From the NCBI GenBank assembly GCA_006384855.1, contig VCJN01002361.1:1-64000 (forward strand): a DNA stretch of 64,000 nucleotides, read 5' to 3'. Source of the DNA: Tetraselmis striata (taxonomy: Eukaryota; Chlorophyta; Chlorodendrophyceae; Chlorodendrales; Chlorodendraceae). The translations under genes and the position numbers were made by a program. Position 1 is the stretch's first letter; each line of letters opens with the position of its first letter. The notes below the pieces were generated by a model that made no database searches, was not told the DNA's origin, and was given only the letters and a program-made list of their open reading frames with translations. Shown piece after piece: positions 1 to 64,000 of this stretch.

Positions 1-440
1 TATTCATCAATGGCTGCCAGGACACAATATTAATGTACGTGCCATCCATACTCTTCGCATTTGTTTTGCGAGACTGTGTATGATGCATGTCAGAAGTAGA
101 GGCAGGTGAGGGCTCGCTTCATGCTGCTTGTAGCAAAGGATTTCCAGGAGCCAATATGTCGTGGGAGTTTTCCCGGCAGCCAATATTTTTTGATTCACTT
201 GCCAATTTATAGAGTTTATGCTCGATCGCTGATGAGGAGCTGTTGCCCGTAGCACGCAAATGAAAGGAACTGCCATTGAGTGCTATTCTGTAGTGCCAAG
301 CAGACTGCGAATGCTAAGCGTGCAACGTGCTGATATTACATAATTATGCGATATGCAAATTTGCGATGCAGATCGCAAAATCTGAGTTCTAAACAGTTAC
401 ATGAAATTCCCAGTATGGGCAACACTATAATCTAGATAGC
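1..440. other. intergenic, nothing recognised
   Basis: No convincing coding frame, RNA gene or repeat was seen between the left window edge and the tandem array. The only open frame (7-276, minus) has no recognisable motif. Confidence 0.5.
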
Positions 441-1242
441 CATGCTAACATGGCATCAAGCACAATAACCCAAAAGGAGACCAATGAATGCCCACACGAG
501 TCGCTCAGACCAGCCGTAGAGCCGAGCAATCACACCGCCAAATTACCTGCGGATCCCCAAAGTCCCAGCGTACATGCTAACATGGCATCAAGCACAATAA
601 CCCAAAAGGAGACCCATGAATGCCCACACGAGTCGCTCAGACCGGCCGTAGAGCCGAGCAATCACACCGTCAAATTACCTGCGGATCCCCAAAGTCCCAG
701 CGTACATGCTAACATGGCATCAAGCACAATAACCCAAAAGGAGACCCATGAATGCCCACACGAGTCGCTCAGACCGGCCGTAGAGCCGAGCAATCACACC
801 GTCAAATTACCTGCGGATCCCCAAAGTCCCAGCGTACATGCTAACATGGCATCAAGCACAATAACCCAAAAGGAGACCCATGAATGCCCACACGAGTCGC
901 TCAGACCGGCCGGCCGTAGAGCCGAGCAATCACACCGTCAAATTACCTGCGGATCCCCAAAGTCCCAGCGTACATGCTAACATGGCATCAAGCACAATAA
1001 CCCAAAAGGAGACCCATGAATGCCCACACGAGTCGCTCAGACCGGCCGGCCGTAGAGCCGAGCAATCACACCGTCAAATTACCTGAGGATCCCCAAAGTC
1101 CCAGCGTACATGCTAACATGGCATCAAGCACAATAACCCAAAAGGAGACCCATGAATGCCCACACGAGTCGCTCAGACCGGCCGGCCGTAGAGCCAAGCA
1201 ATCACACCGTCAAATTACCTGAGGATCCCCAAAGTCCCAGCG
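441..1242 (+). repeat. Tandem array, six copies of a 132/136-bp unit
   Basis: Copies begin at 441, 573, 705, 837, 973 and 1109. The first three are 132 bp (44 codons). The last three are 136 bp because of an extra GGCC in the GGCCGGCC stretch. Units are nearly identical. Because 132 is a multiple of three, an open frame runs through the first copies (450-980) and is then broken by the 4-bp insertion, so the apparent repetitive protein is probably a by-product of the repeat and not a gene. Copies are contiguous with no unique spacers, so this is a minisatellite and not a CRISPR array. Confidence 0.95.
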
Positions 1243-1975
1243 CAAAGATGCCATCAAGGACGAGGCTTGAATCAAATTCCCCCGGTTGTCATCACCCACA
1301 GAGCCATTGACCGAATAGCAACACTGCGACCGGTAAGCCGTGTTGGCAACCATAGCAATACAGCATGCCGATTTATCTCTGCGGGAGGGTACTCAGCGAG
1401 TACGTTTAATTCTTGAGTCCCGAGCAGGAGCTGTCAAAGTGTTAAGGCCCTCAATGGCCGCCGATAGCATGGTCACACGGACGAGGAGGTTTTCGCTGAT
1501 CGCAACAAATGACAATGCAACCGGCATCACCAATCTTACCAAATACCGGTAGCAACAACATGGGATGAAGCCCTGCTTCTGTGCGGCGCTTCCCTGCAGC
1601 CAACAGACAGTGGTGTATCCGAAGACGGCGTAGATTGCACGGTTCTTGGAGAGGAAAAGTTTACAACATGCCAGGTATGCGCCCCTAGCAGAGACAGACA
1701 ACCTAAAGGAAGGGGTGGCCCATTCTGGCAGCATGCTGCAGGTGACCACACAGGCGATAGTGCGATCTCGTAGTTTGGATAAAGGGAACTGGGGGGGGGG
1801 GGGGGGGGGGGTTAGACAGCGCAGAACAAGGAGCAGCTGGCACATCAGGCTGTCATGAGTGTGACAGTGTCTTGGGGGTGGCCACGAGGCTGCCACTTGC
1901 CCCTGCCGCCGGAGATCGAGACTGTACAGAGAGATCAATATGTGGCAAATAGAAAGCTATGCAGGCGCAGGTGAC
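1243..1975. other. 3' flank of the bestrophin-like gene, with a G tract
   Basis: No coding region recognised. A run of about 20 G lies near 1791-1811. TTACA at 1661-1665 (TGTAA on the minus strand) lies about 310 nt downstream of the minus-strand stop codon and is a candidate green-algal polyadenylation signal for that gene. Confidence 0.4.
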
Positions 1976-3703
1976 TTAAGGCTGCTTGTTGAAGAAGCGG
2001 ACGGGCTGGTCGGCGCCCTCCACAGGGCCCTCGTCCTCATCCAGCCTCTCAGGGGTGCCAGCCATGGAGCTGCCGGCGCCGTCGTGCATGTCCACGACCG
2101 CCTCATGGTGCAGGGCATGCATGTCTGGCACAGAGACCAGCGACTCGTAGTTGGGCGCATCATCTGGAGACTGCGGCGGCATCACGAAGCCGAGCCCAAG
2201 GTGATCCTGCTCAGACTTGTCAGACTGGTTCCCCTGCGCGCTCACGATGGACTGGTCGTTGGCGTTCTCGGAGGCATCTCTGGCGGCTTCAATGTCACCT
2301 CCCTCCTGATCAGCGGTCGCATCGTGCGAGCGGTCCTCAACATGCACATCCACCACTTCATGCGACCGAAGGACGGTCTTGGCGCCACCGACCTTGGCCG
2401 GCTCTGTCTTGGCGTATCCGCTCTCATTGCTCTGGCGGAAGGCGGCGCCCTGCGGCAGGGGATGCATCATGCTGGCGCCCAGAGCGCCACCCAGGGACTC
2501 GTTCACAGCCATCTCCAGCTCATGGTCCTCATCCATATTGATGGTCTGCTCGCACTCAGACAGCGGTTCGTCGATGTAGATGCCGTCCAGGCCCTGGTTG
2601 TCAAAGGGGTCCTCCATGTTGATGGTGGAGGTGAGCAGCGCCAGCATGGCGAAGTTCATTAGCATGGCAAAGATGATGTTGAAGCCATCAGCAGTGGAGA
2701 CGGACACGTAGTAGGGGCCAAAGAAGAGAGGCACGACGACCAGCACGTAGAAGCGCGTGAGGGCGCGCAGCGGCACCGGGGTGCGGTACTCCTTCACGTT
2801 GGCCATCTGCTCAAACGCATTGTGCAGCTTGCAGTACATCTCTGTGAGCTTGCAGAGGCCGGCGCTGTCAAGGCCAGCGCGGCGCAGCGGGTCGTTGTAC
2901 TGGCTCAGCTTCTTGAAGTTGGAGGCAATGCGGCGAATGTACTTGGCGCGGTCCTGCGCAATGGTCATCATCTTGTGGCGCACCCCGGTGTAGGGGAAGG
3001 TAGTCGTGTAGTAGCGCGGCGGCAGCAGGTAGCCGCGCATCTCGCCCAGGATGTTGAAGATCGTCTGCTGGACGGCGCCCAGGTGACCCTCCGGCAGGCA
3101 CTCTGGCGGCACCCAATCGCGATGCGCCAGATAGATCCACAGCGCCAGAGACTTGACGCTGGCGACGTACTTCAGTGCGCGCTCGCGGCGCATGAAAGTG
3201 AGCATGGAGAGGCCAAACACGGGGAGGAAAATGACAAACCCCACAAAGGTCCAGGCGCTGCCCTGGGTGATGGCGCGGGCCGTGCTGTTGGAGTAGGCGA
3301 AGAACAGGTACGACACCATCGTGAGCGCCATGGAAAACAGGGTGGAGGCGCTCTGCATCATGCAGAGGTAGAAGAACGAGCTGCCAACGTCGCGCATCTG
3401 GCGAAATGTGCTCCACAAGATGTGGTTGATATCCTGGTACCGGCTGAAGTCGTGGATGGGCACACCGCGCGAGTGAACGCTAAAGGGCGCGCTCCGGGTT
3501 TGGGACTGGTATGCGTAGCTGGCGGGTACCGACCGGCGCGCGGTGCTGCGGAACTGCGCGCTCTGCGTCAGCGACTGCCGCGGTCCGAAGGCGGCCGAGC
3601 CGCCCAGCGGCCCCACCTGGCTCGACTGCATCAGCGGCGGCGTGGCCATGCCGCTAGGCTCGGCGCTGCGGCGAACCATGTCCGAGTACCCTTGAGTGCC
3701 CAT
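1976..3703 (-). CDS. Bestrophin-like multi-pass membrane protein (putative anion channel)
   Basis: One uninterrupted 575-codon frame ending in TAA. The N-terminal ~100 residues are Ser/Arg-rich. About four hydrophobic segments follow: two in the first third (SALTMVSYLFF-like, then FVGFVIFLPVFGLSML) and two after a long loop (FYVLVVVPLFFG, then FNIIFAMLMNFAMLALL). The loop has HRDW, an EYRTPVPLRAL motif just before the third segment, and MEDPFDNQGLDG after the fourth, resembling the Pro-rich and Asp-rich signatures of bestrophin/RFP-TM proteins. The last ~190 residues form an acidic, low-complexity tail that probably faces the cytosol or stroma. Bestrophins are usually pentameric chloride or bicarbonate channels; transport by this protein is inferred. 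It has no introns, unlike most host genes here. It could belong to a related uncharacterised algal family. Confidence 0.7.
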   Translation of the reverse strand: MGTQGYSDMVRRSAEPSGMATPPLMQSSQVGPLGGSAAFGPRQSLTQSAQFRSTARRSVPASYAYQSQTRSAPFSVHSRGVPIHDFSRYQDINHILWSTFRQMRDVGSSFFYLCMMQSASTLFSMALTMVSYLFFAYSNSTARAITQGSAWTFVGFVIFLPVFGLSMLTFMRRERALKYVASVKSLALWIYLAHRDWVPPECLPEGHLGAVQQTIFNILGEMRGYLLPPRYYTTTFPYTGVRHKMMTIAQDRAKYIRRIASNFKKLSQYNDPLRRAGLDSAGLCKLTEMYCKLHNAFEQMANVKEYRTPVPLRALTRFYVLVVVPLFFGPYYVSVSTADGFNIIFAMLMNFAMLALLTSTINMEDPFDNQGLDGIYIDEPLSECEQTINMDEDHELEMAVNESLGGALGASMMHPLPQGAAFRQSNESGYAKTEPAKVGGAKTVLRSHEVVDVHVEDRSHDATADQEGGDIEAARDASENANDQSIVSAQGNQSDKSEQDHLGLGFVMPPQSPDDAPNYESLVSVPDMHALHHEAVVDMHDGAGSSMAGTPERLDEDEGPVEGADQPVRFFNKQP

Positions 3704-5276
3704 GTCAATGCCGGCGCTGTTCCCACGCCGCGCTAGCGTGTCACGGGGTTACGTCCCGACGGGGCGTCACGGCGCTCGCCGCTGCTCTCCTACGGGAACG
3801 GACAAGTGACGTCAGCAGTCCGCCTAGCTGCCGTGCGAATGCCCACTTGCGTGCAGTGCAAATGTGGTGCTCTGTGACCACTCCCGGCAAGCGCTACACT
3901 ACAGAGAGGGATAGATAGCGCAAGATATGGTACACACGAGCAGGTGCGGTCGGCCGTAGCAACGACGCAATGACCCCGGGGGCAGACAGAAAATTAGTAG
4001 TCTATGGATTTCCGCTGCCGACCCGGCCAGGCAGAGTGACCGCCGAAACCTAGAAGTACTACCCCCGCTGTGGCGGATACACAACAGTCAGAGCTCCATC
4101 TCACTCCCGGGGATATTTTAGTCAACCCGAGAAAGTGGGGTGTCGGAGGGAGGGCGGGTCTGCCGGGGACGAGGAGCCGGCAGACCGCGGTATAAAAGCC
4201 GTTACTTTATTTAAGGAGACAGCGGACCTACCTGGACCCACTACCATCTAGCGGACCCAGCGTACGAGACCACACGGAAATAAAAGCAAAAGACGAGAGG
4301 TCTGTGCGCTAAACCGCCTGCAGACTACCGGACTACCTGATGTCCGGGCGATCCTAGTCTGCCATACACCGCCAGGTTGCCTCGGCAGCCAACCTCCTCT
4401 CTCACCCCCCCCCCCCCCCCCCCCCAACAAAAGGACAGCTGGACCGAAAATTGTTTCCGTTTTCCCCAAGACGGCGGCTGACTCAGGCCCGCCCCAGCGA
4501 GACGGAAGCAAACCCGCGGCTGGAAGTGCCTGTGTGCCCTGCTGCAGGCTACAGGAAACGAAGTAGACCAAATAGCCCGAGGTTTCTCTATTCGAGCAGC
4601 TGGGGGGAGGGCTAGGACCACGGAGGTGCCCGCCAGGCTGCAACCGACGAGATGCTGATGATGCGACTGTTCATCTGCGCCGCGCACCGCCGGCCGGGAA
4701 CGGCAAACAGTAGGGCTGCTGACCACCGACGCTCGGAAGACGCAATGCTCAAGAGCCCATAGCCCCCGCCAACGGTTGCTGTCTGGGTTTTCAAGGAGAT
4801 CAGACCGCACCTGAGCTCTGGCGTGACTTCTTGAGAGGAGAACACCGGCGCAGCTGGTTATTGCAGCGGATGGAGTGTGATGGTGTCGTAGCGGCAACCG
4901 CGGCAAAGACTCCCGACGATGTATCGTAGTAGCTCGGCTCGTCGCAGCATCATCGATACTTTTTGGTTACAGGGAGAGCGTCATCGATCCGCCAAGGATT
5001 AGCGACTATATATGGGGATACAGTACGCCTCCGGATTCGGTTTCAGTTATTTGCGACTACCGAGCGCTGCTGTTGCAGCGCCGCGCATGCCACGCGCGCG
5101 GTAGGTCATGTTGCTGGCCAGTTAGGAAGGGGGCAAGATTTGCCAAAGAAATTCAGCTTGTTTACATTCAAGGCTAAGACAAGCCTTAAACCACACGCTT
5201 GACCAATGCCTTATGTCGTCGCGTCGATCCCGAACATGCATTTATGGATCCAGGATTTTTAATGCTTTTGCACACA
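3704..5276. other. Intergenic region with TATA-like box and C tract
   Basis: This is the 5' flank of the minus-strand bestrophin-like gene. A plus-strand GGTATAAAAG sits near 4189-4198 with no recognisable downstream gene. A run of about 20 C lies near 4407-4425. The small open frames show no conserved motif. A segment near 5030-5065 loosely resembles the inverted-repeat arms at 10430 and 12811. Confidence 0.35.
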
Positions 5277-5296
5277 CTAAAACGACATAAGGATTA

Positions 5297-6775
5297 ATGT
5301 GGGCTGTCGAGCTTCGCGCTGCTCATACCCGTGTCGTTGACGAGTGTGGAGACGCGGTGCTCGAGGATCTAGCGGGGCCGTTGGCCTCTGCCCTAAAGTT
5401 GCTCCCCTCCAAGCGCTCCCACGTTGCCCGTGCCGGCTGCTCGGCCGCCGGGGCTGAGCCGGCGTCTGCAATGCGCTCGGCGGCCGACCTCCAAGCTATC
5501 CCGCATTACTCGGACTTCCCCTTGCACTCCGTGCGGAAATAAGTATAGGAAACCCTGAGCCACCGCATTCACACGGTCCGTTTCGCAAAGCTTGCTGCGT
5601 TTATGCCTACAAGCGGCCCTGACAGCAACCGCTTCCGAGGCCGCCTCTTACGCGCTGCGACAGCGTTCCTGGCTGGTGACTGATCCTCCAAGTCAGGGTC
5701 GCCTTGGTGAAGTCCCTGAGCGTTCCCCTAAGTACTACGATTTCACGTTCCGCGTTGCCGCTTGCCACCCATTCGGCCTTTCGGCGGCTCCCGTCCTCTC
5801 CCTTACTTACTTGGCGAGCCATGCCCTTGTGCTTTTTGCTCCTTCTCGGTACAAGGTATGATGGCCCGTTTTGAGGATGCTGGCGTGGATTTCACTCCTT
5901 CAACTTGGGCGGTCGCGTACGCTGATCACGTGGCACGTTGCTCTGGGGGCGACTCCAATCACGCCGCACACGAGTAGGCGGCACATGGCCTTTCCGACAT
6001 TTGCCACGACGTGAAGTAAGTCCGCGCTGGGGGTGGGTGTCCAGATCCTCACGGACCCGTCGGTGCTTGTTTCTCTTCCGAAGGGCTGCGACGGCCGGCC
6101 GGCCGATGTTGGGCTTTTTGGGTATGGCGGTATCCGCGGGAACACGGTTGCTGTCGATACCACCATTGCCCCTACCCTCGGCGTGTCAAGCTCGGATCCA
6201 ACGACTGCTTTGCGGGCTGCAGAGCGCCACAAAATCCAGAAGTATGAGGAGGGTGTCCGAAACGCCGCCGGCATGCTTCGCTTTGTTCCTTTCGCCATTT
6301 CCGAGTTTGGCTCGCTGGCCCGGCACGCTGAGGCCTTCTTGGTGGAGCTCGCGAAAGCTAGCCACACACACACACTGGCCAAAAAATCGGCCGGCTCTTG
6401 TTTGCGTGGCGCCGCCGTTTCTCCTTGCTCATCAACATGGCACATGCAGACAACGTTCTTGGCGGGGTCGCGGCCGCGCGTGCGGCACGTGATGGTGCTC
6501 CTGCGCATGCGTCGCGTCGCTCGTCGGCCTATGTTGCTATGACCCGGGTTGTTGGTCCTCGCCGCGGCTGATAGCATACCCCGGGGCGGTGGTCCCTTTG
6601 GTTCCTGGCAGCCAAGCGAATTCGTGGTTCCCTTGGCTCCTCCTTGGTTCTTGGCTCCCTGGCCTCATGCTCGACCTTGGTTTCAGGCTTATGTCTCTCT
6701 TTTGCTGGAAACCTTTCATAGTTGCTGTTAGTTCTGTTTGCAGTGCGCATTTGTGAACGCCCTTATGTAATAAAG
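5297..6775 (+). pseudogene. LINE-like retroelement relic (C-terminal part of RT ORF and 3' end)
   Basis: The clearest part is 5860-6540, in two or more frames. A DHxxxCSGGxxxxAAH-like segment corresponds to the 'DHALxCxGGxxxxRHN' zinc-binding-like block found near the C-terminus of many algal and oomycete retroelement RT proteins. It is followed by GRPADVGLFGYGG and a long stretch with AERHKIQKYEE and FVPFAISEFGSLA, which match the usual order of that domain. Stops and frame changes throughout show decay. TGTAA at 6766-6770 may mark its 3' end. The reverse-transcriptase palm itself is not present, and the sequence before 5860 is less certain. Confidence 0.6.
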
Positions 6776-8117
6776 GATTAATACGGGTCCACCTCACAAG
6801 TGTTGTAGTGGACGTTTCCTATTGCCTATTCGGGTGGTTTCCTGATCGCCTTTTGCAGCTAGCTCCTGTAACTATAATCCTTACATAATATGACGAGGGC
6901 GTTGCTTTAGCGCGCAGTTGTGCGCGCAGGCTTTGAATTGTACATCGGTACGGTACGCCGCTGCTGTCACCCCGCTCGCCTACTGTCAGGGTCCAACGCT
7001 GTGACCTATAACCTAGTCGTCCCGCCTGGCATTGCGCCGTCAAGACGCGCTGAAGGAAATACGCACACCAGGGAGGATGCCGCATGGTGGCCTGCACCCC
7101 CTTCCTAGCTTGGTGCTATACTTTCTCCGTCAATGTACCGCTCTCTCCCTTCGTTTCTACCTGGCAAACCCATACTCCACATCTAAATATTGTTCTAAAC
7201 AAGTTTACGGGGTTTCCCTTTTTCCCCAACCGCTTCTAGCTGTATGTGCTGCTGCAGTGGTGCAGGAAATGGAAATTGTTTACAGCAACTTGCTAGTATG
7301 CTGCTCTCGGCCGCCGAGACTGAGTTGTTTTGAGGGCATGCTATCTCTAACCACTACAGGAAACACATATAGTGTAATTACAGCTCAAGCTACGACCGCA
7401 CCAGCAGCCACCAGCACCAGTAGCAACAGCACCAGAACCACCAAGTAAGTTGACGTAGCGCAACACATGTCGCTCCGCCTGCCAGCAAATCGGCATCGAT
7501 GTGACAGAATACCGACAGCCGGTGTGCCCACTCAGGGCGCTGCTTTTTTCGTGCACCGTGGTGTTATTGTCTACAGCAGCTCTGATGAGTCTCTGATACC
7601 AGAAAGTAATGCAGCAGTGATGACTGGACCAGTGTGCATTGTTTACGGCAGTGACACACACACAGTTTGTGCCAGTTCCCTCCGCGCCACTACCTCATGA
7701 ACTAGGTTAGGACCGTCGCAAAAATCGAGACGCAGCTACATGCGTCGAGGAATGCCAAAGATTCCCGCTGGATGAGTGAGTGGATCACCCATGCAGCCAC
7801 AACACATGCCGTAGCCATTAAGCATTGCAGCCATATAATGGCACGGCAGCCCTCAAACTGTAGCAGGGCGTTCGTTAAATCATATTCGGACGAGGAGGCG
7901 CACATAGCTAAGGCGTCCCAGCGGAGCCTTCGGGAGTGCCGCAAGAGTGTTCCCTGGTATACTATGACATGTGCGGATGCGGCGCCTCTGCTCTTCAGGG
8001 CCGTAGCCCTGCTGTGGCACTCCCTGGCACCTGGTGCGGCCTGGCACCACAGGTCAGGCTTGGGCATGCAGGCGCGTCCATTCCTTCGCTGCAAAACGAG
8101 GCAGAAACGCTCGCGTG
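6776..8117. other. Intergenic, nothing recognised
   Basis: Scattered short open frames in all phases without conserved motifs. A short CAG/CAC-rich patch lies near 7380-7445. This is the 3' flank of the minus-strand E2 gene, and no clear TGTAA signal was seen close to its stop. Confidence 0.4.
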
Positions 8118-10025
<1,908 letters not shown>

Positions 10026-10429
10026 GTTGCTGCTAAGCGCGCGCTCGGCCCCTCACCGCCCACTCAGGCCACTATCGCCTGGCTGGCCTCTTGAGAGGGG
10101 AGGTCGCGCCGGACTCCGTAAATGACCACGGCTTACCCTTTGCACAAATTTCCGTCGGCGCCGAACGAGATGCACGGACCCAGCAAGCTCCTCGGCGGTT
10201 TCGGCGCGGTAGTTCCCCCGACCCCTCTCGGCCCGGCAGCACCACGCCCACTCCAGCTGCTGGTTGTGTTCTTCATCCCAGAGCTTCTCTCGTTGGCGGC
10301 GCTGCCGCGCGCGGCGCAGTAGGCGCGGGCGCTCATTGTTGCGCGGTGTGTATTGACTGTACGTACAGTAGCAGGTACGGGTACCAGTACCAGTACTGCT
10401 ACCCGAAAGAGGGTTTAAATAACAGGTAA
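10026..10429. other. 5' flank of UBC13, possible host promoter
   Basis: No gene seen. The end of this stretch (10362-10410) contains repeated GTAC-rich motifs (CAGTACC, GGTACGGGTACC) next to the left inverted-repeat arm of the adjacent DNA-transposon unit. Confidence 0.35.
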
Positions 10430-10843
10430 GGCTGCATGTCAGTTTCGGCCGAAAATAACCGCAAATAATCGTACGGGTACCCGGTACGAATTTACAGTTG
10501 CAGCTCGCGAGTGCCGGTAAGGATTAGTCGTAATCGCTTAATATGTATTTACATGAGCGCAAGCAGCAGAAGGCGATATCGGAAATCACCAAAAAAAAAA
10601 GGACAATCAGAAAGGTCCTCTACAGCGACTGCGGGGTGGAAGCAGTAACATGAGAAGACGGAGAATGGGCACGAGCACACGCATCAGACTTCACTGACCT
10701 GGCACCTCTGCCAGTCTCACATGACTGAGGGGGAGCGGTCAAACGTCACTGACCTGGCACCTCTGACAGTCGTCCGCCCACATCGTGCCGTGTTGGGTGC
10801 TCAGGCTACAACAATCCCAAGCGACTGTTCGTGATGGCCAACA

Positions 10844-10873
10844 ACCCCCCCCCCCCCCCTCCCCCCCCCCCCC
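10844..10873 (+). repeat. C-rich homopolymer tract
   Basis: About 30 nt of C interrupted by a single T, on the plus strand upstream of the acidic open frame. It gives rise to the proline-rich frames read across it. Confidence 0.9.
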
Positions 10874-10918
10874 GCCCGCTCCGCCGCGGCCGTAAGCCCC
10901 TCTTCCAGGCGCTACGGG

Positions 10919-11441
10919 CATGGATGACGACGACTTTTGGGCGGACGAGGAGAACAAAGAGCAACTTGGGCGTAGAGGCGGTGGGTCGGCTGACCGCGCC
11001 GTGCATGCGGGGTACGTAACAACGAGAGCACCGAGATCATCGATGAGGAGCATGAGGATGAGGATGACTAGATGAATGGATGAGGATGAGGACGGCGGCG
11101 ACGAGGACGAAGGGGGTGAGGAGGACGAGGGCGAAGGTGACGAGGAAAACGTGGACGCCGACGGGTCAGGTAATGACAAAGATCGCGGGCCGATCGACGA
11201 CGCGAGTGAGACCATCGCCCCGTTGAGGGTGGCGATCGCGCAGTCGGAGTGGAAGCAGATTCAAATCCTTGGCCGTCTACAGAAGGGAACAACCCGGCGG
11301 TATCTGATCAAGGGGAAGAAGGTGCAGAAGCTGAAGCTGTGCATACTGCGGTTGCGAGCGGACACTGGAATGTCACATTTAGTCACGCACGGTGCCGGCC
11401 GCAACCGTAAACATGCCGAATTTGCGGTTCCTACTGGCATG
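10919..11441 (+). pseudogene. Acidic open frames of unknown function, cut by the hAT insertion
   Basis: Two successive segments. The first starts at ATG 10919 with MDDDDFWADEENKEQ. A very Asp/Glu-rich stretch follows from 11076 (about 40 residues), and then a basic, more ordered part (SEWKQIQILGRLQKG, KKVQKLKLCILRLRA) that stops being meaningful where the hAT element begins at 11449. The two segments are in different phases. I do not recognise the family. The acidic-then-basic layout and its position inside an inverted-repeat unit suggest an element-encoded protein. A host gene broken by the transposon is the alternative. Confidence 0.35.
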
Positions 11442-11448
11442 TTAATAC

Positions 11449-11560
11449 CAGGGTTGGGCTGCAGTATCGAGTGCACTGCAGACTGCAGAAACTGCAGCCT
11501 GCAGTTAGCCTACTGCACTGCAGCCTGCAGTACTTCCCGAAAAGGGACTGCAGTGCAGTA
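11449..11560 (+). repeat. Left terminal inverted repeat and CTGCAG subterminal cluster of the hAT element
   Basis: Terminal CAGGGTTGGGCTGCAGT followed by repeated CTGCAG, CACTGCAGCCTGCAG and AGTGCAGTA motifs up to about 11560. Confidence 0.85.
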
Positions 11561-12639
11561 ACCCAAACATCCCCAAATATCACTGGATAGCGTTATTTAT
11601 TGGATGGCGCCCGCCAATGATAACAAGCCATATGGCGACAGTTCCGGCGGTCCGAGCGCCGCGGATAGCACCGTACTCGCTTGTACAGTACCATCACACG
11701 TCGCCGCATCGGGGCACATACCAGTAGACCACACACACCGGCCGAACCTATCCTCACTTTACGCTCACCGTGCTCATCCTCCTCTCGTCACTCTTCGTCA
11801 ATTACATGGAGGGATACCAGTCTGCCGCGGAGCAAGGCGCAGCAGCGATGGCGGACGAGGCGATGGCAGCGGACAGCACCGGCGCCGCAGCGGCCAGCAC
11901 TGCAGCCAACAGGTCAGCACGAGTGCCACAACCGGCTGCTGGGGCGGCACCCAGTGCGAGAACAACCGTGCCGTCTGGTCTTTTTTCGTGCCGCATGACA
12001 CTAGCCTACCGCCCGACGAGATTAGGAAGTCGAACGTCCTGTGTTGTTGGTTGTGCCACTTAGCCGACACGGGCGGCCTACACGGTTCACTGCCCCACGA
12101 GGGCCCCCACGCCTTGTCACCATGCACTTAAGAAATAGAATGAACCTGGATAACATGGGTGCCTGCGTCTTTATTCAGAAGAATCTGGATTTGGATGCCA
12201 AGGTCAAGGAGCTACTGGCCTCGTACTACGGGGAGGCTGCTTTCAGCGCCGTGGCGGCGGATCTACCAAGCCATGCGGGGAGGATTGGCTGGCCAGCCAA
12301 GTCCTTGATGGCGAGGGCGAGGGGGAGGCCAACCGCATTCAATGGGAAGCGATGGAGTCCATGCTGGAGCAGTATGAGGAGGCAGCGCCAGCGGATGAGA
12401 AGGCGGGGGATTAGAGGGTTTTTATGCCATCATGCTTTTTTACGCATGTTTCACTATGCATGCGTGGGGACAGCATCATCGTTGGACACACACAAATGTA
12501 CACACAGTAGGCTTTTCCCCTCTGTAGGCAATTTAATGATGTATTACAACTTCCACCACGATTGCTGCCCCTCTGCATCCGCCATGGCAGCCCCTTTGCC
12601 CTTCACTGTCCCGCCCTTCCCTTCCCTAAAATCAGCAAA

Positions 12640-12804
12640 TGCAGTGCTACTGCAGCCTGCACTGCAGCCTGCAGTACTGCAGCCCGTTGACTGCAGCCTT
12701 AACTGCAGGCTGCACTGCAGGCTGCAGTACTGCAGCCTGCACTGCAGCCTACTGCACTGCACTGCAGCCTGCAGTATTCAAAAGTGGACTGCAGCCCAAC
12801 CCTG
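12640..12804 (-). repeat. Right terminal inverted repeat and CTGCAG subterminal cluster of the hAT element
   Basis: More than a dozen CTGCAG or GCAGCCTGCA motifs in 165 bp, ending in the inverse of the left terminus. It is longer and denser than the left cluster. Confidence 0.85.
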
Positions 12805-12865
12805 GTTAATACCCGTACGAATATTTGCGACTACGGTTACTACGGCCGAAACTGAAATGTAGCCT

Positions 12866-14080
12866 AATATATTATACTTGTCCCACGAGCGGCGGAGGGT
12901 GCTATTACGCGCGTACTAAAAAGATACTTACTGCGCATGGATCAAAGGGGCATCCGAAAGGTTGCCCCATGCATCCTACCAGCTCTCAGTATATATGTGC
13001 TGCATGACTCCCATATGCTGAAGTTTATGGGCATTGGTAAGGGTCCGCATGTACCCGTACCGCTCCGATATCGGCATACCAACAAAATCATTTCTCGATA
13101 TCTGTTTATTTTCAGCACCTGTGATTTCATATACACCTACAAGACAGCCACCACAGCTGTGCCTTACCTGACCATATCCGGTAGAAACATGTGTCCATAC
13201 TACGTGTACTTTGATGCCCCAAAATCGATAACTTTTCCTAGGGTGGCACCACTGCGGTGTTGCATGATGAGTGGGGGGGAATGTGCGTGAAATCCTTACA
13301 TGGCACACCGATGCCAAGTGCATGTGCGCTAGAGTTAAAATGGCCGTTCTACTTGGGTGCAGCCCACCCCAGCGCCTTCAAATGTCTTGCACTGTATGTG
13401 AACGGCAAAGCAATTTCGGCCCATTTAACCGTAGTCGGATTAGCCTCCGGGCCTCGCAAACCTTGCCGATGCTTGTCGATCAGCACGACTACGGCGGCTG
13501 ACATGCTGGTGGCCCACTAACTCGCCATCGCACGCTGCCATGTTATATTCTCGTCATATGCGGTACGTGGGCGCTCAGAGCCACCACATTGCACGAGCGT
13601 CGGCCCATTCGCCAGCCTCATCCCGCGCCCCACGCCCGCCCGATGCGCTCAGTCGCGCCTACCTGCTGCGCAAGTAGGTTGGCTGGCCTCGGCACCGCGC
13701 TGGTAATTTGCGGCGCCCATAAGCGCGCGGCGCCCCGCCGGTGACCCATCGCCTTGCGCATCAATAAAGGGAAGGCACGCATCGGGCAGGCCACGCCGGT
13801 AGGAGGTTGTGCGGGTGGCGCCGCAGCGGTGGCGGGTGCTGGGCTGGACTTGGGCCCGAGGCGGGAATGCGACCCACTCACCCGTCGTTCTCCCCAACTA
13901 CCTACCCCAACATACCATCGTTGCACTCGCCGTCACGCAGGGCTCAGCACCTGTGCGCCGCTGCTGTTTCGTCCAGCCACCGCCCATACATCGAGTGAAT
14001 TTACTCATATACACACACGCGTCTATGACTATACGGATACGCGTCACCTCGCTCTTTCCTTCTACTACTCTGCGGCTCTC
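12866..14080. other. Intergenic, no gene recognised
   Basis: Several open frames of 60-120 codons (for example 12937-13290 and 13257-13520, plus) lack any motif I recognise and overlap one another. The sequence looks like decayed repeats. Confidence 0.35.
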
Positions 14081-14082
14081 TC

Positions 14083-14291
14083 CCCCTCCCTCTCTGTCTC
14101 TTTCCCTCTCTCCCTTTAACTGTCTCTGTCCATCTCTTTGTCTCTCTGTCGCTCGCCCCCCCCCCCCCTCTCTCTCTCCGTCTCTATCCATCTCTACGTC
14201 TCTCTCTCCATCTCTCTCTATCTCTCTGTCGATATCTCTCTTTGTATCTCTGTCTCTCTCGTCTCTGTCTGTCTCTCTCTCTCTGTCTCGC
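14083..14291 (+). repeat. Imperfect (TC)n microsatellite with C tract
   Basis: About 200 bp of CTCT/TCTCTG/TCTCCA repeats, including a run of C at about 14157-14167. The Ser/Leu-rich and Arg/Glu/Asp-rich open frames on either strand are products of this tract. Confidence 0.93.
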
Positions 14292-15060
14292 ATTGTAACT
14301 GCATCCTGGCGCCTGTGTGTGTGGTGTCACCCCATTGCAGGTCATTGTTGTATCCCGCTTGGCCATGTCAGGGCAGCTCCACGCTCGATGGCTGGGCAAG
14401 ACGCCGACATGCGTCCAGGAGGTCTTGGGCGGGTCCGGGGCCGGGCCGTACGCATCCTTTGGCGAGGCGTCCTCCGCGCTCCACGCTTCCATGCATCAAC
14501 CGGATCGCTCATCGCCGCTTCCATCAGCGTTCGTGTGTTAATCCGCACGTGCCTCGATGTAAGGGTAGAGGACCCTCTTGCCCGTCTCTGTGCCGGGTTC
14601 GAGCAGGTTCCGTCGCCGGTGGGGGTGAGGGCAGTGGGGCGCAGCGCGGCTGGCATTGCCATTGGCGGGCGCGCGTCGGGGAACGCAATTGTGACCCACC
14701 CGACATTCGTTCCTACGACCGTACCCTTCATAAATTTGCTAGATATGATTAAGCGTGTTTAAATGCCTTTATCTACAGTTAGAATCTCCACTCTCATTGC
14801 TTGGTCGTTGGGTTGGCCACATCCAGCCAAGCGCTTCTGCTATGATAAAACACACCGCTTCCCGCGGTAACCCGTACTGTAGTGCAAAAACTGCCCGAAT
14901 ACGTTAAATCCAAAATGCCGTTTTCCGCCCACGCAGCTGCACGCGTGCAAGTGCGGCACAACGCCATGTACATGCCAACCCACTCGTCACCCTGCCACAT
15001 TCTCAGGCACAGACACTCACCGCCCCGCAACCAACCGAAGCACCGCGCCCCCCCCCCCCC
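14292..15060. other. Intergenic, no gene recognised
   Basis: No conserved motif in any frame. A C tract (15050-15062) closes the stretch. Confidence 0.35.
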
Positions 15061-15078
15061 CCTCCCCCCGGGGGGCGC

Positions 15079-16165
15079 AATGGACCCAAAACGGGACTTT
15101 CGGCTGCCCAGCGCGGCTGCTCTGGCCTCAGAGGCCAAGCAGTTCGGCATCTCCGTGGCCACCCTCAAGACCCTGTACAGTGCGCGCACGCCCACCCACC
15201 CACATCCCTCAACTTCGCACCTATGCCGCTGCTTAACTCCGCCTAGGAAAAGTGTCTTTAACGGTTAGCGATAGGAGACCTAGCCACGTGTATTAGGCAA
15301 CTTTCTGCCTTGTGGATTTTCTCCTAGTGTGTGTTTTACAGTCCCCTAGTCTGGTTTTCGTGGATGGGTATTTCTGTGGCAATGCGCGAGTGGGAGGATG
15401 GCATCGGCGGGGGCGTGGCACCCACCCGCAGCCAACCCGGCCGCGCAGCCCGGACTGAACCCCGCTACCCGAACCACGACGGCACCAGGTTCCTAGACCT
15501 CTCCTCGGATGAGGACTAGGGCGTGGGGGGTAGTGGGTCGAAGTGGGAGTACGAGGGGAGCGACGAGGAGGACGATTTGGAGCCGTCCCCAACTGCCGGG
15601 CCGCCCCGGAGGGTCTCGTCAAGCACGGCACCGTCGAACGCGGTGCCGCTTACTGCTTGCCCTGCCTCGCTCGCCGAGGCGGAGGCCTTCAACATCACGG
15701 ACGTCGATGGCGGGCAGCCCACCGTCCTGCTCTACAAGTGTGCGCCGCAACGTGCCTGTGCGATGGCGGTGGGGTTGGGTGGTTGATAATTACAATTAAC
15801 TAGAAATGCCAGTCGTACTCGCTACATGCCATTCTAACTTTTCTGTTGCCGCCCCCGGCCCGCCCTTCAAGATACTGGCCGGGACGCTCTGCCGGCCGTG
15901 CAAGCCAGGACGCCGGCAGCCACCCGCGCTCTCCCACCCCAAGGCAGCCATACGGTCGGAAGCCCCGCCCGGCATGCCGATGGGACGGTAGGCAAGTACG
16001 GCGGTATTAGCAACACGGAGTAGTCCCCCAACATGCTTAGGGATGCCGGCATGCTTAAAGATGCCCATGCCCGCCTTGAGGGAAAGCAGCGCAAGAGAGT
16101 GCGTGAGTTAAAGATGCTCGCTGATAGGAAGGCGGCGGCCAGGCGCTATCCGCGCGCTGTAATCT
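15079..16165 (+). pseudogene. Remnant of an acidic/coiled-coil protein (unknown, probably element-derived)
   Basis: Disconnected plus-strand segments read as one decayed protein. They are MDPKRDFRLPSAAALASEAKQF (from 15079), an acidic SDEEDDLEPSPTA region (15520-15780) preceded by LDLSSDED and an in-frame TAG, and a charged helical stretch with GKQRKRVRELKMLADRKAAARR (about 16030-16150). Stops and phase changes separate them. No family is recognised. It may be an ORF1/gag-like part of a retroelement such as the LINE-like relics on either side. Confidence 0.3.
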
Positions 16166-16285
16166 TTTCACTACGTATCTTAAACTTTGGATCGCAATTG
16201 TCATGAAAAAATCTATTACAATGCTTCTATGGGGGGGAAGGGCTGCGGTGCTGTGGCTCCCGTGGGCGCAGCCCGCTTGGTGCCC

Positions 16286-16311
16286 GGGGGGGGGGGGGGG
16301 GGGGGGGGGGG
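16286..16311 (+). repeat. Homopolymer G26
   Basis: Uninterrupted run of 26 G. Confidence 0.95.
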
Positions 16312-16599
16312 CGCTCCACGTGGGCGTAGCGCGCTTCTTGCCATGTGGGCCACGCTTCGGTCGCTCTGGTGTGGGCGGCTCATGTTGGCGGCTTTCATGA
16401 ATTTTCATGTGGCCCCTACCCTAAACTCTGGGTGCTTATCAACGCCCCTCCGGTAGGCAGTCTTTGTGACCAAGTGATGAGCGTGCTCATACCCTGACAA
16501 TTGCAGTTCAGCAGGTCGCCATACTAGCTTATATAATCAGGGATATGGCACTGTAGAATGTGGCAGTACACGGTGCGTGGCAGCGCCATTCTCACCTGC

Positions 16600-17566
16600 A
16601 TCATTGACAAATGCATGCACGACTTTCTCTGCCACCTGCTTGACATGTTGTGTGCGAGCCTGCCTCCTGCATGTGCAAAGGTGGCAACTGGGCGGTGCCA
16701 GGTGCGCCCGCTGGGTCCACGGGGGCTCCAACATCAGCTCCCATAGCGGGCTTGCAGATTTCCAAGGAGGTCTGCGCCTTCACATCATCGGAGGCGCTTA
16801 CCGTTGGGTAAGTCAGGCCCGCCGTGATGCGGAGGTTGATGTGCAGGAGATCATGTATCTTATGCTTGGCTTAGATGTGTAGCAATGGGGGCTTGAGGTA
16901 CCTGCAATGTGCATATAGTTGTACACAATCAGCAACATAGTATTACCAATCAGCATGAAACATATTAATACATATGCAAACGCTGCAAAACAATTCGAGA
17001 CAACATACCTCTCCGCAGCATGCAGCCTTGCAAAATCCCCCAGTTCGTTCTTGATCTTCTTTGGGGGGGACATCGCGGATCATCTTCTTGCAGCACGGGC
17101 ACGTGTATGCGTTGTCCAAGATGCCCTTTACAAAACTGTGAGACGCGCATGCCGGCTAGCTCCTTGTCCTTGTTTTGTACCGCCCGGGCTGGCTGCTCGG
17201 CGCGCTGCACCGCTCGCCCTCACAGAGGTGCATCACCTCAGCCTGCAGTTCAGCCAGTTGTTCCTCCACGCTCCGCCGTGCGAGCTGTTGCTCCTGTGCA
17301 GTTGATTGGGCGGCAACATCTCCAGATGCGACTCCAACGAGGCGACCGCGCCATCGCGCCCGGCGTGCGGGCGGGCAGCGTAGCGCCGTAGCCCACGCGC
17401 AGCGCTGACGAAGCGCCCAGCGCGCCGCGTTCGAGGCCTCGTCCTTGCCTTGGCGGGCTAGGCCGTCGACAACAATAGCTAGTGGCTTTGTTACTCGCGT
17501 TTTGCGGGCGACGGGCGGGCGGGTAGTAGCCTCATATGCCGCGTCCGCGGGCGATTCGGACCCCAT
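16600..17566 (-). other. Possible decayed gene with coiled coil and CxxC motif
   Basis: Read on the minus strand, 17566-17200 encodes a basic segment followed by a heptad-like helix (AAQSTAQEQQLARRSVEEQLAELQAEVMHL). In another phase, 17130-17000 gives a Cys-rich stretch (ILDNAYTCPCCKKMIRD) and LGDFARLHAAER followed by a GT donor-like site. A further piece near 16600-16860 (TSLEICKPAMG, GAPGTAQLPPL) could be downstream exons. Phases do not join cleanly, so it is a pseudogene, a gene with introns I cannot place, or coincidence. No family is assigned. Confidence 0.25.
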
Positions 17567-18276
17567 ACAACACCATCGCGGTCAAACCATGTACGTACGA
17601 GTGCCCCCCCCCCCCCCCCCCCTTCCCCCCGCCCCATGGGCCTCTTGCCAGTCTCTTGGACTGACCGACGACCGACCTGGTGGTCGGCTCGTTGTGTGTG
17701 TGGGCCATGTGGCAGGGATGGCATGGCACCACCGCCCGCGGCTGTGCCTGACGCCTTTGTATTGTCCGTGGTGTATTCGGAATCCGAACTACGGTACGGG
17801 TTACCGCGGGAAGCGGTGTGAACCTCAAATCATCCGACGCCCGCGTGAAATTCATTTCCGCTGTCTTTATCACGTTGTCGGTATGTGGCGAACAGTAATG
17901 CAGCTCCCGCCCGTTACGTTTGCACTCCCGCGACTACTCGCGAGCAGTCGCGGAGTAATCGCGCTTACTGCCGCGCTTTTGTGACTTTATAGAATATCGC
18001 AAAGTACTGTTGCATTCGTACCATTCCCGCCGTACCTTATCGTGATGCCTCGCGACTATTGGTGCCCTATAGTGATGACTCGCGATTACTCGTGGCGCTA
18101 CTCGTCTCGCTATTCTCTAGTGCTCAGTGCAAAACATCGCTGCCGTACACATGCATCCGGCCTGAAATAAAGTACTGCGGCGCTTACCGTTAAGCGGGTG
18201 TAAAGTTTGCTACATATACATGCGCTTACTCGCGCTTAATATTTGGTAAGCGCGGTTAAGCAAATAAACCACGTTT
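17567..18276. other. Intergenic, repeat-like
   Basis: Contains a C tract (about 17586-17602) and many short GACTCGCGATTACTCG-like motifs (17930-18120). No gene recognised. Confidence 0.35.
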
Positions 18277-18735
18277 CGACGAGTGAAGTACAACAAGACT
18301 CCGCAGCGGTAGTGGCCTTTCCGGTGCCCCCTTCGTGACCTGGCGCTACCCCTTCTTCGTCAATCTACCTCTCTCTCCGTACGCTCATCACTGGCCGAAA
18401 CCAGACTCAACTTTGAAACGATCTAAACTCGATTATGGGGTTTCCTCCTTTCCTAACCGCTTTTCCGGCCACCGTTTGCTGCTAAGTGGCACGGGTTACT
18501 AGTTCACCCGTCGTTGCGCTCTTTTGGGCACATCACGAGTAGACATAAAAATAGCCGTAACAGCTGAGCCTGCGATATTCCACTTTTGCCGCGTTCTACG
18601 CAGCGCCATCCCTTCCTGACTCCGTTTTTCCTCCACGTTTTCACTTCACCTTCCCGCCAATTTCGGCTCTTGTCTGTGTGAAGCAACCTGCGCCACTTTT
18701 TGGGCAAAACCGGACTCAAATTCGAAACCCGGCTG
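18277..18735 (+). mobile_element. Solo 3' end of a DIRS-like element (same family as the 50.2-59.7 kb element)
   Basis: On the plus strand this segment is collinear with the minus-strand 3' end of the element at 50176-50650. It starts with the last codons of the recombinase frame (VQQDS…FPVP then TGA at about 18338). It continues through CCAGACTCAACTTTGAAAC, the repeat beginning GATCTAAACTCGATTATGGGGTTTCC, and CCAATTTCGGCTCTTG, and ends at GGCAAAACCGGACTCAAATTCGAAAC. It is clearly diverged from that copy. The rest of the element upstream is missing. Confidence 0.8.
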
Positions 18736-18839
18736 CACTGCATTTTATATATACTCGTACACGCCGCGGCCACCCTCTTGTCGGACGAGTGCTGCACTCT
18801 CAAGCGCACCGCCACTCACTACCAGTAATCGCCAGTAGT

Positions 18840-20430
18840 ATATGCATCACAAGGCGGGGTATCGGCTCCGCAATTGCCTCCAGTCCGAGGTGGAGGCCTT
18901 TGCGGAGGCGGTGGATGCCACCGTCCTCGCGGCGGTCGAGCGGGTGCTGGGGTCTCTTTTGATCCCTCCACGTACGGCACCGACACCAATCCGGTGGTCA
19001 CCGACTTCCTGGCGGAGCTTTTGCACGACCCCGACCCCATGGCAGCAGAGGTGGCTACCTTGAGCGACGATGCAGTGGCCAGGGCGCGCAGCATGCTTCA
19101 TCTTCCCACTCGGTTGAAGGGCGCTGGCACCCGCCGCATGGCTACCGTTCGCGACGCCGCCTTTTAGTATCGGCTGCATGAATGACATCCTGCTCCCAAG
19201 GGTCCTAACAAGGAACTCCAACACCAACACCCCAACCCTTGGTTTCTTTGACGCAGCTTGGGTCCGTACTTGGCCGAGGCAGCTTCAACGCAACTTATTC
19301 CGCCCGTCGGTATGACCACTTCCTCAACGATGCTCGTGCGTCGGGCAGCTACGCCACGGCGGTGCGCGAGGCGTGGGGCCGCCTCCAAGCGGCTACTGCT
19401 GGCCACCTCAGGGACGCAGATGCGCGTGAGATGGAGCGGGAAGCGGAGGCTGCGTCGGGCTCGCAAAAGGAGCTGACGGCATTTCTAGACCATGCCAACA
19501 ACTCTCGGCTTCGAAATGAGGTGTGCAATCTCCCTGCCAGATGTAGAGAACGAATCTTGTTCAACCAGCTCGATGCGGCGTCGGGAATGTGGACTGTGGC
19601 CATCCCACCGCGCGGACGGTCTTGACTCCGCATGAGCTGCGGGAGATCGTTGCCGGGTACTTCTTTCTGCCTAGCCCTTGCTTGGCCCCGGTGGTTGGGA
19701 GCCAGATCATTTTGCCCTCGACAAAGCACAACCACAAGCACTGTTGACCTATACTGCGACGTGCGCATGAACCTCCCGGCACCGTACGTGAGACGCCCAC
19801 TGGCGTGTACAACACGACGCTTGATGCTATCGCAAACGCCTTCCGCGATCAATGTGTTCACGACCTGGGTATCGCTGTACGCCGGGAGGTGGATGACTTG
19901 TTCCAACAAGCAGTGCCTCTCGGCAACACCGTACCCAGGGATGAACTCAAGGACCTAGTGCCGGACTCAGAGCTCTCCCTTCCGGCGTTCAACGTCGTGA
20001 CCGGGAGCTATGATCCCCGGAGCTTGAAACCCACGTTGCTTGAGTTCAAGACTATGCGGTACGGGGTCAAGTACACTGCAGTGCCCCAGGCCACAGCTGT
20101 GGATCGGTTTGAGCGCTCCTTGTTGGAAACCGACATGCAACGGGGGTTGGCAGCGCGAGATGCGGCGTGGCACAACACGGAGCCCGGACAGAAGGGTCCT
20201 CTTCGAGACATCCTTCATATGTCGGAGTACACGGGCATGGTCTTCGGCACCGTGGGTGATGAGGTGAGCAAGGGGGTGCGCCGCACAGTGCGCGGTGTCG
20301 CATGCTTGGCTGCGGATCGGGGTGCCCTCTCATCGTGAGGCACTCGGTGCACCACCCGGGCTCATCAAGAGGCCTTACTCGCATGAGATTTCCTCGGGGT
20401 CTTGAGCTTGGTGGCGGCTCGAGAGCGTGC
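18840..20430 (+). pseudogene. LINE-like retroelement relic (RT C-terminal domain region)
   Basis: Successive plus-strand segments in changing frames follow the order of the C-terminal part of algal/oomycete retroelement RT proteins. They are SMLHLPTRLKGAGTRRMATVRDAAF (about 19090-19165), RILFNQLDAASGMWTVAIP (about 19545-19610), then 19805-20338 with LLEFKTMRYGVKY, AVDRFERSLLETDMQRGLAARDAAWH and GMVFGTVGDEVSKGVRR. The RT palm (YxDD) is absent, so this is a 5'-truncated and frameshifted copy, as expected for LINE insertion. The 534-nt frame 19805-20338 is still open. Confidence 0.6.
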
Positions 20431-20568
20431 GCGTTGCCTCATCCGACGGCGCAGATTCGTCCGCCTTCCCGTTGCCGAAGCTGCACAGCACGTCCGAGAA
20501 TCACCCTCACACACACGTGCACGCGTTGCCCGGACTCTGAACCGTGCGCGCATCACTCATCCATCCAT

Positions 20569-20672
20569 CGGGATGCGGGCCGCTTTTAGGCGGCTTGCTG
20601 TGTTGATATTTTAGTACTGCTTAGCAGTACAGTAGTAGGTGGATTTGTTACTGCCCTTTTTGTAATTCACAC
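20569..20672 (+). repeat. Retroelement 3' tail repeat, copy 1
   Basis: The segment from GGATGCGGGCCGCTTTTAGG to CTTTTTGTAATTCACAC is repeated in inverted orientation at about 23050-23135, with a short internal difference. It follows the LINE-like relic directly and is probably its 3' untranslated tail. Confidence 0.75.
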
Positions 20673-21018
20673 CCAAAGTCGCTACTGCCCACCAACTGCG
20701 CCGCATCTCGGCCGTCAGTTCTTGGCTTATTCGGCGCGGAGATTTCCGGATACAAGGGTTCGCAATAACAACGTTCGCACAACTGCCCTTGTCTACTGGA
20801 ATCCCGCATTTGTTCCCTGCGCAAGTCTGTTCCGTTCCGGCCCGGGACAGTTTTTGTATTACAGGGTACCTGTAGAATTTTTACCAGCCCTTACATTCTC
20901 CGTTCTGTATTCAAGCCACGCAGCAGCGCAGTGACTGTCTCTCTTCTCGCCCCTTCGCCGCCACCCTCGCCGCCACCGACCCATCAATAGGCACGTCCTG
21001 GTCCTGTTGCATTGCAGA
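20673..21018. other. 5' flank of inhibitor gene 1
   Basis: No gene seen. It probably contains the promoter and 5' UTR of the first potato-inhibitor-I gene. Note GGTACC at about 20865. Confidence 0.35.
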
Positions 21019-22371
21019 ATGACCAAGCTGGAGTTTGATCCGGCTGGAGACACGTTTGAGCTGGACATGTCCGCGGAGCACCGGCGCCCGCCAAGCGCAC
21101 AGTGAGTAAGCCCCATGGTTTTCAGATGTTGGGCCTCCGGGAACCCACAAAAATTTAACCGCTGGGGAAGAGCGGGAGGGGCGTGAGGTGCGGGGGCGGG
21201 CGGGGACCAGACTTGCGCTTGAGTGGGTGCACGCTGGATAAGCGCGCAACCCCCCCCCCCCCCCCCCCCCCCCCCTCTCTCTCTCACGCATACAGAACCA
21301 CAGATACCAATTGTTATGTGTTGTAGAGAGAGACTTTGGGGGGGGGGGGGGGGGGGGGGGGGTAGCGAGAGAGCGCGAGGGAGAGGCAGAGGCAGGATTT
21401 ATACCGGGAATGAGTTTCATATCACTACCTACGCTGGCACACAAATATGTACTGATAGTCTCAAAGCTTATCCAACTTTGCCCTACCTATCTACAGCTTG
21501 TGAATATCAGACACACTTTTACTGTCAGCATAAGCATATGGGGCTTGGGGACTCGGCAATCATAAATGAACCCCTGAATGTAGCATGGTCCGATGGTAGG
21601 CCGCTGCTGAAAACACACTTATGTTGTTAGATTTATATTACTGCTGGATATGACTCGATGGAGTGTGCACTTATCCTAATTAGAGACACAGCGTATCTTC
21701 TCCAAGGGGGAGGGGGGGGGTGTTGGGGGGGGGGGGGGGGGGGGGGCATTATGCTCCATGATAGCCCAGCAATGGTGGAGACCTGGCTGAGGCCTGACTG
21801 CGCGATGCTCAGCGATGCCGCTCCAGCATCACCGACACCTGTGATATCTGCGCCAGGCTGACAGTGGGCTTGCGGCCTTTTGGCCTTGCTGCCCCAGACG
21901 GAGCGCCCCGGAACTGCAGGGGGACCTGCTGCTGGGGCAAAAGGCCCAGCGGGCGACCTCCAAGCGCGTGCTGCTGTGTGCGGCGGTCTGCGGTGGCCTG
22001 CTTCTTGTGCTGGCCATCGGCTTCGGTGTCGGTCCGTCCCTCACACACATGCATTTGCGTCTCTGCTCGCTTCTGCTGAATCGCTCAGCACAGCGCTGCC
22101 GCACCTCTTATCTTTCTGATGTTCACGCCCAATCATCCGTTCCGCAGGCTTTGGCACTGCTCCACAGAGCCCCGGGAAGACATCGTGGCCAGAGTGTGTG
22201 GGCTGGACGCCCGAAGCATGCAAGACACTGATCACGAGCCAGAGGCCAGATTTGAAGCTGGCAGTGCTCACTAACGACAGCCCGCGGACCATGGACTTTG
22301 ACACAGAGCGCGTCCGGATCTTATACCAGCGTGAAACGGGCCTCATCACACACACCCCCACCGTGGGCTGA
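21019..22371 (+). CDS. Membrane-anchored potato inhibitor I (MEROPS I13) family protein, copy 1
   Basis: Three exons, phases matching: 21019-21101, 21898-22031 and 22148-22371 (TGA), giving 146 residues. Residues 1-28 are acidic (FELDMSAEHRR). Exon 2 ends in a basic patch (KAQRATSKR) and a single hydrophobic helix (LLCAAVCGGLLLVLAIGFGVG), consistent with a type II signal anchor. Exon 3 is the inhibitor domain: SWPECVGWTPEACK, then SPRTMDF, ERVRI and TPTVG, matching the family's WPELVG, reactive loop, RVR and TPxxG. Aligned to eglin-type inhibitors, the scissile bond is Met-Asp (P1 Met). CysECVG/EAC could form a disulfide. The likely role is blocking serine proteases outside the cell or in the lumen. 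Candidate poly(A) signal TGTAA lies at 22683. Intron 1 holds a C26 and two long G tracts. Gene 2 downstream is a tandem duplicate. Confidence 0.88.
21250..21275 (+). repeat. Homopolymer C26 in inhibitor gene 1 intron 1
   Basis: Run of 26 C followed by CTCTCTCT. Confidence 0.95.
21338..21362 (+). repeat. Homopolymer G25 in inhibitor gene 1 intron 1
   Basis: Run of 25 G only about 60 nt after a C26 run, so the two could pair as a long G/C hairpin in the transcript or single-stranded DNA. Confidence 0.95.
21707..21746 (+). repeat. G-rich tract in inhibitor gene 1 intron 1
   Basis: GGGGGAGGGGGGGG TGTT then about 20 G. This is the third long homopolymer in the same 796-nt intron. Confidence 0.9.
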
Positions 22372-23595
22372 GCCGACCACTGTTGCCGCCACAACCACAG
22401 TGTGGTTGCTTCACCATGATGGTGATTTCCGCAGTCGCGCTGATGCCGTAAGGCCTGGTGCGATTTCTATGTATAGTATGCCAGTGTTATTGCGAACATC
22501 CATTAATATAAACAACGTGATGCCTTTTTCCTGGGTGTCTGCCCAATTAAATGGCATAATTCATGACCATAATGACCATATGTTGGATTATGTGATCATG
22601 CCGTATCTATTCTTCTGTTTGGGTTACCCTGTCCTTGGCAATGAAATTTCCTCCCTTCTTCCGCAGTAGCGGTATACAGCTATGTAAGGGAGGCGACAGC
22701 CGGCTTGGACAACCTTGGCAATCGTGAACAAAGGTGTCTCATCTTTTATGTTACGCTGAGATGGTCATAACATCGCGCGCGGCTGGCGGAGTATGCTACC
22801 GGTACGGGTACCACTAGTACGGTACTGCACCTGGAGTGCTGGCGATGCTTTTTCCCGCCCCCGGGACAGGACTGGCACCAGTGCAACCCTTGCAGCGTCT
22901 CTACGACGGCCTACGGTGCTACCCGCCGCGCCAAAGAATTGCTGCTGCGCTGGACGATGCGCGCGTGGCACTGGTGCGTTCATCGGCGCCGGTTGAAAGT
23001 TGAACGAAAACCGAAAAGCCTGCCGCCCGAAAAGCCGTGCCCCGGATCAGTCTGGTGTGAATTACAAAAAGGGCAGTTCCCCAGAATTAGAAAATCAACA
23101 CAGCAAGCCGCCTAAAAGCGGCCCGCATCCCGCATCAGTCTGGTAGTTTCAGGGGTTTACCCCTGATAGTTCCGATTGCCCAGCAGTCCTATAGCGACCG
23201 ATATTGTAGTATCCGTAGTATTCCGACGATACTGTACGGAACGCTCATGAACGAATCCGCGGTGTCCCTCGTGTGCCTAACAATATTACTACACGGTCGC
23301 AATCGACAAAATCTGTACAGGTATTATGCTACCGCAACGGAAAAACAACGTCTGGCGTCCTGCGCTACCGTACATATTCTTGAGGATTTCCCACCGGTAC
23401 GACCCATACCTGCATGGGTCCCTTCCCTGCCCATTCGTGCCTTGGCAGCGCCGCGCGCCGAGCAGTAGCACACGGACGCTAATCCGCATTACCCCCCCCC
23501 CCCCCCACCCCACCCCTCCTTTCGCGCGCCCCTTCCACCGACCACGCAGCTCGTCCTCCCAGAAGCAATCCCCGAATCCCTGCACGCATTTCGAG
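22372..23595. other. Spacer between the tandem inhibitor genes
   Basis: No gene recognised. It contains TGTAA at 22683-22687, an inverted copy of the LINE-like 3' tail (23050-23135), a perfect 8-bp-stem hairpin TCAGGGGT/ACCCCTGA at 23149-23166, and a C tract at about 23491-23506. Confidence 0.45.
23050..23135 (-). repeat. Retroelement 3' tail repeat, copy 2 (inverted)
   Basis: Reverse complement of the 20569-20672 segment, sharing GGCCGCTTTTAGGCGGCTTG, TGTGTTGAT and CTGCCCTTTTTGTAATTCACAC. Together the two copies bracket inhibitor gene 1 as an inverted pair. Confidence 0.75.
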
Positions 23596-24324
23596 ATGGC
23601 AAGGCCGGGACGTGACTCAGACGACGACACCGTCGAGCTAGACATGCCTGAGGAGGACCAGCGCGCGTCCAGTGCAGAGTGAGAATCCACAAGCCGTTAT
23701 GACAACTGTACTCGTGCACGGCCAGGCGGAGGAGGAAGGTGGTGAGAGGGGGTGGGAAGTGGCCAGTAAGCATGCCCGTTGCCGATATGAGCGGTGCCCC
23801 AGACTGTTAAGTCTGAACTGACAAGAGCACGTGGGCTTGCCTTCCTGGGCGCAGCGGTGTTGGCGAGGAGCAGAGTGGCCTGATGCCGGGGAACCTGACC
23901 CAGCGAGTTACCTCCAAGCGCGTGCTGGTATGGGCGGCGGTCTGCGGCAGCCTGCTAATTGCGCTGGCCATTGGGTTTGGCGTCGGTGCGTCACTGACCT
24001 AGGACATAAGCTGTCACTGCCTGCGCTAAACCGCCTGTCACACCGCTGCTGTGTGTGCCACTCCTCCTCCACTTAGCTTCCGATCCGCCCCGCTAACCCG
24101 CTGTAGGCTTTGGCACCCCCTCCTCGCCAAAGGAGTCATGGCCGGAGTGTGTGGGCTGGACTCCGGATGCATGCAAGGCACTGATCGAAAGTGAGAGGCC
24201 GAAGCTGAAGGTCTGGCCGGTCGGGTATGGCGCCATGGTCACAGCGGACGTCGACTATCAGCGCGTCAGGATCTGGTATAACGAGAGCACGGGATTGGTG
24301 GAAGCGAGCCCGGGTCTGGGCTGA
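23596..24324 (+). CDS. Membrane-anchored potato inhibitor I (MEROPS I13) family protein, copy 2
   Basis: Three exons with the same phases as copy 1: 23596-23678 (also exactly 83 nt), 23855-23985 and 24107-24324 (TGA), giving 143 residues. It has an acidic N-terminus (DSDDDTVELDMPEED), a SKR basic patch before one hydrophobic helix (VWAAVCGSLLIALAIGFGVG), and an inhibitor domain with SWPECVGWTPDACK, YQRVRI and a final SPGLG. The reactive loop reads AMVTADVDY, placing Ala-Asp at the predicted scissile bond, so specificity should differ from copy 1 (Met-Asp). Introns are much shorter than in copy 1 and lack homopolymers. TGTAA at 24519-24523 is a candidate poly(A) signal. The shared structure and high similarity show tandem gene duplication followed by divergence of the reactive site. 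Confidence 0.88.
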
Positions 24325-25149
24325 GCCCAACCGTAGATTTCATGGCCAGGTCGCTACTACCAGGAGTAGACTACTCCTGCTACTACCTGTATTCCGCACT
24401 GCAGTCGTGCTCGACATTGAGCAGCCCAGTGCCATGACGTACATACTGAACACACTGGTGCCAGCCCGTGTGATTTCTGCCTCATGCTGTGACTGCCACG
24501 AGCGGCACGCAGCCGGCGTGTAATACACAACATACTACTTGCATGCCCCCTCCTCCTGCCAAGGTGCCAGGGTAGCTTGAGTAACCCCCCCCCCCCCCCC
24601 CCCCCCTTCTTTAGGCATTTTTTGCTTTCAGAGCATTGTATTGCAGGCAGGGGAACTGTTGACATCAGTGTTGGTACACTACTGCTTATGTACAATGTAG
24701 CTAGGGTATACTAGGGATATGCCTTAGTACTGTAGTACATATATATATATCTATCCTCATTGATTGTCCGCACTAGCACTGCGCGCGCGCATTAGGCACC
24801 GCAACGCCTGCCTAGATGCGTGCGGCGCCCAGGCGGGCCTGGTCACTTCTTTGTAACCCGCCACTCTCCGTGCTTCACGCTCCCTCCCATAGTGCCCGGC
24901 TCGCGCCGGGGCCCGCGCATGGCGGGTTGGTAGGGATGCTGCGCACAACAGGAACAATTACTATTCGGTATTGTCCTTCCATTTAAGTTTATTAGATGAT
25001 AGAGGGATCAACGGTGACTTATCCTGCCTGAAAGATAACAACACAAAGGGAGCGGAGCGGTCCAGCAGGGTCTGCCAAGGCTGGAAGTCATCAGGTCTAA
25101 AGTGCACGTTACGAACAGCTATGGGAGTGGTTGCTGCGGTGAACATGCG
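24325..25149. other. Intergenic with C tract
   Basis: Contains a near-perfect palindrome CAGGAGTAG-A-CTACTCCTG at about 24361-24379, TGTAA at 24519, and a run of about 22 C at 24585-24606. No gene recognised. It lies between the convergent ends of inhibitor gene 2 (+) and the methyltransferase (-). Confidence 0.4.
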
Positions 25150-26881
25150 CTACAGCTCAGCGCTCATGAAGGAGGCTATGATGGCGCTGAGCAGCTTGTG
25201 CGCGGCCTGCACCTCCTCCTTTGTTGGGTAGTCCGGTAGCACTGGCAGCGCGGATTTGGGAATGCCCATCTGCAGCGCCTCCTGCTGCAGCGCGTTGAAG
25301 GCGGACACCCATCGCGCAAGTGCAACTGAGAATGCCCCGGCGGCCCTCCCTGCGACGCCGTCACCCTGCCATGCGACCGGGTGCACGGGCTCATTTTCAG
25401 GCCCGGATATCCCAGGGGAGCAGCGAGTAGACAGCGAGGTCCGCCAGCAGCCCCGCACCTGCTGCTGCTCTGCTTCGGATACATCCTTGCTGGCAGGGAT
25501 CTTTGGCCGCCGCGCGATCACTGCCATGAAGGGATCGGACAAAGGGTGTGGTGCATCGATATCTCCGCCGGGTGGGATCCGCGCCTCTGTTCGAATGCCT
25601 ACAAAACCTGCGCCGAGCAAAGGCACCCAGGGGGGGCTTACGGAGCTTGCAGAGAATATCAAGACAAATAGGCCCATGCAGCGAAATGTTCAGCAGCACC
25701 TGCCAGCTGTAGGTATCTCTCCACCAGACGCTGGCGCTGCACCATGTCGCGGTCGAGCCATCCTGGCATGCACAGCCAAGCCATCGCTCAGGAATGTCAA
25801 ATTCGTGATCAGTGACCGAGGACTACTAGAACGAGGGGATCAGCAGGGGAATACGGGTACATGGATTGCCAGAGGGCCGTGTGGGGGCAAGTTCAGCATG
25901 TCACCAGCATGCGCTCACCTGCATATGCCTTCTGTTCGAAAGAGTGTGAGGAGAAGGAGATAACAATGGTGCCTGCCGGCCGCAGCACGCGTATGCACTC
26001 GCGCAGCACCTCCAGCGGTTGAACCAAGTACTGGATCCCACAGCAGCAGAGGACAGCATCCACCTGGCTCCAAACGCAGCTCAGTATCAGCGCATGCAGG
26101 TAACACCACCGGTAACTGTAGATGTCGGCCTTTTGCTCGCCCTGCACCAGCACTCCGGCGCCTGTTTCGTGTAGTTAAGCTGCCGGTGCTTTGGCCTGCG
26201 CACCTCTGCGTTGCTGAGGGGAAGCTGGACATGCTTGCCCGCCGCATTGATGTCCATCAGAAAGTGGCGGTCCAGCCGCGGATTCGCCAGCAGCTCCGCA
26301 TCATTCATGCCGTGCCCAATCACTTGGTCGATGGGGAGCAGGGAAGACGGCGGCAGGTGGCTATGGACCGAGCTGCATAGGTCCAGAACGGTGGACCCAG
26401 GTGTCAGCTCCTCCGCGTACACCTCTGCCAGCAGAGAGAATGCATATGCGAAATGTTCAGTACAGTACACCATCCGGAGAAGTGACACCAGGTAAATCAG
26501 TTGCTAACCCTTCTAATGAGTTCAGATGGCGCCACCTGTAAGCCGTTCTCGGAATGCCGCATCGACATGGTACGCAAGGCATGGATCCTGGTAAAATTCT
26601 GGGTCAGGGTTGTCGTTCAGGCGACGGCGCTCCTCGACTGACAGCGGATCGGGGTCCACAGAGATGCCCAGGCTGGACTTCGACGCCTGAATTTCCCTTC
26701 GGACGCTCTCACGGCGCCTCTCCGGTATGTCGCCAGGGCCAGAGTGGGAGTGTGTGACGTAGCGTGTCCCCCTAGCGACATATCGGCTGCACGATGCAGG
26801 TCTCCATCGCATGGTGCCTGCTGTGCGCGGGGCTGGGCGTGTCTGCTGAGCCAATTGGTTCAACAGTTGCATTGCCGCCAT
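25150..26881 (-). CDS. SAM-dependent methyltransferase, probably organelle-targeted (unknown substrate)
   Basis: Proposed exons: 26881-26536, 26424-26204, 26063-25919, 25762-25700, 25607-25459 and 25365-25150, in phase, about 379 residues. The first ~45 residues are rich in Arg/Ser/Ala with few acids, like a transit peptide. Then follow NPDPEFYQDPCLAYHVD, the Rossmann motif I region GSTVLDLCSSVHSHLP, GHGMNDAELLANPRLD, VDAVLCCCGIQYL, RVLRPAGTIVISFSS and, near the end, GFVGIRT…DPFMAVIARRP. This order is typical of a plant/cyanobacterial methyltransferase type-11 family with VLDLMSSWVSHLP. The substrate is not predictable. The last intron is uncertain: the frame stays open from exon 5 into exon 6, so the intron 25366-25458 could be retained. 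The head-to-tail neighbours give no functional hint. Confidence 0.8.
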
Positions 26882-28136
26882 TCTTCGGCAGGTGACATTC
26901 CTAGTGTAGTGAGGTCCTCGTGCTGACAAAAGGCAGACATCCGACAGCGTCAGCAGCGTGCGAGTTTGGACCATCAGAGCTGCGCAGTCACGTCTTCCAG
27001 AGCCACGCGCATAACTCGCACGCTTTTTTTGCCGTGTAGGGTGTGAGGTTATGGTTAATGTACTTTGCGTGCATTCTCCGGACGCTCTCCCTGTACCCAA
27101 AAAGTTCTTAACACGGGCGGCGTCTGTGAAGCGCGGTGTGCGGGGGTCAGCGAGGTTTTAATAACCTACCCGTACAGGGTAGCGGCTAGCGACTATATGA
27201 AGACGGTACAGTATTCGCAGTACTTAGAGACTGGCACCAGCAGTTATCATAACATCTAATAAGAGGGTTTTTCTAACTCTGCGCCCGCCAGGAGCTATCA
27301 CCCTTTACACCCAGCACCAGTCTGGGCGCGACACCGCTTCTTCGGCTATTGGGGGCCCATTTAGGTTTTTTTTTTTTACTACTTCATACCCCTACATGTT
27401 GTGTATCGGTCTGAACCCGCCCGATGAGGACCAAACCACAGGACTGTACGAGGTACTGTCCCAACAAGCATCAGGCGGAGGTGATGTCGACGATTTGCGG
27501 TCACAACGCCTCCACCTGACCGGAAACGAACTTGTGATGGGTGCACGTCACCTGCTGCGGTCGCTAATGCGGTTATTAGCTAATTAGCCTACCTGTACCT
27601 GTGCCTGTACCTGTATGACTGCGGCGGGGCGGGGGCCCGCATGGCCGCGCAATAAACGAGCATCAGCTGCCCGCCTCCGCCGCTTGTCCAGAGTGTCGAC
27701 CAGACGACAAGCAGTCAATATAGCTCTGTCCGATACTCGTGCGCAGGCCACCTGCCTCTTCTCGTTCTCACTTCCGTCCACATACAGGTATGCGGAACTG
27801 CTGCTTTCGGAGCTGCCTCAGCGCCCACCTCCCGTGCCCCACTTGCCGCCAAGGAATGCGCGCGAACCGCCGAGAATTGCGCGCGCGCCCAGGGAATTGC
27901 CTCCTGCTTCAGCCGCCGCCTCCCATCGCAACCTGGGCCGCTCTGCTGCCAGCCCCCAGCCCCGACAGCAACTCCATAGATCCAGTTCTCCGAGGTCGCG
28001 GGCGCTCATATCAGCAAGTGTATCACGCACCGCTAGCAGGCAGCGCCGGTCCCACGGTCGCACGCGAGACAGCTGGTTAGGCGCCTATCTCGATGCGCTT
28101 CGAGGCTGACCCCGGCTTGCTCTGCCTCCGGCCAGG
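26882..28136. other. Divergent intergenic region between methyltransferase and cytochrome b5
   Basis: No gene is supported. The stretch 27615-28109 has an open frame rich in Arg/Pro/Ala without motifs and is more likely 5' UTR or promoter of the cytochrome b5 gene. A T10 run lies at about 27368. CCTGTACCTGTGCC repeats are at 27592-27614. Confidence 0.4.
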
Positions 28137-28790
28137 ATGACAACCGACGAAGTACAGCCAGCCCCCGCTGACGGCAAGAAGGTGTTTACCCTGGAGGAAT
28201 GCGAGAAGCACATCGCGGAGGAGGACTGCTGGCTCGTCATTCACGGCAAGGTGTATGACGTGACGGAGATGCTGGACGAGCACCCCGGCGGCGGCGATAT
28301 CCTGGTGTCTGCGTCAGGTGAGGCGCAGCGCCGCGGCCTCCAGAGTCAAGGGCCGGTGGGGTCACAGCCATGTCGGTCTACACGCCCGGAAGGAACGTTC
28401 AGGTAGCCGCCAGGCACAAGCCTATTGATGCCATGCCTCAGGAACGTTGCTGCGGACGCAGGCCGGGATGCGACCGACGACTTCGAGGACGTGGGGCACA
28501 GCACGTCAGCGCGGGAGTGGCTTCAAAAGTATTATATCGGCGAATACGCGGTAAGGTCTCCTTATGTGGCAGCGCGTGCGCCTGCCTGGCTGCTCTGCTT
28601 TGACTACCAGGACAGCGAGCCACTATCTGACCGGGGCCTTTCCTGGCAGGGCGGCGACCCCTCCGCAGAGAAGAAGGCAGCCAAGAACGGCCAGGCTGGC
28701 GCGCCAGACGGTGGCTTGGCGAAGACGTTCAAGGCGCTGCTCCCCATCCTGATCATCCTACTCGCAGTGTACTTCAAATTCCTGGCATAG
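28137..28790 (+). CDS. Cytochrome b5, tail-anchored (ER type)
   Basis: Three exons: 28137-28317, 28462-28550 and 28650-28790 (TAG), phases 1 and 0, giving 136 residues, the usual size. Exon 1 carries [33 protein letters not shown] and the heme-binding EHPGGGD. Exon 2 begins at the second AG (…GACGCAG|GCCGGG), which restores [21 protein letters not shown] with the second axial His. Exon 3 has a Lys/Gly linker and a single C-terminal hydrophobic segment ([17 protein letters not shown]) for post-translational membrane insertion. It carries electrons to desaturases, hydroxylases and similar enzymes at the ER face. An earlier AG at 28440 would give a frame that loses [19 protein letters not shown] at 29049-29053 is a candidate poly(A) signal. 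Confidence 0.95.
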
Positions 28791-29305
28791 GGCGGGCGAG
28801 ATGCGGCGCGTTGTGGTGTGCTGGGAGCGTGCAAGGGTCTCCACCGCTCATCTATCATGCGGCGCCGTGCTTCGGGGTGTGCAAGGGCTCCTATGGTTGC
28901 GGGTGCACGGCGGCGCTGATGGAAGAAAACCACCCATAGGCGATTGCATGACCGCCCTATATAAGTAGCAGCATCGATGCTGCAGATCCCACCATCGCAG
29001 TCACACCCGCTGCCGTGCCTGCAAGATGCGCAGGAGGGCCGGTCCCACTGTAAGGGCAATGCTATGATATGCAGCCGCTCGTGTGGGAGGTCGTGCGATT
29101 CCATCACAACCAGGCATCACTCGCTCTGTCAGTGCCAAGGGGTTTCAGGAGAGGGTGGAATGCCTCGCCCGGCAGCTCATTGTTGACCATATTGTACAGA
29201 CGGGCCGCTGAGTTGGAGTGAGGAATAGGCGGAATTACAAGATGCATTGCTGTTGCGGCTGCCATCAGCATGCCGCAGCCACCAGCGACTGCCAGCGCAG
29301 TCCCT
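28791..29305. other. Convergent intergenic region, two poly(A)-like signals
   Basis: TGTAA at 29049-29053 (for cytochrome b5) and TTACA at 29235-29239 (TGTAA for eIF2 beta on the minus strand, about 70 nt after its stop). No gene seen. Confidence 0.45.
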
Positions 29306-31509
29306 CTAGGTGCGTGGGCGGCGGGTGACACGGGCCTGGAAACCCTGCTTGATAGCCGTCACAGTACGCGAGGCACCGCACTGCAAGATTGAGGAGGAGG
29401 GGCACAAGAGGTCAGCCACACGAGCGACATGTACAGCGTCACTAGTAGCGAGGGGGGGCAGCCATGCAGACGGCTGAGCATGCAGCTTCCGGCCAGCCAG
29501 GCGACTCACCTGCTGACACCTGAGGTACATCAGCCTGGTGGCCTGCTCCCTGTCGAGCAGTGTATCCGCGGACTTGCACCAGGTGCACAGCACGTAGTCA
29601 TTGACATACCGTCTCAACACGCCCTCGAACGCCTTTGGCATGAACTTGCCCTTCACGATGAGGCGCTGCTGCCCGTCCAGCGAGCCGCTGGTACCCAGCT
29701 CCGCCATCAGGAAGGCCTGCATGTGCTCGGGCTGGCGGTTCATGGCCTTGCACAGGTCCATGAAGTTGATGAAGACCGTCTTCTTGGTCCCCTCACGCGC
29801 CACCTGCAGCCGGGAGGCATCACCACCATCAGGAATACTAGGGGGGGGGGGGGGGGGGGGGGTAACAATCCACAAATGTCATAGGCGCCGCGGAGCACCT
29901 GAGGGGGCTTCATGATCGTGCGGCGCCTCTCGCCAGTCAGCTCCGGGTTGTTCTCCCTGAGGATGCCGAACACGCGGCCTACATCGGCGATGGAAACCGC
30001 GCAGTTGTCAGTGTGGAGGGGGACACGCGGCCAGGAAGGGGGCGATGCAGGCGATACACATACGACGAACACATCCGCACGAAGAAACTCGTGATATAGA
30101 TATAGATATAGACATAGACATAGACATAGACATTTGTGCATTTGTGTACAGCAATAGAACAAGCAGCCAGGAATGACAGGCTGGCACGGTGACTTTGGTC
30201 ATGCAACAATTGCTGTTCTATATATCCTCAATAAGCACATATACGCACATGCATGTGTATATGTGTTCAGTTATGTGTTTCTGCATAGCTGAAGCACAAC
30301 ACAGCGTATCTGTACACATTCTGATGAGGATTTTTTGATACTCGCAGTACTGGTACCCCGGCAGCTTATTGTGGCAGTACCTCCCGTGGTACTTGAGCAA
30401 CATGCATGCAGTGCAGGACTGGACAGGACTGGACAGGACTGGACACCCTCCTGGTGCGGACATCAGATGGGTTGGAGAGCCAAGCCCTCACCGAGCAGCT
30501 CATCATAGGTGTAGTCGCGGTCAGACCCCTCCCAGGGCAGGCCAGAGGAGCTGGTGGCCTTGGCATCGCCCTCTCCCCCCTCACCCTCGCCTTCAAAGTC
30601 CGCAAAGTCGTCCAGGTCGCGGGCCTGGTGGCCACACGCCACAGTGTCGCCAGCGTCAGCGGGCGCGCGAGACAGCAACCCGCAAGCTAGCAGGCCATGG
30701 AGGTCCGGCAGCGTACCTTGGCCTTCTTCTTCTTCTTCTTGTTCTTGAGGTTCAGGGTCAGGTCATTCAGGTCGAGGTCCTCGCCGGCGGGGGCGGGGGC
30801 CTCCTCGCCCGCAGCAGGGGCGGCCGCGCCATCAGCCGGAGCGGCGCCCAGGGTGCCATCCTGCGTGACCCGAAAGTGCCGTCAGCTTTATGCTGTACCC
30901 AGAGAGCATTGGCCATGACCGGGGTTGTGCAAAAGTCCCGCATGAGGTCTGAATGTCATGTCATTATAAATACGCCGTGACGGCACTAAAGCACAAGTGC
31001 ATTACGGTATTCACTCTTGGTTGTTGCAGCCTCATAAGTATGCAACTCATGCGCTGCGCTGTCCCCTCCCCCCTTTGCGCCAGCCAGAAAAACAAACGCC
31101 TTCATGAACACGCCTCGCGCGCTTCTCACGCAAAAGACACAAAGGCAGCAGGCTCCGCGCTCAGGCCGGCCAGCGTACCAGGTCGAGGGGGGCCTTCTTG
31201 CTCTTCTTCTTCTTCTTGGCTCCGCTGAAGAGGTCAGCGTCAACTGCATGACCAGCCGGGCAAGCGGACAGGGAGCGGTGAGTCCCGCGATCACATCGCC
31301 GCGGAACTTCGCGCCCCCTCCAAGCTTGCGAGCCCGCCCCCCGCCCCCCTCCACACACACACACACCCCTCACCCCCTCCGCACCCGCCCTATTGAGGCG
31401 CGATCTGCCGGAGCACCGAGCTCGCCAGAAGCACAGCGAGTGTCACTCACCTGCCAAGTCCTCAAGCTTTTCTGGGAGGTCGTCCTGTGGGTAAAGGAGG
31501 AAGGTGGGG

Positions 31510-31546
<37 letters not shown>

Positions 31547-31670
31547 CGTTAGGAGGTGCTGATGAGCCAAGGGGGTGCAAGCATGGGCCGCCGCCGGTGC
31601 CGGCAGACGGCGATTAGTCGCAACCGGCGCCCAAATCCCACTGCCGCGAGGCCGGGTCACTAACCGCCAT
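29306..31670 (-). CDS. Translation initiation factor eIF2 subunit beta
   Basis: Eight exons, all phases consistent: 31670-31665, 31484-31451, 31243-31179, 30860-30717, 30624-30492, 29978-29899, 29803-29510 and 29380-29306 (TAG), giving 276 residues. The first coding exon is only ATGGCG. The N-terminal half has Lys blocks (GAKKKKKSKK and KNKKKKKAK) in acidic, Ala/Pro-rich sequence; such blocks contact eIF5 and eIF2B epsilon. The core follows: DYTYDELLGRVFGILRENNP, RRRTIMKPPQ, VFINFMDLCKAMNRQPEH, AELGTSGSLDGQQRLIVKG and LRRYVNDYVLCTWC, with a C-terminal CxxC…CxxC zinc finger (CTWCKS … CQQCGAS). It forms the eIF2-GTP-initiator-tRNA ternary complex in the cytosol. Introns 1 and 6 contain long G tracts on the plus strand (C in the transcript). 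Poly(A) candidate TTACA lies at 29235. Confidence 0.96.
29841..29862 (+). repeat. Homopolymer G22 in eIF2 beta intron 6
   Basis: Lies within the 95-nt intron 29804-29898. In the transcript it is C22, upstream of the 3' splice site. Confidence 0.95.
30091..30135 (+). repeat. Short tandem repeat (TAGATA/TAGACA)n in eIF2 beta intron 5
   Basis: About seven hexamer units, TAGATA changing to TAGACA. Confidence 0.85.
30411..30443 (+). repeat. Tandem repeat of AGGACTGGAC in eIF2 beta intron 5
   Basis: About three units of a 10-11-bp motif. Confidence 0.8.
31512..31545 (+). repeat. Homopolymer G34 in eIF2 beta intron 1
   Basis: One of the longest pure runs in the window, 27 nt upstream (in transcript sense) of the second coding exon. 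Confidence 0.95.
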
Positions 31671-32103
31671 TGTGACGACAAAGAGGCTGGGCTCTGTTGC
31701 TCCGGGGAAGAATGCTTCCAGCAGGCTGGCGCTGAATAGGCTTGACACCCCGGGGGGGTTAACAGACCCTGCTGTCGCGTGATGCGCTCGGAACAGACGC
31801 TTGTTTCGGCGGACTGCCTGCTGATACTCCGCTCCCGCCTACCTCGCGCGGGGCCGGTGTTCCTCGTTGCGCGGGTCCACGCGCGGAAAAGCCCGGCGGC
31901 GGCGGCGCGGCGGCGCAACGAGCAAAATGTACTGTACTATGTAGGTCATGCGCGCGGGCGCGCGCATTTCAAATAAAGGGAGGGGGCATTGGAATTTGCC
32001 GAAACGACGCCCTGGATTGGCTTGCAGTTTTTTTAGGGCAGGAGCCTGCTGCTGTGGGGAACCCGCAAGAACAAAAAGCACGAAGGGAGGGAGGGGGGAC
32101 GGA
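31671..32103. other. 5' flank of eIF2 beta
   Basis: No gene seen. It is GC-rich and ends at the terminal repeat of the DIRS-like element. Confidence 0.35.
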
Positions 32104-32639
32104 CGCGGCCCGCCACATGGTAGGCGGGGCGCGAAGATGGAAGATGGGGACAGCAGAGATCCCGCTAGTTTTTATAGCATACTATCTCGCGAGCGGGATC
32201 GACTGCTCTCAGCGATGTTTTGGAGTTGACTGTGCTTGTTGTCACGACAATTTCATAGCTACGTACGTAGTCTAATTTGGGTGACTGTTGTAGCACGCCC
32301 GCAGCACAACGGTCCATGCTCGTGCTTAGTAAGATGTGTAGCTGCGCGCGTCGCATGCATGGCACGTGGATTAGCGTGTCGCAGGCGAACGCGCGCAGGC
32401 GGAAGGAACCCCCCCAACTGCTGGTAATAAATAACATTGCAAAGAGAGGGGGTTGTGTGCTAGTTTATTTGCCGAGCTCGATCATCATATTGGGGCACGA
32501 CGCGTGAGGGCGCCGGCTGGCCCGAGGGGCAGACGAGGGGCGGTCAACAAGCCGGGGCAGGGCACCGGATCCGAAGGGGGGGGCGAAAGGCGACAACCGG
32601 GTCATTTGGGAGGACCGACGCCATCACGTACGCCGAGTC

Positions 32640-33726
32640 GGCCGGGCGCGAAGGCATCCAGGGAGGGCGAGAAGATAACCACCTCGGACGCCATTTCCGA
32701 AAGGCGCTAGTGCATGTTCCGGTCAGGCGGGTAGGGCACGATGACAGTGCCCGCCGCGCCGGAACTGTGGAGTTTGATGACGAGATCGTCAATGAGCCCC
32801 CTTGTCGTGCGTAGAGTGGCACCAGCTGGATGTGCTCGCGATGCCACGATAGAGACGTCGAAAAGGCGCAAGCTGTCGGTAGCCTCACCGCAGAGGTCGC
32901 GCTAGCGGGAGTTGTAGCCGCGCGTTCTCCAATTCAATTAGCGAAGCGGCCAATTGTGTGGCGACCCCAGATATTGTCGAGGTGGTTGAAGTGGCGTAGG
33001 TTGAACGCCTTGTCGTCGTAGTCGATCTCGCGGCCGAGCAGGCGGTCAACCAAGATGTTCGCCGTGGTCTTGATGTATCGCGAACGAATAGAGATGTCCT
33101 TGGTGTCGCGCAGGATGAGCCACAACTTCCGTAGCTCGAATATGAGCGGAGGGGAGCGGAAGGGGAGGTTGGCGAGAATGCGGACCACCCCCGCCACATG
33201 TTGTCCGCGTGGAGCAGCACATGTCGACCTCGCAGCTACGAGGGGAAGGTGAGCACGGCATACCGGACAGCCTTGAGCTACTTGTAGGCGGCGTGCATGT
33301 CGCAGTCGCCGTCGTACAAGAAGCCCCGCGCCTCGGTGGTCTCGTTGAGGATGGCGCCCCACCCATAGCCGGAGCTGTCGACGTGCATGAAGACGGTCTA
33401 GACGGGCTTTGTAGATGGTGTGGCCGTTGCTTTGGATAGGGACCGCGGCCCACCACTCGAGGTCACGCCGGAGCTGGTGCGTCATCTTGACGTGCCCGCC
33501 CCACGAGTCCTTCATGCAGACTACATACGTCATGCACATTGCACAGGTACAACCGAGCCGGCTTGATGGCGAGGAACAAGAACTTGGCACGACCTGCCAG
33601 GGACACGCGCTCTCGCACATGCGGCCATCGCTTGTCGCGCTTATAACGTGGCGGATGAGAAATTGAAACTGAAATTGAAAGCGGATGAGACAGAGGGCCG
33701 TTGCAGCGAGCGATTCCCCCTTCCGC

Positions 33727-33764
<38 letters not shown>

Positions 33765-34000
33765 CGAATTGTATACCTTTTTGTGGGTTAAACTCCATGC
33801 CGAGGACGCGGTGCTCTACGTAGCCGATGCATTGGCTCCCTTGTCGGGATGTCGGCTGAGGCCTAGCTTCCCCGGTATTGAAGTGATGCGGTCTCGCATC
33901 ACCGCGTAGGCCTGCGCTCGATTCGACGCGAAGAACAAGAAGTCACCCATGTCGCCGGTCGGGAGTCACGTCCCCCATGTTGGTGCAAAGGCGGCGAGCG
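32640..34000 (-). pseudogene. RT/RNase H/methyltransferase-like remnant of DIRS element C
   Basis: On the minus strand from about 33980: DMGDFLFFASNRAQAY (the position of YVDDFLxF, with the catalytic Asp pair damaged), then LGLSRHPDKG, YVEHRVLGMEFNPQKG, and WGGHVKMTHQLRRDLEWWAAVP. RNase H-like fragments follow, then SRYIKTTANILVDRLLGREID and WGRHTIGRFAN (32934-33620). Last comes LIDDLVIKLHSSGAAGTVIVPYPPDRN and MASEVVIFSPS (32650-32790), the methyltransferase-like module. Frames shift repeatedly, and a G36 run (33729-33764) interrupts the RT part. Confidence 0.75.
33729..33764 (+). repeat. Homopolymer G36 inside the DIRS-C RT remnant
   Basis: Longest pure G run in the window. It interrupts a formerly coding sequence, so it must have grown after insertion of the element. 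Confidence 0.95.
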
Positions 34001-34840
34001 GCCCGTCCTTCAACGGGATGCGCACGTCGTTGCCGATCATGTCGACGACCTTGCGTTCGGCGCCGATGTCCGCCCATGCATGCAAGTTGCGTCACACTTG
34101 GTGACTCATGTAGTCAGACTACTGGGGAGTGCAAGAGTCCGATGGCGCATGGATGTGCGGCTGGCGCGCAAATATATGCCCGCGCTCAAAAGCCACGTAG
34201 ATATCCCGAGGACGCGTACCCGTGGCGCGCCGTGGCATGAATAGTCGGCCAGACGGGGCTGCTCGTTCGTCAGTGCACGGCAGTCGAGTCGGTCACAGGT
34301 TGGGTATGTACGGAATATCACGACCGTCGACCGATGACGGGGTAAGAAATTGAATAAACCAGCCATGCCGAGGCAGCACCGAGCAGTCGGCGCCAAGATG
34401 GAGCGTGCCATATTGCTGAGGTCACGCGAAGGGGGCCACCGGTACTACCAACCTGCGCAACATGCGCGGTCGGAATCGGGGCTCGACGGGACGAGAAGAC
34501 ACAAGCGAGATGGCGTAGCGCTCGCCTTTCGAAAAATGCGATTTGCACTCGGCCGGTGTCAGCACTACCAGTGAAGACCGGTTACTCGCATCCATGACGA
34601 CGTTGCTGGCGGTCAGAGGTCGGCGAGTCTTCGCACGCGGGTCTAGCGTGCGGGAAAGCCTAAGCGTCTTGTGCGGGACCAACCCGTGAGCATCGCCGCG
34701 GCCCGCCACATGCATGGTAGGTGGGGCGCAAAGATGGAAAATGGGGACAACGGAGAACCCGCTAGTTTTTATATAATTCTACGTCAAGCGGGGTCGACAC
34801 TAAACAAAGTGATGGAGTTGATTGTGCTCGTTCTCACGGA

Positions 34841-35340
34841 AAGACGGCCACCATCGTGCACCAAGGCTGTGCCGAGTATTGTACCGCCCTTTTTTTATCG
34901 GGCGGGTCGCACCGAAGTGCGAAAACACAATTTTATTTCGAACTTCGCTCGCGAGTAGGCCGCCCCCGACTGAATCGTACAAACCCCGTTTCTCCACCCG
35001 TAGGCAGATCTCGCAGAAGCCGACGCACGCCACGGCCAATGTCGTACATGAATTATTTTTAGCAGCCCCCCCTACATGCATGCTGCCCGGCGGCGCTAGC
35101 ATGCGCTACCGGGACGACTACGACTATCATTTGAAAGTCCTCCGTAGGGCTCCCATTGTCGCCGCACCGAGCGGGGCACGGGTCATAGAGGTTACCAGTG
35201 CCCACCACGTGGAGGTAGGCGGGGTGGTGCCGTCTGGCATGCCGCACCCAAGATATCCTCCGCTCTTGGTAGACCGCTGCCCGGACAAATGTAGGCGCTA
35301 GGTGGACTAGTCTCATGGAGAGTGATCTTTCGGCAATATG
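34841..35340. other. Intergenic, nothing recognised
   Basis: Short frames only. It lies between the end of DIRS element C and the copia-like LTR. Confidence 0.35.
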
Positions 35341-35630
35341 TGCTGGTGGTCTTTCGGTAAGGGCTAGGGTAGTGGCTCAACAGAGAGCAAACCATTCCGA
35401 CATTTACATGGGGAGAGCCCGAGGGTTCTTATAGCATTTGTCTACGGAGAGACTTAGGGAAAGCAGCGCTCTACCAAATTACATGTGTCGGCATTTGTCT
35501 TAGTCTGTGATTGAATGAGCCTTGTAGTCATGCTTCTTGCCACGATGTTGATGAAGTCATAGTACCGCCGTGCCTAGCCAAGGAATACGAGTCAGAGAAA
35601 TTACGGCACGTAAGAGCTCAGATTCCAGCA
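35341..35630 (-). repeat. 3' LTR of the copia-like element
   Basis: TGCTGG...CCAGCA, 290 bp. Clearly diverged from the other LTR, so the insertion is old. Confidence 0.75.
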
Positions 35631-35678
35631 CTCCTCCTCACGGTGAAGTGACGGAAAGAGCGCGTAGAAAGGTATGGG

Positions 35679-35969
35679 CTAGAGCGACGGAGCATCGCCA
35701 GGCGCGACAAGGGAGTAGCGGGACTTGAGAAAGGTAGGCAGCGGGGGCCAATCAACATACCCAATCAGCCAATCAGCCAGCCAAGGCATGGACGGTGCGG
35801 ATATGAAGAAGAGTTGGCTGTGCGCCATGGCTAATGCAATGAACCCAGCCTCACTAATAGCGAGTGTAGTGCCAGTCTGGTCCTTGCTGTTCCATGGCCT
35901 TTGCACGCATGCCATTATCCAATGAACCTTGTGACTAGCATGTTGGGCGTTAGCAGCACAGGGCCCCAA
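35679..35969 (-). pseudogene. Copia RNase H C-terminal remnant
   Basis: The minus-strand frame contains SKDQTGTTLAISEAGFIALAMAHSQ, matching the copia RNase H signature SKKQxTVALSSxEAEYIAL. Immediately downstream is the purine tract and 3' LTR, as expected for a copia gene order with RNase H last. Confidence 0.65.
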
Positions 35970-36965
35970 ACAGTGTCGGCAAAGGCTATAAGGGATGGGA
36001 CATCAGTGGATGGCTGCAGGGCGAAGGTGAGCCCGTGGTATAAGGTATGCCCTCATTGGCGAAGCGCAGAGCATGTCCGGGGAAGATGACGGCATGGACG
36101 CGGAGCCGCAGTGTTGCGTCAAAGTCCACTGCGGGGCGTAGTTGATCGCCGCGGGGTAGTACGTGCACGGGACTTGTGTTTGTTCAATGTCCCTTTGCCG
36201 TTTTTGTTTGAAGTGCAAGGTGGTGTGGATGACCTTGATGTCGGTGGTGCTGCTAGCAAGCCCTGACAGGGATGGCGTCATGATGGATCCAACGTGTGCT
36301 GGGGATTAGGTCCACTTTCTTGTCGGATATCCCGCAATCCGAAAGGGGCTGGCAAGGTCGTCGGGAGAGACTGCCGCATGATAGCGGCGTGGGATGGGTG
36401 GGTCTCCATCGGGTTGGGGAAGGCAATAATGGCTTATTGCGCTGCCATATCGGCGGGGGAGGGGGGAATCAAGTGCGCCATTGGGCCTGGTTGTGTTGGG
36501 GTGTTCTGCATGTCATCGGAATTGATTTTGATGGGGTGGGAGCTGACAGGGAAGTGCTGACACGGCGCTCGCCCTCTTGTTCCTGTAGAATAGAAAGGGG
36601 GGTGCTGCGTTCACTAGGAGCTCCTCTCGGCGGTGCTAGCCAAACTTGGCCTGCCGTGATGCCTGAAGGGGTGGCGGGGGCGTGGACAAAGTTAGCGAAA
36701 GTAATGGGGCCAAGTGCTGCTTATTGGCGGGGAAGGCGAAGGTCATCGGGTAGATATATAGTCAAGGTTGGTGGTGCCGAGGACCGAGAAGGCGGATGGA
36801 CATATGATTTTAGCGTTGTTCGATGTGACACTGAGGAGAACGGGGAAGGGTTATGATTGAGCGATGTGCGTAGGATTGGTGGGCATGGGCGAGGTACCGA
36901 TGAATGGACGCAGACAATTGGTGTCATCCTGTTGGGCACCGGGGCTGGGTGGGTCACGAGGTAGG

Positions 36966-37802
36966 TCATGGTGGCCATGTGGCGGAAGTCTTGCTGGTGG
37001 AGTTGCGGCTTGGGGCTGCCGTGATGATGGTGATGAGGATAATGGCGACCGGGTGCACCGCCGGAATGGTGCCGCATCCCGTGACAATGTTGGTGGGGCT
37101 ACTAGAGTGGTGGGAGTGGTCCACATGGAGGTTCAGTGTGGTGGCGAGGGATGCGGTGAGGTAGAAAGCTTGGGTGATTGAGGCTGTCGACATGGGGGAG
37201 GGGGAAGGGGGGTGGCGATCATCCATGAGGCGCCAAGCAACCATGGGCATGTGTTCTGGCGATGCACAAGTTGAGAGAGTGCCCGGGCCGATCGCGCACC
37301 GGAGGCGCACGCGTCTGTCTTGCCTTGATGGGGTGCGCAGTCCGTGGTGTGCTGGGTTGGAAGCTTGTGGGGCTGAGGATGGGGGCCACTTGGTGTTGCG
37401 CTGGCGACGATGGGTGCGGGCTTCAATTTCTGTGCTCGTTGGATCAGGTATACTCCAGTAAGTTGCGCCGCTGACGTTGTCGGTTGGTGTTGATATGGTG
37501 TTGGGGTCATCGATGGTGTCGTAGATGGGTAGGAAGCCATGGATGAGGAAGTTGTCTATGACGTACTGGAAGCTCCACGCCCCGCATGGTTTCTCGAGAT
37601 GATTGTGCAATTGTTGAACGCGCTTGATGTACATGAGTGCTGATTCCGCTGGTTGTTGTCCGGCTTCGATCTCACGCTTTAGAGCGGAGCGTTCGTCACG
37701 GGCGAGATGATTAGGGTCTGCCATGCTTGATGGCGTTATGGGCGCATGGATATGTGGGGGAGATGCTGTTGACGATGGGTTTACGAAGGGGCTGGTGTTC
37801 AT
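36966..37802 (-). pseudogene. Copia-like gag remnant
   Basis: Open 278-codon minus-strand frame. Its first ~120 residues contain ERSALKREIEAGQQPAESALMYIKRVQQLHNHL and FQYVIDNFLIHGF, resembling the helical gag (UBN2-type) domain of copia elements. The rest is Thr/Ser/Pro-rich with no zinc knuckle. Protease and integrase were not recognised between it and the RNase H piece. Confidence 0.55.
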
Positions 37803-38558
37803 TGGAATGGCGCATGGCTTCGATTAGGAAGCTCTGCCCTTGCGGGGAGCCCTTGCCGTCGACGGTGCACATGAGTGCTTAACTGCCAAGCCAGGTGAGT
37901 AGGAACGACTCGGTGTCGCCCCGCCGGGTGTGAGCATCCGTGCGGCGCAGAGGTGCACTGGAGACATCAAGCGGCATCTTGGGAATGGGCTTACTAGTGG
38001 TGTGTTTGTCATTGCCATCATGCCTATAATCCGTGGAACCATAAGTGTGCCGATCGTCTTACTCATAGTTGTCTTGGTCTGGAAACGGGGGTGGCGGGTG
38101 CTTGAGGACGTTGTGCTGGGCGAGTTCAACCAAGGAATTTGTGGAGCTCAGTGGTGGTGATGTTGTCATCCGCTATGGTGAAGTGGAGAATTGTAGAATG
38201 GGCGTATAAGTGTAATTGGATACAGTCGGCGGGTGGGTGCGATAGAAAACGCCGGCTATATAGGCTGTTGTCTCGCTCTCGACCGTATTCGACCGGGGTC
38301 GTGTGCCTGTCAAAGCCCTTGGTACACGTCGAGCACGGGTGGCAAGGCGTCGACCCAGGGTAGGAGGGACCAACTTGTCCGCACGAGCTGACACCGAGTG
38401 CGAAATATGGGGAGAGCAGGGAAGTATCCCGACACGGGGAATGCGGCAATCGGATGTCGCCGTATCGACTACCAACAAATCTAGGACGAACGTGTCAGCT
38501 GCTCAAATGCAAGCGATAGGAGGACTACCCTCATAGTGAGTTGCATGTCGGCGGTGCA

Positions 38559-38843
38559 TGTTGGTGGCCTTTCAGCAACAAGGGCGAGGGTGGCTCAACA
38601 GAGAGCAGACCGTTCCGTGATTTACATGGGGACGAGAGCCCGAGGGTTCTTATAGCATTTGCCTAGGGAGGGACTTCGCGGAAGCAGCGCTAAGCTAAGT
38701 TCCAGATGTCGGCACTTGTCTATGTCCGTGCTTGGGCCTTGTAATCATGCTTCTTGCTTCCATGCTTCAGATGAAGTCATAGCACAGTGCCCAGCTAAGG
38801 AACCTGAGAGAAACTACGGCATGTAAGAGTTCAGATCCCAACA
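38559..38843 (-). repeat. 5' LTR of the copia-like element
   Basis: TGTTGG...CCAACA, 285 bp, upstream of the gag remnant in the minus-strand sense. Confidence 0.75.
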
Positions 38844-39361
38844 CACCACGGCGAATAAGGAGATAGTAAGAGCCGCAAATAGCCTTTGAGCTTGCGGACC
38901 ACGTCTCCATCATAGTCGTCGAGTACGAAGAGTTCCGAAAAGGCTCTGGGCGGAAGAGACGGCGGCCCGGGGACACTGCCGGAGCTACCCGTATGTGGCA
39001 TAAGGGCCAGGGGCCAACCAATTACCATTGTAAATTAAATTTGAAATTTCTTACAACTTTGTTCCCGCGTAGTCTTTGATGCTATACGGGCCAGATGTTT
39101 TACAGCCCGGCGGCACGAACCCGGTTCACTATACATGTAATAGTGCGTGCAACCCTCTGAAGGCCAGGATACCATTGTAATAATGTGATTAAAGCTTCTT
39201 GCAATGTATATGCCAGATGCACTGTGCACGCATCACAACTAATATAAAACGAGAGCAAATCTGCTGCACATTCTACATGCGGCAATTGTGCTGGCTGGGT
39301 TCACATGAAATTGATGAGCACAGTACTTTGCACTGTATATCCCCCAGCTAGAAAACTTAGT

Positions 39362-39393
<32 letters not shown>

Positions 39394-40361
39394 ACGGGGG
39401 ATCGATTCTCACTCACCAGACCCAACACTAGGCTCCCGCCGAAGGTGCCAGGGCCGAAACCCTGTATGTCCATATTGTGACCTAGGCACATGCAATCCGC
39501 CTCCAGAGACACAGTCCACGTGCCATCGTAGGTTAGCCTAGCCATTCGACAATCGCCTCATCTGAACCCCAAAGGGCCAATGCCGCGGCCAACGAGTAAT
39601 TGCCCAACCCGAGGATCGATTCAGGATCAAACTCAGGCCCGAGGGTCAGCTTAAGTTCCCCGGGTCTCATGGTAGTGACCCCGGGAGCTCATCACGTACT
39701 GCTGCTGGAAGTAGTAGTTTCAGCGCCACTAGACACAGCAGGTGATATGTACTACAGTATGAGCATTGGCAAAAACATCGTGCAGGCGCGCGGTGCGCTG
39801 CTGACAACGAATGCGAATTATTAAAAATCAAACTGCATGTTCTACTATTGAACCTCTCCAGCAGGCAGTAGTAGCTGCATACGCCACATGGTATAAACTG
39901 CTGCCACTAACGGATGGATGGGAGTAATTAGGAGCATGTAGAGTTCCTAAGATGTTTCTGTAAGCTCACAAGGAGTAATACAGCCACGCGCCCACGCATG
40001 ATATCCCTGGATGTAAATGGGATATGGCCTAACGGACCACGAAAGCACTTTGTCCATTATGGCCCGCTACAGGCCCTGGTAAGCCCGTTTGGTGCGTACA
40101 TCCATCTGCCTGACACAGCTGCAGCCGCTGTGTGAGAGGTCCACAAACCTGATACGCCTCCTACATACCAGCCGATGTTGCAGGTCAGAAACTTCAGATG
40201 ACACTCCCGCATACATGTCAAGGAGCACTAGAGCACTGGTATTTACACATCTTGTACATCAAACTGAACATAGCTATATATATCTACCATGGCGAACAAT
40301 ACCGTGGCTAGCAGGCCTCTGGGCCCGTAATGGCCGCAGCCATATAGCGATCAGAAAGTGT
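38844..40361. other. Intergenic, nothing recognised apart from a G28 run
   Basis: G28 at 39362-39389. TTACA at 40243-40247 is a candidate poly(A) signal (TGTAA) for the branching enzyme. No conserved coding motif. Confidence 0.4.
39362..39389 (+). repeat. Homopolymer G28
   Basis: Pure run of 28 G in intergenic DNA. Confidence 0.95.
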
Positions 40362-43300
40362 TCACCCAGTCTGGTGGAACATCATGGTGCAAGAGGGTGG
40401 CACATTGAGCCACAGCTTGCCATCATACGAGGGAACGCCGCCTTCCTCGTCGTTGCTGACCCACTTGTCGCTCCCAGAGTACGCCGGGTCCTGCGAGTTG
40501 TACACCTGCTCGAAGTGGCCGCCGTGCACCCAGACGCCATACTCTTTGCCCTGCCAGTACTTGAGCCCAGCGTTGATGACGACCACGACGCGCTCCTCGC
40601 CCTCCATGGAGCGCTCAAAAGCCAGCACGCCGTTCATGCGGTCCTCGTGCAGGATGTTGCACCAGCCGGCGCGCAGTGCCTTGAATTGCACCCTCAGCTT
40701 GTTCACATCCGCGACGGACGCGATGGTGCGAGCGCCGATATCATCCTCTGCAAGGTCCCAGTTGAGGCGGCGGTGCTCGTCCGGGTTCCACCACCCCGTC
40801 TGCATCCACTCCGTGCCCATCATGATCATCGGCAGGCCGGCCGCCCCCACGTTGGCGGCGTACCACAGCCGCTGCGCAGCCGAGGCGGTGCCATCGGTGC
40901 GGCCGCCACCGCACTGGTCGCTGAAGTAGCGCTTCTGGCCGCCGATCATCTTCAGGTCCTCGTAGTGGCCGCCCCCATTCTGGCAGCCGACCTGCCGGCC
41001 GGCCGGAGCATATCAATTCAGCACTATCGACACAGAACAGTAACAAGCTCATACGCCCCCTTTAATCCACAACTCCTCTGCTGGCACCACATTAAGGTAT
41101 AACGCTCTTCAAGGCAAGTATCGACATGCCTGAAAATTGCCTCCCCCCCCACGCTTTATAATACAGAATTGGTCCGTATTCCGGGTTGGGTGGGCACCTG
41201 ATCGTGCGATCCTGTCATGTACTTGACGCACTGCGTGGGCCAGGTGAACCCGTGGTGCAGGCCCATGGCGGTCCGCAGGCGCGGGAAGTTCCAGCCCTCC
41301 GCCCAGTCGCCGCCGCCATGGTGGCCGCGGCCCAGCGCCCGGTGCTGCTGGATTATGTCAAAGTAGCCGCTGTGCGTCCACAGGCTGTCGAAGCCGAGGC
41401 GGTGGATGCCCTCCGGGTTCTCGGGGGTGATCTCCGCAATGAGCAGGCAGCCGGGGTAGTTGCTGTGCAGGTGCGCGGTCCACTCCGGGATGTAGTCCCA
41501 CGGCAGGTCGTTGGCGCTGTCAAAACGGAGCCCGTCGCACCTGTACTCATCCAGCCACATCGAGCAGGCCGCCTTCGGAGGTGCGGGGCAGCCGACTCAG
41601 CATCATGCAATGGCGCACCCCGTGATGCCGCCCTCTAGGCACGACCGGCCGCGCAAATCAGGATGGTGGCAGCTGAGGGCTTATGGGGTTTTAATGGCGC
41701 CAAGAACAATCACCCTGTTCGAATCCAAACTCTCCATGCCCAATCACATGGCAGGGGCGATGCGTTGCTGTTTAATCTCGCCAGTACTTAAGTAGTCATT
41801 TTCATCAACTCGGTGTGATGAATCACGCCCCGGCTTTCCTCCGTGATTACTTGCAGGTTGTTTGATAACCCTAAAGACTGGCACACTGTGACCTTTCAAA
41901 GACACCGGGCTATACCCCCCAAGCTCCAACCTCGCCCAGAATGCTGCGATCGGGCTTTCTGTAGGAATACTCGCCAGTGATCTTGGTATCTGCTGTGCCG
42001 CATGTGCCGCAGGCACACGCACCTTGATCATTTCGCGAACCTCCCACTTCCAGTGCGCCAGGTTCCTGCCCCACGGGCCATCATGCGCGCCCTGCAACCG
42101 GCCATGGGGCTCAGCGCCTGGGACGAGCCCCCTGACCGGGTGTGGCGCGGCAGAAAAACATAAGCAGAGGCATCAGCGCTCGCGGTTGGCGGCATCCACC
42201 CACCTCGTGGTAGACGCCGCCCTCCCCAAAGTAGTTGCCGCCCCAGCCGTCGAAGTCCCACAGCTCGTTGCCGTCCACAGCGCCGTGATGGAGCACCACG
42301 TCTACCACCACGCCCATCCCCAGCTTGTGCGCCTCGTTCACAAACGTGCGGAAGTCGTCCGGCTTGCCGTAGGGCCCGTGCAGCGCCAGCAGCTGCGCGC
42401 ATGAGGCCGGACGTCAGTTCCCGCTATCCCCATTGCCGCCTGCAGCATGACATGTCCGCCACCATGGAGGGCACCAGGGAGTGGCGGAGTGCGGTGCGGA
42501 CCTGGCGGGGGTTGTAGCCCCAGCGCTCGGTTGCGTAGCTGAACTCCGCCATGGGCATAACTTCAATGGAGGTGAAGCCAGCTTTGGCTACGTGCTCCAG
42601 CTTGGCGGTCGCAGCCTGGGGCGGGACACACCGCAAACACTCTCAGGACAGCTTGGCGGCACCAGTGGAGAAGCGGAGAGGGAAAGCAAGGGAGGGTCTC
42701 TCTGTGTGCCGACGGTGGCATGCAGGGCTGTGGGGTGTCCCCACCTGCAGGGTGCCCTCTGGCGTGAAGGACCCGACATGCATCTCGTAAATGATGGTCT
42801 CGTCAAAGGGGCGCGGGCTCCACTTCGCCCACTCAAAGCCCTCGCCGCAGTCATCCGCATAGCACCTGCATCCGACCAGTTGCGCCGCTCAGGGTTGCCA
42901 AGGCACAGGGCGCAGGCAGCGATGCCTTGCATGCAAGCAGGCAGGACCAAGGGCCCGAGTCTGGGAGCGGGCGCCAGCGGCAGCGCACCACTTGCTGTCG
43001 TAGTCTGCCGCTCGGGCGTAGGGGTCCCGCCGGAAGATCTCCGCCTCTTTGTTCATCGACAGCCTGCTCATCAGGGTAAACCGTCATTCATTCGGACAGG
43101 ATCCCGGCTGGTCAGGTAGACAGTATGGATTCCGGGCATGCACAGACCGCACCTGTACGGCGTTCCTGGCTGCATGACACCCGGGGGGAGCTCCACCGCC
43201 CAGTTGCCGCCCTCTCCCTTGCTTAGAGGGTAGCCCGTCCCCTCAGGCGTGTAGTCGCTGAGCACCTGCGGCTCCGGCGCAGTCTCCCACTCCTTCACGT

Positions 43301-43703
43301 TGTCAAGCACCTCCTGCGGAACCGGGATGGTGGTCCACGTGCGCGACGCCTCGGAGGACAGCTGCAGCGTGATGTCGCCGGCCATCGGCGCCCATACCAC
43401 CAGCTTGGCGCTGCCGTCCAGCCGCAGCGTGAGCCCCTGCGCGCGGTCGCCCCGCGGCGTCGCTGCCACCGGCGCTGCCCGTAGCGAGTCTGTCGCGACG
43501 TCGGCTGAGGCGGCTACGACGCTCCGGCAGGCGGCCTTGCATCGGAGCGCGGCACCTCGAGCCGAGATGGCAGGTCGCGATGGCAGGCCGCGGGGGCTTG
43601 CTGGGGCGAGTCGTCCCGCTCGACGCGCGCCAGGCGACGGCCGCTTACTGACTGCCGAAGCGCCGGCCGCAGTCTCCAGGGCAGCCAAGAAGTGGGCGCT
43701 CAT
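40362..43703 (-). CDS. 1,4-alpha-glucan branching enzyme (GH13), plastid-type
   Basis: Eight exons, phases consistent: 43703-43153, 43063-42989, 42865-42745, 42615-42502, 42392-42204, 42091-42023, 41572-41198 and 40991-40362, giving 707 residues. The first ~65 residues are rich in Ala/Ser/Arg, like a chloroplast transit peptide. A CBM48-like N-terminal domain follows (LVVWAPMAGDITLQL). The catalytic barrel has DETIIYEMHVGSFTPEGT, GFTSIEVMPMAEF, WGYNP, VVVDVVLHH (region I), CDGLRFDSAND (region II, nucleophile Asp), IAEITPENP (region III, acid/base Glu) and TGSHDQ (region IV). A C-terminal beta domain ends the protein (RVVVVINAGL). All three catalytic acids are intact. It creates alpha-1,6 branches in starch or glycogen-type glucan. 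Assignment to a branching-enzyme subclass is uncertain. Confidence 0.9.
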
Positions 43704-45145
43704 GGCGGTCGACCTGCGCGCACAGGAACAGAAGCTTTGTTTACTTAGTTCCCGTCAAGATGTATGCGGATGGAGAGGAAGCGAGAGCGAGAGGGAGGGG
43801 AGAGAGCGACGAGGGGCTCGTGGGGGGCGGGCGGCTTGGAGAAGAGGCTCAACCGGCGGAGTGACAGAGCAGCCATTAGGTATTGTGAATGACACTCTCG
43901 GGCTCTCGGCTCGGCGCTGCTTTTCTCGTAGCTCGTATGTGACGAGCGGGCAATATAAACGATATCCCTCTTGAGATCAGAATCCATCCCAGGGGCGCTG
44001 GTTGGGCCATGGGGGTTTCGGGCTGGCTTTTTTAGGATAAACGCTCTTGTAAGTGCTCCGGTTGGCTGATGGCATAGTCATCGCCTATCTCGGGACTCGG
44101 GGACGCCGATCGGCGCTGATGGAGATCGCTACGAGTACCACGGGCAGCCAGAGAAGGTGGCACCCGGGAACGCTTACCTTGTTGTGATATAGGATCGTGT
44201 ACGCTGTCTGAGCACAGCCTTGGAAGGTGTGAGAAAGCGAAGGTCGAAGACACGGCTTTGCGGTTTCTCTGTCGTAGAGGGCCGGCGGAGAGCAATGCAG
44301 GGACAAGTATAGGGTATTCTGGGGGAGATCGGAACAGTTGTGCTATGTATTTGCTGCAGTCGCGCGGATAGTCGCTACCTAGATTATCCGCTTTCCGGGA
44401 ATAACCCTCGGCGCGGGTATCGTCTCGTCTCGATACTGGCAGACCAGTACCTGCCTGGTAGCGCTATCGGGGAAGTGATGGGTTTGGTAACATGAACAGC
44501 ATCGAGAGAGTGGCGTCAGAGTGCACGGAAAGAGCGGTAACGGGAAACGACCACGAGCATCCATCCCGCGCCAGAATAATAAATAATGCATTCGGCGGCG
44601 GCCCCCCAGTGCCGCAGACGCCCCAAGCCGAAAGGAATCTTTGAATATGCGCCGGTTACATCCGCGTCTCTGGCGCTCCCTACTGATGATCTGGCGACGA
44701 CTGGCCCTGACCTGGCGCACCGAGCACCGAGCCCAAAGGAATCTGTTGAATATGTGCCGGTTACATCCGCGTCTCTCGCGCTCTCTGCTGATGATCTGGC
44801 CGCCTACTGGCCCTGATCTGGCGCCCACTGCACCGCGCAATAGGCATACGCGGTGCCAAGGGACGAACATAAAGTAGGCGGGGTGTAGGACAACCGGGGG
44901 TTTTGAAACCCTGACAGGCCCTAGTATCTCTACTCAAGCGCCCTCGCTCGCAGCTGCCGGCCTCATCACAGACGGCGACGACAAGCACACAAGCATTCTG
45001 CTCTGGGCGCTCTCCCTGTAATTAGCACATTAGCAATCAAAGCACGGGCTTCGCACTTCTGCCAAAAAGTATCAGATCTCTTACAACGATTGGCATAAGG
45101 GCTCAGGCCACAAATCACGCATGAAAGGGTTGGGAAGGGTGGATT
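43704..45145. other. 5' flank of the branching enzyme
   Basis: Contains a two-copy tandem repeat (about 44625-44832). No other feature. The open frame 44379-44870 (minus) reads through that repeat and looks non-coding. Confidence 0.4.
44625..44832 (+). repeat. Two-copy tandem repeat, 104-bp period
   Basis: AAAGGAATCT…GAATATG…GCCGGTTACATCCGCGTCTCT…CTGATGATCTGGC…TGGCCCTGA occurs twice. GGAATCT is at 44634 and 44738, with about 10-15% differences. Confidence 0.85.
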
Positions 45146-45342
45146 GCGCTAGCTGGAAGCTGGCGCAAAGGCAGAAGGTGGAGATACCGCCGCGTCGCGG
45201 GGCGTCATATCGGGGTGAGGGATGGACGTGGGCACACGGCAGTAGCGTCCTAGCCGCGTATGGCGGAATTGTAACGTCGGGTAACACCCGTCATACTTAG
45301 CCCCGTGCAATTCAAACCTCTATAATAATTATCAATATGACC
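45146..45342 (-). repeat. 3' terminal direct repeat of DIRS element A
   Basis: About 90% or more identical by eye to 49781-49980. It contains the last codons and TAG stop of the recombinase frame. Confidence 0.9.
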
Positions 45343-46770
45343 ATTAGCAAAGCAGGGGGCTCGCAGTTTTGCCATCATGTCGCCACTTGGCGTGGCAACC
45401 TGGCTGGTTGACCGCCCCAGGGGGGTCATCCAGCCAAATAAAGAGGTGCCATGCTGCCGGATACGGTAGGTAGCACTGCTGGGTCGATGTAGGCTAGCAC
45501 CACGCAGGACTCCATCGCCCGGCCGCCGAAGTACTTGATCTTCTGCATTGTCACGCCGATCACGTACGCGGCTGTTGTGGCCCCCTTTCGGAGGGAGTGG
45601 GACGTCCACGCGAGCCCCGCGGGGCGCGGGAAGGGGGGGGGAGAGGGGGGGAGGCTCTTGCACTGCTGTCAGCATCAGTTGTAGCCAGCTGGTGAGGATG
45701 ATGTCCGCCGTCCATTTGGCCTGCCCCTCGCGCTGTCTAATGGCCCATCGCGCCGCTGGCACGCGGCCGCCGGCGAACACCTGACGGGCGGCATCAAAGC
45801 AGTGCAGCAGCTCCGCGATGTCGGCGTGCGCTGACGCTGGCAGCTGACACAACAACTTCTTGCTTGCATCCGCGCCACGCTTGCCTTTCCGGTGACGATG
45901 GTATAGGAAGATTCCGCCGTCCGGGCTGACTGTGAGGTCGCCCGTACGACTTTCCACCCCCGCTCCTCCGCGGCAGAAAAAACAGACAAAGCACGACGAC
46001 TGCGAGGCTAGCGCGGAACAGCTAGCACCATGAGCACCACGGTATTTGGGTCCTTGCCCCAGTCCCAGTCCCAGCTCCAACTGTAGGGTTTTTGCTAGGG
46101 TCAGGGCTTTCAGCATCACACGCGCGGGAAGTGGGGCCCGCATCAGCTCGGGGTGTAGCGTCACCTGCGACGCCGCAAGGCTCTTTCGGACCCTGCTCAC
46201 CAGATCGCCCAGAGCCATCGGCTCCCAGCCGTGGTCCTTGAAGAAGTTGTTGACGTCCGACAGGTAAGGCTGCAAGCTGGAGGCCTTGATCGTCCTCATG
46301 TTGCCCAAAGACGTGACGTACCGTACGTGCCATAGTCCCGGGGTCGGCAGCCAGGGCTGGTCGCCGCTCCTCTTCGCAGAAACGGAAATATTGCTTCATG
46401 CAACTGGCGTAAGACGCCGCAGTGGCCGGCGCCCACGCAACTGATAGCTCTAGGGTTTGGGCGCCAAGGGTGTCAGACCCTCGCACCCATGTCATGTACG
46501 GGCGCATCGAATCAGCCCATGGTGTCGTACAGCTCGCGACCTCGACGCGGTTCTTCACCGCTGTAGTTCGTAATGGTGCCGCACGTACAGCCGGGAGTTG
46601 GTGGCCGTTGCCCGGAAACATGGATAGCGTAGCACTTACGGCCCCTCGGCGCCGGTGGACCCATGCCGCAAGGGAACGCGGAATACAGTCACGGGCCAGT
46701 GAGGCCTGCCGATCATACCTCGCCCGTCCCGCCGTTCCGGCCGGAACAAACCGGCGCGCGGCGCCACCAT
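45250..46770 (-). pseudogene. Tyrosine recombinase of DIRS element A (frameshifted)
   Basis: The minus-strand N-terminal part in one frame has SVAWAPATAASYASCMKQYFRFCEEERRP (46350-46450). After a frameshift near 46300 come SSLQPYLSDVNNFFKDHGWE, LVSRVRKSL, and CFFCRGGAGVESRTGDLTV. After a second frame change at the C-rich stretch near 45630 come WTSHSLRKGATTAAYVIG, IKYFGGRAM and VVLAYIDP. The HxxR box, the GG-motif and the catalytic Tyr context of DIRS recombinases are visible. The expected GGW reads GGR, another sign of decay. Confidence 0.8.
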
Positions 46771-48617
46771 GAGCTCCTCCACTGCCATCTCGGTGAGTGC
46801 CTGGTGCCACTCCTTCCCCTTCCATCGCGGGGCGACGTCTGTCGCCGCTGCGCCACTCTATCTGCTGCAGCTTCTGCACGAGGTCGGGTAGCAAGGCCCA
46901 AGGTGCGTTGCACCTGTTGTTTTCGCGGCGCCAGCCCGCATCCGACAGGTGCAACGAGTCCACCGCCTCGCACGTAGGGTCCAACTACGCCGCGTTGTAG
47001 CGGGGGAGCAGGGTGTTGAGGGCGGACGCGAAGCGGTCGATGGAGTGAGGGCCGAACCGGCTCTCCAGTTCCGAAAACAGGAGGGGGTCGAGTTGCCAAT
47101 CGTCGTTGTGGAGGTGCCGGCTTAGCCGGTCCGCCCAGATATTCCTTGCCGAGCAAATGTACCGCGTGCGCATGTGGATGCCGTGCGAGTCCAACAAACA
47201 CCAGAGTCGTCGCGGCTCGGCCATCATCTCGGGAGAGCGTGAGGTTAGGCTCGATAGAACGTGACAAAACATGACCGCCTAGTTGTCCTCGTGCATGAGG
47301 ACGTTGCGCCCGGCGAGGTGGGGGAGGAAGCTTTCCACGGCAAGTCGGACCGCTTTGAGCTCCTTCCATGTGATGTGTTGGCGCTCGTCCGCCGAGCACC
47401 AGAATCCCCACGCCTGCAGCATGCCGTTCAACACTCCGCCCCACCCGTGGCTTGAGCTGTCGGTGTGCAGATAAGTCGTCTCCACCAGGCGGTGGATGGG
47501 CTTGCCGTTGGGCTGACTGGGCACCGATGTCCACCACTATATGTCGCGGCGGAGCTGTGGTTTCATCCGAACGCGCCTGCCCCACCAGTCGCCGACCATG
47601 GAGTGGAGCACCCGCATGAAGAATCTTGCGGCTGGGATCGCCAGAAAGAGGTACTGCGCCTGCCCTGCCAGTGACGACAGCTCGCGCACCGGGAGTCACC
47701 TGGCGCTCCACGTGGCGCGGCCGGGTGGCCTGTCCGGAGAGCCGGTCCGCCAGCTTGTCCGCCGGTGCGTAGAGCATCCCGGAAGCTGAGTCGATGTCCA
47801 CCCCCATGCGCCTGCCGAACTGGCAGGGCTCCCAGAAGCCCTTTGTGGGGTTCCGCTGCAGCCCCAAGGCGTCGAGGAGGCTGGCGAGCCGTTGACGGAG
47901 GTGGAGCGCCTGCTCCATCGACGCGGAGAAGAGGAGGAAGTCGTCCACGTAAGGTAGGATGCGTGCTCCCCTCCACCTGGTCCGCCGGAGGTGGCGCTTG
48001 CTCCGTGTGGGCTGTGTAGACGATGAGGGGGGCTCGGGCTCGGGTTTCCGCAGGCGGGTGATGAATATTTGGGTGAGCGTGACGAAGTAACATGGCGAGA
48101 GGCTCCAGCCCATTGGCAGACCCGCGAGCCTGTAGAGCTGACCTCGGACGTCCACGGTGAAGTAGTCTCGGTCCGCCTCTGCGATGCCTAAAGCTTAGAA
48201 GCCGTCTAGGAGGTCGAAGGAGAACATGTAGTCTCCCTTTTTGGTGAGGTGGCGCACTCCTAGTAGGGTCTCCATCTTGAGCCGCTTGCGCACACAATAG
48301 GAGTTGAGCACGCGGAGGTCGATGATGCAGCGCCACTGGTTGACGCCGGGCTTGGGCACTAAAAAGAGTCTTGACACCCACTTGCGGCAGGTGCGAAACT
48401 CCCACGCGCTGGACTCCGCGAAGCGGGCAAGCTCGCCCTCGAGGAAGGTGACCTGCGATGGGGTAGCGTCATGCATGCTGATGCCGTTGTGGAAGTTGGG
48501 TGGGGGGCGGTTGTGCTTAAAGGGGATCCGGACGCCCTCATGGATCCACCGTAGGACTTGATCGCTCGCCCCGATGTCTTGCCATTGCCGCCATTGCCGC
48601 CGCACGCGGTGTCGCAT
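46713..48617 (-). pseudogene. RT-RNase H-methyltransferase polyprotein of DIRS element A (interrupted)
   Basis: Minus-strand order: KWVSRLFLVPKPGVNQWRCIIDLRVLN fingers, FSFDLLDGF, LPMGWSLSPCYF, ILPYVDDFLLF (intact catalytic Asp pair), LGLQRNPTKGFWEP, then RNase H (LHTDSSSHGWGGVL, ITWKELKAVRLAVE), NIWADRLSRHL, FGPHSIDRFAS, and a Dam-like methyltransferase with NAPWALLPDLV and TEMAVEE. Four single-codon stops interrupt it: TAA at 48195-48197 and TAG at 47537-47539, 47279-47281 and 46985-46987. One frameshift also falls in the methyltransferase part. The stops sit at otherwise well-conserved positions, so they look like point mutations and not programmed readthrough. Confidence 0.87.
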
Positions 48618-48679
48618 TTAGCTTGAACTTGGGTAGCATGACTCGGAACGGCGGGGCACACCGTCAGTTATTCTCCTCG

Positions 48680-49675
48680 GTCTGCGGGGTAGAAGTCTTC
48701 CTCGCAGGGTTGCCGGACTGAGGCTTGCCCTTGACCTTGTCTTTGTCCTTGTTCTTGTCCGCTCTCTCCTTAGTGGCTCGGTCTGCGTGTTATGCGCGCT
48801 CTTGCTCCTTGATGCGGATGTTGCCGCCGCTGCCGCCTCCGCTGCCGCTGCCCTTGAGCTGCGCGGCGGTTTGCGCGCCTTGGCCGCCCGGTGGAGGCTG
48901 ACCTCGAGTTGCTTGTCGTCAAGGGCGTTGAGGAGGCCGTCGACGCCATTGCTGGAGCGCTCGGCGGCGGTGGTGTCGAAGAAGCGGGAGTAGACGAGGC
49001 GCTCGGCGACTCGCTCCTCGCCGGTGAGCGTCTTCTTGCACTTGAAACGCCGGAGGTAGGCGAGCCGGTCTTCAACAGCCTACCCTCACGTCGCGATCGT
49101 GCGAATCGCGGAGTCGAGTAGGTCGTTGGCGTCCGCGGTGTCGCGAGCGGTGGCATTTTTCGCGCGAAGCGTTGCCACAGCGTCCGTGAGCGCCGAGTTC
49201 GCGGCGGCGGTAAAGACCCCATAGCACAGCAGGTGGCGATACTCATCGCGCGTCGCGTGCGCTTCTTCTTCTCGTCGGTGGGGTAGCGGTCCCACTCGTC
49301 GTTGCGTGGGTTCCAAAGGCCGGGGTTGGTGAGTCCTACATGGGGCATAGCCTCGGCGTATGCCCCCGGCAGGTAGTCGATCCAGTCGCGTGGGTCGATG
49401 AACGCCGCGTGGCATGGAGATTTTGCAGGCAAACCGGGGGAAGCTTTGTCCTCCTCCTCGTCACCCTCCACGCCGTCGGCTGGCGTCGCGGGAATAGGCT
49501 TTTGCGGAGGTGGTTGTTGAATGGAAGAGGCGCGGGAGTCTAACTCGTCGAGTCGAAGCAGCATCCGATGCACCAGCGCAGTGGGGCTAGCGGTGCCAGT
49601 CGTCGAACTCGCGGCGTTGCCTCCGCCGCACCCCTCCGAATCGTACTTGTCCTCAGGCAACCGTGTGTTGTCCAT
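48680..49675 (-). pseudogene. Gag-like protein of DIRS element A (frameshifted)
   Basis: The minus-strand frame from 49675 starts MDNTRLPEDKY. It has a helix LVHRMLLRLDELDSR, then IDPRDWIDYLPG, and GLTNPGLWNPRNDEWDRYPTDEKKKRTRR. Near 49260 the meaningful frame changes to DEYRHLLCYGVFTAAANSALTDAVATLRAKNA. A Lys/Arg/Ala-rich tail follows. The position between the 5' repeat and the RT is that of DIRS gag. Confidence 0.65.
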
Positions 49676-49780
49676 AGTACGGCATGCTGCCGTTCTTGCA
49701 GTCGCGGCGAGCGGGTGACGTCGAACATCGTTGTGAGATCGTGTGTCACCTTGCGAGACTGGGAGAGTCTCGATGCCGTA

Positions 49781-49980
49781 GCGCTAGCTGGAAGCTGGCG
49801 CAAAGGCATAAGGTGGAGACGACACCGCCGCGTCGCGGGTCGTCATATTATCGGGGTGAGGGATGGAAGTGGGCACACGGCAGTAGCGTCCTAGCCGCGT
49901 CTGGTGGAATTGTAACGTCGGGTAACACCCGTCGTACTTAGCCCCGTGCAATTCAAACCTCTATAATTCTCAATACGACC
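49781..49980 (-). repeat. 5' terminal direct repeat of DIRS element A
   Basis: Partner of 45146-45342. It lies just upstream of the gag-like frame in the minus-strand sense. Confidence 0.9.
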
Positions 49981-50175
49981 TGAAATTACAAGCACACAAG
50001 TACCGGCCGTAGTACTTTGCCTTCGTCCGACTCTACCCCGTCACCCCGTGGCGTGTAACCAGCAACCCATATATCACACCAGGTGTAGCGCCGCCGGGCT
50101 ACCCTCACACCGGCGGTAACGCCGGTGTACTGTAGTAGTCGCTAGTACTTTGCCTTCTCCCGACTCTACCCCCGT

Positions 50176-50503
50176 TTCAAGTTGAGTCTGGTTTTGCCAA
50201 AAATCTCGCGCAGGCTGTTTTACACGGTCAAGAGCCGAAATTGGCAGGATGGTTAAGTGAAAGCGTGGAGGGAAAACGGAGTCAGGGGGGGCGCTGCGTG
50301 GAACGCAGCGAAAACTGGAAGATGGCAGGCTCAGCTATTGTGGCTGCTTTTATGTCTACTCGTGCTGCACCCAAAAAGGGCGCAACGACAGGTGCACAGT
50401 TCCCGTACCACTGAGCAGCACTTGTAGCTGAAAAGCGGTTAGGTCAAGGGAGGAAACCCCATAAACTAGTTTAGATCATTTCAAGTTGAGTCTGGTTTTG
50501 CCA
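50176..50503 (-). repeat. 3' B1-A2-B2 repeat block of DIRS element B
   Basis: B1 50480-50503, A2 50292-50479, spacer of 92 bp, B2 50176-50199. The same block, diverged, forms the solo relic at 18.38-18.73 kb. Confidence 0.85.
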
Positions 50504-50556
50504 TTTATAAGCGAACGGAGAGAGCGGTGGATTGACGGAGAAGGGGTAGCGCCAAG

Positions 50557-51433
50557 TCAGGAAGAAGGCACCGGGAAGGCCACCTCTGCGGAGTCCTGTT
50601 GGACTTGGAAGTGGCGGAGGGGGGCGATGTGGCCGAAGAAGAACCATGCGCCAGGTGAAGGAAGAACGTTGGGGTCGATGTAGTCCAGAACGACGTCGGA
50701 GTTAGTGGCCCATCCACCTTGGTAGCGAATGTGGGACAATGGTACTCCGATGGCGTTAGCCGCAGACGCTGCTCCCTTGCGAAGGCTGTGTGAGGTCCAG
50801 GAAGTGCCGGCGGGGGGGGCAGCACCGACAAGACGGACGGCTGTAGACAGCCAGTCCGACATTGTAGCGGCATGCCAAGGTTTTTTTGACTGCTCGCTCG
50901 GGGTGACCGCCCAGAAGTTTGTTTCAGCCAAGGCAACAGTAACCAGGGGGACAGACTGTACTGTGTCGATGAAGTAGTGCACGAGACGTGCAATCGGGGG
51001 TGCTCTGCCACCGGAAGGAGAAGCACACGCAAGTCGTCGCGTCCCCGTCGTCCAGCGCGGCCTTTCTCGCGGTACACCGGACGACAGTGGCAGTGGTCGC
51101 CTCCAGCGGGCTGATGTTCTCGGAGTCGTGGCAGAACTCCGCGAACTGAGACAGTCTGCCGGCGTAGCTCTTGAGCGTCTGAGCGGTGAGGGAGCTGGAG
51201 AGCAGGTCGAGTGTCCGTTGTCCTAGCTCGTCCGAGCCGAAAGCGTCCTGCAGTCGAGATCGCAGTGAAGCAGCCCAGGGCGCGACAGCTTCGGGCTCGT
51301 CAATGACGTAAGTGCGTCGTTTTACCGACAGAGTTCCAGCGGTGCGACTACTGTTTGCAAAGTACTCGGCAGCATCGATTAGATTCCCGGCGGCTGGCCG
51401 GTAGTTGCTGGACGGGTTTGCAGTTAGTAGCAC
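50557..51433 (-). pseudogene. Tyrosine recombinase of DIRS element B
   Basis: Minus strand. An N-terminal part (51433-50924) has SLTAQTLKSYAGRLSQFAEFCHD, the core-binding domain signature. After a frame change near 51000 the catalytic part (50982-50557) has TSWTSHSLRKGAASAANAIGV (HxxR box), IRYQGGWATNSDVVLDYIDP (GGW and catalytic Tyr) and ends FQVQQDSAEVAFPVPSS. The catalytic residues of the C-terminal half are all present. Only the phase change prevents a single protein, so this copy was active relatively recently. Confidence 0.82.
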
Positions 51434-51716
51434 CAGTACGGGTTTGCGGGGCTGGGTTCAGGTAGGAGGGCCGCCCCGCACGCCCTTCGCGCTCGGAACG
51501 CCTGTCACGCGCGTAACGTATGTATACGCGCGAAACTTGGTCGTTGTGAACCAGTTGTGACACGCAGTGTAACAACCGACGGACGCAACGATGGAATGGT
51601 ACGGGAGGCGGTTAATTGAGCCGCCATGTGCAGGTGTCCGGATGGTTGAGCCGCACTCGGCTGTAGCTGTAAGAAGCGCCGTACCGAGGAAGGTCTAAAC
51701 GAAGTCTGTAAGGTGG

Positions 51717-51730
51717 GGGGGGGGGGGGGT
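51717..51730 (+). repeat. G14 run between gag and recombinase of DIRS element B
   Basis: Short homopolymer in the spacer that, in related elements, is occupied by the RT gene. Confidence 0.85.
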
Positions 51731-51848
51731 CAGGTCCTGACACATGGCGCTCATCCCGCCGTTGAGCTGCAAGGGTGCGTTTTGCGGCGGTCACCGAAAG
51801 GTGGCCTCGCAAAGCTCCAGCAGCTCCGGCGAAAGGCGCCACACACCG

Positions 51849-52443
51849 TCACTCGTGCTCACCTTCGCGGCCACGCCCGCGTCCACCGCCACGTCCTCGT
51901 CCACGTCCGCGACCTGCAGCTGCTGCCGCCACCCGAGCAGTAGCGGTTGCTTTGGCGCTGCTGGCCACAGTCGCCTCGAAGATGCGACGCTCGTAGTCCC
52001 TCATGAGGTCCCCAAAAATCGCGGAACCCAGATGCTCAGACGCAGGCTGAAAGTGCTGAGCTCGCAGCACGTCCAGAACACCTTGGTTACCGTGTACACG
52101 CTTGACCTCATTAAGCCTCCGTAGGAAGGCGAAACGAAAACGAAATGCCTTGTCGATGGCTTCGGCGTGGTTCCGAGCTCTCGCGAGGTAGGGGGTGAAG
52201 TCCCGATTTGCAGCATGGACGTAAGGCAACAACTCGTCGAGAGCCACGAAAAAGTGCAGCCACGTGGGCGCCGAAACACGACATCCATAGATACTCCTCA
52301 TGGGCCGGCAGACGCCGGTCATCCTGCTTGAGGTATTCGTTCGTTAGGTCGGTGCTCAGGGGGAAGAGCCCAGGCACCCTGCTGACCGGTCGAACGGCCT
52401 CGTAACCAGACTCTGCTCTCTACATTAGTTCTGGCACCGCGAG
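51849..52443 (-). pseudogene. Gag-like protein of DIRS element B, C-terminal part
   Basis: Minus strand: GLFPLSTDLTNEYLKQDD, LPAHEEYLWMSCFGAHV, then after a phase change FFVALDELLPYVHAANRDFTPYLARARNHAEAIDKAFRFRFAFLRRL and a glycine/arginine-rich tail (RGRGRGRGGGRGRGR), probably nucleic-acid binding. The N-terminal part lies beyond the gypsy insertion at 59147-59416. Confidence 0.6.
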
Positions 52444-52854
52444 TGTTATACTCCATTTCCCTATAGCCATAATGTTCTGCTATACTAGCAGGTATAACCC
52501 CGCAAAGGTAGTACGACTACGCATCCGCGGAGTCGCTGTACATATTAGTATTGCGGGCGTAAATATTAGTAGTATAAGGCCGAGGACTGTTCTGGAATTC
52601 TCTAGAGTTCTCTGACTCAAGCCTTACGTGGCTAACACAGCACGGGTATCCCATGACACCCGGCTAACATAGCACAGGTATGACTATGACCTCGGCGGGT
52701 ATAAATACCACCTCGGACAAGTCTACTAGGTAGAATTCAGAGACGGAACTATAACCCAGGAACCCCTGTAACCAGAAGAGATTGGCCATACTTTCTAAAT
52801 CCTTCCGCTGCATCCTAAAGGGCCTAAAGAACAGGCTTAAGCTAGAGCCTAACA
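52444..52854 (+). repeat. 5' LTR of the gypsy element
   Basis: TG…CA, 411 bp. TATAAATA at 52700-52707 and TGTAA at 52767-52771 look like the promoter TATA box and the green-algal poly(A) signal, placing R between or just after them. Confidence 0.95.
52700..52707 (+). promoter_or_regulatory. TATA box in the 5' LTR
   Basis: TATAAATA in a GC-richer context, about 155 bp before the LTR end. The same site recurs at 58992-58999 in the 3' LTR. Confidence 0.65.
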
Positions 52855-52856
52855 CT

Positions 52857-52872
52857 TGGTTTCGGAGCTTAG
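52857..52872 (+). other. Putative primer binding site
   Basis: TGGTTTCGGAGCTTAG begins 2 nt after the 5' LTR. The TGG start pairs with a tRNA CCA end. The tRNA identity was not determined. Confidence 0.6.
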
Positions 52873-52893
52873 ACAGCGGTAAGCGACGTAAAG

Positions 52894-54054
52894 ATGGCTA
52901 CACCAGGAGAGACACCACCTGAGGATAGCGGAAGCTTTCCGGTAGCGGCCACTGCCGGCGAAGCACAGCCGATTCCGCTTGAAGGAGGTCAAGAGGGCAC
53001 GCAACCGACCCTCGTAACCATGATGAGCATGCTTCAACGACTAGCCGACCGAGTCGAGACTATGTCGACGGAGCAAGCGAGGATGCAAGATGTAGCGCAA
53101 GCTACAACGGCGGCAACGGCGGAGATTCGCCGCTTGGACGAGTACGTGCGACAAGGCTTCAGTCATTTCGACGACCGAGTGAACCGGAGCCGAGTTGTAG
53201 AGCAGCAGATGCGAGACCAGCTTCGTTCTGCCCGGACCAGCGACATGCCTGGGCTCATGCCGAGCGATGTGAAACCAGCGAAGATCGAGAAGCTATCGAC
53301 TACGAATATCGACGAGCTACGGAACTGGTTTCGTCATGCACGGGGTTACCTGAAATATCACAATGTAAACCCGGAGGAACCTCGTAGCGTGTACTGGGCA
53401 TCTGGCTATTTTCACGGACCTGTATCCAAGTGGTGGTACGCGCAAGTGGCGAGTACGCACGACGAAATTGGCGGCGGTTTTACCGGTATTACGCACATGG
53501 AGGCGGCACTAATCACCGAATTCTGTGGACGTACACCGGCGAAGCAAGCTCGTATCAATCTGGATCGCGCGACACAGCGGACTACAGTACAGAAGTACGC
53601 GAATTATTTCCGCGAGCAACTACTGGAGTTACCACATCGTCACGAGGAAGATAATGTACATGACTTCCAGCGCGGACTGAAACCCCATATTCGAAAGGAG
53701 GTTGCCCTGAAAAACCCTAAGACCCTGGCAGAAGCTGTACAGGCAGCCCTGGCTGTTGAAGCTGCGGAGCGGGAGACAGATGTGCACCGCGAGATCCGTC
53801 GCGAGCGCCTAAACATCATGGACGACGATGGCGACGACGACGAGCAGTACTACAGCAGTGCTGAGGGTGAGGCTACAGAACAAGAAGACGACCTGTTGAT
53901 GGCGCGGCGATTGACCGAGGAGGAGTTTGAGAGATTTAAGAAGGAAGGTCGCTGCTTTATCTGCAGGGCGAAAGGTCATGTTGCGTCCGCGTGCCCGAGC
54001 AAGAAGAAGAAGATTTCTGAATATCGACCCAGAAAGACCCGGCCGGGAAACTAA
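52894..54054 (+). CDS. gag: Gag protein of the gypsy element
   Basis: 386 codons. The N-terminal region is Pro/Gly/Glu-rich. A helical coiled-coil-like stretch (MMSMLQRLADRVETMSTEQARMQ) and the retrotransposon gag core follow (LRNWFRHARGYL, VYWASGYFHGPVSKWW, ITEFCGRTPAKQARINLDRATQ, FQRGLKPHIRKEVALKNPKTLAEAV). An acidic hinge (DDDGDDDEQYYSS) precedes a C-terminal CCHC zinc knuckle CFICRAKGHVASAC near residue 354 and a Lys-rich tail. The ATG follows the primer-binding-like site by about 20 nt. The last codons GGA AAC TAA form part of a -1 slippery heptamer. It builds the virus-like particle and packages element RNA. Confidence 0.95.
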   Translation: MATPGETPPEDSGSFPVAATAGEAQPIPLEGGQEGTQPTLVTMMSMLQRLADRVETMSTEQARMQDVAQATTAATAEIRRLDEYVRQGFSHFDDRVNRSRVVEQQMRDQLRSARTSDMPGLMPSDVKPAKIEKLSTTNIDELRNWFRHARGYLKYHNVNPEEPRSVYWASGYFHGPVSKWWYAQVASTHDEIGGGFTGITHMEAALITEFCGRTPAKQARINLDRATQRTTVQKYANYFREQLLELPHRHEEDNVHDFQRGLKPHIRKEVALKNPKTLAEAVQAALAVEAAERETDVHREIRRERLNIMDDDGDDDEQYYSSAEGEATEQEDDLLMARRLTEEEFERFKKEGRCFICRAKGHVASACPSKKKKISEYRPRKTRPGN

Positions 54055-57000
54055 GACGTGAGTCGGCCGCGCGCGGCGCGCGACAGGGTGAAGGACTGTC
54101 CCCTAAAACGGCTCGCGAGACTACAGAAGTACAGCCCTCGTATCCTCAAACGACATTGAGGCCTGATTTCCTCCACAAGGATTTCAGCGACTGGATGGTA
54201 CATCGCGAATTATTTCACGAGTACACGAAGAAATACGGACCCTGCGACCTGGACGGAGCTTGCGATAATGACGGCCTGAATTCTCAAGTTTCTGGTAGTT
54301 TTTGCTGTCCGACGCGCCCATTTCAGGAACAGGATCTCGGAGAATATCGGCGTATTTGGCTAAATGCCCCGTATGACCGAATTGAAGAATTTTTGGGCCA
54401 CTACCTTCGACAAAAGTTATTGCATCCGCATCTACGAGCAATTATTGTGGTCCCAAAATGGTCGCGTAAGCCGTGGTTTCGACTACTTAGAAATTTTCGT
54501 CTGGTGGATGAGTTGCCAGCGGAGACTTCTGTGTTTACGTGTCCAACGAACGATGGCATAGAAGGTGCGAGACAAGATGTTGGCCCCACTCGATGGGCGA
54601 CACAGATCTACGCTGACGATGGCGCCGGCGTACGGTTTCTACCGCAGCACCTGAGAACCCCACCGAAGCCTGAGTGGACGCACTCGAAGGTTCTAGTAAC
54701 CGATGGAAGACGAGTGCTTCTGACTGTAGAAGACAGCGGACTGATTTGGTTTCCGGAAGGCAAGCGCGGCGACACGGACGCGACGCCGGAGACAACAGCA
54801 GTACGACGATTACTCGAGCAAACTGGGTACCGGGTACAGGAGAGCAATCTACGGTACCTCGGCACTCAGCGGACGGGAGACAACCGGTGTCCCGTATACC
54901 TGTATCGCGTTCGTCGTAATACTGTACCTACGAAGACCCCTTTGAATCGTGCATTATGGACAACCTGGAAGAAATTATTGGAGGCACGAAGTACGGGTTA
55001 TCTGGAGACGGAGACAGTACGCTACCCACTACGGTACGAAAGCTTCGGCGAACAAATTGATGAATATGTCAACCGTAACGTCCGACTACCTGGCGAAGAC
55101 TCCACATCGCGTTTGTGCAACGTATCTTCACCGAGTGGTACCCGACTGCTGACTATTACTGGCGAATTGCGAGGACGACACTGTAAAATACTGGTGGACT
55201 CTGGTGCAACCGAAAATTTTGCGAGTACCGAATGGGTGCAATTGCATCAGTGCCCTACAGTATCCGGAGGAAAACACCGTATAAAACTGGCGAACGGCAG
55301 TATGAGTACCAGTACCAAACGGCTGAGGAGCGAAGTACTTACCGTAGGAGCTTTCGACTATAAATTGGACGCTATAGTTACAGACCTGGAGAAATTCGAC
55401 ATTATTCTCGGACAACCTTGGCTGGAAACAGTTAATCCTGACATCGACTGGACTGCTAAAATTATTAAACACCGGAAGACTGGACAACACATTGCTACAG
55501 CGGAACAGTATACAGTACCTACGACGGTTTACCACCTGGACGCGGCTAAGATGGCGAAGGAGCTGAGGAAAAGTCGCGGCGAGGAACTGTTTGCTGTTGC
55601 GGTACGCGAGGTGTTCGATGCGGTAGCTGAGCTGCGCACGGACCAGTCGACCGAGTGGACCGAGGAGCTCAAGGAGTCCCTTATGGAGTTTGCAGACATC
55701 ATCGCGGAGCCTACTGACCTGCCACCGGAGCGCGAGTTCGACTTTGAGATCAACCTGGAGAGTGATGAACCCCCCAAAGAACGAACGTACCGTATGTCAC
55801 CAGCGGAGTTGCAGGAGGTACGGTCACAACTGGAGGAATTGTTGGCAAAAGGGTGGATTCGTCCGTCCAAGTCAAACTACGGCGCCCCAATTTTATTTGT
55901 GCGTAAGAAAGACGGCACTCTGCGTATGTGTGTGGACTACCGTAAATTGAATGACCTTACGAAGAAAGACCGGACCCCGCTTCCTCGTATCGACGAATTA
56001 TTGGACTCATTGCATGGTGCGACTATTTTCAGTACTCTGGACCTGTACAAAGGCTACCATCAAGTACGAATTAAACCGGAAGACATCCACAAAACAGCGT
56101 TCCGGACACACTATGGACTCTACGAGTACTGTGTGTTACCTTTCGGCTTGACAAACGCCCCAGCTGGATTCCAGACTATGATGAACCGTGTTTTGAGCCC
56201 ATATCTCGGCAAATTCTGCGTGGTATACCTGGACGACGTGCTGATCTACAGCAAGACAGCTGAAGAGCATCTCGAGCACATCAGATTGGTGCTACGGGAG
56301 TTGCAACGACATCACTTGCATATCAAGCTGTCGAAGTGTTCGTTCGGCAGTACTAGCGTGGAGTTTTTGGGCCATATCGTCGAGGCAGGACAGATCAAGA
56401 TGGACCCCCGGAAGGTGGAAGCAGTTCAACAGTGGCCCGTGCCGAAGACAGTAAAGGACGTACGAGGTTTTCTCGGCCTTGCTGGCTATTACCGCAAGTT
56501 CATCCATAACTTCGCGGCTATTGCGGCGCCACTACATGACCTGACGAAGAATCAACCGGAGTTTGTGTGGACGCCTCGTGCTGATGCAGCGTTTCGTGCA
56601 TTAAAGGACGCAATGGTACGAGCACCTGTACTGAGTATACCGGACACATCTGCGGACGCCCGTTACACATTGTACACAGATGCTTCTGGATTTGCAGTGG
56701 GAGCTGTGCTGCTGCAAGATCAAGGCTCAGGACTTCGACCTGTCGCGTACCATGCACGCAAGATGAACAAACACGAAGTTCACTACCCGGTACATGAGCA
56801 AGAGTTGTTAGCGGTTCGTGATGCACTCATCAAGTTCCGATGCTACCTTGATGGAGCGGCGGGCTTTACGGTCATCACCGACCATGACACGCTACGGCAC
56901 TTCTTTCGCCAACGCGATTTGTCGACGCGGCAAGTACGATGGCTGCAAGTGTTTGCGCCTTACCAACGACATATGGACATCGTCTACAAACGAGGAGCTG

Positions 57001-58640
57001 CCAATCATGCGGACGCCCTCTCTCGGCGACCCGACTTGAAGGATGCGCTACAGAAGCTAGATCTGCTGAACAACTGGTCAGAAGACGAGGCTGACTGCGA
57101 AATAAATTCAGTTTTATTTGCTATGGAGTCGCGACTACAGGCGGACAACAAATTTTACGACGAAATCAAGACCGCATATGACTCCGACGAGTACCTGAAA
57201 TCGCGGAAGGCTTTACCATCCTGGCTAGTACGTCACAGTAATGGTCTACTGTACGCCTACGGCTCACGACTTTACGTACCAAATGTGGCGGACCTGCGAC
57301 AACGAGCACTGTACGAACTACATGACGCGCCTACTGCTGGACACCCAGGAGGACGACGACTACTGGCGCGTACTGTGGAACTGTACTGGTGGCCCCGTAT
57401 GAAACAGACTGTCACTAACTACGTGCGACGCTGCCCTACCTGTCAACGTACTAAGGCGGCCCGGCATAAGCCATACGGCTTACTTCAGCCCCATGACGTA
57501 CCGTCACGACCATTTGAGGTAATATCCCTGGATTTAATCACAGATCTTCCGGAGTGCCAGGGGTATGACTCAGTAGTGGTTTTCGTATGTCTACTGTCAA
57601 AGCGAGTAATTGTTGAGCCAACTACGAAGACAGTTACTGCTGAAGGCTTGGCGGAGATTATGCATCGCTCAGTTTTTCGTCATTTCGGCCTACCGGCTAA
57701 ACTCATCTCTGACCGAGACCCCAGATTTATGTCGGAATTCTGGCAAAATATGTTCAAGACCATGGGTACTAAGCTGAACATCTCTACAGCTTTTCATCCA
57801 GCAACCGATGGCCAGACGGAACGCACTAACCAAACTTGGGAGCAAGTGCTACGCTGCTACGTGCACCCCCTGCACGATGATTGGGTCAACCACCTCACCA
57901 ACGTGGAGTTTGCGATCAACGCTGCTCAGTCGACTTCGACTACTATGTCCCCTTTCAAGGCGACTTTGGGATTCGAGCCGACTACACCTGCTACTACTCA
58001 ACTCGCAACCGAGCCGACTCGAGCTCTTCCGGAACACGTCAAGTATGTACAGGAGCTTCATCGCTTCGCGCATGATTGCGTACTGGAGGCTCAAACTCGT
58101 ATGCAGACTGCAGCTAATCGTAAACGACTACCCGTACCATTCAAGACCGGCGACAGAGTTAAGCTGAAAGCGTCTCATCTGAAGTTTATTCAGCAACCCT
58201 GTGCTAAGCTACGCGATCGCTACGTGGGCCCCTTCGTCATTACAGAGCAGATCTCGCCAGTTGCTTTCCGATTGCAACTACCTGCGGGCGTACGAGTCCA
58301 CGACGTGGTGCACGCGAGTATGCTGGAAAAGTGGTATGACGACCCTGACCAACCGGCGAAGTCTGAACGAGTACCGATTGTCCACGACGCAAACCGATTC
58401 CATGTTCAGGACATACTCGATGTTGCCTTCAACAACAATGGCACTGGACTACTGTTTCGAGTGCGATGGGCGTTCCCGTACAACGTACCAAGCGAAGACA
58501 CCTGGGAGCCCCTACGCGGAGTCAAGCACCTGGACATTTTCCGGTCGTTCTTACTGTCTAAACCATACCGACAGTTTACTGAGAGCCCAGACTTCATTCG
58601 GTTCCGGAATCGCTACCCAAGCCGAGTACCTTCCGCCTGA
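54021..58640 (+). CDS. pol: Pol polyprotein of the gypsy element: methyltransferase-like, Nudix-like, protease, RT, RNase H, integrase, chromodomain
   Basis: One open frame entered by -1 frameshift; residues here are counted from a TTG at 54156 (1494 codons). Residues 1-125 resemble Dam-type N6-adenine methyltransferases (DWMVHRELF, CDLDGACD, WLNAPYDR at 68-75, AIIVVPKWSRKPWF), with NAPY in place of NPPY. Residues 175-260 are Nudix-like (KVLVTDGRRVLL, WFPEGKRG, ETTAVRRLLEQTGY, PVYLYRVR), with RRLLEQ where REUxEE is expected. Then come aspartic protease (VDSGA, Asp348), RT (YLDD at 691-694), RNase H (YTDASG, Asp842), integrase with HHCC finger and Asp1126, Asp1186, Glu1222, and a C-terminal chromodomain (about 1415-1480; FRVRW, DTWEPL). 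It stops with TGA at 58638-58640. All core catalytic residues are intact. Confidence 0.96.
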   Translation: MSTQKDPAGKLRRESAARGARQGEGLSPKTARETTEVQPSYPQTTLRPDFLHKDFSDWMVHRELFHEYTKKYGPCDLDGACDNDGLNSQVSGSFCCPTRPFQEQDLGEYRRIWLNAPYDRIEEFLGHYLRQKLLHPHLRAIIVVPKWSRKPWFRLLRNFRLVDELPAETSVFTCPTNDGIEGARQDVGPTRWATQIYADDGAGVRFLPQHLRTPPKPEWTHSKVLVTDGRRVLLTVEDSGLIWFPEGKRGDTDATPETTAVRRLLEQTGYRVQESNLRYLGTQRTGDNRCPVYLYRVRRNTVPTKTPLNRALWTTWKKLLEARSTGYLETETVRYPLRYESFGEQIDEYVNRNVRLPGEDSTSRLCNVSSPSGTRLLTITGELRGRHCKILVDSGATENFASTEWVQLHQCPTVSGGKHRIKLANGSMSTSTKRLRSEVLTVGAFDYKLDAIVTDLEKFDIILGQPWLETVNPDIDWTAKIIKHRKTGQHIATAEQYTVPTTVYHLDAAKMAKELRKSRGEELFAVAVREVFDAVAELRTDQSTEWTEELKESLMEFADIIAEPTDLPPEREFDFEINLESDEPPKERTYRMSPAELQEVRSQLEELLAKGWIRPSKSNYGAPILFVRKKDGTLRMCVDYRKLNDLTKKDRTPLPRIDELLDSLHGATIFSTLDLYKGYHQVRIKPEDIHKTAFRTHYGLYEYCVLPFGLTNAPAGFQTMMNRVLSPYLGKFCVVYLDDVLIYSKTAEEHLEHIRLVLRELQRHHLHIKLSKCSFGSTSVEFLGHIVEAGQIKMDPRKVEAVQQWPVPKTVKDVRGFLGLAGYYRKFIHNFAAIAAPLHDLTKNQPEFVWTPRADAAFRALKDAMVRAPVLSIPDTSADARYTLYTDASGFAVGAVLLQDQGSGLRPVAYHARKMNKHEVHYPVHEQELLAVRDALIKFRCYLDGAAGFTVITDHDTLRHFFRQRDLSTRQVRWLQVFAPYQRHMDIVYKRGAANHADALSRRPDLKDALQKLDLLNNWSEDEADCEINSVLFAMESRLQADNKFYDEIKTAYDSDEYLKSRKALPSWLVRHSNGLLYAYGSRLYVPNVADLRQRALYELHDAPTAGHPGGRRLLARTVELYWWPRMKQTVTNYVRRCPTCQRTKAARHKPYGLLQPHDVPSRPFEVISLDLITDLPECQGYDSVVVFVCLLSKRVIVEPTTKTVTAEGLAEIMHRSVFRHFGLPAKLISDRDPRFMSEFWQNMFKTMGTKLNISTAFHPATDGQTERTNQTWEQVLRCYVHPLHDDWVNHLTNVEFAINAAQSTSTTMSPFKATLGFEPTTPATTQLATEPTRALPEHVKYVQELHRFAHDCVLEAQTRMQTAANRKRLPVPFKTGDRVKLKASHLKFIQQPCAKLRDRYVGPFVITEQISPVAFRLQLPAGVRVHDVVHASMLEKWYDDPDQPAKSERVPIVHDANRFHVQDILDVAFNNNGTGLLFRVRWAFPYNVPSEDTWEPLRGVKHLDIFRSFLLSKPYRQFTESPDFIRFRNRYPSRVPSA
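54045..54051 (+). promoter_or_regulatory. Programmed -1 ribosomal frameshift site (GGGAAAC)
   Basis: G GGA AAC is in the correct register (gag codons GGA AAC, then TAA at 54052-54054). A -1 slip gives GGG AAA CTA and enters the pol frame, which is open from 54021 without an in-frame ATG near its start. A GC-rich stretch follows at once (GTCGGCCGCGCGCGGCGCGCG, about 54062-54082), able to fold into a stem, as expected for a stimulatory structure. The same heptamer is used by some retroviruses. Confidence 0.8.
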
Positions 58641-58722
58641 ACTTAAAAAAAAAAAAAATCAAGACCAAGACTGTAGTTTCCTGTAGTTCTGTGATGCCTG
58701 CACAGCGAGGACGCTTGTGCTT

Positions 58723-58735
58723 AAGGGGGAGAGAG
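58723..58735 (+). other. Polypurine tract
   Basis: AAGGGGGAGAGAG immediately upstream of the 3' LTR, the expected plus-strand priming site. An A13 run at about 58645 lies just after the pol stop. Confidence 0.85.
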
Positions 58736-59146
58736 TGTTATACTCCATTTCCCTATAGCCATAATGTTCTGCTATACTAGCAGGTATAACCCCGCAAAGG
58801 TAGTACGACTACGCATCCGCGGAGTCGCTGTACATATTAGTATTGCGGGCGTAAATATTAGTAGTATAAGGCCGAGGACTGTTCTGGAATTCTCTAGAGT
58901 TCTCTGACTCAAGCCTTACGTGGCTAACACAGCACGGGTATCCCATGACACCCGGCTAACATAGCACAGGTATGACTATGACCTCGGCGGGTATAAATAC
59001 CACCTCGGACAAGTCTACTAGGTAGAATTCAGAGACGGAACTATAACCCAGGAACCCCTGTAACCAGAAGAGATTGGCCATACTTTCTAAATCCTTCCGC
59101 TGCATCCTAAAGGGCCTAAAGAACAGGCTTAAGCTAGAGCCTAACA
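58736..59146 (+). repeat. 3' LTR of the gypsy element
   Basis: 411 bp, indistinguishable by eye from the 5' LTR. TATAAATA at 58992-58999 and TGTAA at 59059-59063. Confidence 0.95.
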
Positions 59147-59416
59147 GCGAGGTAGTCATCCTCGTCACTCACGGATTTTGCTCCGACACGGCCGCCTTGG
59201 GCTAGCTCTAGCAAGTTGGGGCGCTCTGCGGCTCCCCCGCTGCCTGTCGGCTGTCCCGCGATGCGCTGCCCGGAACCGGAACCATTTATGTGCTCCTTCT
59301 CCATCAACAACGCGCTCACGAGCCGTCAATTGGGCTATCGCAGTAGCCAACCCTCGCAGTTGTGCGTGTAGCGACTCGAGCGTCGGCTCAACGACGGGTT
59401 CTTCTCCATCTGGCAT
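59147..59416 (-). pseudogene. Gag-like protein of DIRS element B, N-terminal part
   Basis: Minus strand from ATG 59416: MPDGEEPVVEPTLESLHAQLRGLATAIAQL, a helical start. It then continues in another phase as GQPTGSGGAAERPNLLELAQGG and SVSDEDDYLA, running into the gypsy target duplication at 59147-59151. It is separated from its C-terminal part (ending 52443 side) by the 6.7-kb insertion. Confidence 0.6.
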
Positions 59417-59532
59417 CGTAACTCACGGGGGTACGGATGAGAATATCACACACGGATGGCGAGCCGGGTGTGGTCTTGATATATGAACAACCTGGGGTGA
59501 CCTTGCAACAAATTACGAGACAGTTTTAATAT

Positions 59533-59720
59533 CGCTGCGTGGAACGCAGCGAAAACTGGAAGATGGCAGGCTCAGCTGTTGTGGCTGCTTTTATGTCTAC
59601 TCATGCTGCACCCAAAAAGGGCGCAACGACAGGTGCCTAGTTCCCGTACCACTGAGCAGCACTTGTAGCTGAAAAGCGGTTAGGTCAATGGAGGAAACCC
59701 CATAAACTAGTTTAGATCAT
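59533..59720 (-). repeat. 5' A1 repeat of DIRS element B
   Basis: 188 bp, partner of 50292-50479. It starts (minus sense) at ATGATCTAAACTAG and includes the hairpin CGCTGCGTGGAACGCAGCG (59533-59551). Confidence 0.85.
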
Positions 59721-60450
59721 CCTCCCGTAGTCGCTACAGGCCAGCTACCGGTAGGGTAATTATCACCAAACCCATAACCAAGCGCACACCCCCGGCCGCG
59801 CCACGCGCGGTTTCCCGGCGGCGTCATAACAGTGCAGCCAACGTCAGGCTGCCGCCGCGGGGGACCTCATCCGACGCCGCCGCCAACCCCGCTGCAATCC
59901 ATCCAAACCACCCCGCTCAGCCGCGCCTAGCTCGGCCAACCGGACCTGTCTGACGTCCCGGGCTCCCAGCGGGAGCCACTTATCTCGGCCCGACTACCTG
60001 ACGCTACTCAACCCGGTCGCCCGCCCGCTATTTTCAGCCCAGCCCCCCTCTCCTCCCCCCCCCCCCCCCCCCGCCCCCCCCCCAAACTTCTCTCCCTTCC
60101 CCCCGCGTCCCCTTTCCACCCCCTTCCTTTCAAGCCACGGCACCTGGCGGCCAGACCAGCGGAGCAGGCAAGAGGAGGTTCTCGCAGCCGCGGGGGCCAA
60201 GGTAAGCACCCGCTTCGCCACCCGCTCACAGGACATCTCGGCGCCATTGCGAGCACCCCTGTAGGGACGGAGAGGCAAGCGTCTTCCTGTTGCCGGTCCT
60301 GATTAAAACAGATGGGTTTGCGGGGGGGGGGGGGGGGGGGGGGGGGGGTTGCTCGGCCTGATGCACCGCCCGGGCGCTCAGACCGTGTGGCGCCCCGTAC
60401 CGCCTGCTTGCTCCGCGCAGGGACGACTGAGCGCCCCAACCGACATCAGA
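59721..60450. other. 5' flank of the right-edge gene, with C- and G-rich tracts
   Basis: C-rich tract at about 60055-60083 and G27 at 60322-60348. No gene is supported. Open frames on the minus strand across these tracts are artefacts. It probably holds the promoter and 5' UTR of the gene starting at 60451. Confidence 0.4.
60322..60348 (+). repeat. Homopolymer G27
   Basis: About 100 nt upstream of the ATG at 60451. Confidence 0.95.
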
Positions 60451-63400
60451 ATGCCGGCCAAGCGTGGCGGCAAGCAGGGCGGCGCCCGTGCGTCCGGCGA
60501 CCCCGAGGCGGCGGCGCTGGCAGACGCTGTGCGGATGCTCCTCGGCGACCGGCCGGACGGGATCAGCCTGCAGGACATCGACCGCGAGCTGCAGGAGAGG
60601 TGAGGGCCGCGGCAGAAAAGGGCAGGGCACGGCCGACAAGCTCCTGGGCGGTGCCAGCAGCTGCGACTGCACGCTGGGCGGGCGCTGCCGGCCGGGAGGT
60701 TGGGAGGCTGGTCTACACGAGCGGCACTTGCTGGGAGCACTGTGCGAAGAGTGGGAGCTAGTTGGGGGGGGGGGGGGGGGGGGGGGGTCTACAGTGGGTT
60801 CAGTGGGGCCATCCTCCGCCTCTGCAAGCAGCAAAGGCATAGGCATGTGCATGCCGCAGGCTATCGCAATCCCGCAGCACATTCTTTTGGAATCACCTTC
60901 AAAAAGGGGGTACCAATTTCTACTTTTTCAATCCTGTCGGCAATTTGAAGGTTCAAATGCATGTCCCGGGGGAAGGGGGGGGGGGGGGGGGATTGAGTTC
61001 ATATGAATGCGAGAATACAGAGGGGCTGGGCATCACGCACCATTCACATGCCCGAGGCAAGGTGTCCTTCCCACATCACAGCGCCACCACACATATGTCA
61101 AGTGGGTAATGGCAGCAAGCAGACGTGGATGTGGTGAACACAGCGCCAGGGTTGAAAAATAGTTTCAGTGTAAGACACTTGTCCGGAGGCAAATAGAAAT
61201 GTTTTCGGTAATGACAACGCTTCACCTCCCCTCCCCCCCCCCCTCTCCTCCCTTCCCGGGCGATTACTCATCCCGGAAGTGGAGACGCATTATGGTACAG
61301 ATGTTCTTTGTTATACTGAGGGGTGTATGAAGCGTGCCCCTGGGGAGGGAGAGGGGGGGGGGGGGTACACTTGATGGCAGTAGGACACAGACGCTGACCT
61401 GAGCCCAGGAGCCTGTGGCCCAGCGGGAGGGCAGCAGCCACCCTGCCCTACGCCGCTCTCTCCGCCTGTCTGCAATCACAAGTTCGCTGCTCCGATTACC
61501 GCCTTTAAGCCGTCCTTGCGTCCCGCGCCAGCCAATCAGAAGTGGCGCGAGCTGCTGCCTTTGGGCACGGTCTGACTCCATGCAGCTGCCTGCGCATCCC
61601 GTGCCGCGGCATCGTCGAGCCGCCGCGGCCTCGCGCCATCACTCGCCTCACTGGACGGCGGCGGCAATGGTTCAGTGCCCGCCTTACCTGTGTTCTGTTC
61701 CCGCGACGCCAGAGGCTGGGGCGGCGACTCCATCAGCGCGGCCGTGCCGCCGGCGGACCGGCAGCGCGTCATCGGCGCGGCCCTCAGCGCCCACGGGCCT
61801 GGCGCCCACCAAGCAGGGTGGGCTCTACCTGCCGCCTTCCGCGTCAAGCAAGCCTCGCACAGCAGAGGCGCCTGGTCCCGGCGGAGCAGCGGCGCAGCCC
61901 CCACCAGGCAGCGAGAAGCCACCGCCTCTGGAGGAGGAAGACGAGGAGCAACTGGACTTTGGGATCGACGACATCGAGGAGAACCCGCCCTCGCTGGTAT
62001 CCTCCGTGCTGCCAGCCATCATCCGGTCTGATACTGGGCAAGACGTCCCTGAGCTGGACTCAAAACAAGACCAACCGGAGGACACCCCCAGGGAAAGCTT
62101 GGCGGGCACCGCGAAGGACACCGAGCCCGCACAAGACGCGCCTTCTGGCAACGTGCAGGTAAACGACGCGACGGGCATTTGCTGGCTGGATCGGCTGTGC
62201 CGCTCTTCATGGTCCGAGGCATGGTTCGTGCCAAGGGTCCAATTGCAGCGACAGCAGCATCACCACCATCAGCAGCCGTATCAGTATCGCTCACAGCATC
62301 CGCGGCAGCAGCACAGTGAGCAGGGGCACATGGCTGCGGCGGCAATGCCTACAGCATAGCATCGGCGTCTTCCACGCGGCACCGGGTATTTGCTCACAAG
62401 ATGGCAGCTTGCTGGAATGCGCCTTTGGCAGCAGTGTGGACGAGGGGGCATGCTGCAACACGACGAATGGGGACTACATCATGCTGCGCTCGGGATGTTG
62501 AGGGATCTCGGCATGGGGCGCATTCACCCGCATCACTGCGCTGTTGCCCCCTGAAATCGGATGTGTGGGGTGGCAGGATTTGCCGGAGGGCGGAGGCCAG
62601 GTGTCAACAAGCGAGGGTGGGGGTGGGGCCACTGCCAAGGTGAGATCCTCTCCGACCCTGTCGCGATGCTGTACCCCCCCCACCCCCCCCCCTCCGCTCC
62701 CTCCCTCTGCCTCCTCACACCTGGCTCACGTCCACCTGGCTTTGCACCCCGGACCCCTGCTCACCCACGAGAGGGCGCCCTGGCACAACCTGATTATGTA
62801 TATCTACTTCAACCCCCTTCGCATTCCCCACAGTCCTTCATGAATGTTCATCAGTAGCACAGCGACATCCCTCCCTTTCACCACAAGTCTGCACGAATGA
62901 CCTCACTGCGGATGTCAGTGGGCGAGTAGTAGACATAGTATATCTCAATTTTGAATATCTAGACCTCTATGTACCTTCAGTATCAAAAGCCGAACAACAC
63001 TGCACATTGTACCTATGCATGGCATACATTTACCCGCATTAGCCTTTATAAGTGCAGTGCTATTCGGTGCTGATTTGCTGCTGATTTGGTGGCGGAGCAG
63101 GACGAGGAGAAACGCGCACGCAAGTATGCACCGATTGTGTTCAAGCCCGCTCCTCAAGAGGTATATTTTGTCTCCCTGGCTGGATTGATTCATCTCCCAC
63201 TTTAGTTTGGGAATTCATATTATATTACGCGCGGGGCGAGAAGGATATTAAGAGCTGTGCTGTGCCGTGTGTGCTGACAGGACCCTGCCGGGGTAGATGA
63301 CGGCAAGAACCTGAAGGGCCTGCGCGCCGTGAAGGGCCTGGACACCCCCACCAACCGCAAGAGGGATCGGAACGAGGAGGAACGTGCGCTTCCCGAGGCT

Positions 63401-64000
63401 GAAAAGCAGCCGGAGCCGTCAAGGCCGTCTGTGCATGACCGGCTGCGCCCCGTCACCGTGCAAGACCGGCTACGGCCAGCACCCAGGGCGACGGGCAGCG
63501 GCCGCATCGTGCAGTACGTCGACGGGGACGCTGCTGCTCCGGCACAGAGCGCCAGGCACGATGACCGCCGCGCCGAGGACCATCGACGTGAGGAGCGGAG
63601 GGAAGAACACGGCCATCAGCCCCAAGCGCGCCGGCGGGACGCTAGCCCGCGCCGGCCGCCGCCTCGTGAGGTGTTTACCCTTTCTTTCTGGCCAATTCTC
63701 CAAGCCGCCCTTGTCGCCACATAAACCGGTCCACGAAATTCGATATTGGCTCGCCGCTGGGGCTGCCGATGGCAATTTTTAAGTCGTGCTGCCCTCGCTC
63801 CAGGTCTCCGAGCCGCCGCGCGCTCGCTCACCGCCTCCAGCGACGTGGAACTATGCCGAGGGCAAGCAGCTGCCCTGGCCGCTGGACATCGCGGAGCAGG
63901 AGCGCACGTACGATGCCGGCGCCGCCATTGCTGCACGGCTTCTGGACCCTGAACGCTGGGACAAGATTGCTCGCCTGTCACCAGCGGCGCGCGCAGTCTT
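60451..64000 (+). CDS. Hypothetical nuclear-like protein with N-terminal winged-helix-like segment, incomplete at the right edge
   Basis: Proposed exons: 60451-60599; one ending 62158 (start uncertain, AG sites near 61711 or 61750); 63101-63160; 63281-63670; and 63804 to the window end, the last four joining in phase 0. Exon 1 (MPAKRGGKQGG, then ADAVRMLLGDRPDGISLQDIDRELQER) resembles the start of a winged-helix domain. Exon 2 continues with LAPTKQGGLYLPPS and an acidic stretch (LEEEDEEQLDFGIDDIEE). Later exons are charged and disordered (repeated VHDRLRPVTVQDRLRP, then many Arg/Glu), ending with a more ordered WNYAEGKQLPWPLDIAEQERTYDAGAAIAARLL. I do not recognise the family. Intron 1 holds G25 (60763-60787). 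A phase conflict near 61785 suggests a sequencing indel, or an exon boundary I have misplaced. Confidence 0.5.
60763..60787 (+). repeat. Homopolymer G25 in intron 1 of the right-edge gene
   Basis: Pure G run. A second, shorter run (G14) lies at about 60977-60990 and a third at about 61357-61366. Confidence 0.9.

Follow-up and report, generated by a model that had tools for sequence, protein, structure and literature searches.

A Ty3/gypsy retrotransposon of Tetraselmis striata with a Dam-family methyltransferase fold and a Nudix fold at the start of its Pol

A first-pass annotation of Tetraselmis striata contig VCJN01002361.1 claimed that the pol frame of a Ty3/gypsy element opens with a Dam-like methyltransferase and a Nudix-like domain, which raises the question of whether these domains are real, where they came from and what they could do for a retroelement. 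In the window, by which we mean the whole stretch of 64,000 nt that was analysed, one complete-looking LTR retrotransposon of the Ty3/gypsy type occupies positions 52439-59151 (Table 1), and its Pol does open with a Dam-family methyltransferase-fold domain and then a Nudix-fold domain. The class assignment relies on paired identical 411-bp LTRs with a short GCGAG target-site duplication, on a Ty3-type capsid in Gag and on the Pol order PR-RT-RH-IN with a DDE core. Pfam scores above cut-off were 34.4 bits for Ty3_capsid, 33.5 for RVP_2, 134.2 for RVT_1, 102.1 for RT_RNaseH and 33.1 for rve; protease, reverse transcriptase (RT), RNase H, integrase and SH3-like domains are each matched by at least one Pfam model above cut-off, and a CCHC knuckle match in gag stays under it (17.2 vs. 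20.8 bits), as does the match to a chromodomain, which marks the integrase end of chromoviruses (Table 1). DIRS/PAT elements are marked by a tyrosine recombinase and by a methyltransferase (MT) behind RT-RH, whereas this element has a DDE integrase match and carries Dam ahead of the protease. Since the two LTRs are identical, the insertion is recent.

Table 1. Coordinates of the retrotransposon and of its coding and terminal features in the window
Feature	Position	Strand	Remarks
Target-site duplication GCGAG, left copy	52439..52443	.	
5′ LTR	52444..52854	+	411 bp, TG...CA, identical to 3′ LTR
gag ORF	52894..54054	+	386 aa; Ty3_capsid and Retrotrans_gag matches above cut-off
pol open frame	54021..58640	+	1539 codons, -1 relative to gag, overlaps gag end
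Dam-family (phage/DIRS-type N6-adenine methyltransferase) domain	54180..54635	+	motif IV NAPY; DLD replaces motif I
Nudix-fold domain	54666..55085	+	degenerate Nudix box RRLLEQTGY, residues 217-225; Pfam match 54690-54920
Aspartic protease	55182..55466	+	RVP_2 match
Reverse transcriptase	55899..56381	+	
RNase H	56658..56963	+	
Integrase zinc-binding domain and catalytic core (rve)	57291..57800	+	
Tf2-1-type SH3-like integrase C-terminal domain	58149..58334	+	
Possible chromodomain	58398..58529	+	PF00385 15.7 bits vs. cut-off 25.1
Polypurine tract GGGGGAGAGAG	58725..58735	+	found by eye
3′ LTR	58736..59146	+	411 bp
Target-site duplication GCGAG, right copy	59147..59151	.	

Around the element, a 188-bp direct repeat lies on either side (50292-50479 and 59533-59720, 97% identical), with a related inverted stretch at 18420-18605 (82%); self-comparison found a tandem repeat at 441-1242 with a step of about 132 bp and 95-99% identity. 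ORFs on the minus strand at 50505-51433 include the residues HSLRKG...GGW, and we take them to resemble a broken tyrosine recombinase. No tRNA genes were found within the 64-kb window.

Both N-terminal domains were recovered by profile and by predicted structure. Scored as isolated pieces, they each exceed the Pfam cut-off: Dam (PF05869) matches residues 12-109 of a 164-residue piece with 28.4 bits against 28.1 (E 1.5e-6), falling to 26.4 bits, below cut-off, when all 335 residues are scored together and hence borderline, and NUDIX (PF00293) matches residues 179-255 with 29.7 bits against 21.1 (E 7.5e-7), or 27.9 bits with the 335 residues. The Nudix fold is thus where it had been placed (residues ~175-260), and the protease begins no earlier than claimed (near residue 335), its matches starting at residues 337-343; the Dam-like layout proposed for residues ~1-125 agrees with the profile match, but the domain runs beyond GPTRW (residues 143-147) to about residue 155-160. 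A VIA structure search with the model of all 335 residues listed rows over the Nudix part, so Dam was given a model and a search of its own. Its predicted structure has a methyltransferase fold, with phage N6-adenine methyltransferases as named rows among the best matches; their tblastn matches are weak, and among solved structures no Dam match was found at E ≤1e-3. The best PDB chain of the alignment-based search, a Ty3 Gag-Pol, was put aside, its signal coming from the RT parts of two database relatives, P0001 and P0021, and not from Dam. The second domain was predicted to have a Nudix fold, with mouse Syndesmos, the MUTYH C-terminal domain, Dcp2, RppH and NudC among its matches.

We then looked at the copies of this module, using it as query against the window's own assembly (224 Mb, 2903 contigs). 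It was matched in at least 120 places at 97-100% identity (120 of 120 scored, of 1292 candidates), with both domains in every scored place, and 114 of the 120 have no stop inside the match; 48 rows list a 1539-codon open frame like that of the window, 47 of them without a stop in the match by manual count. Searches of protein collections added P0001, P0002-P0020 and P0021, at 43-72% identity over the matched part, so that other in-frame copies, which the first-pass annotation had asked for, exist both in the genome and in databases. P0001 has the module in frame with protease and RT, and some of P0002-P0020 are plainly decayed or truncated (P0020 covers 15% of the query). In the 21-member alignment Pfam matches at E up to 1 were found for Dam in 14 members and for NUDIX in three; others, P0001 and P0012 included, align across the Nudix region with no NUDIX match at that threshold. 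Scans of IMG/VR viral and of bacterial and archaeal genomes confirmed no relatives.

The pattern of changes among 52 copies compared with the window (12 search loci and 40 fetched) fits purifying selection over the module. Changes shared by at least three copies were set against singletons, those present in exactly two copies being excluded from both classes; the copies were sampled by protein match to the module, which biases them towards few amino-acid changes, and the shared-versus-single contrast should suffer less from this. Over residues 1-320 there are 44 amino-acid-changing (N) and 31 silent (S) singletons versus 5 N and 13 S shared changes (Fisher p 0.034, modest and uncorrected across regions), with a rough omega of 0.52 and 0.14, respectively. 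Taken alone, neither Dam (residues 12-130; singletons 13 N/12 S, shared 1 N/4 S, p 0.34) nor Nudix (residues 171-310; singletons 26 N/13 S, shared 4 N/7 S, p 0.09, shared rough omega 0.22) reaches significance. The RT has 22 N (one a stop) and 16 S singletons and 3 N and 8 S shared changes; protease (0 N/8 S) and RNase H (0 N/5 S) have fewer shared amino-acid changes than Nudix. From these counts the whole module looks constrained, the Nudix part least. The idea of a one-off capture or a misreading, by chance similarity of a linker or a decaying insertion, could appeal to the weak Nudix matches of a PDB sequence search with the 335 residues (best E 0.099); it is contradicted by the profiles, the folds, the copies, the relatives and the shared changes, and we rejected it as scarcely credible.

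The motifs on which the domains had been recognized, CDLDGA, WLNAPY, VVPKWSRKPWF, WFPEGK and RRLLEQTGY, are all present, and their reading as altered key residues stood in part. Motif IV of active N6-adenine methyltransferases is [DN]PP[YFW], and the window element has NAPY instead. Among the 16 alignment members that cover the region, window included, DLD is invariant and motif IV is NAP[YF] in 11, the others having HPPY, HPPR, NALF, IAQF and NAQF once each; the 52 copies have DLD without exception and NAPY in all but one (NAPF), and P0021, a Ty3-type Pol with a Dam match of 39.1 bits directly ahead of the protease and no NUDIX match, has NPPF. Judged from the alignment, NAP[YF] is what most of the relatives have rather than a sign of decay in the window copy, and since NAPF recurs in three DIRS-like loci of the genome it can be argued to be a tolerated variant. 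Conservation of DLD and of the motif IV Asn suggests that binding of S-adenosylmethionine, and perhaps methyl transfer, remain; N6-adenine methylation by the Ty3 Dam clade we put just short of an even chance.

The Nudix box of hydrolases is Gx5Ex7REUxEExGU, and from RRLLEQTGY of the window copy two or more of the usual acidic residues are missing. Of 13 members covering the box, window included, 12 have its R, two the next E and one the second E of EE, an acidic residue stands at the first E of EE in all 13, and the full R-E-x-x-E-E occurs in one. This is P0003, with the clearest NUDIX match among the relatives (42.0 bits; Dam 25.0 bits, under cut-off), whose box R-E-L-F-E-E-T-G (RELFEETGY) has the RE..EE core intact but departs from the consensus before RE. 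The window's family retains the Nudix fold but an incomplete box, with P0003 as a better-preserved form. Used as a query, P0003 gave at least 149 matches in the genome, all at 69-72% (149 of 149 scored, of 911 candidates), which are taken as the window's family; no closer P0003-type family was seen among those scored.

These residues bear on three other accounts of what the module does. Both domains could be catalytically dead and kept solely for a binding or structural role within Gag-Pol, such as RNA packaging, nucleic-acid chaperoning or chromatin contact. NAPY in place of NPPY and the rarity of the full box would agree with this, as would the fold matches to Syndesmos and the MUTYH C-terminal domain, Nudix folds that are not known to hydrolyse nucleotides. 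We regard this as a serious contender, if less than an even bet: the constancy of DLD, the frequency of NAP[YF] with NAPF in DIRS-like loci, and NPPF in P0021 make Dam look like a working variant, and all 13 members that cover the box have an acid at the first E of EE. Alternatively, the Nudix could clean the nucleotide pool beside the RT, of 8-oxo-dGTP or similar, as dUTPase does in some retroelements, with Dam as a passenger. For this speak the core of P0003, whose best NCBIfam model is the MutT 8-oxo-dGTP diphosphatase (far below its cut-off, 23.2 vs. 148 bits), and a dUTPase at the Pol N-terminus of PosPlaTy3-3, in the passages available of its description (PMC2864245); RRLLEQ, which the window copy shares with all but one of the 52 sampled copies (RRLHEQ in that one), points instead to a lineage transposing without the usual catalytic acids. 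We hold the idea to be unlikely, and nucleotide hydrolysis by the window copy's own Nudix improbable. Finally, a module combining a PCIF1-like adenosine methyltransferase fold with a Nudix fold of the type found in decapping enzymes (Dcp2, RppH and NudC being matched) might act on RNA 5′ ends instead of DNA, in which case Gag-Pol would mark, read or remove caps and in this way sort the element's RNA to be packaged and reverse-transcribed. This is very improbable; PCIF1, a cap-specific adenosine methyltransferase, is a much larger protein than the Dam domain, and the match to it may reflect the absence of a closer Dam-type structure among the chains compared.

As to origin, the claim that the element captured two modules holds in that both domains are real and lie in the pol frame, but Dam also occurs without Nudix. 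PF05869 has at least 122 matches in the window's genome (150 scored of 777 candidates), of which 18 were examined as loci (L053, L056 and L057, viewed on one strand only, are unclassified); the labels PAT and DIRS given to others rest on domain order and recall, not on an RT tree. PAT-like elements with Dam behind RT-RH are represented by L054, where the tyrosine recombinase shows as a sub-threshold Phage_int_SAM_1 match only, by L055, L058 and L063 with the same Dam frame, and by L065 with a related one. DIRS-like loci have NPPF (L066, L067, L070) or NAPF (L059, L068, L069), and no NUDIX match was found in the stretches L054, L059, L065 and L066. The three NAPF loci are RH-MT proteins, and 696-codon frames as at the place of L059 recur in many PF05869 rows. 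In L064, minus strand 534-1112, there is a stand-alone phage-like Dam ORF of 193 aa with NPPF, and further 193-codon frames with PF05869 matches lie on other contigs.

Dam without Nudix was found also in a second multi-copy Ty3/gypsy family (L060 1-2700, L061 and L062; contigs C31, C976 and C444; at least 62 matches in the genome, 51 scored of 3184 candidates), where a Dam-type domain with NPVY precedes the protease and no NUDIX match was obtained. This Dam scores 23.0 and 24.9 bits in long frames, below cut-off, and is 29% identical to that of the window (E 5e-12); the Pols are 38% identical over 703 columns. A tree was built of 21 Dam domains over 166 columns; its inner order is unsure because of long branches, for which the program gives a warning. 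All 11 Ty3 rows group together (93/87, supported, not starred) next to a group of DIRS and PAT (88/86), and both are separated (96/94) from the three rows of phage and stand-alone Dams. Rows with Nudix cluster (97/94) beside P0019, whose ORF stops short of the Nudix region. One phage row, L073 (ON489264.2, 444-1163), was left out, as its annotated frame gave residues unlike Dam; its tblastn match falls in the same stretch as the annotated adenine methyltransferase CDS, and frame or annotation may be off.

Because Dam stands without Nudix in P0021 and in the second Ty3 family, and because the Ty3 Dams form one group beside the DIRS/PAT-like ones, the two domains probably arrived separately, Dam being the older and Nudix a later insertion. 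The simplest reading suggested by the tree is a single transfer of Dam between DIRS/PAT-type and Ty3 elements, after which it came to lie at the start of Pol and Nudix was then inserted behind it. The two could instead have entered Pol as one unit, with Nudix lost in P0021 and the second family: few Ty3 lineages are in the tree, and the branch ordering these two has a support of 74/43 only. Such a history would require loss in two Dam-only lineages, and the DIRS/PAT-like stretches lack a NUDIX match as well, so we consider it improbable.

The gag-pol junction suggests how the two domains would be expressed. The pol frame had been given as uninterrupted, and it is so over 1494 codons (54156-58640); the TTG at 54156 is only the start of the ORF lister, the frame being open from further upstream. 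Relatives such as P0017 and P0018 have similar residues in the stretch from the slip site to the Dam domain, which supports translation starting upstream of the TTG. A candidate -1 frameshift heptamer, G GGA AAC, lies in the gag frame at 54045-54051 (+), directly 5′ of the gag stop TAA, and GGGAAAC belongs to a known class of -1 slippery heptamers. Of 52 other copies, 48 have the same heptamer and stop; among the remaining four, one has the heptamer without the stop, two lack heptamer letters in the alignment and one is blank. Shuffled sequences fold as well as the RNA that follows the heptamer (z 0.23 and -0.24). Frameshifting by -1 is suggested to make a Gag-Dam-Nudix-PR-RT-RH-IN fusion, an architecture and mode of expression that we hold to be very likely, and Dam and Nudix would thereby enter the virus-like particle together with the RT.

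The explanation that we prefer, for element, expression, origin and mechanism together (probability about 0.7), is that Dam is shared with or was taken from DIRS/PAT-type retroelements and that Nudix was later inserted between Dam and protease. The Dam-type domain would bind S-adenosylmethionine and act at N6 of adenines in nucleic acid of the element itself, with new cDNA as the likeliest target, and methylation could serve as a mark or protection that aids survival or expression of the copy. The Nudix may have begun as a MutT-like nucleotide hydrolase beside the RT, and in the window copy would be mostly a nucleotide- or nucleic-acid-binding or structural part.

Retroelements with nucleic-acid modifying enzymes are few. 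Among the papers listed by the literature search, which covered few subscription journals, so that absence in print is unproven, none showed a Nudix in an LTR retrotransposon or a clear Dam in a Ty3 Pol. A Sola-type transposon is reported to have a protein with ParB and N4/N6 methyltransferase (PMC12477816), and one figure of retroelement layouts bears the label 'DNA N6-adenine-methyltransferase' (PMC11673190). Closest is the MT of DIRS/PAT elements, of the same Pfam family (PF05869) and a similar extended layout, the window Dam sharing 24% identity with a PAT-like copy of the genome (pairwise E 6e-13). DIRS elements, as far as the sources were accessible, differ in having the order RT-RH-MT, a tyrosine recombinase and neither protease nor DDE integrase (PMC3266345, PMC3783388), whereas here the MT heads a Ty3 Pol and is followed by Nudix; according to a 2011 survey, what the DIRS methyltransferase does was unknown (PMC3266345). 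Phage N6-adenine methyltransferases differ in being stand-alone and having NPPY, two phage proteins being 27-28% identical over ~100 residues.

Three captures of related kind are described in the portions of text available. KnitGypsy-Dnmt3 of Klebsormidium likewise has a methyltransferase inside the Gypsy Pol ORF, with Ka/Ks under 0.2, but it is a cytosine-C5 Dnmt3, called structurally unrelated to Dam-like enzymes, and the text searched does not mention Nudix (PMC5890265). PosPlaTy3-3 captured a nucleotide-processing domain at the same end of Pol, a dUTPase instead of a Nudix, and the passages at hand do not mention a methyltransferase (PMC2864245). Orchid Gypsy elements also join Ty3/gypsy with a captured nucleic-acid modification enzyme, an AlkBH5-like m6A demethylase, which is an eraser and not a writer and lies in a separate ORF (PMC9289625). 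A Ty3 clade that has a DIRS-type methyltransferase ahead of the protease, with Nudix added, in a family that has no fewer than 120 matched places in one genome, offers a natural experiment: Dam alone, Dam with an RE..EE-core Nudix and Dam with an altered Nudix can be set side by side in elements of one kind, which makes the gain of a retroelement from adenine methylation directly testable.
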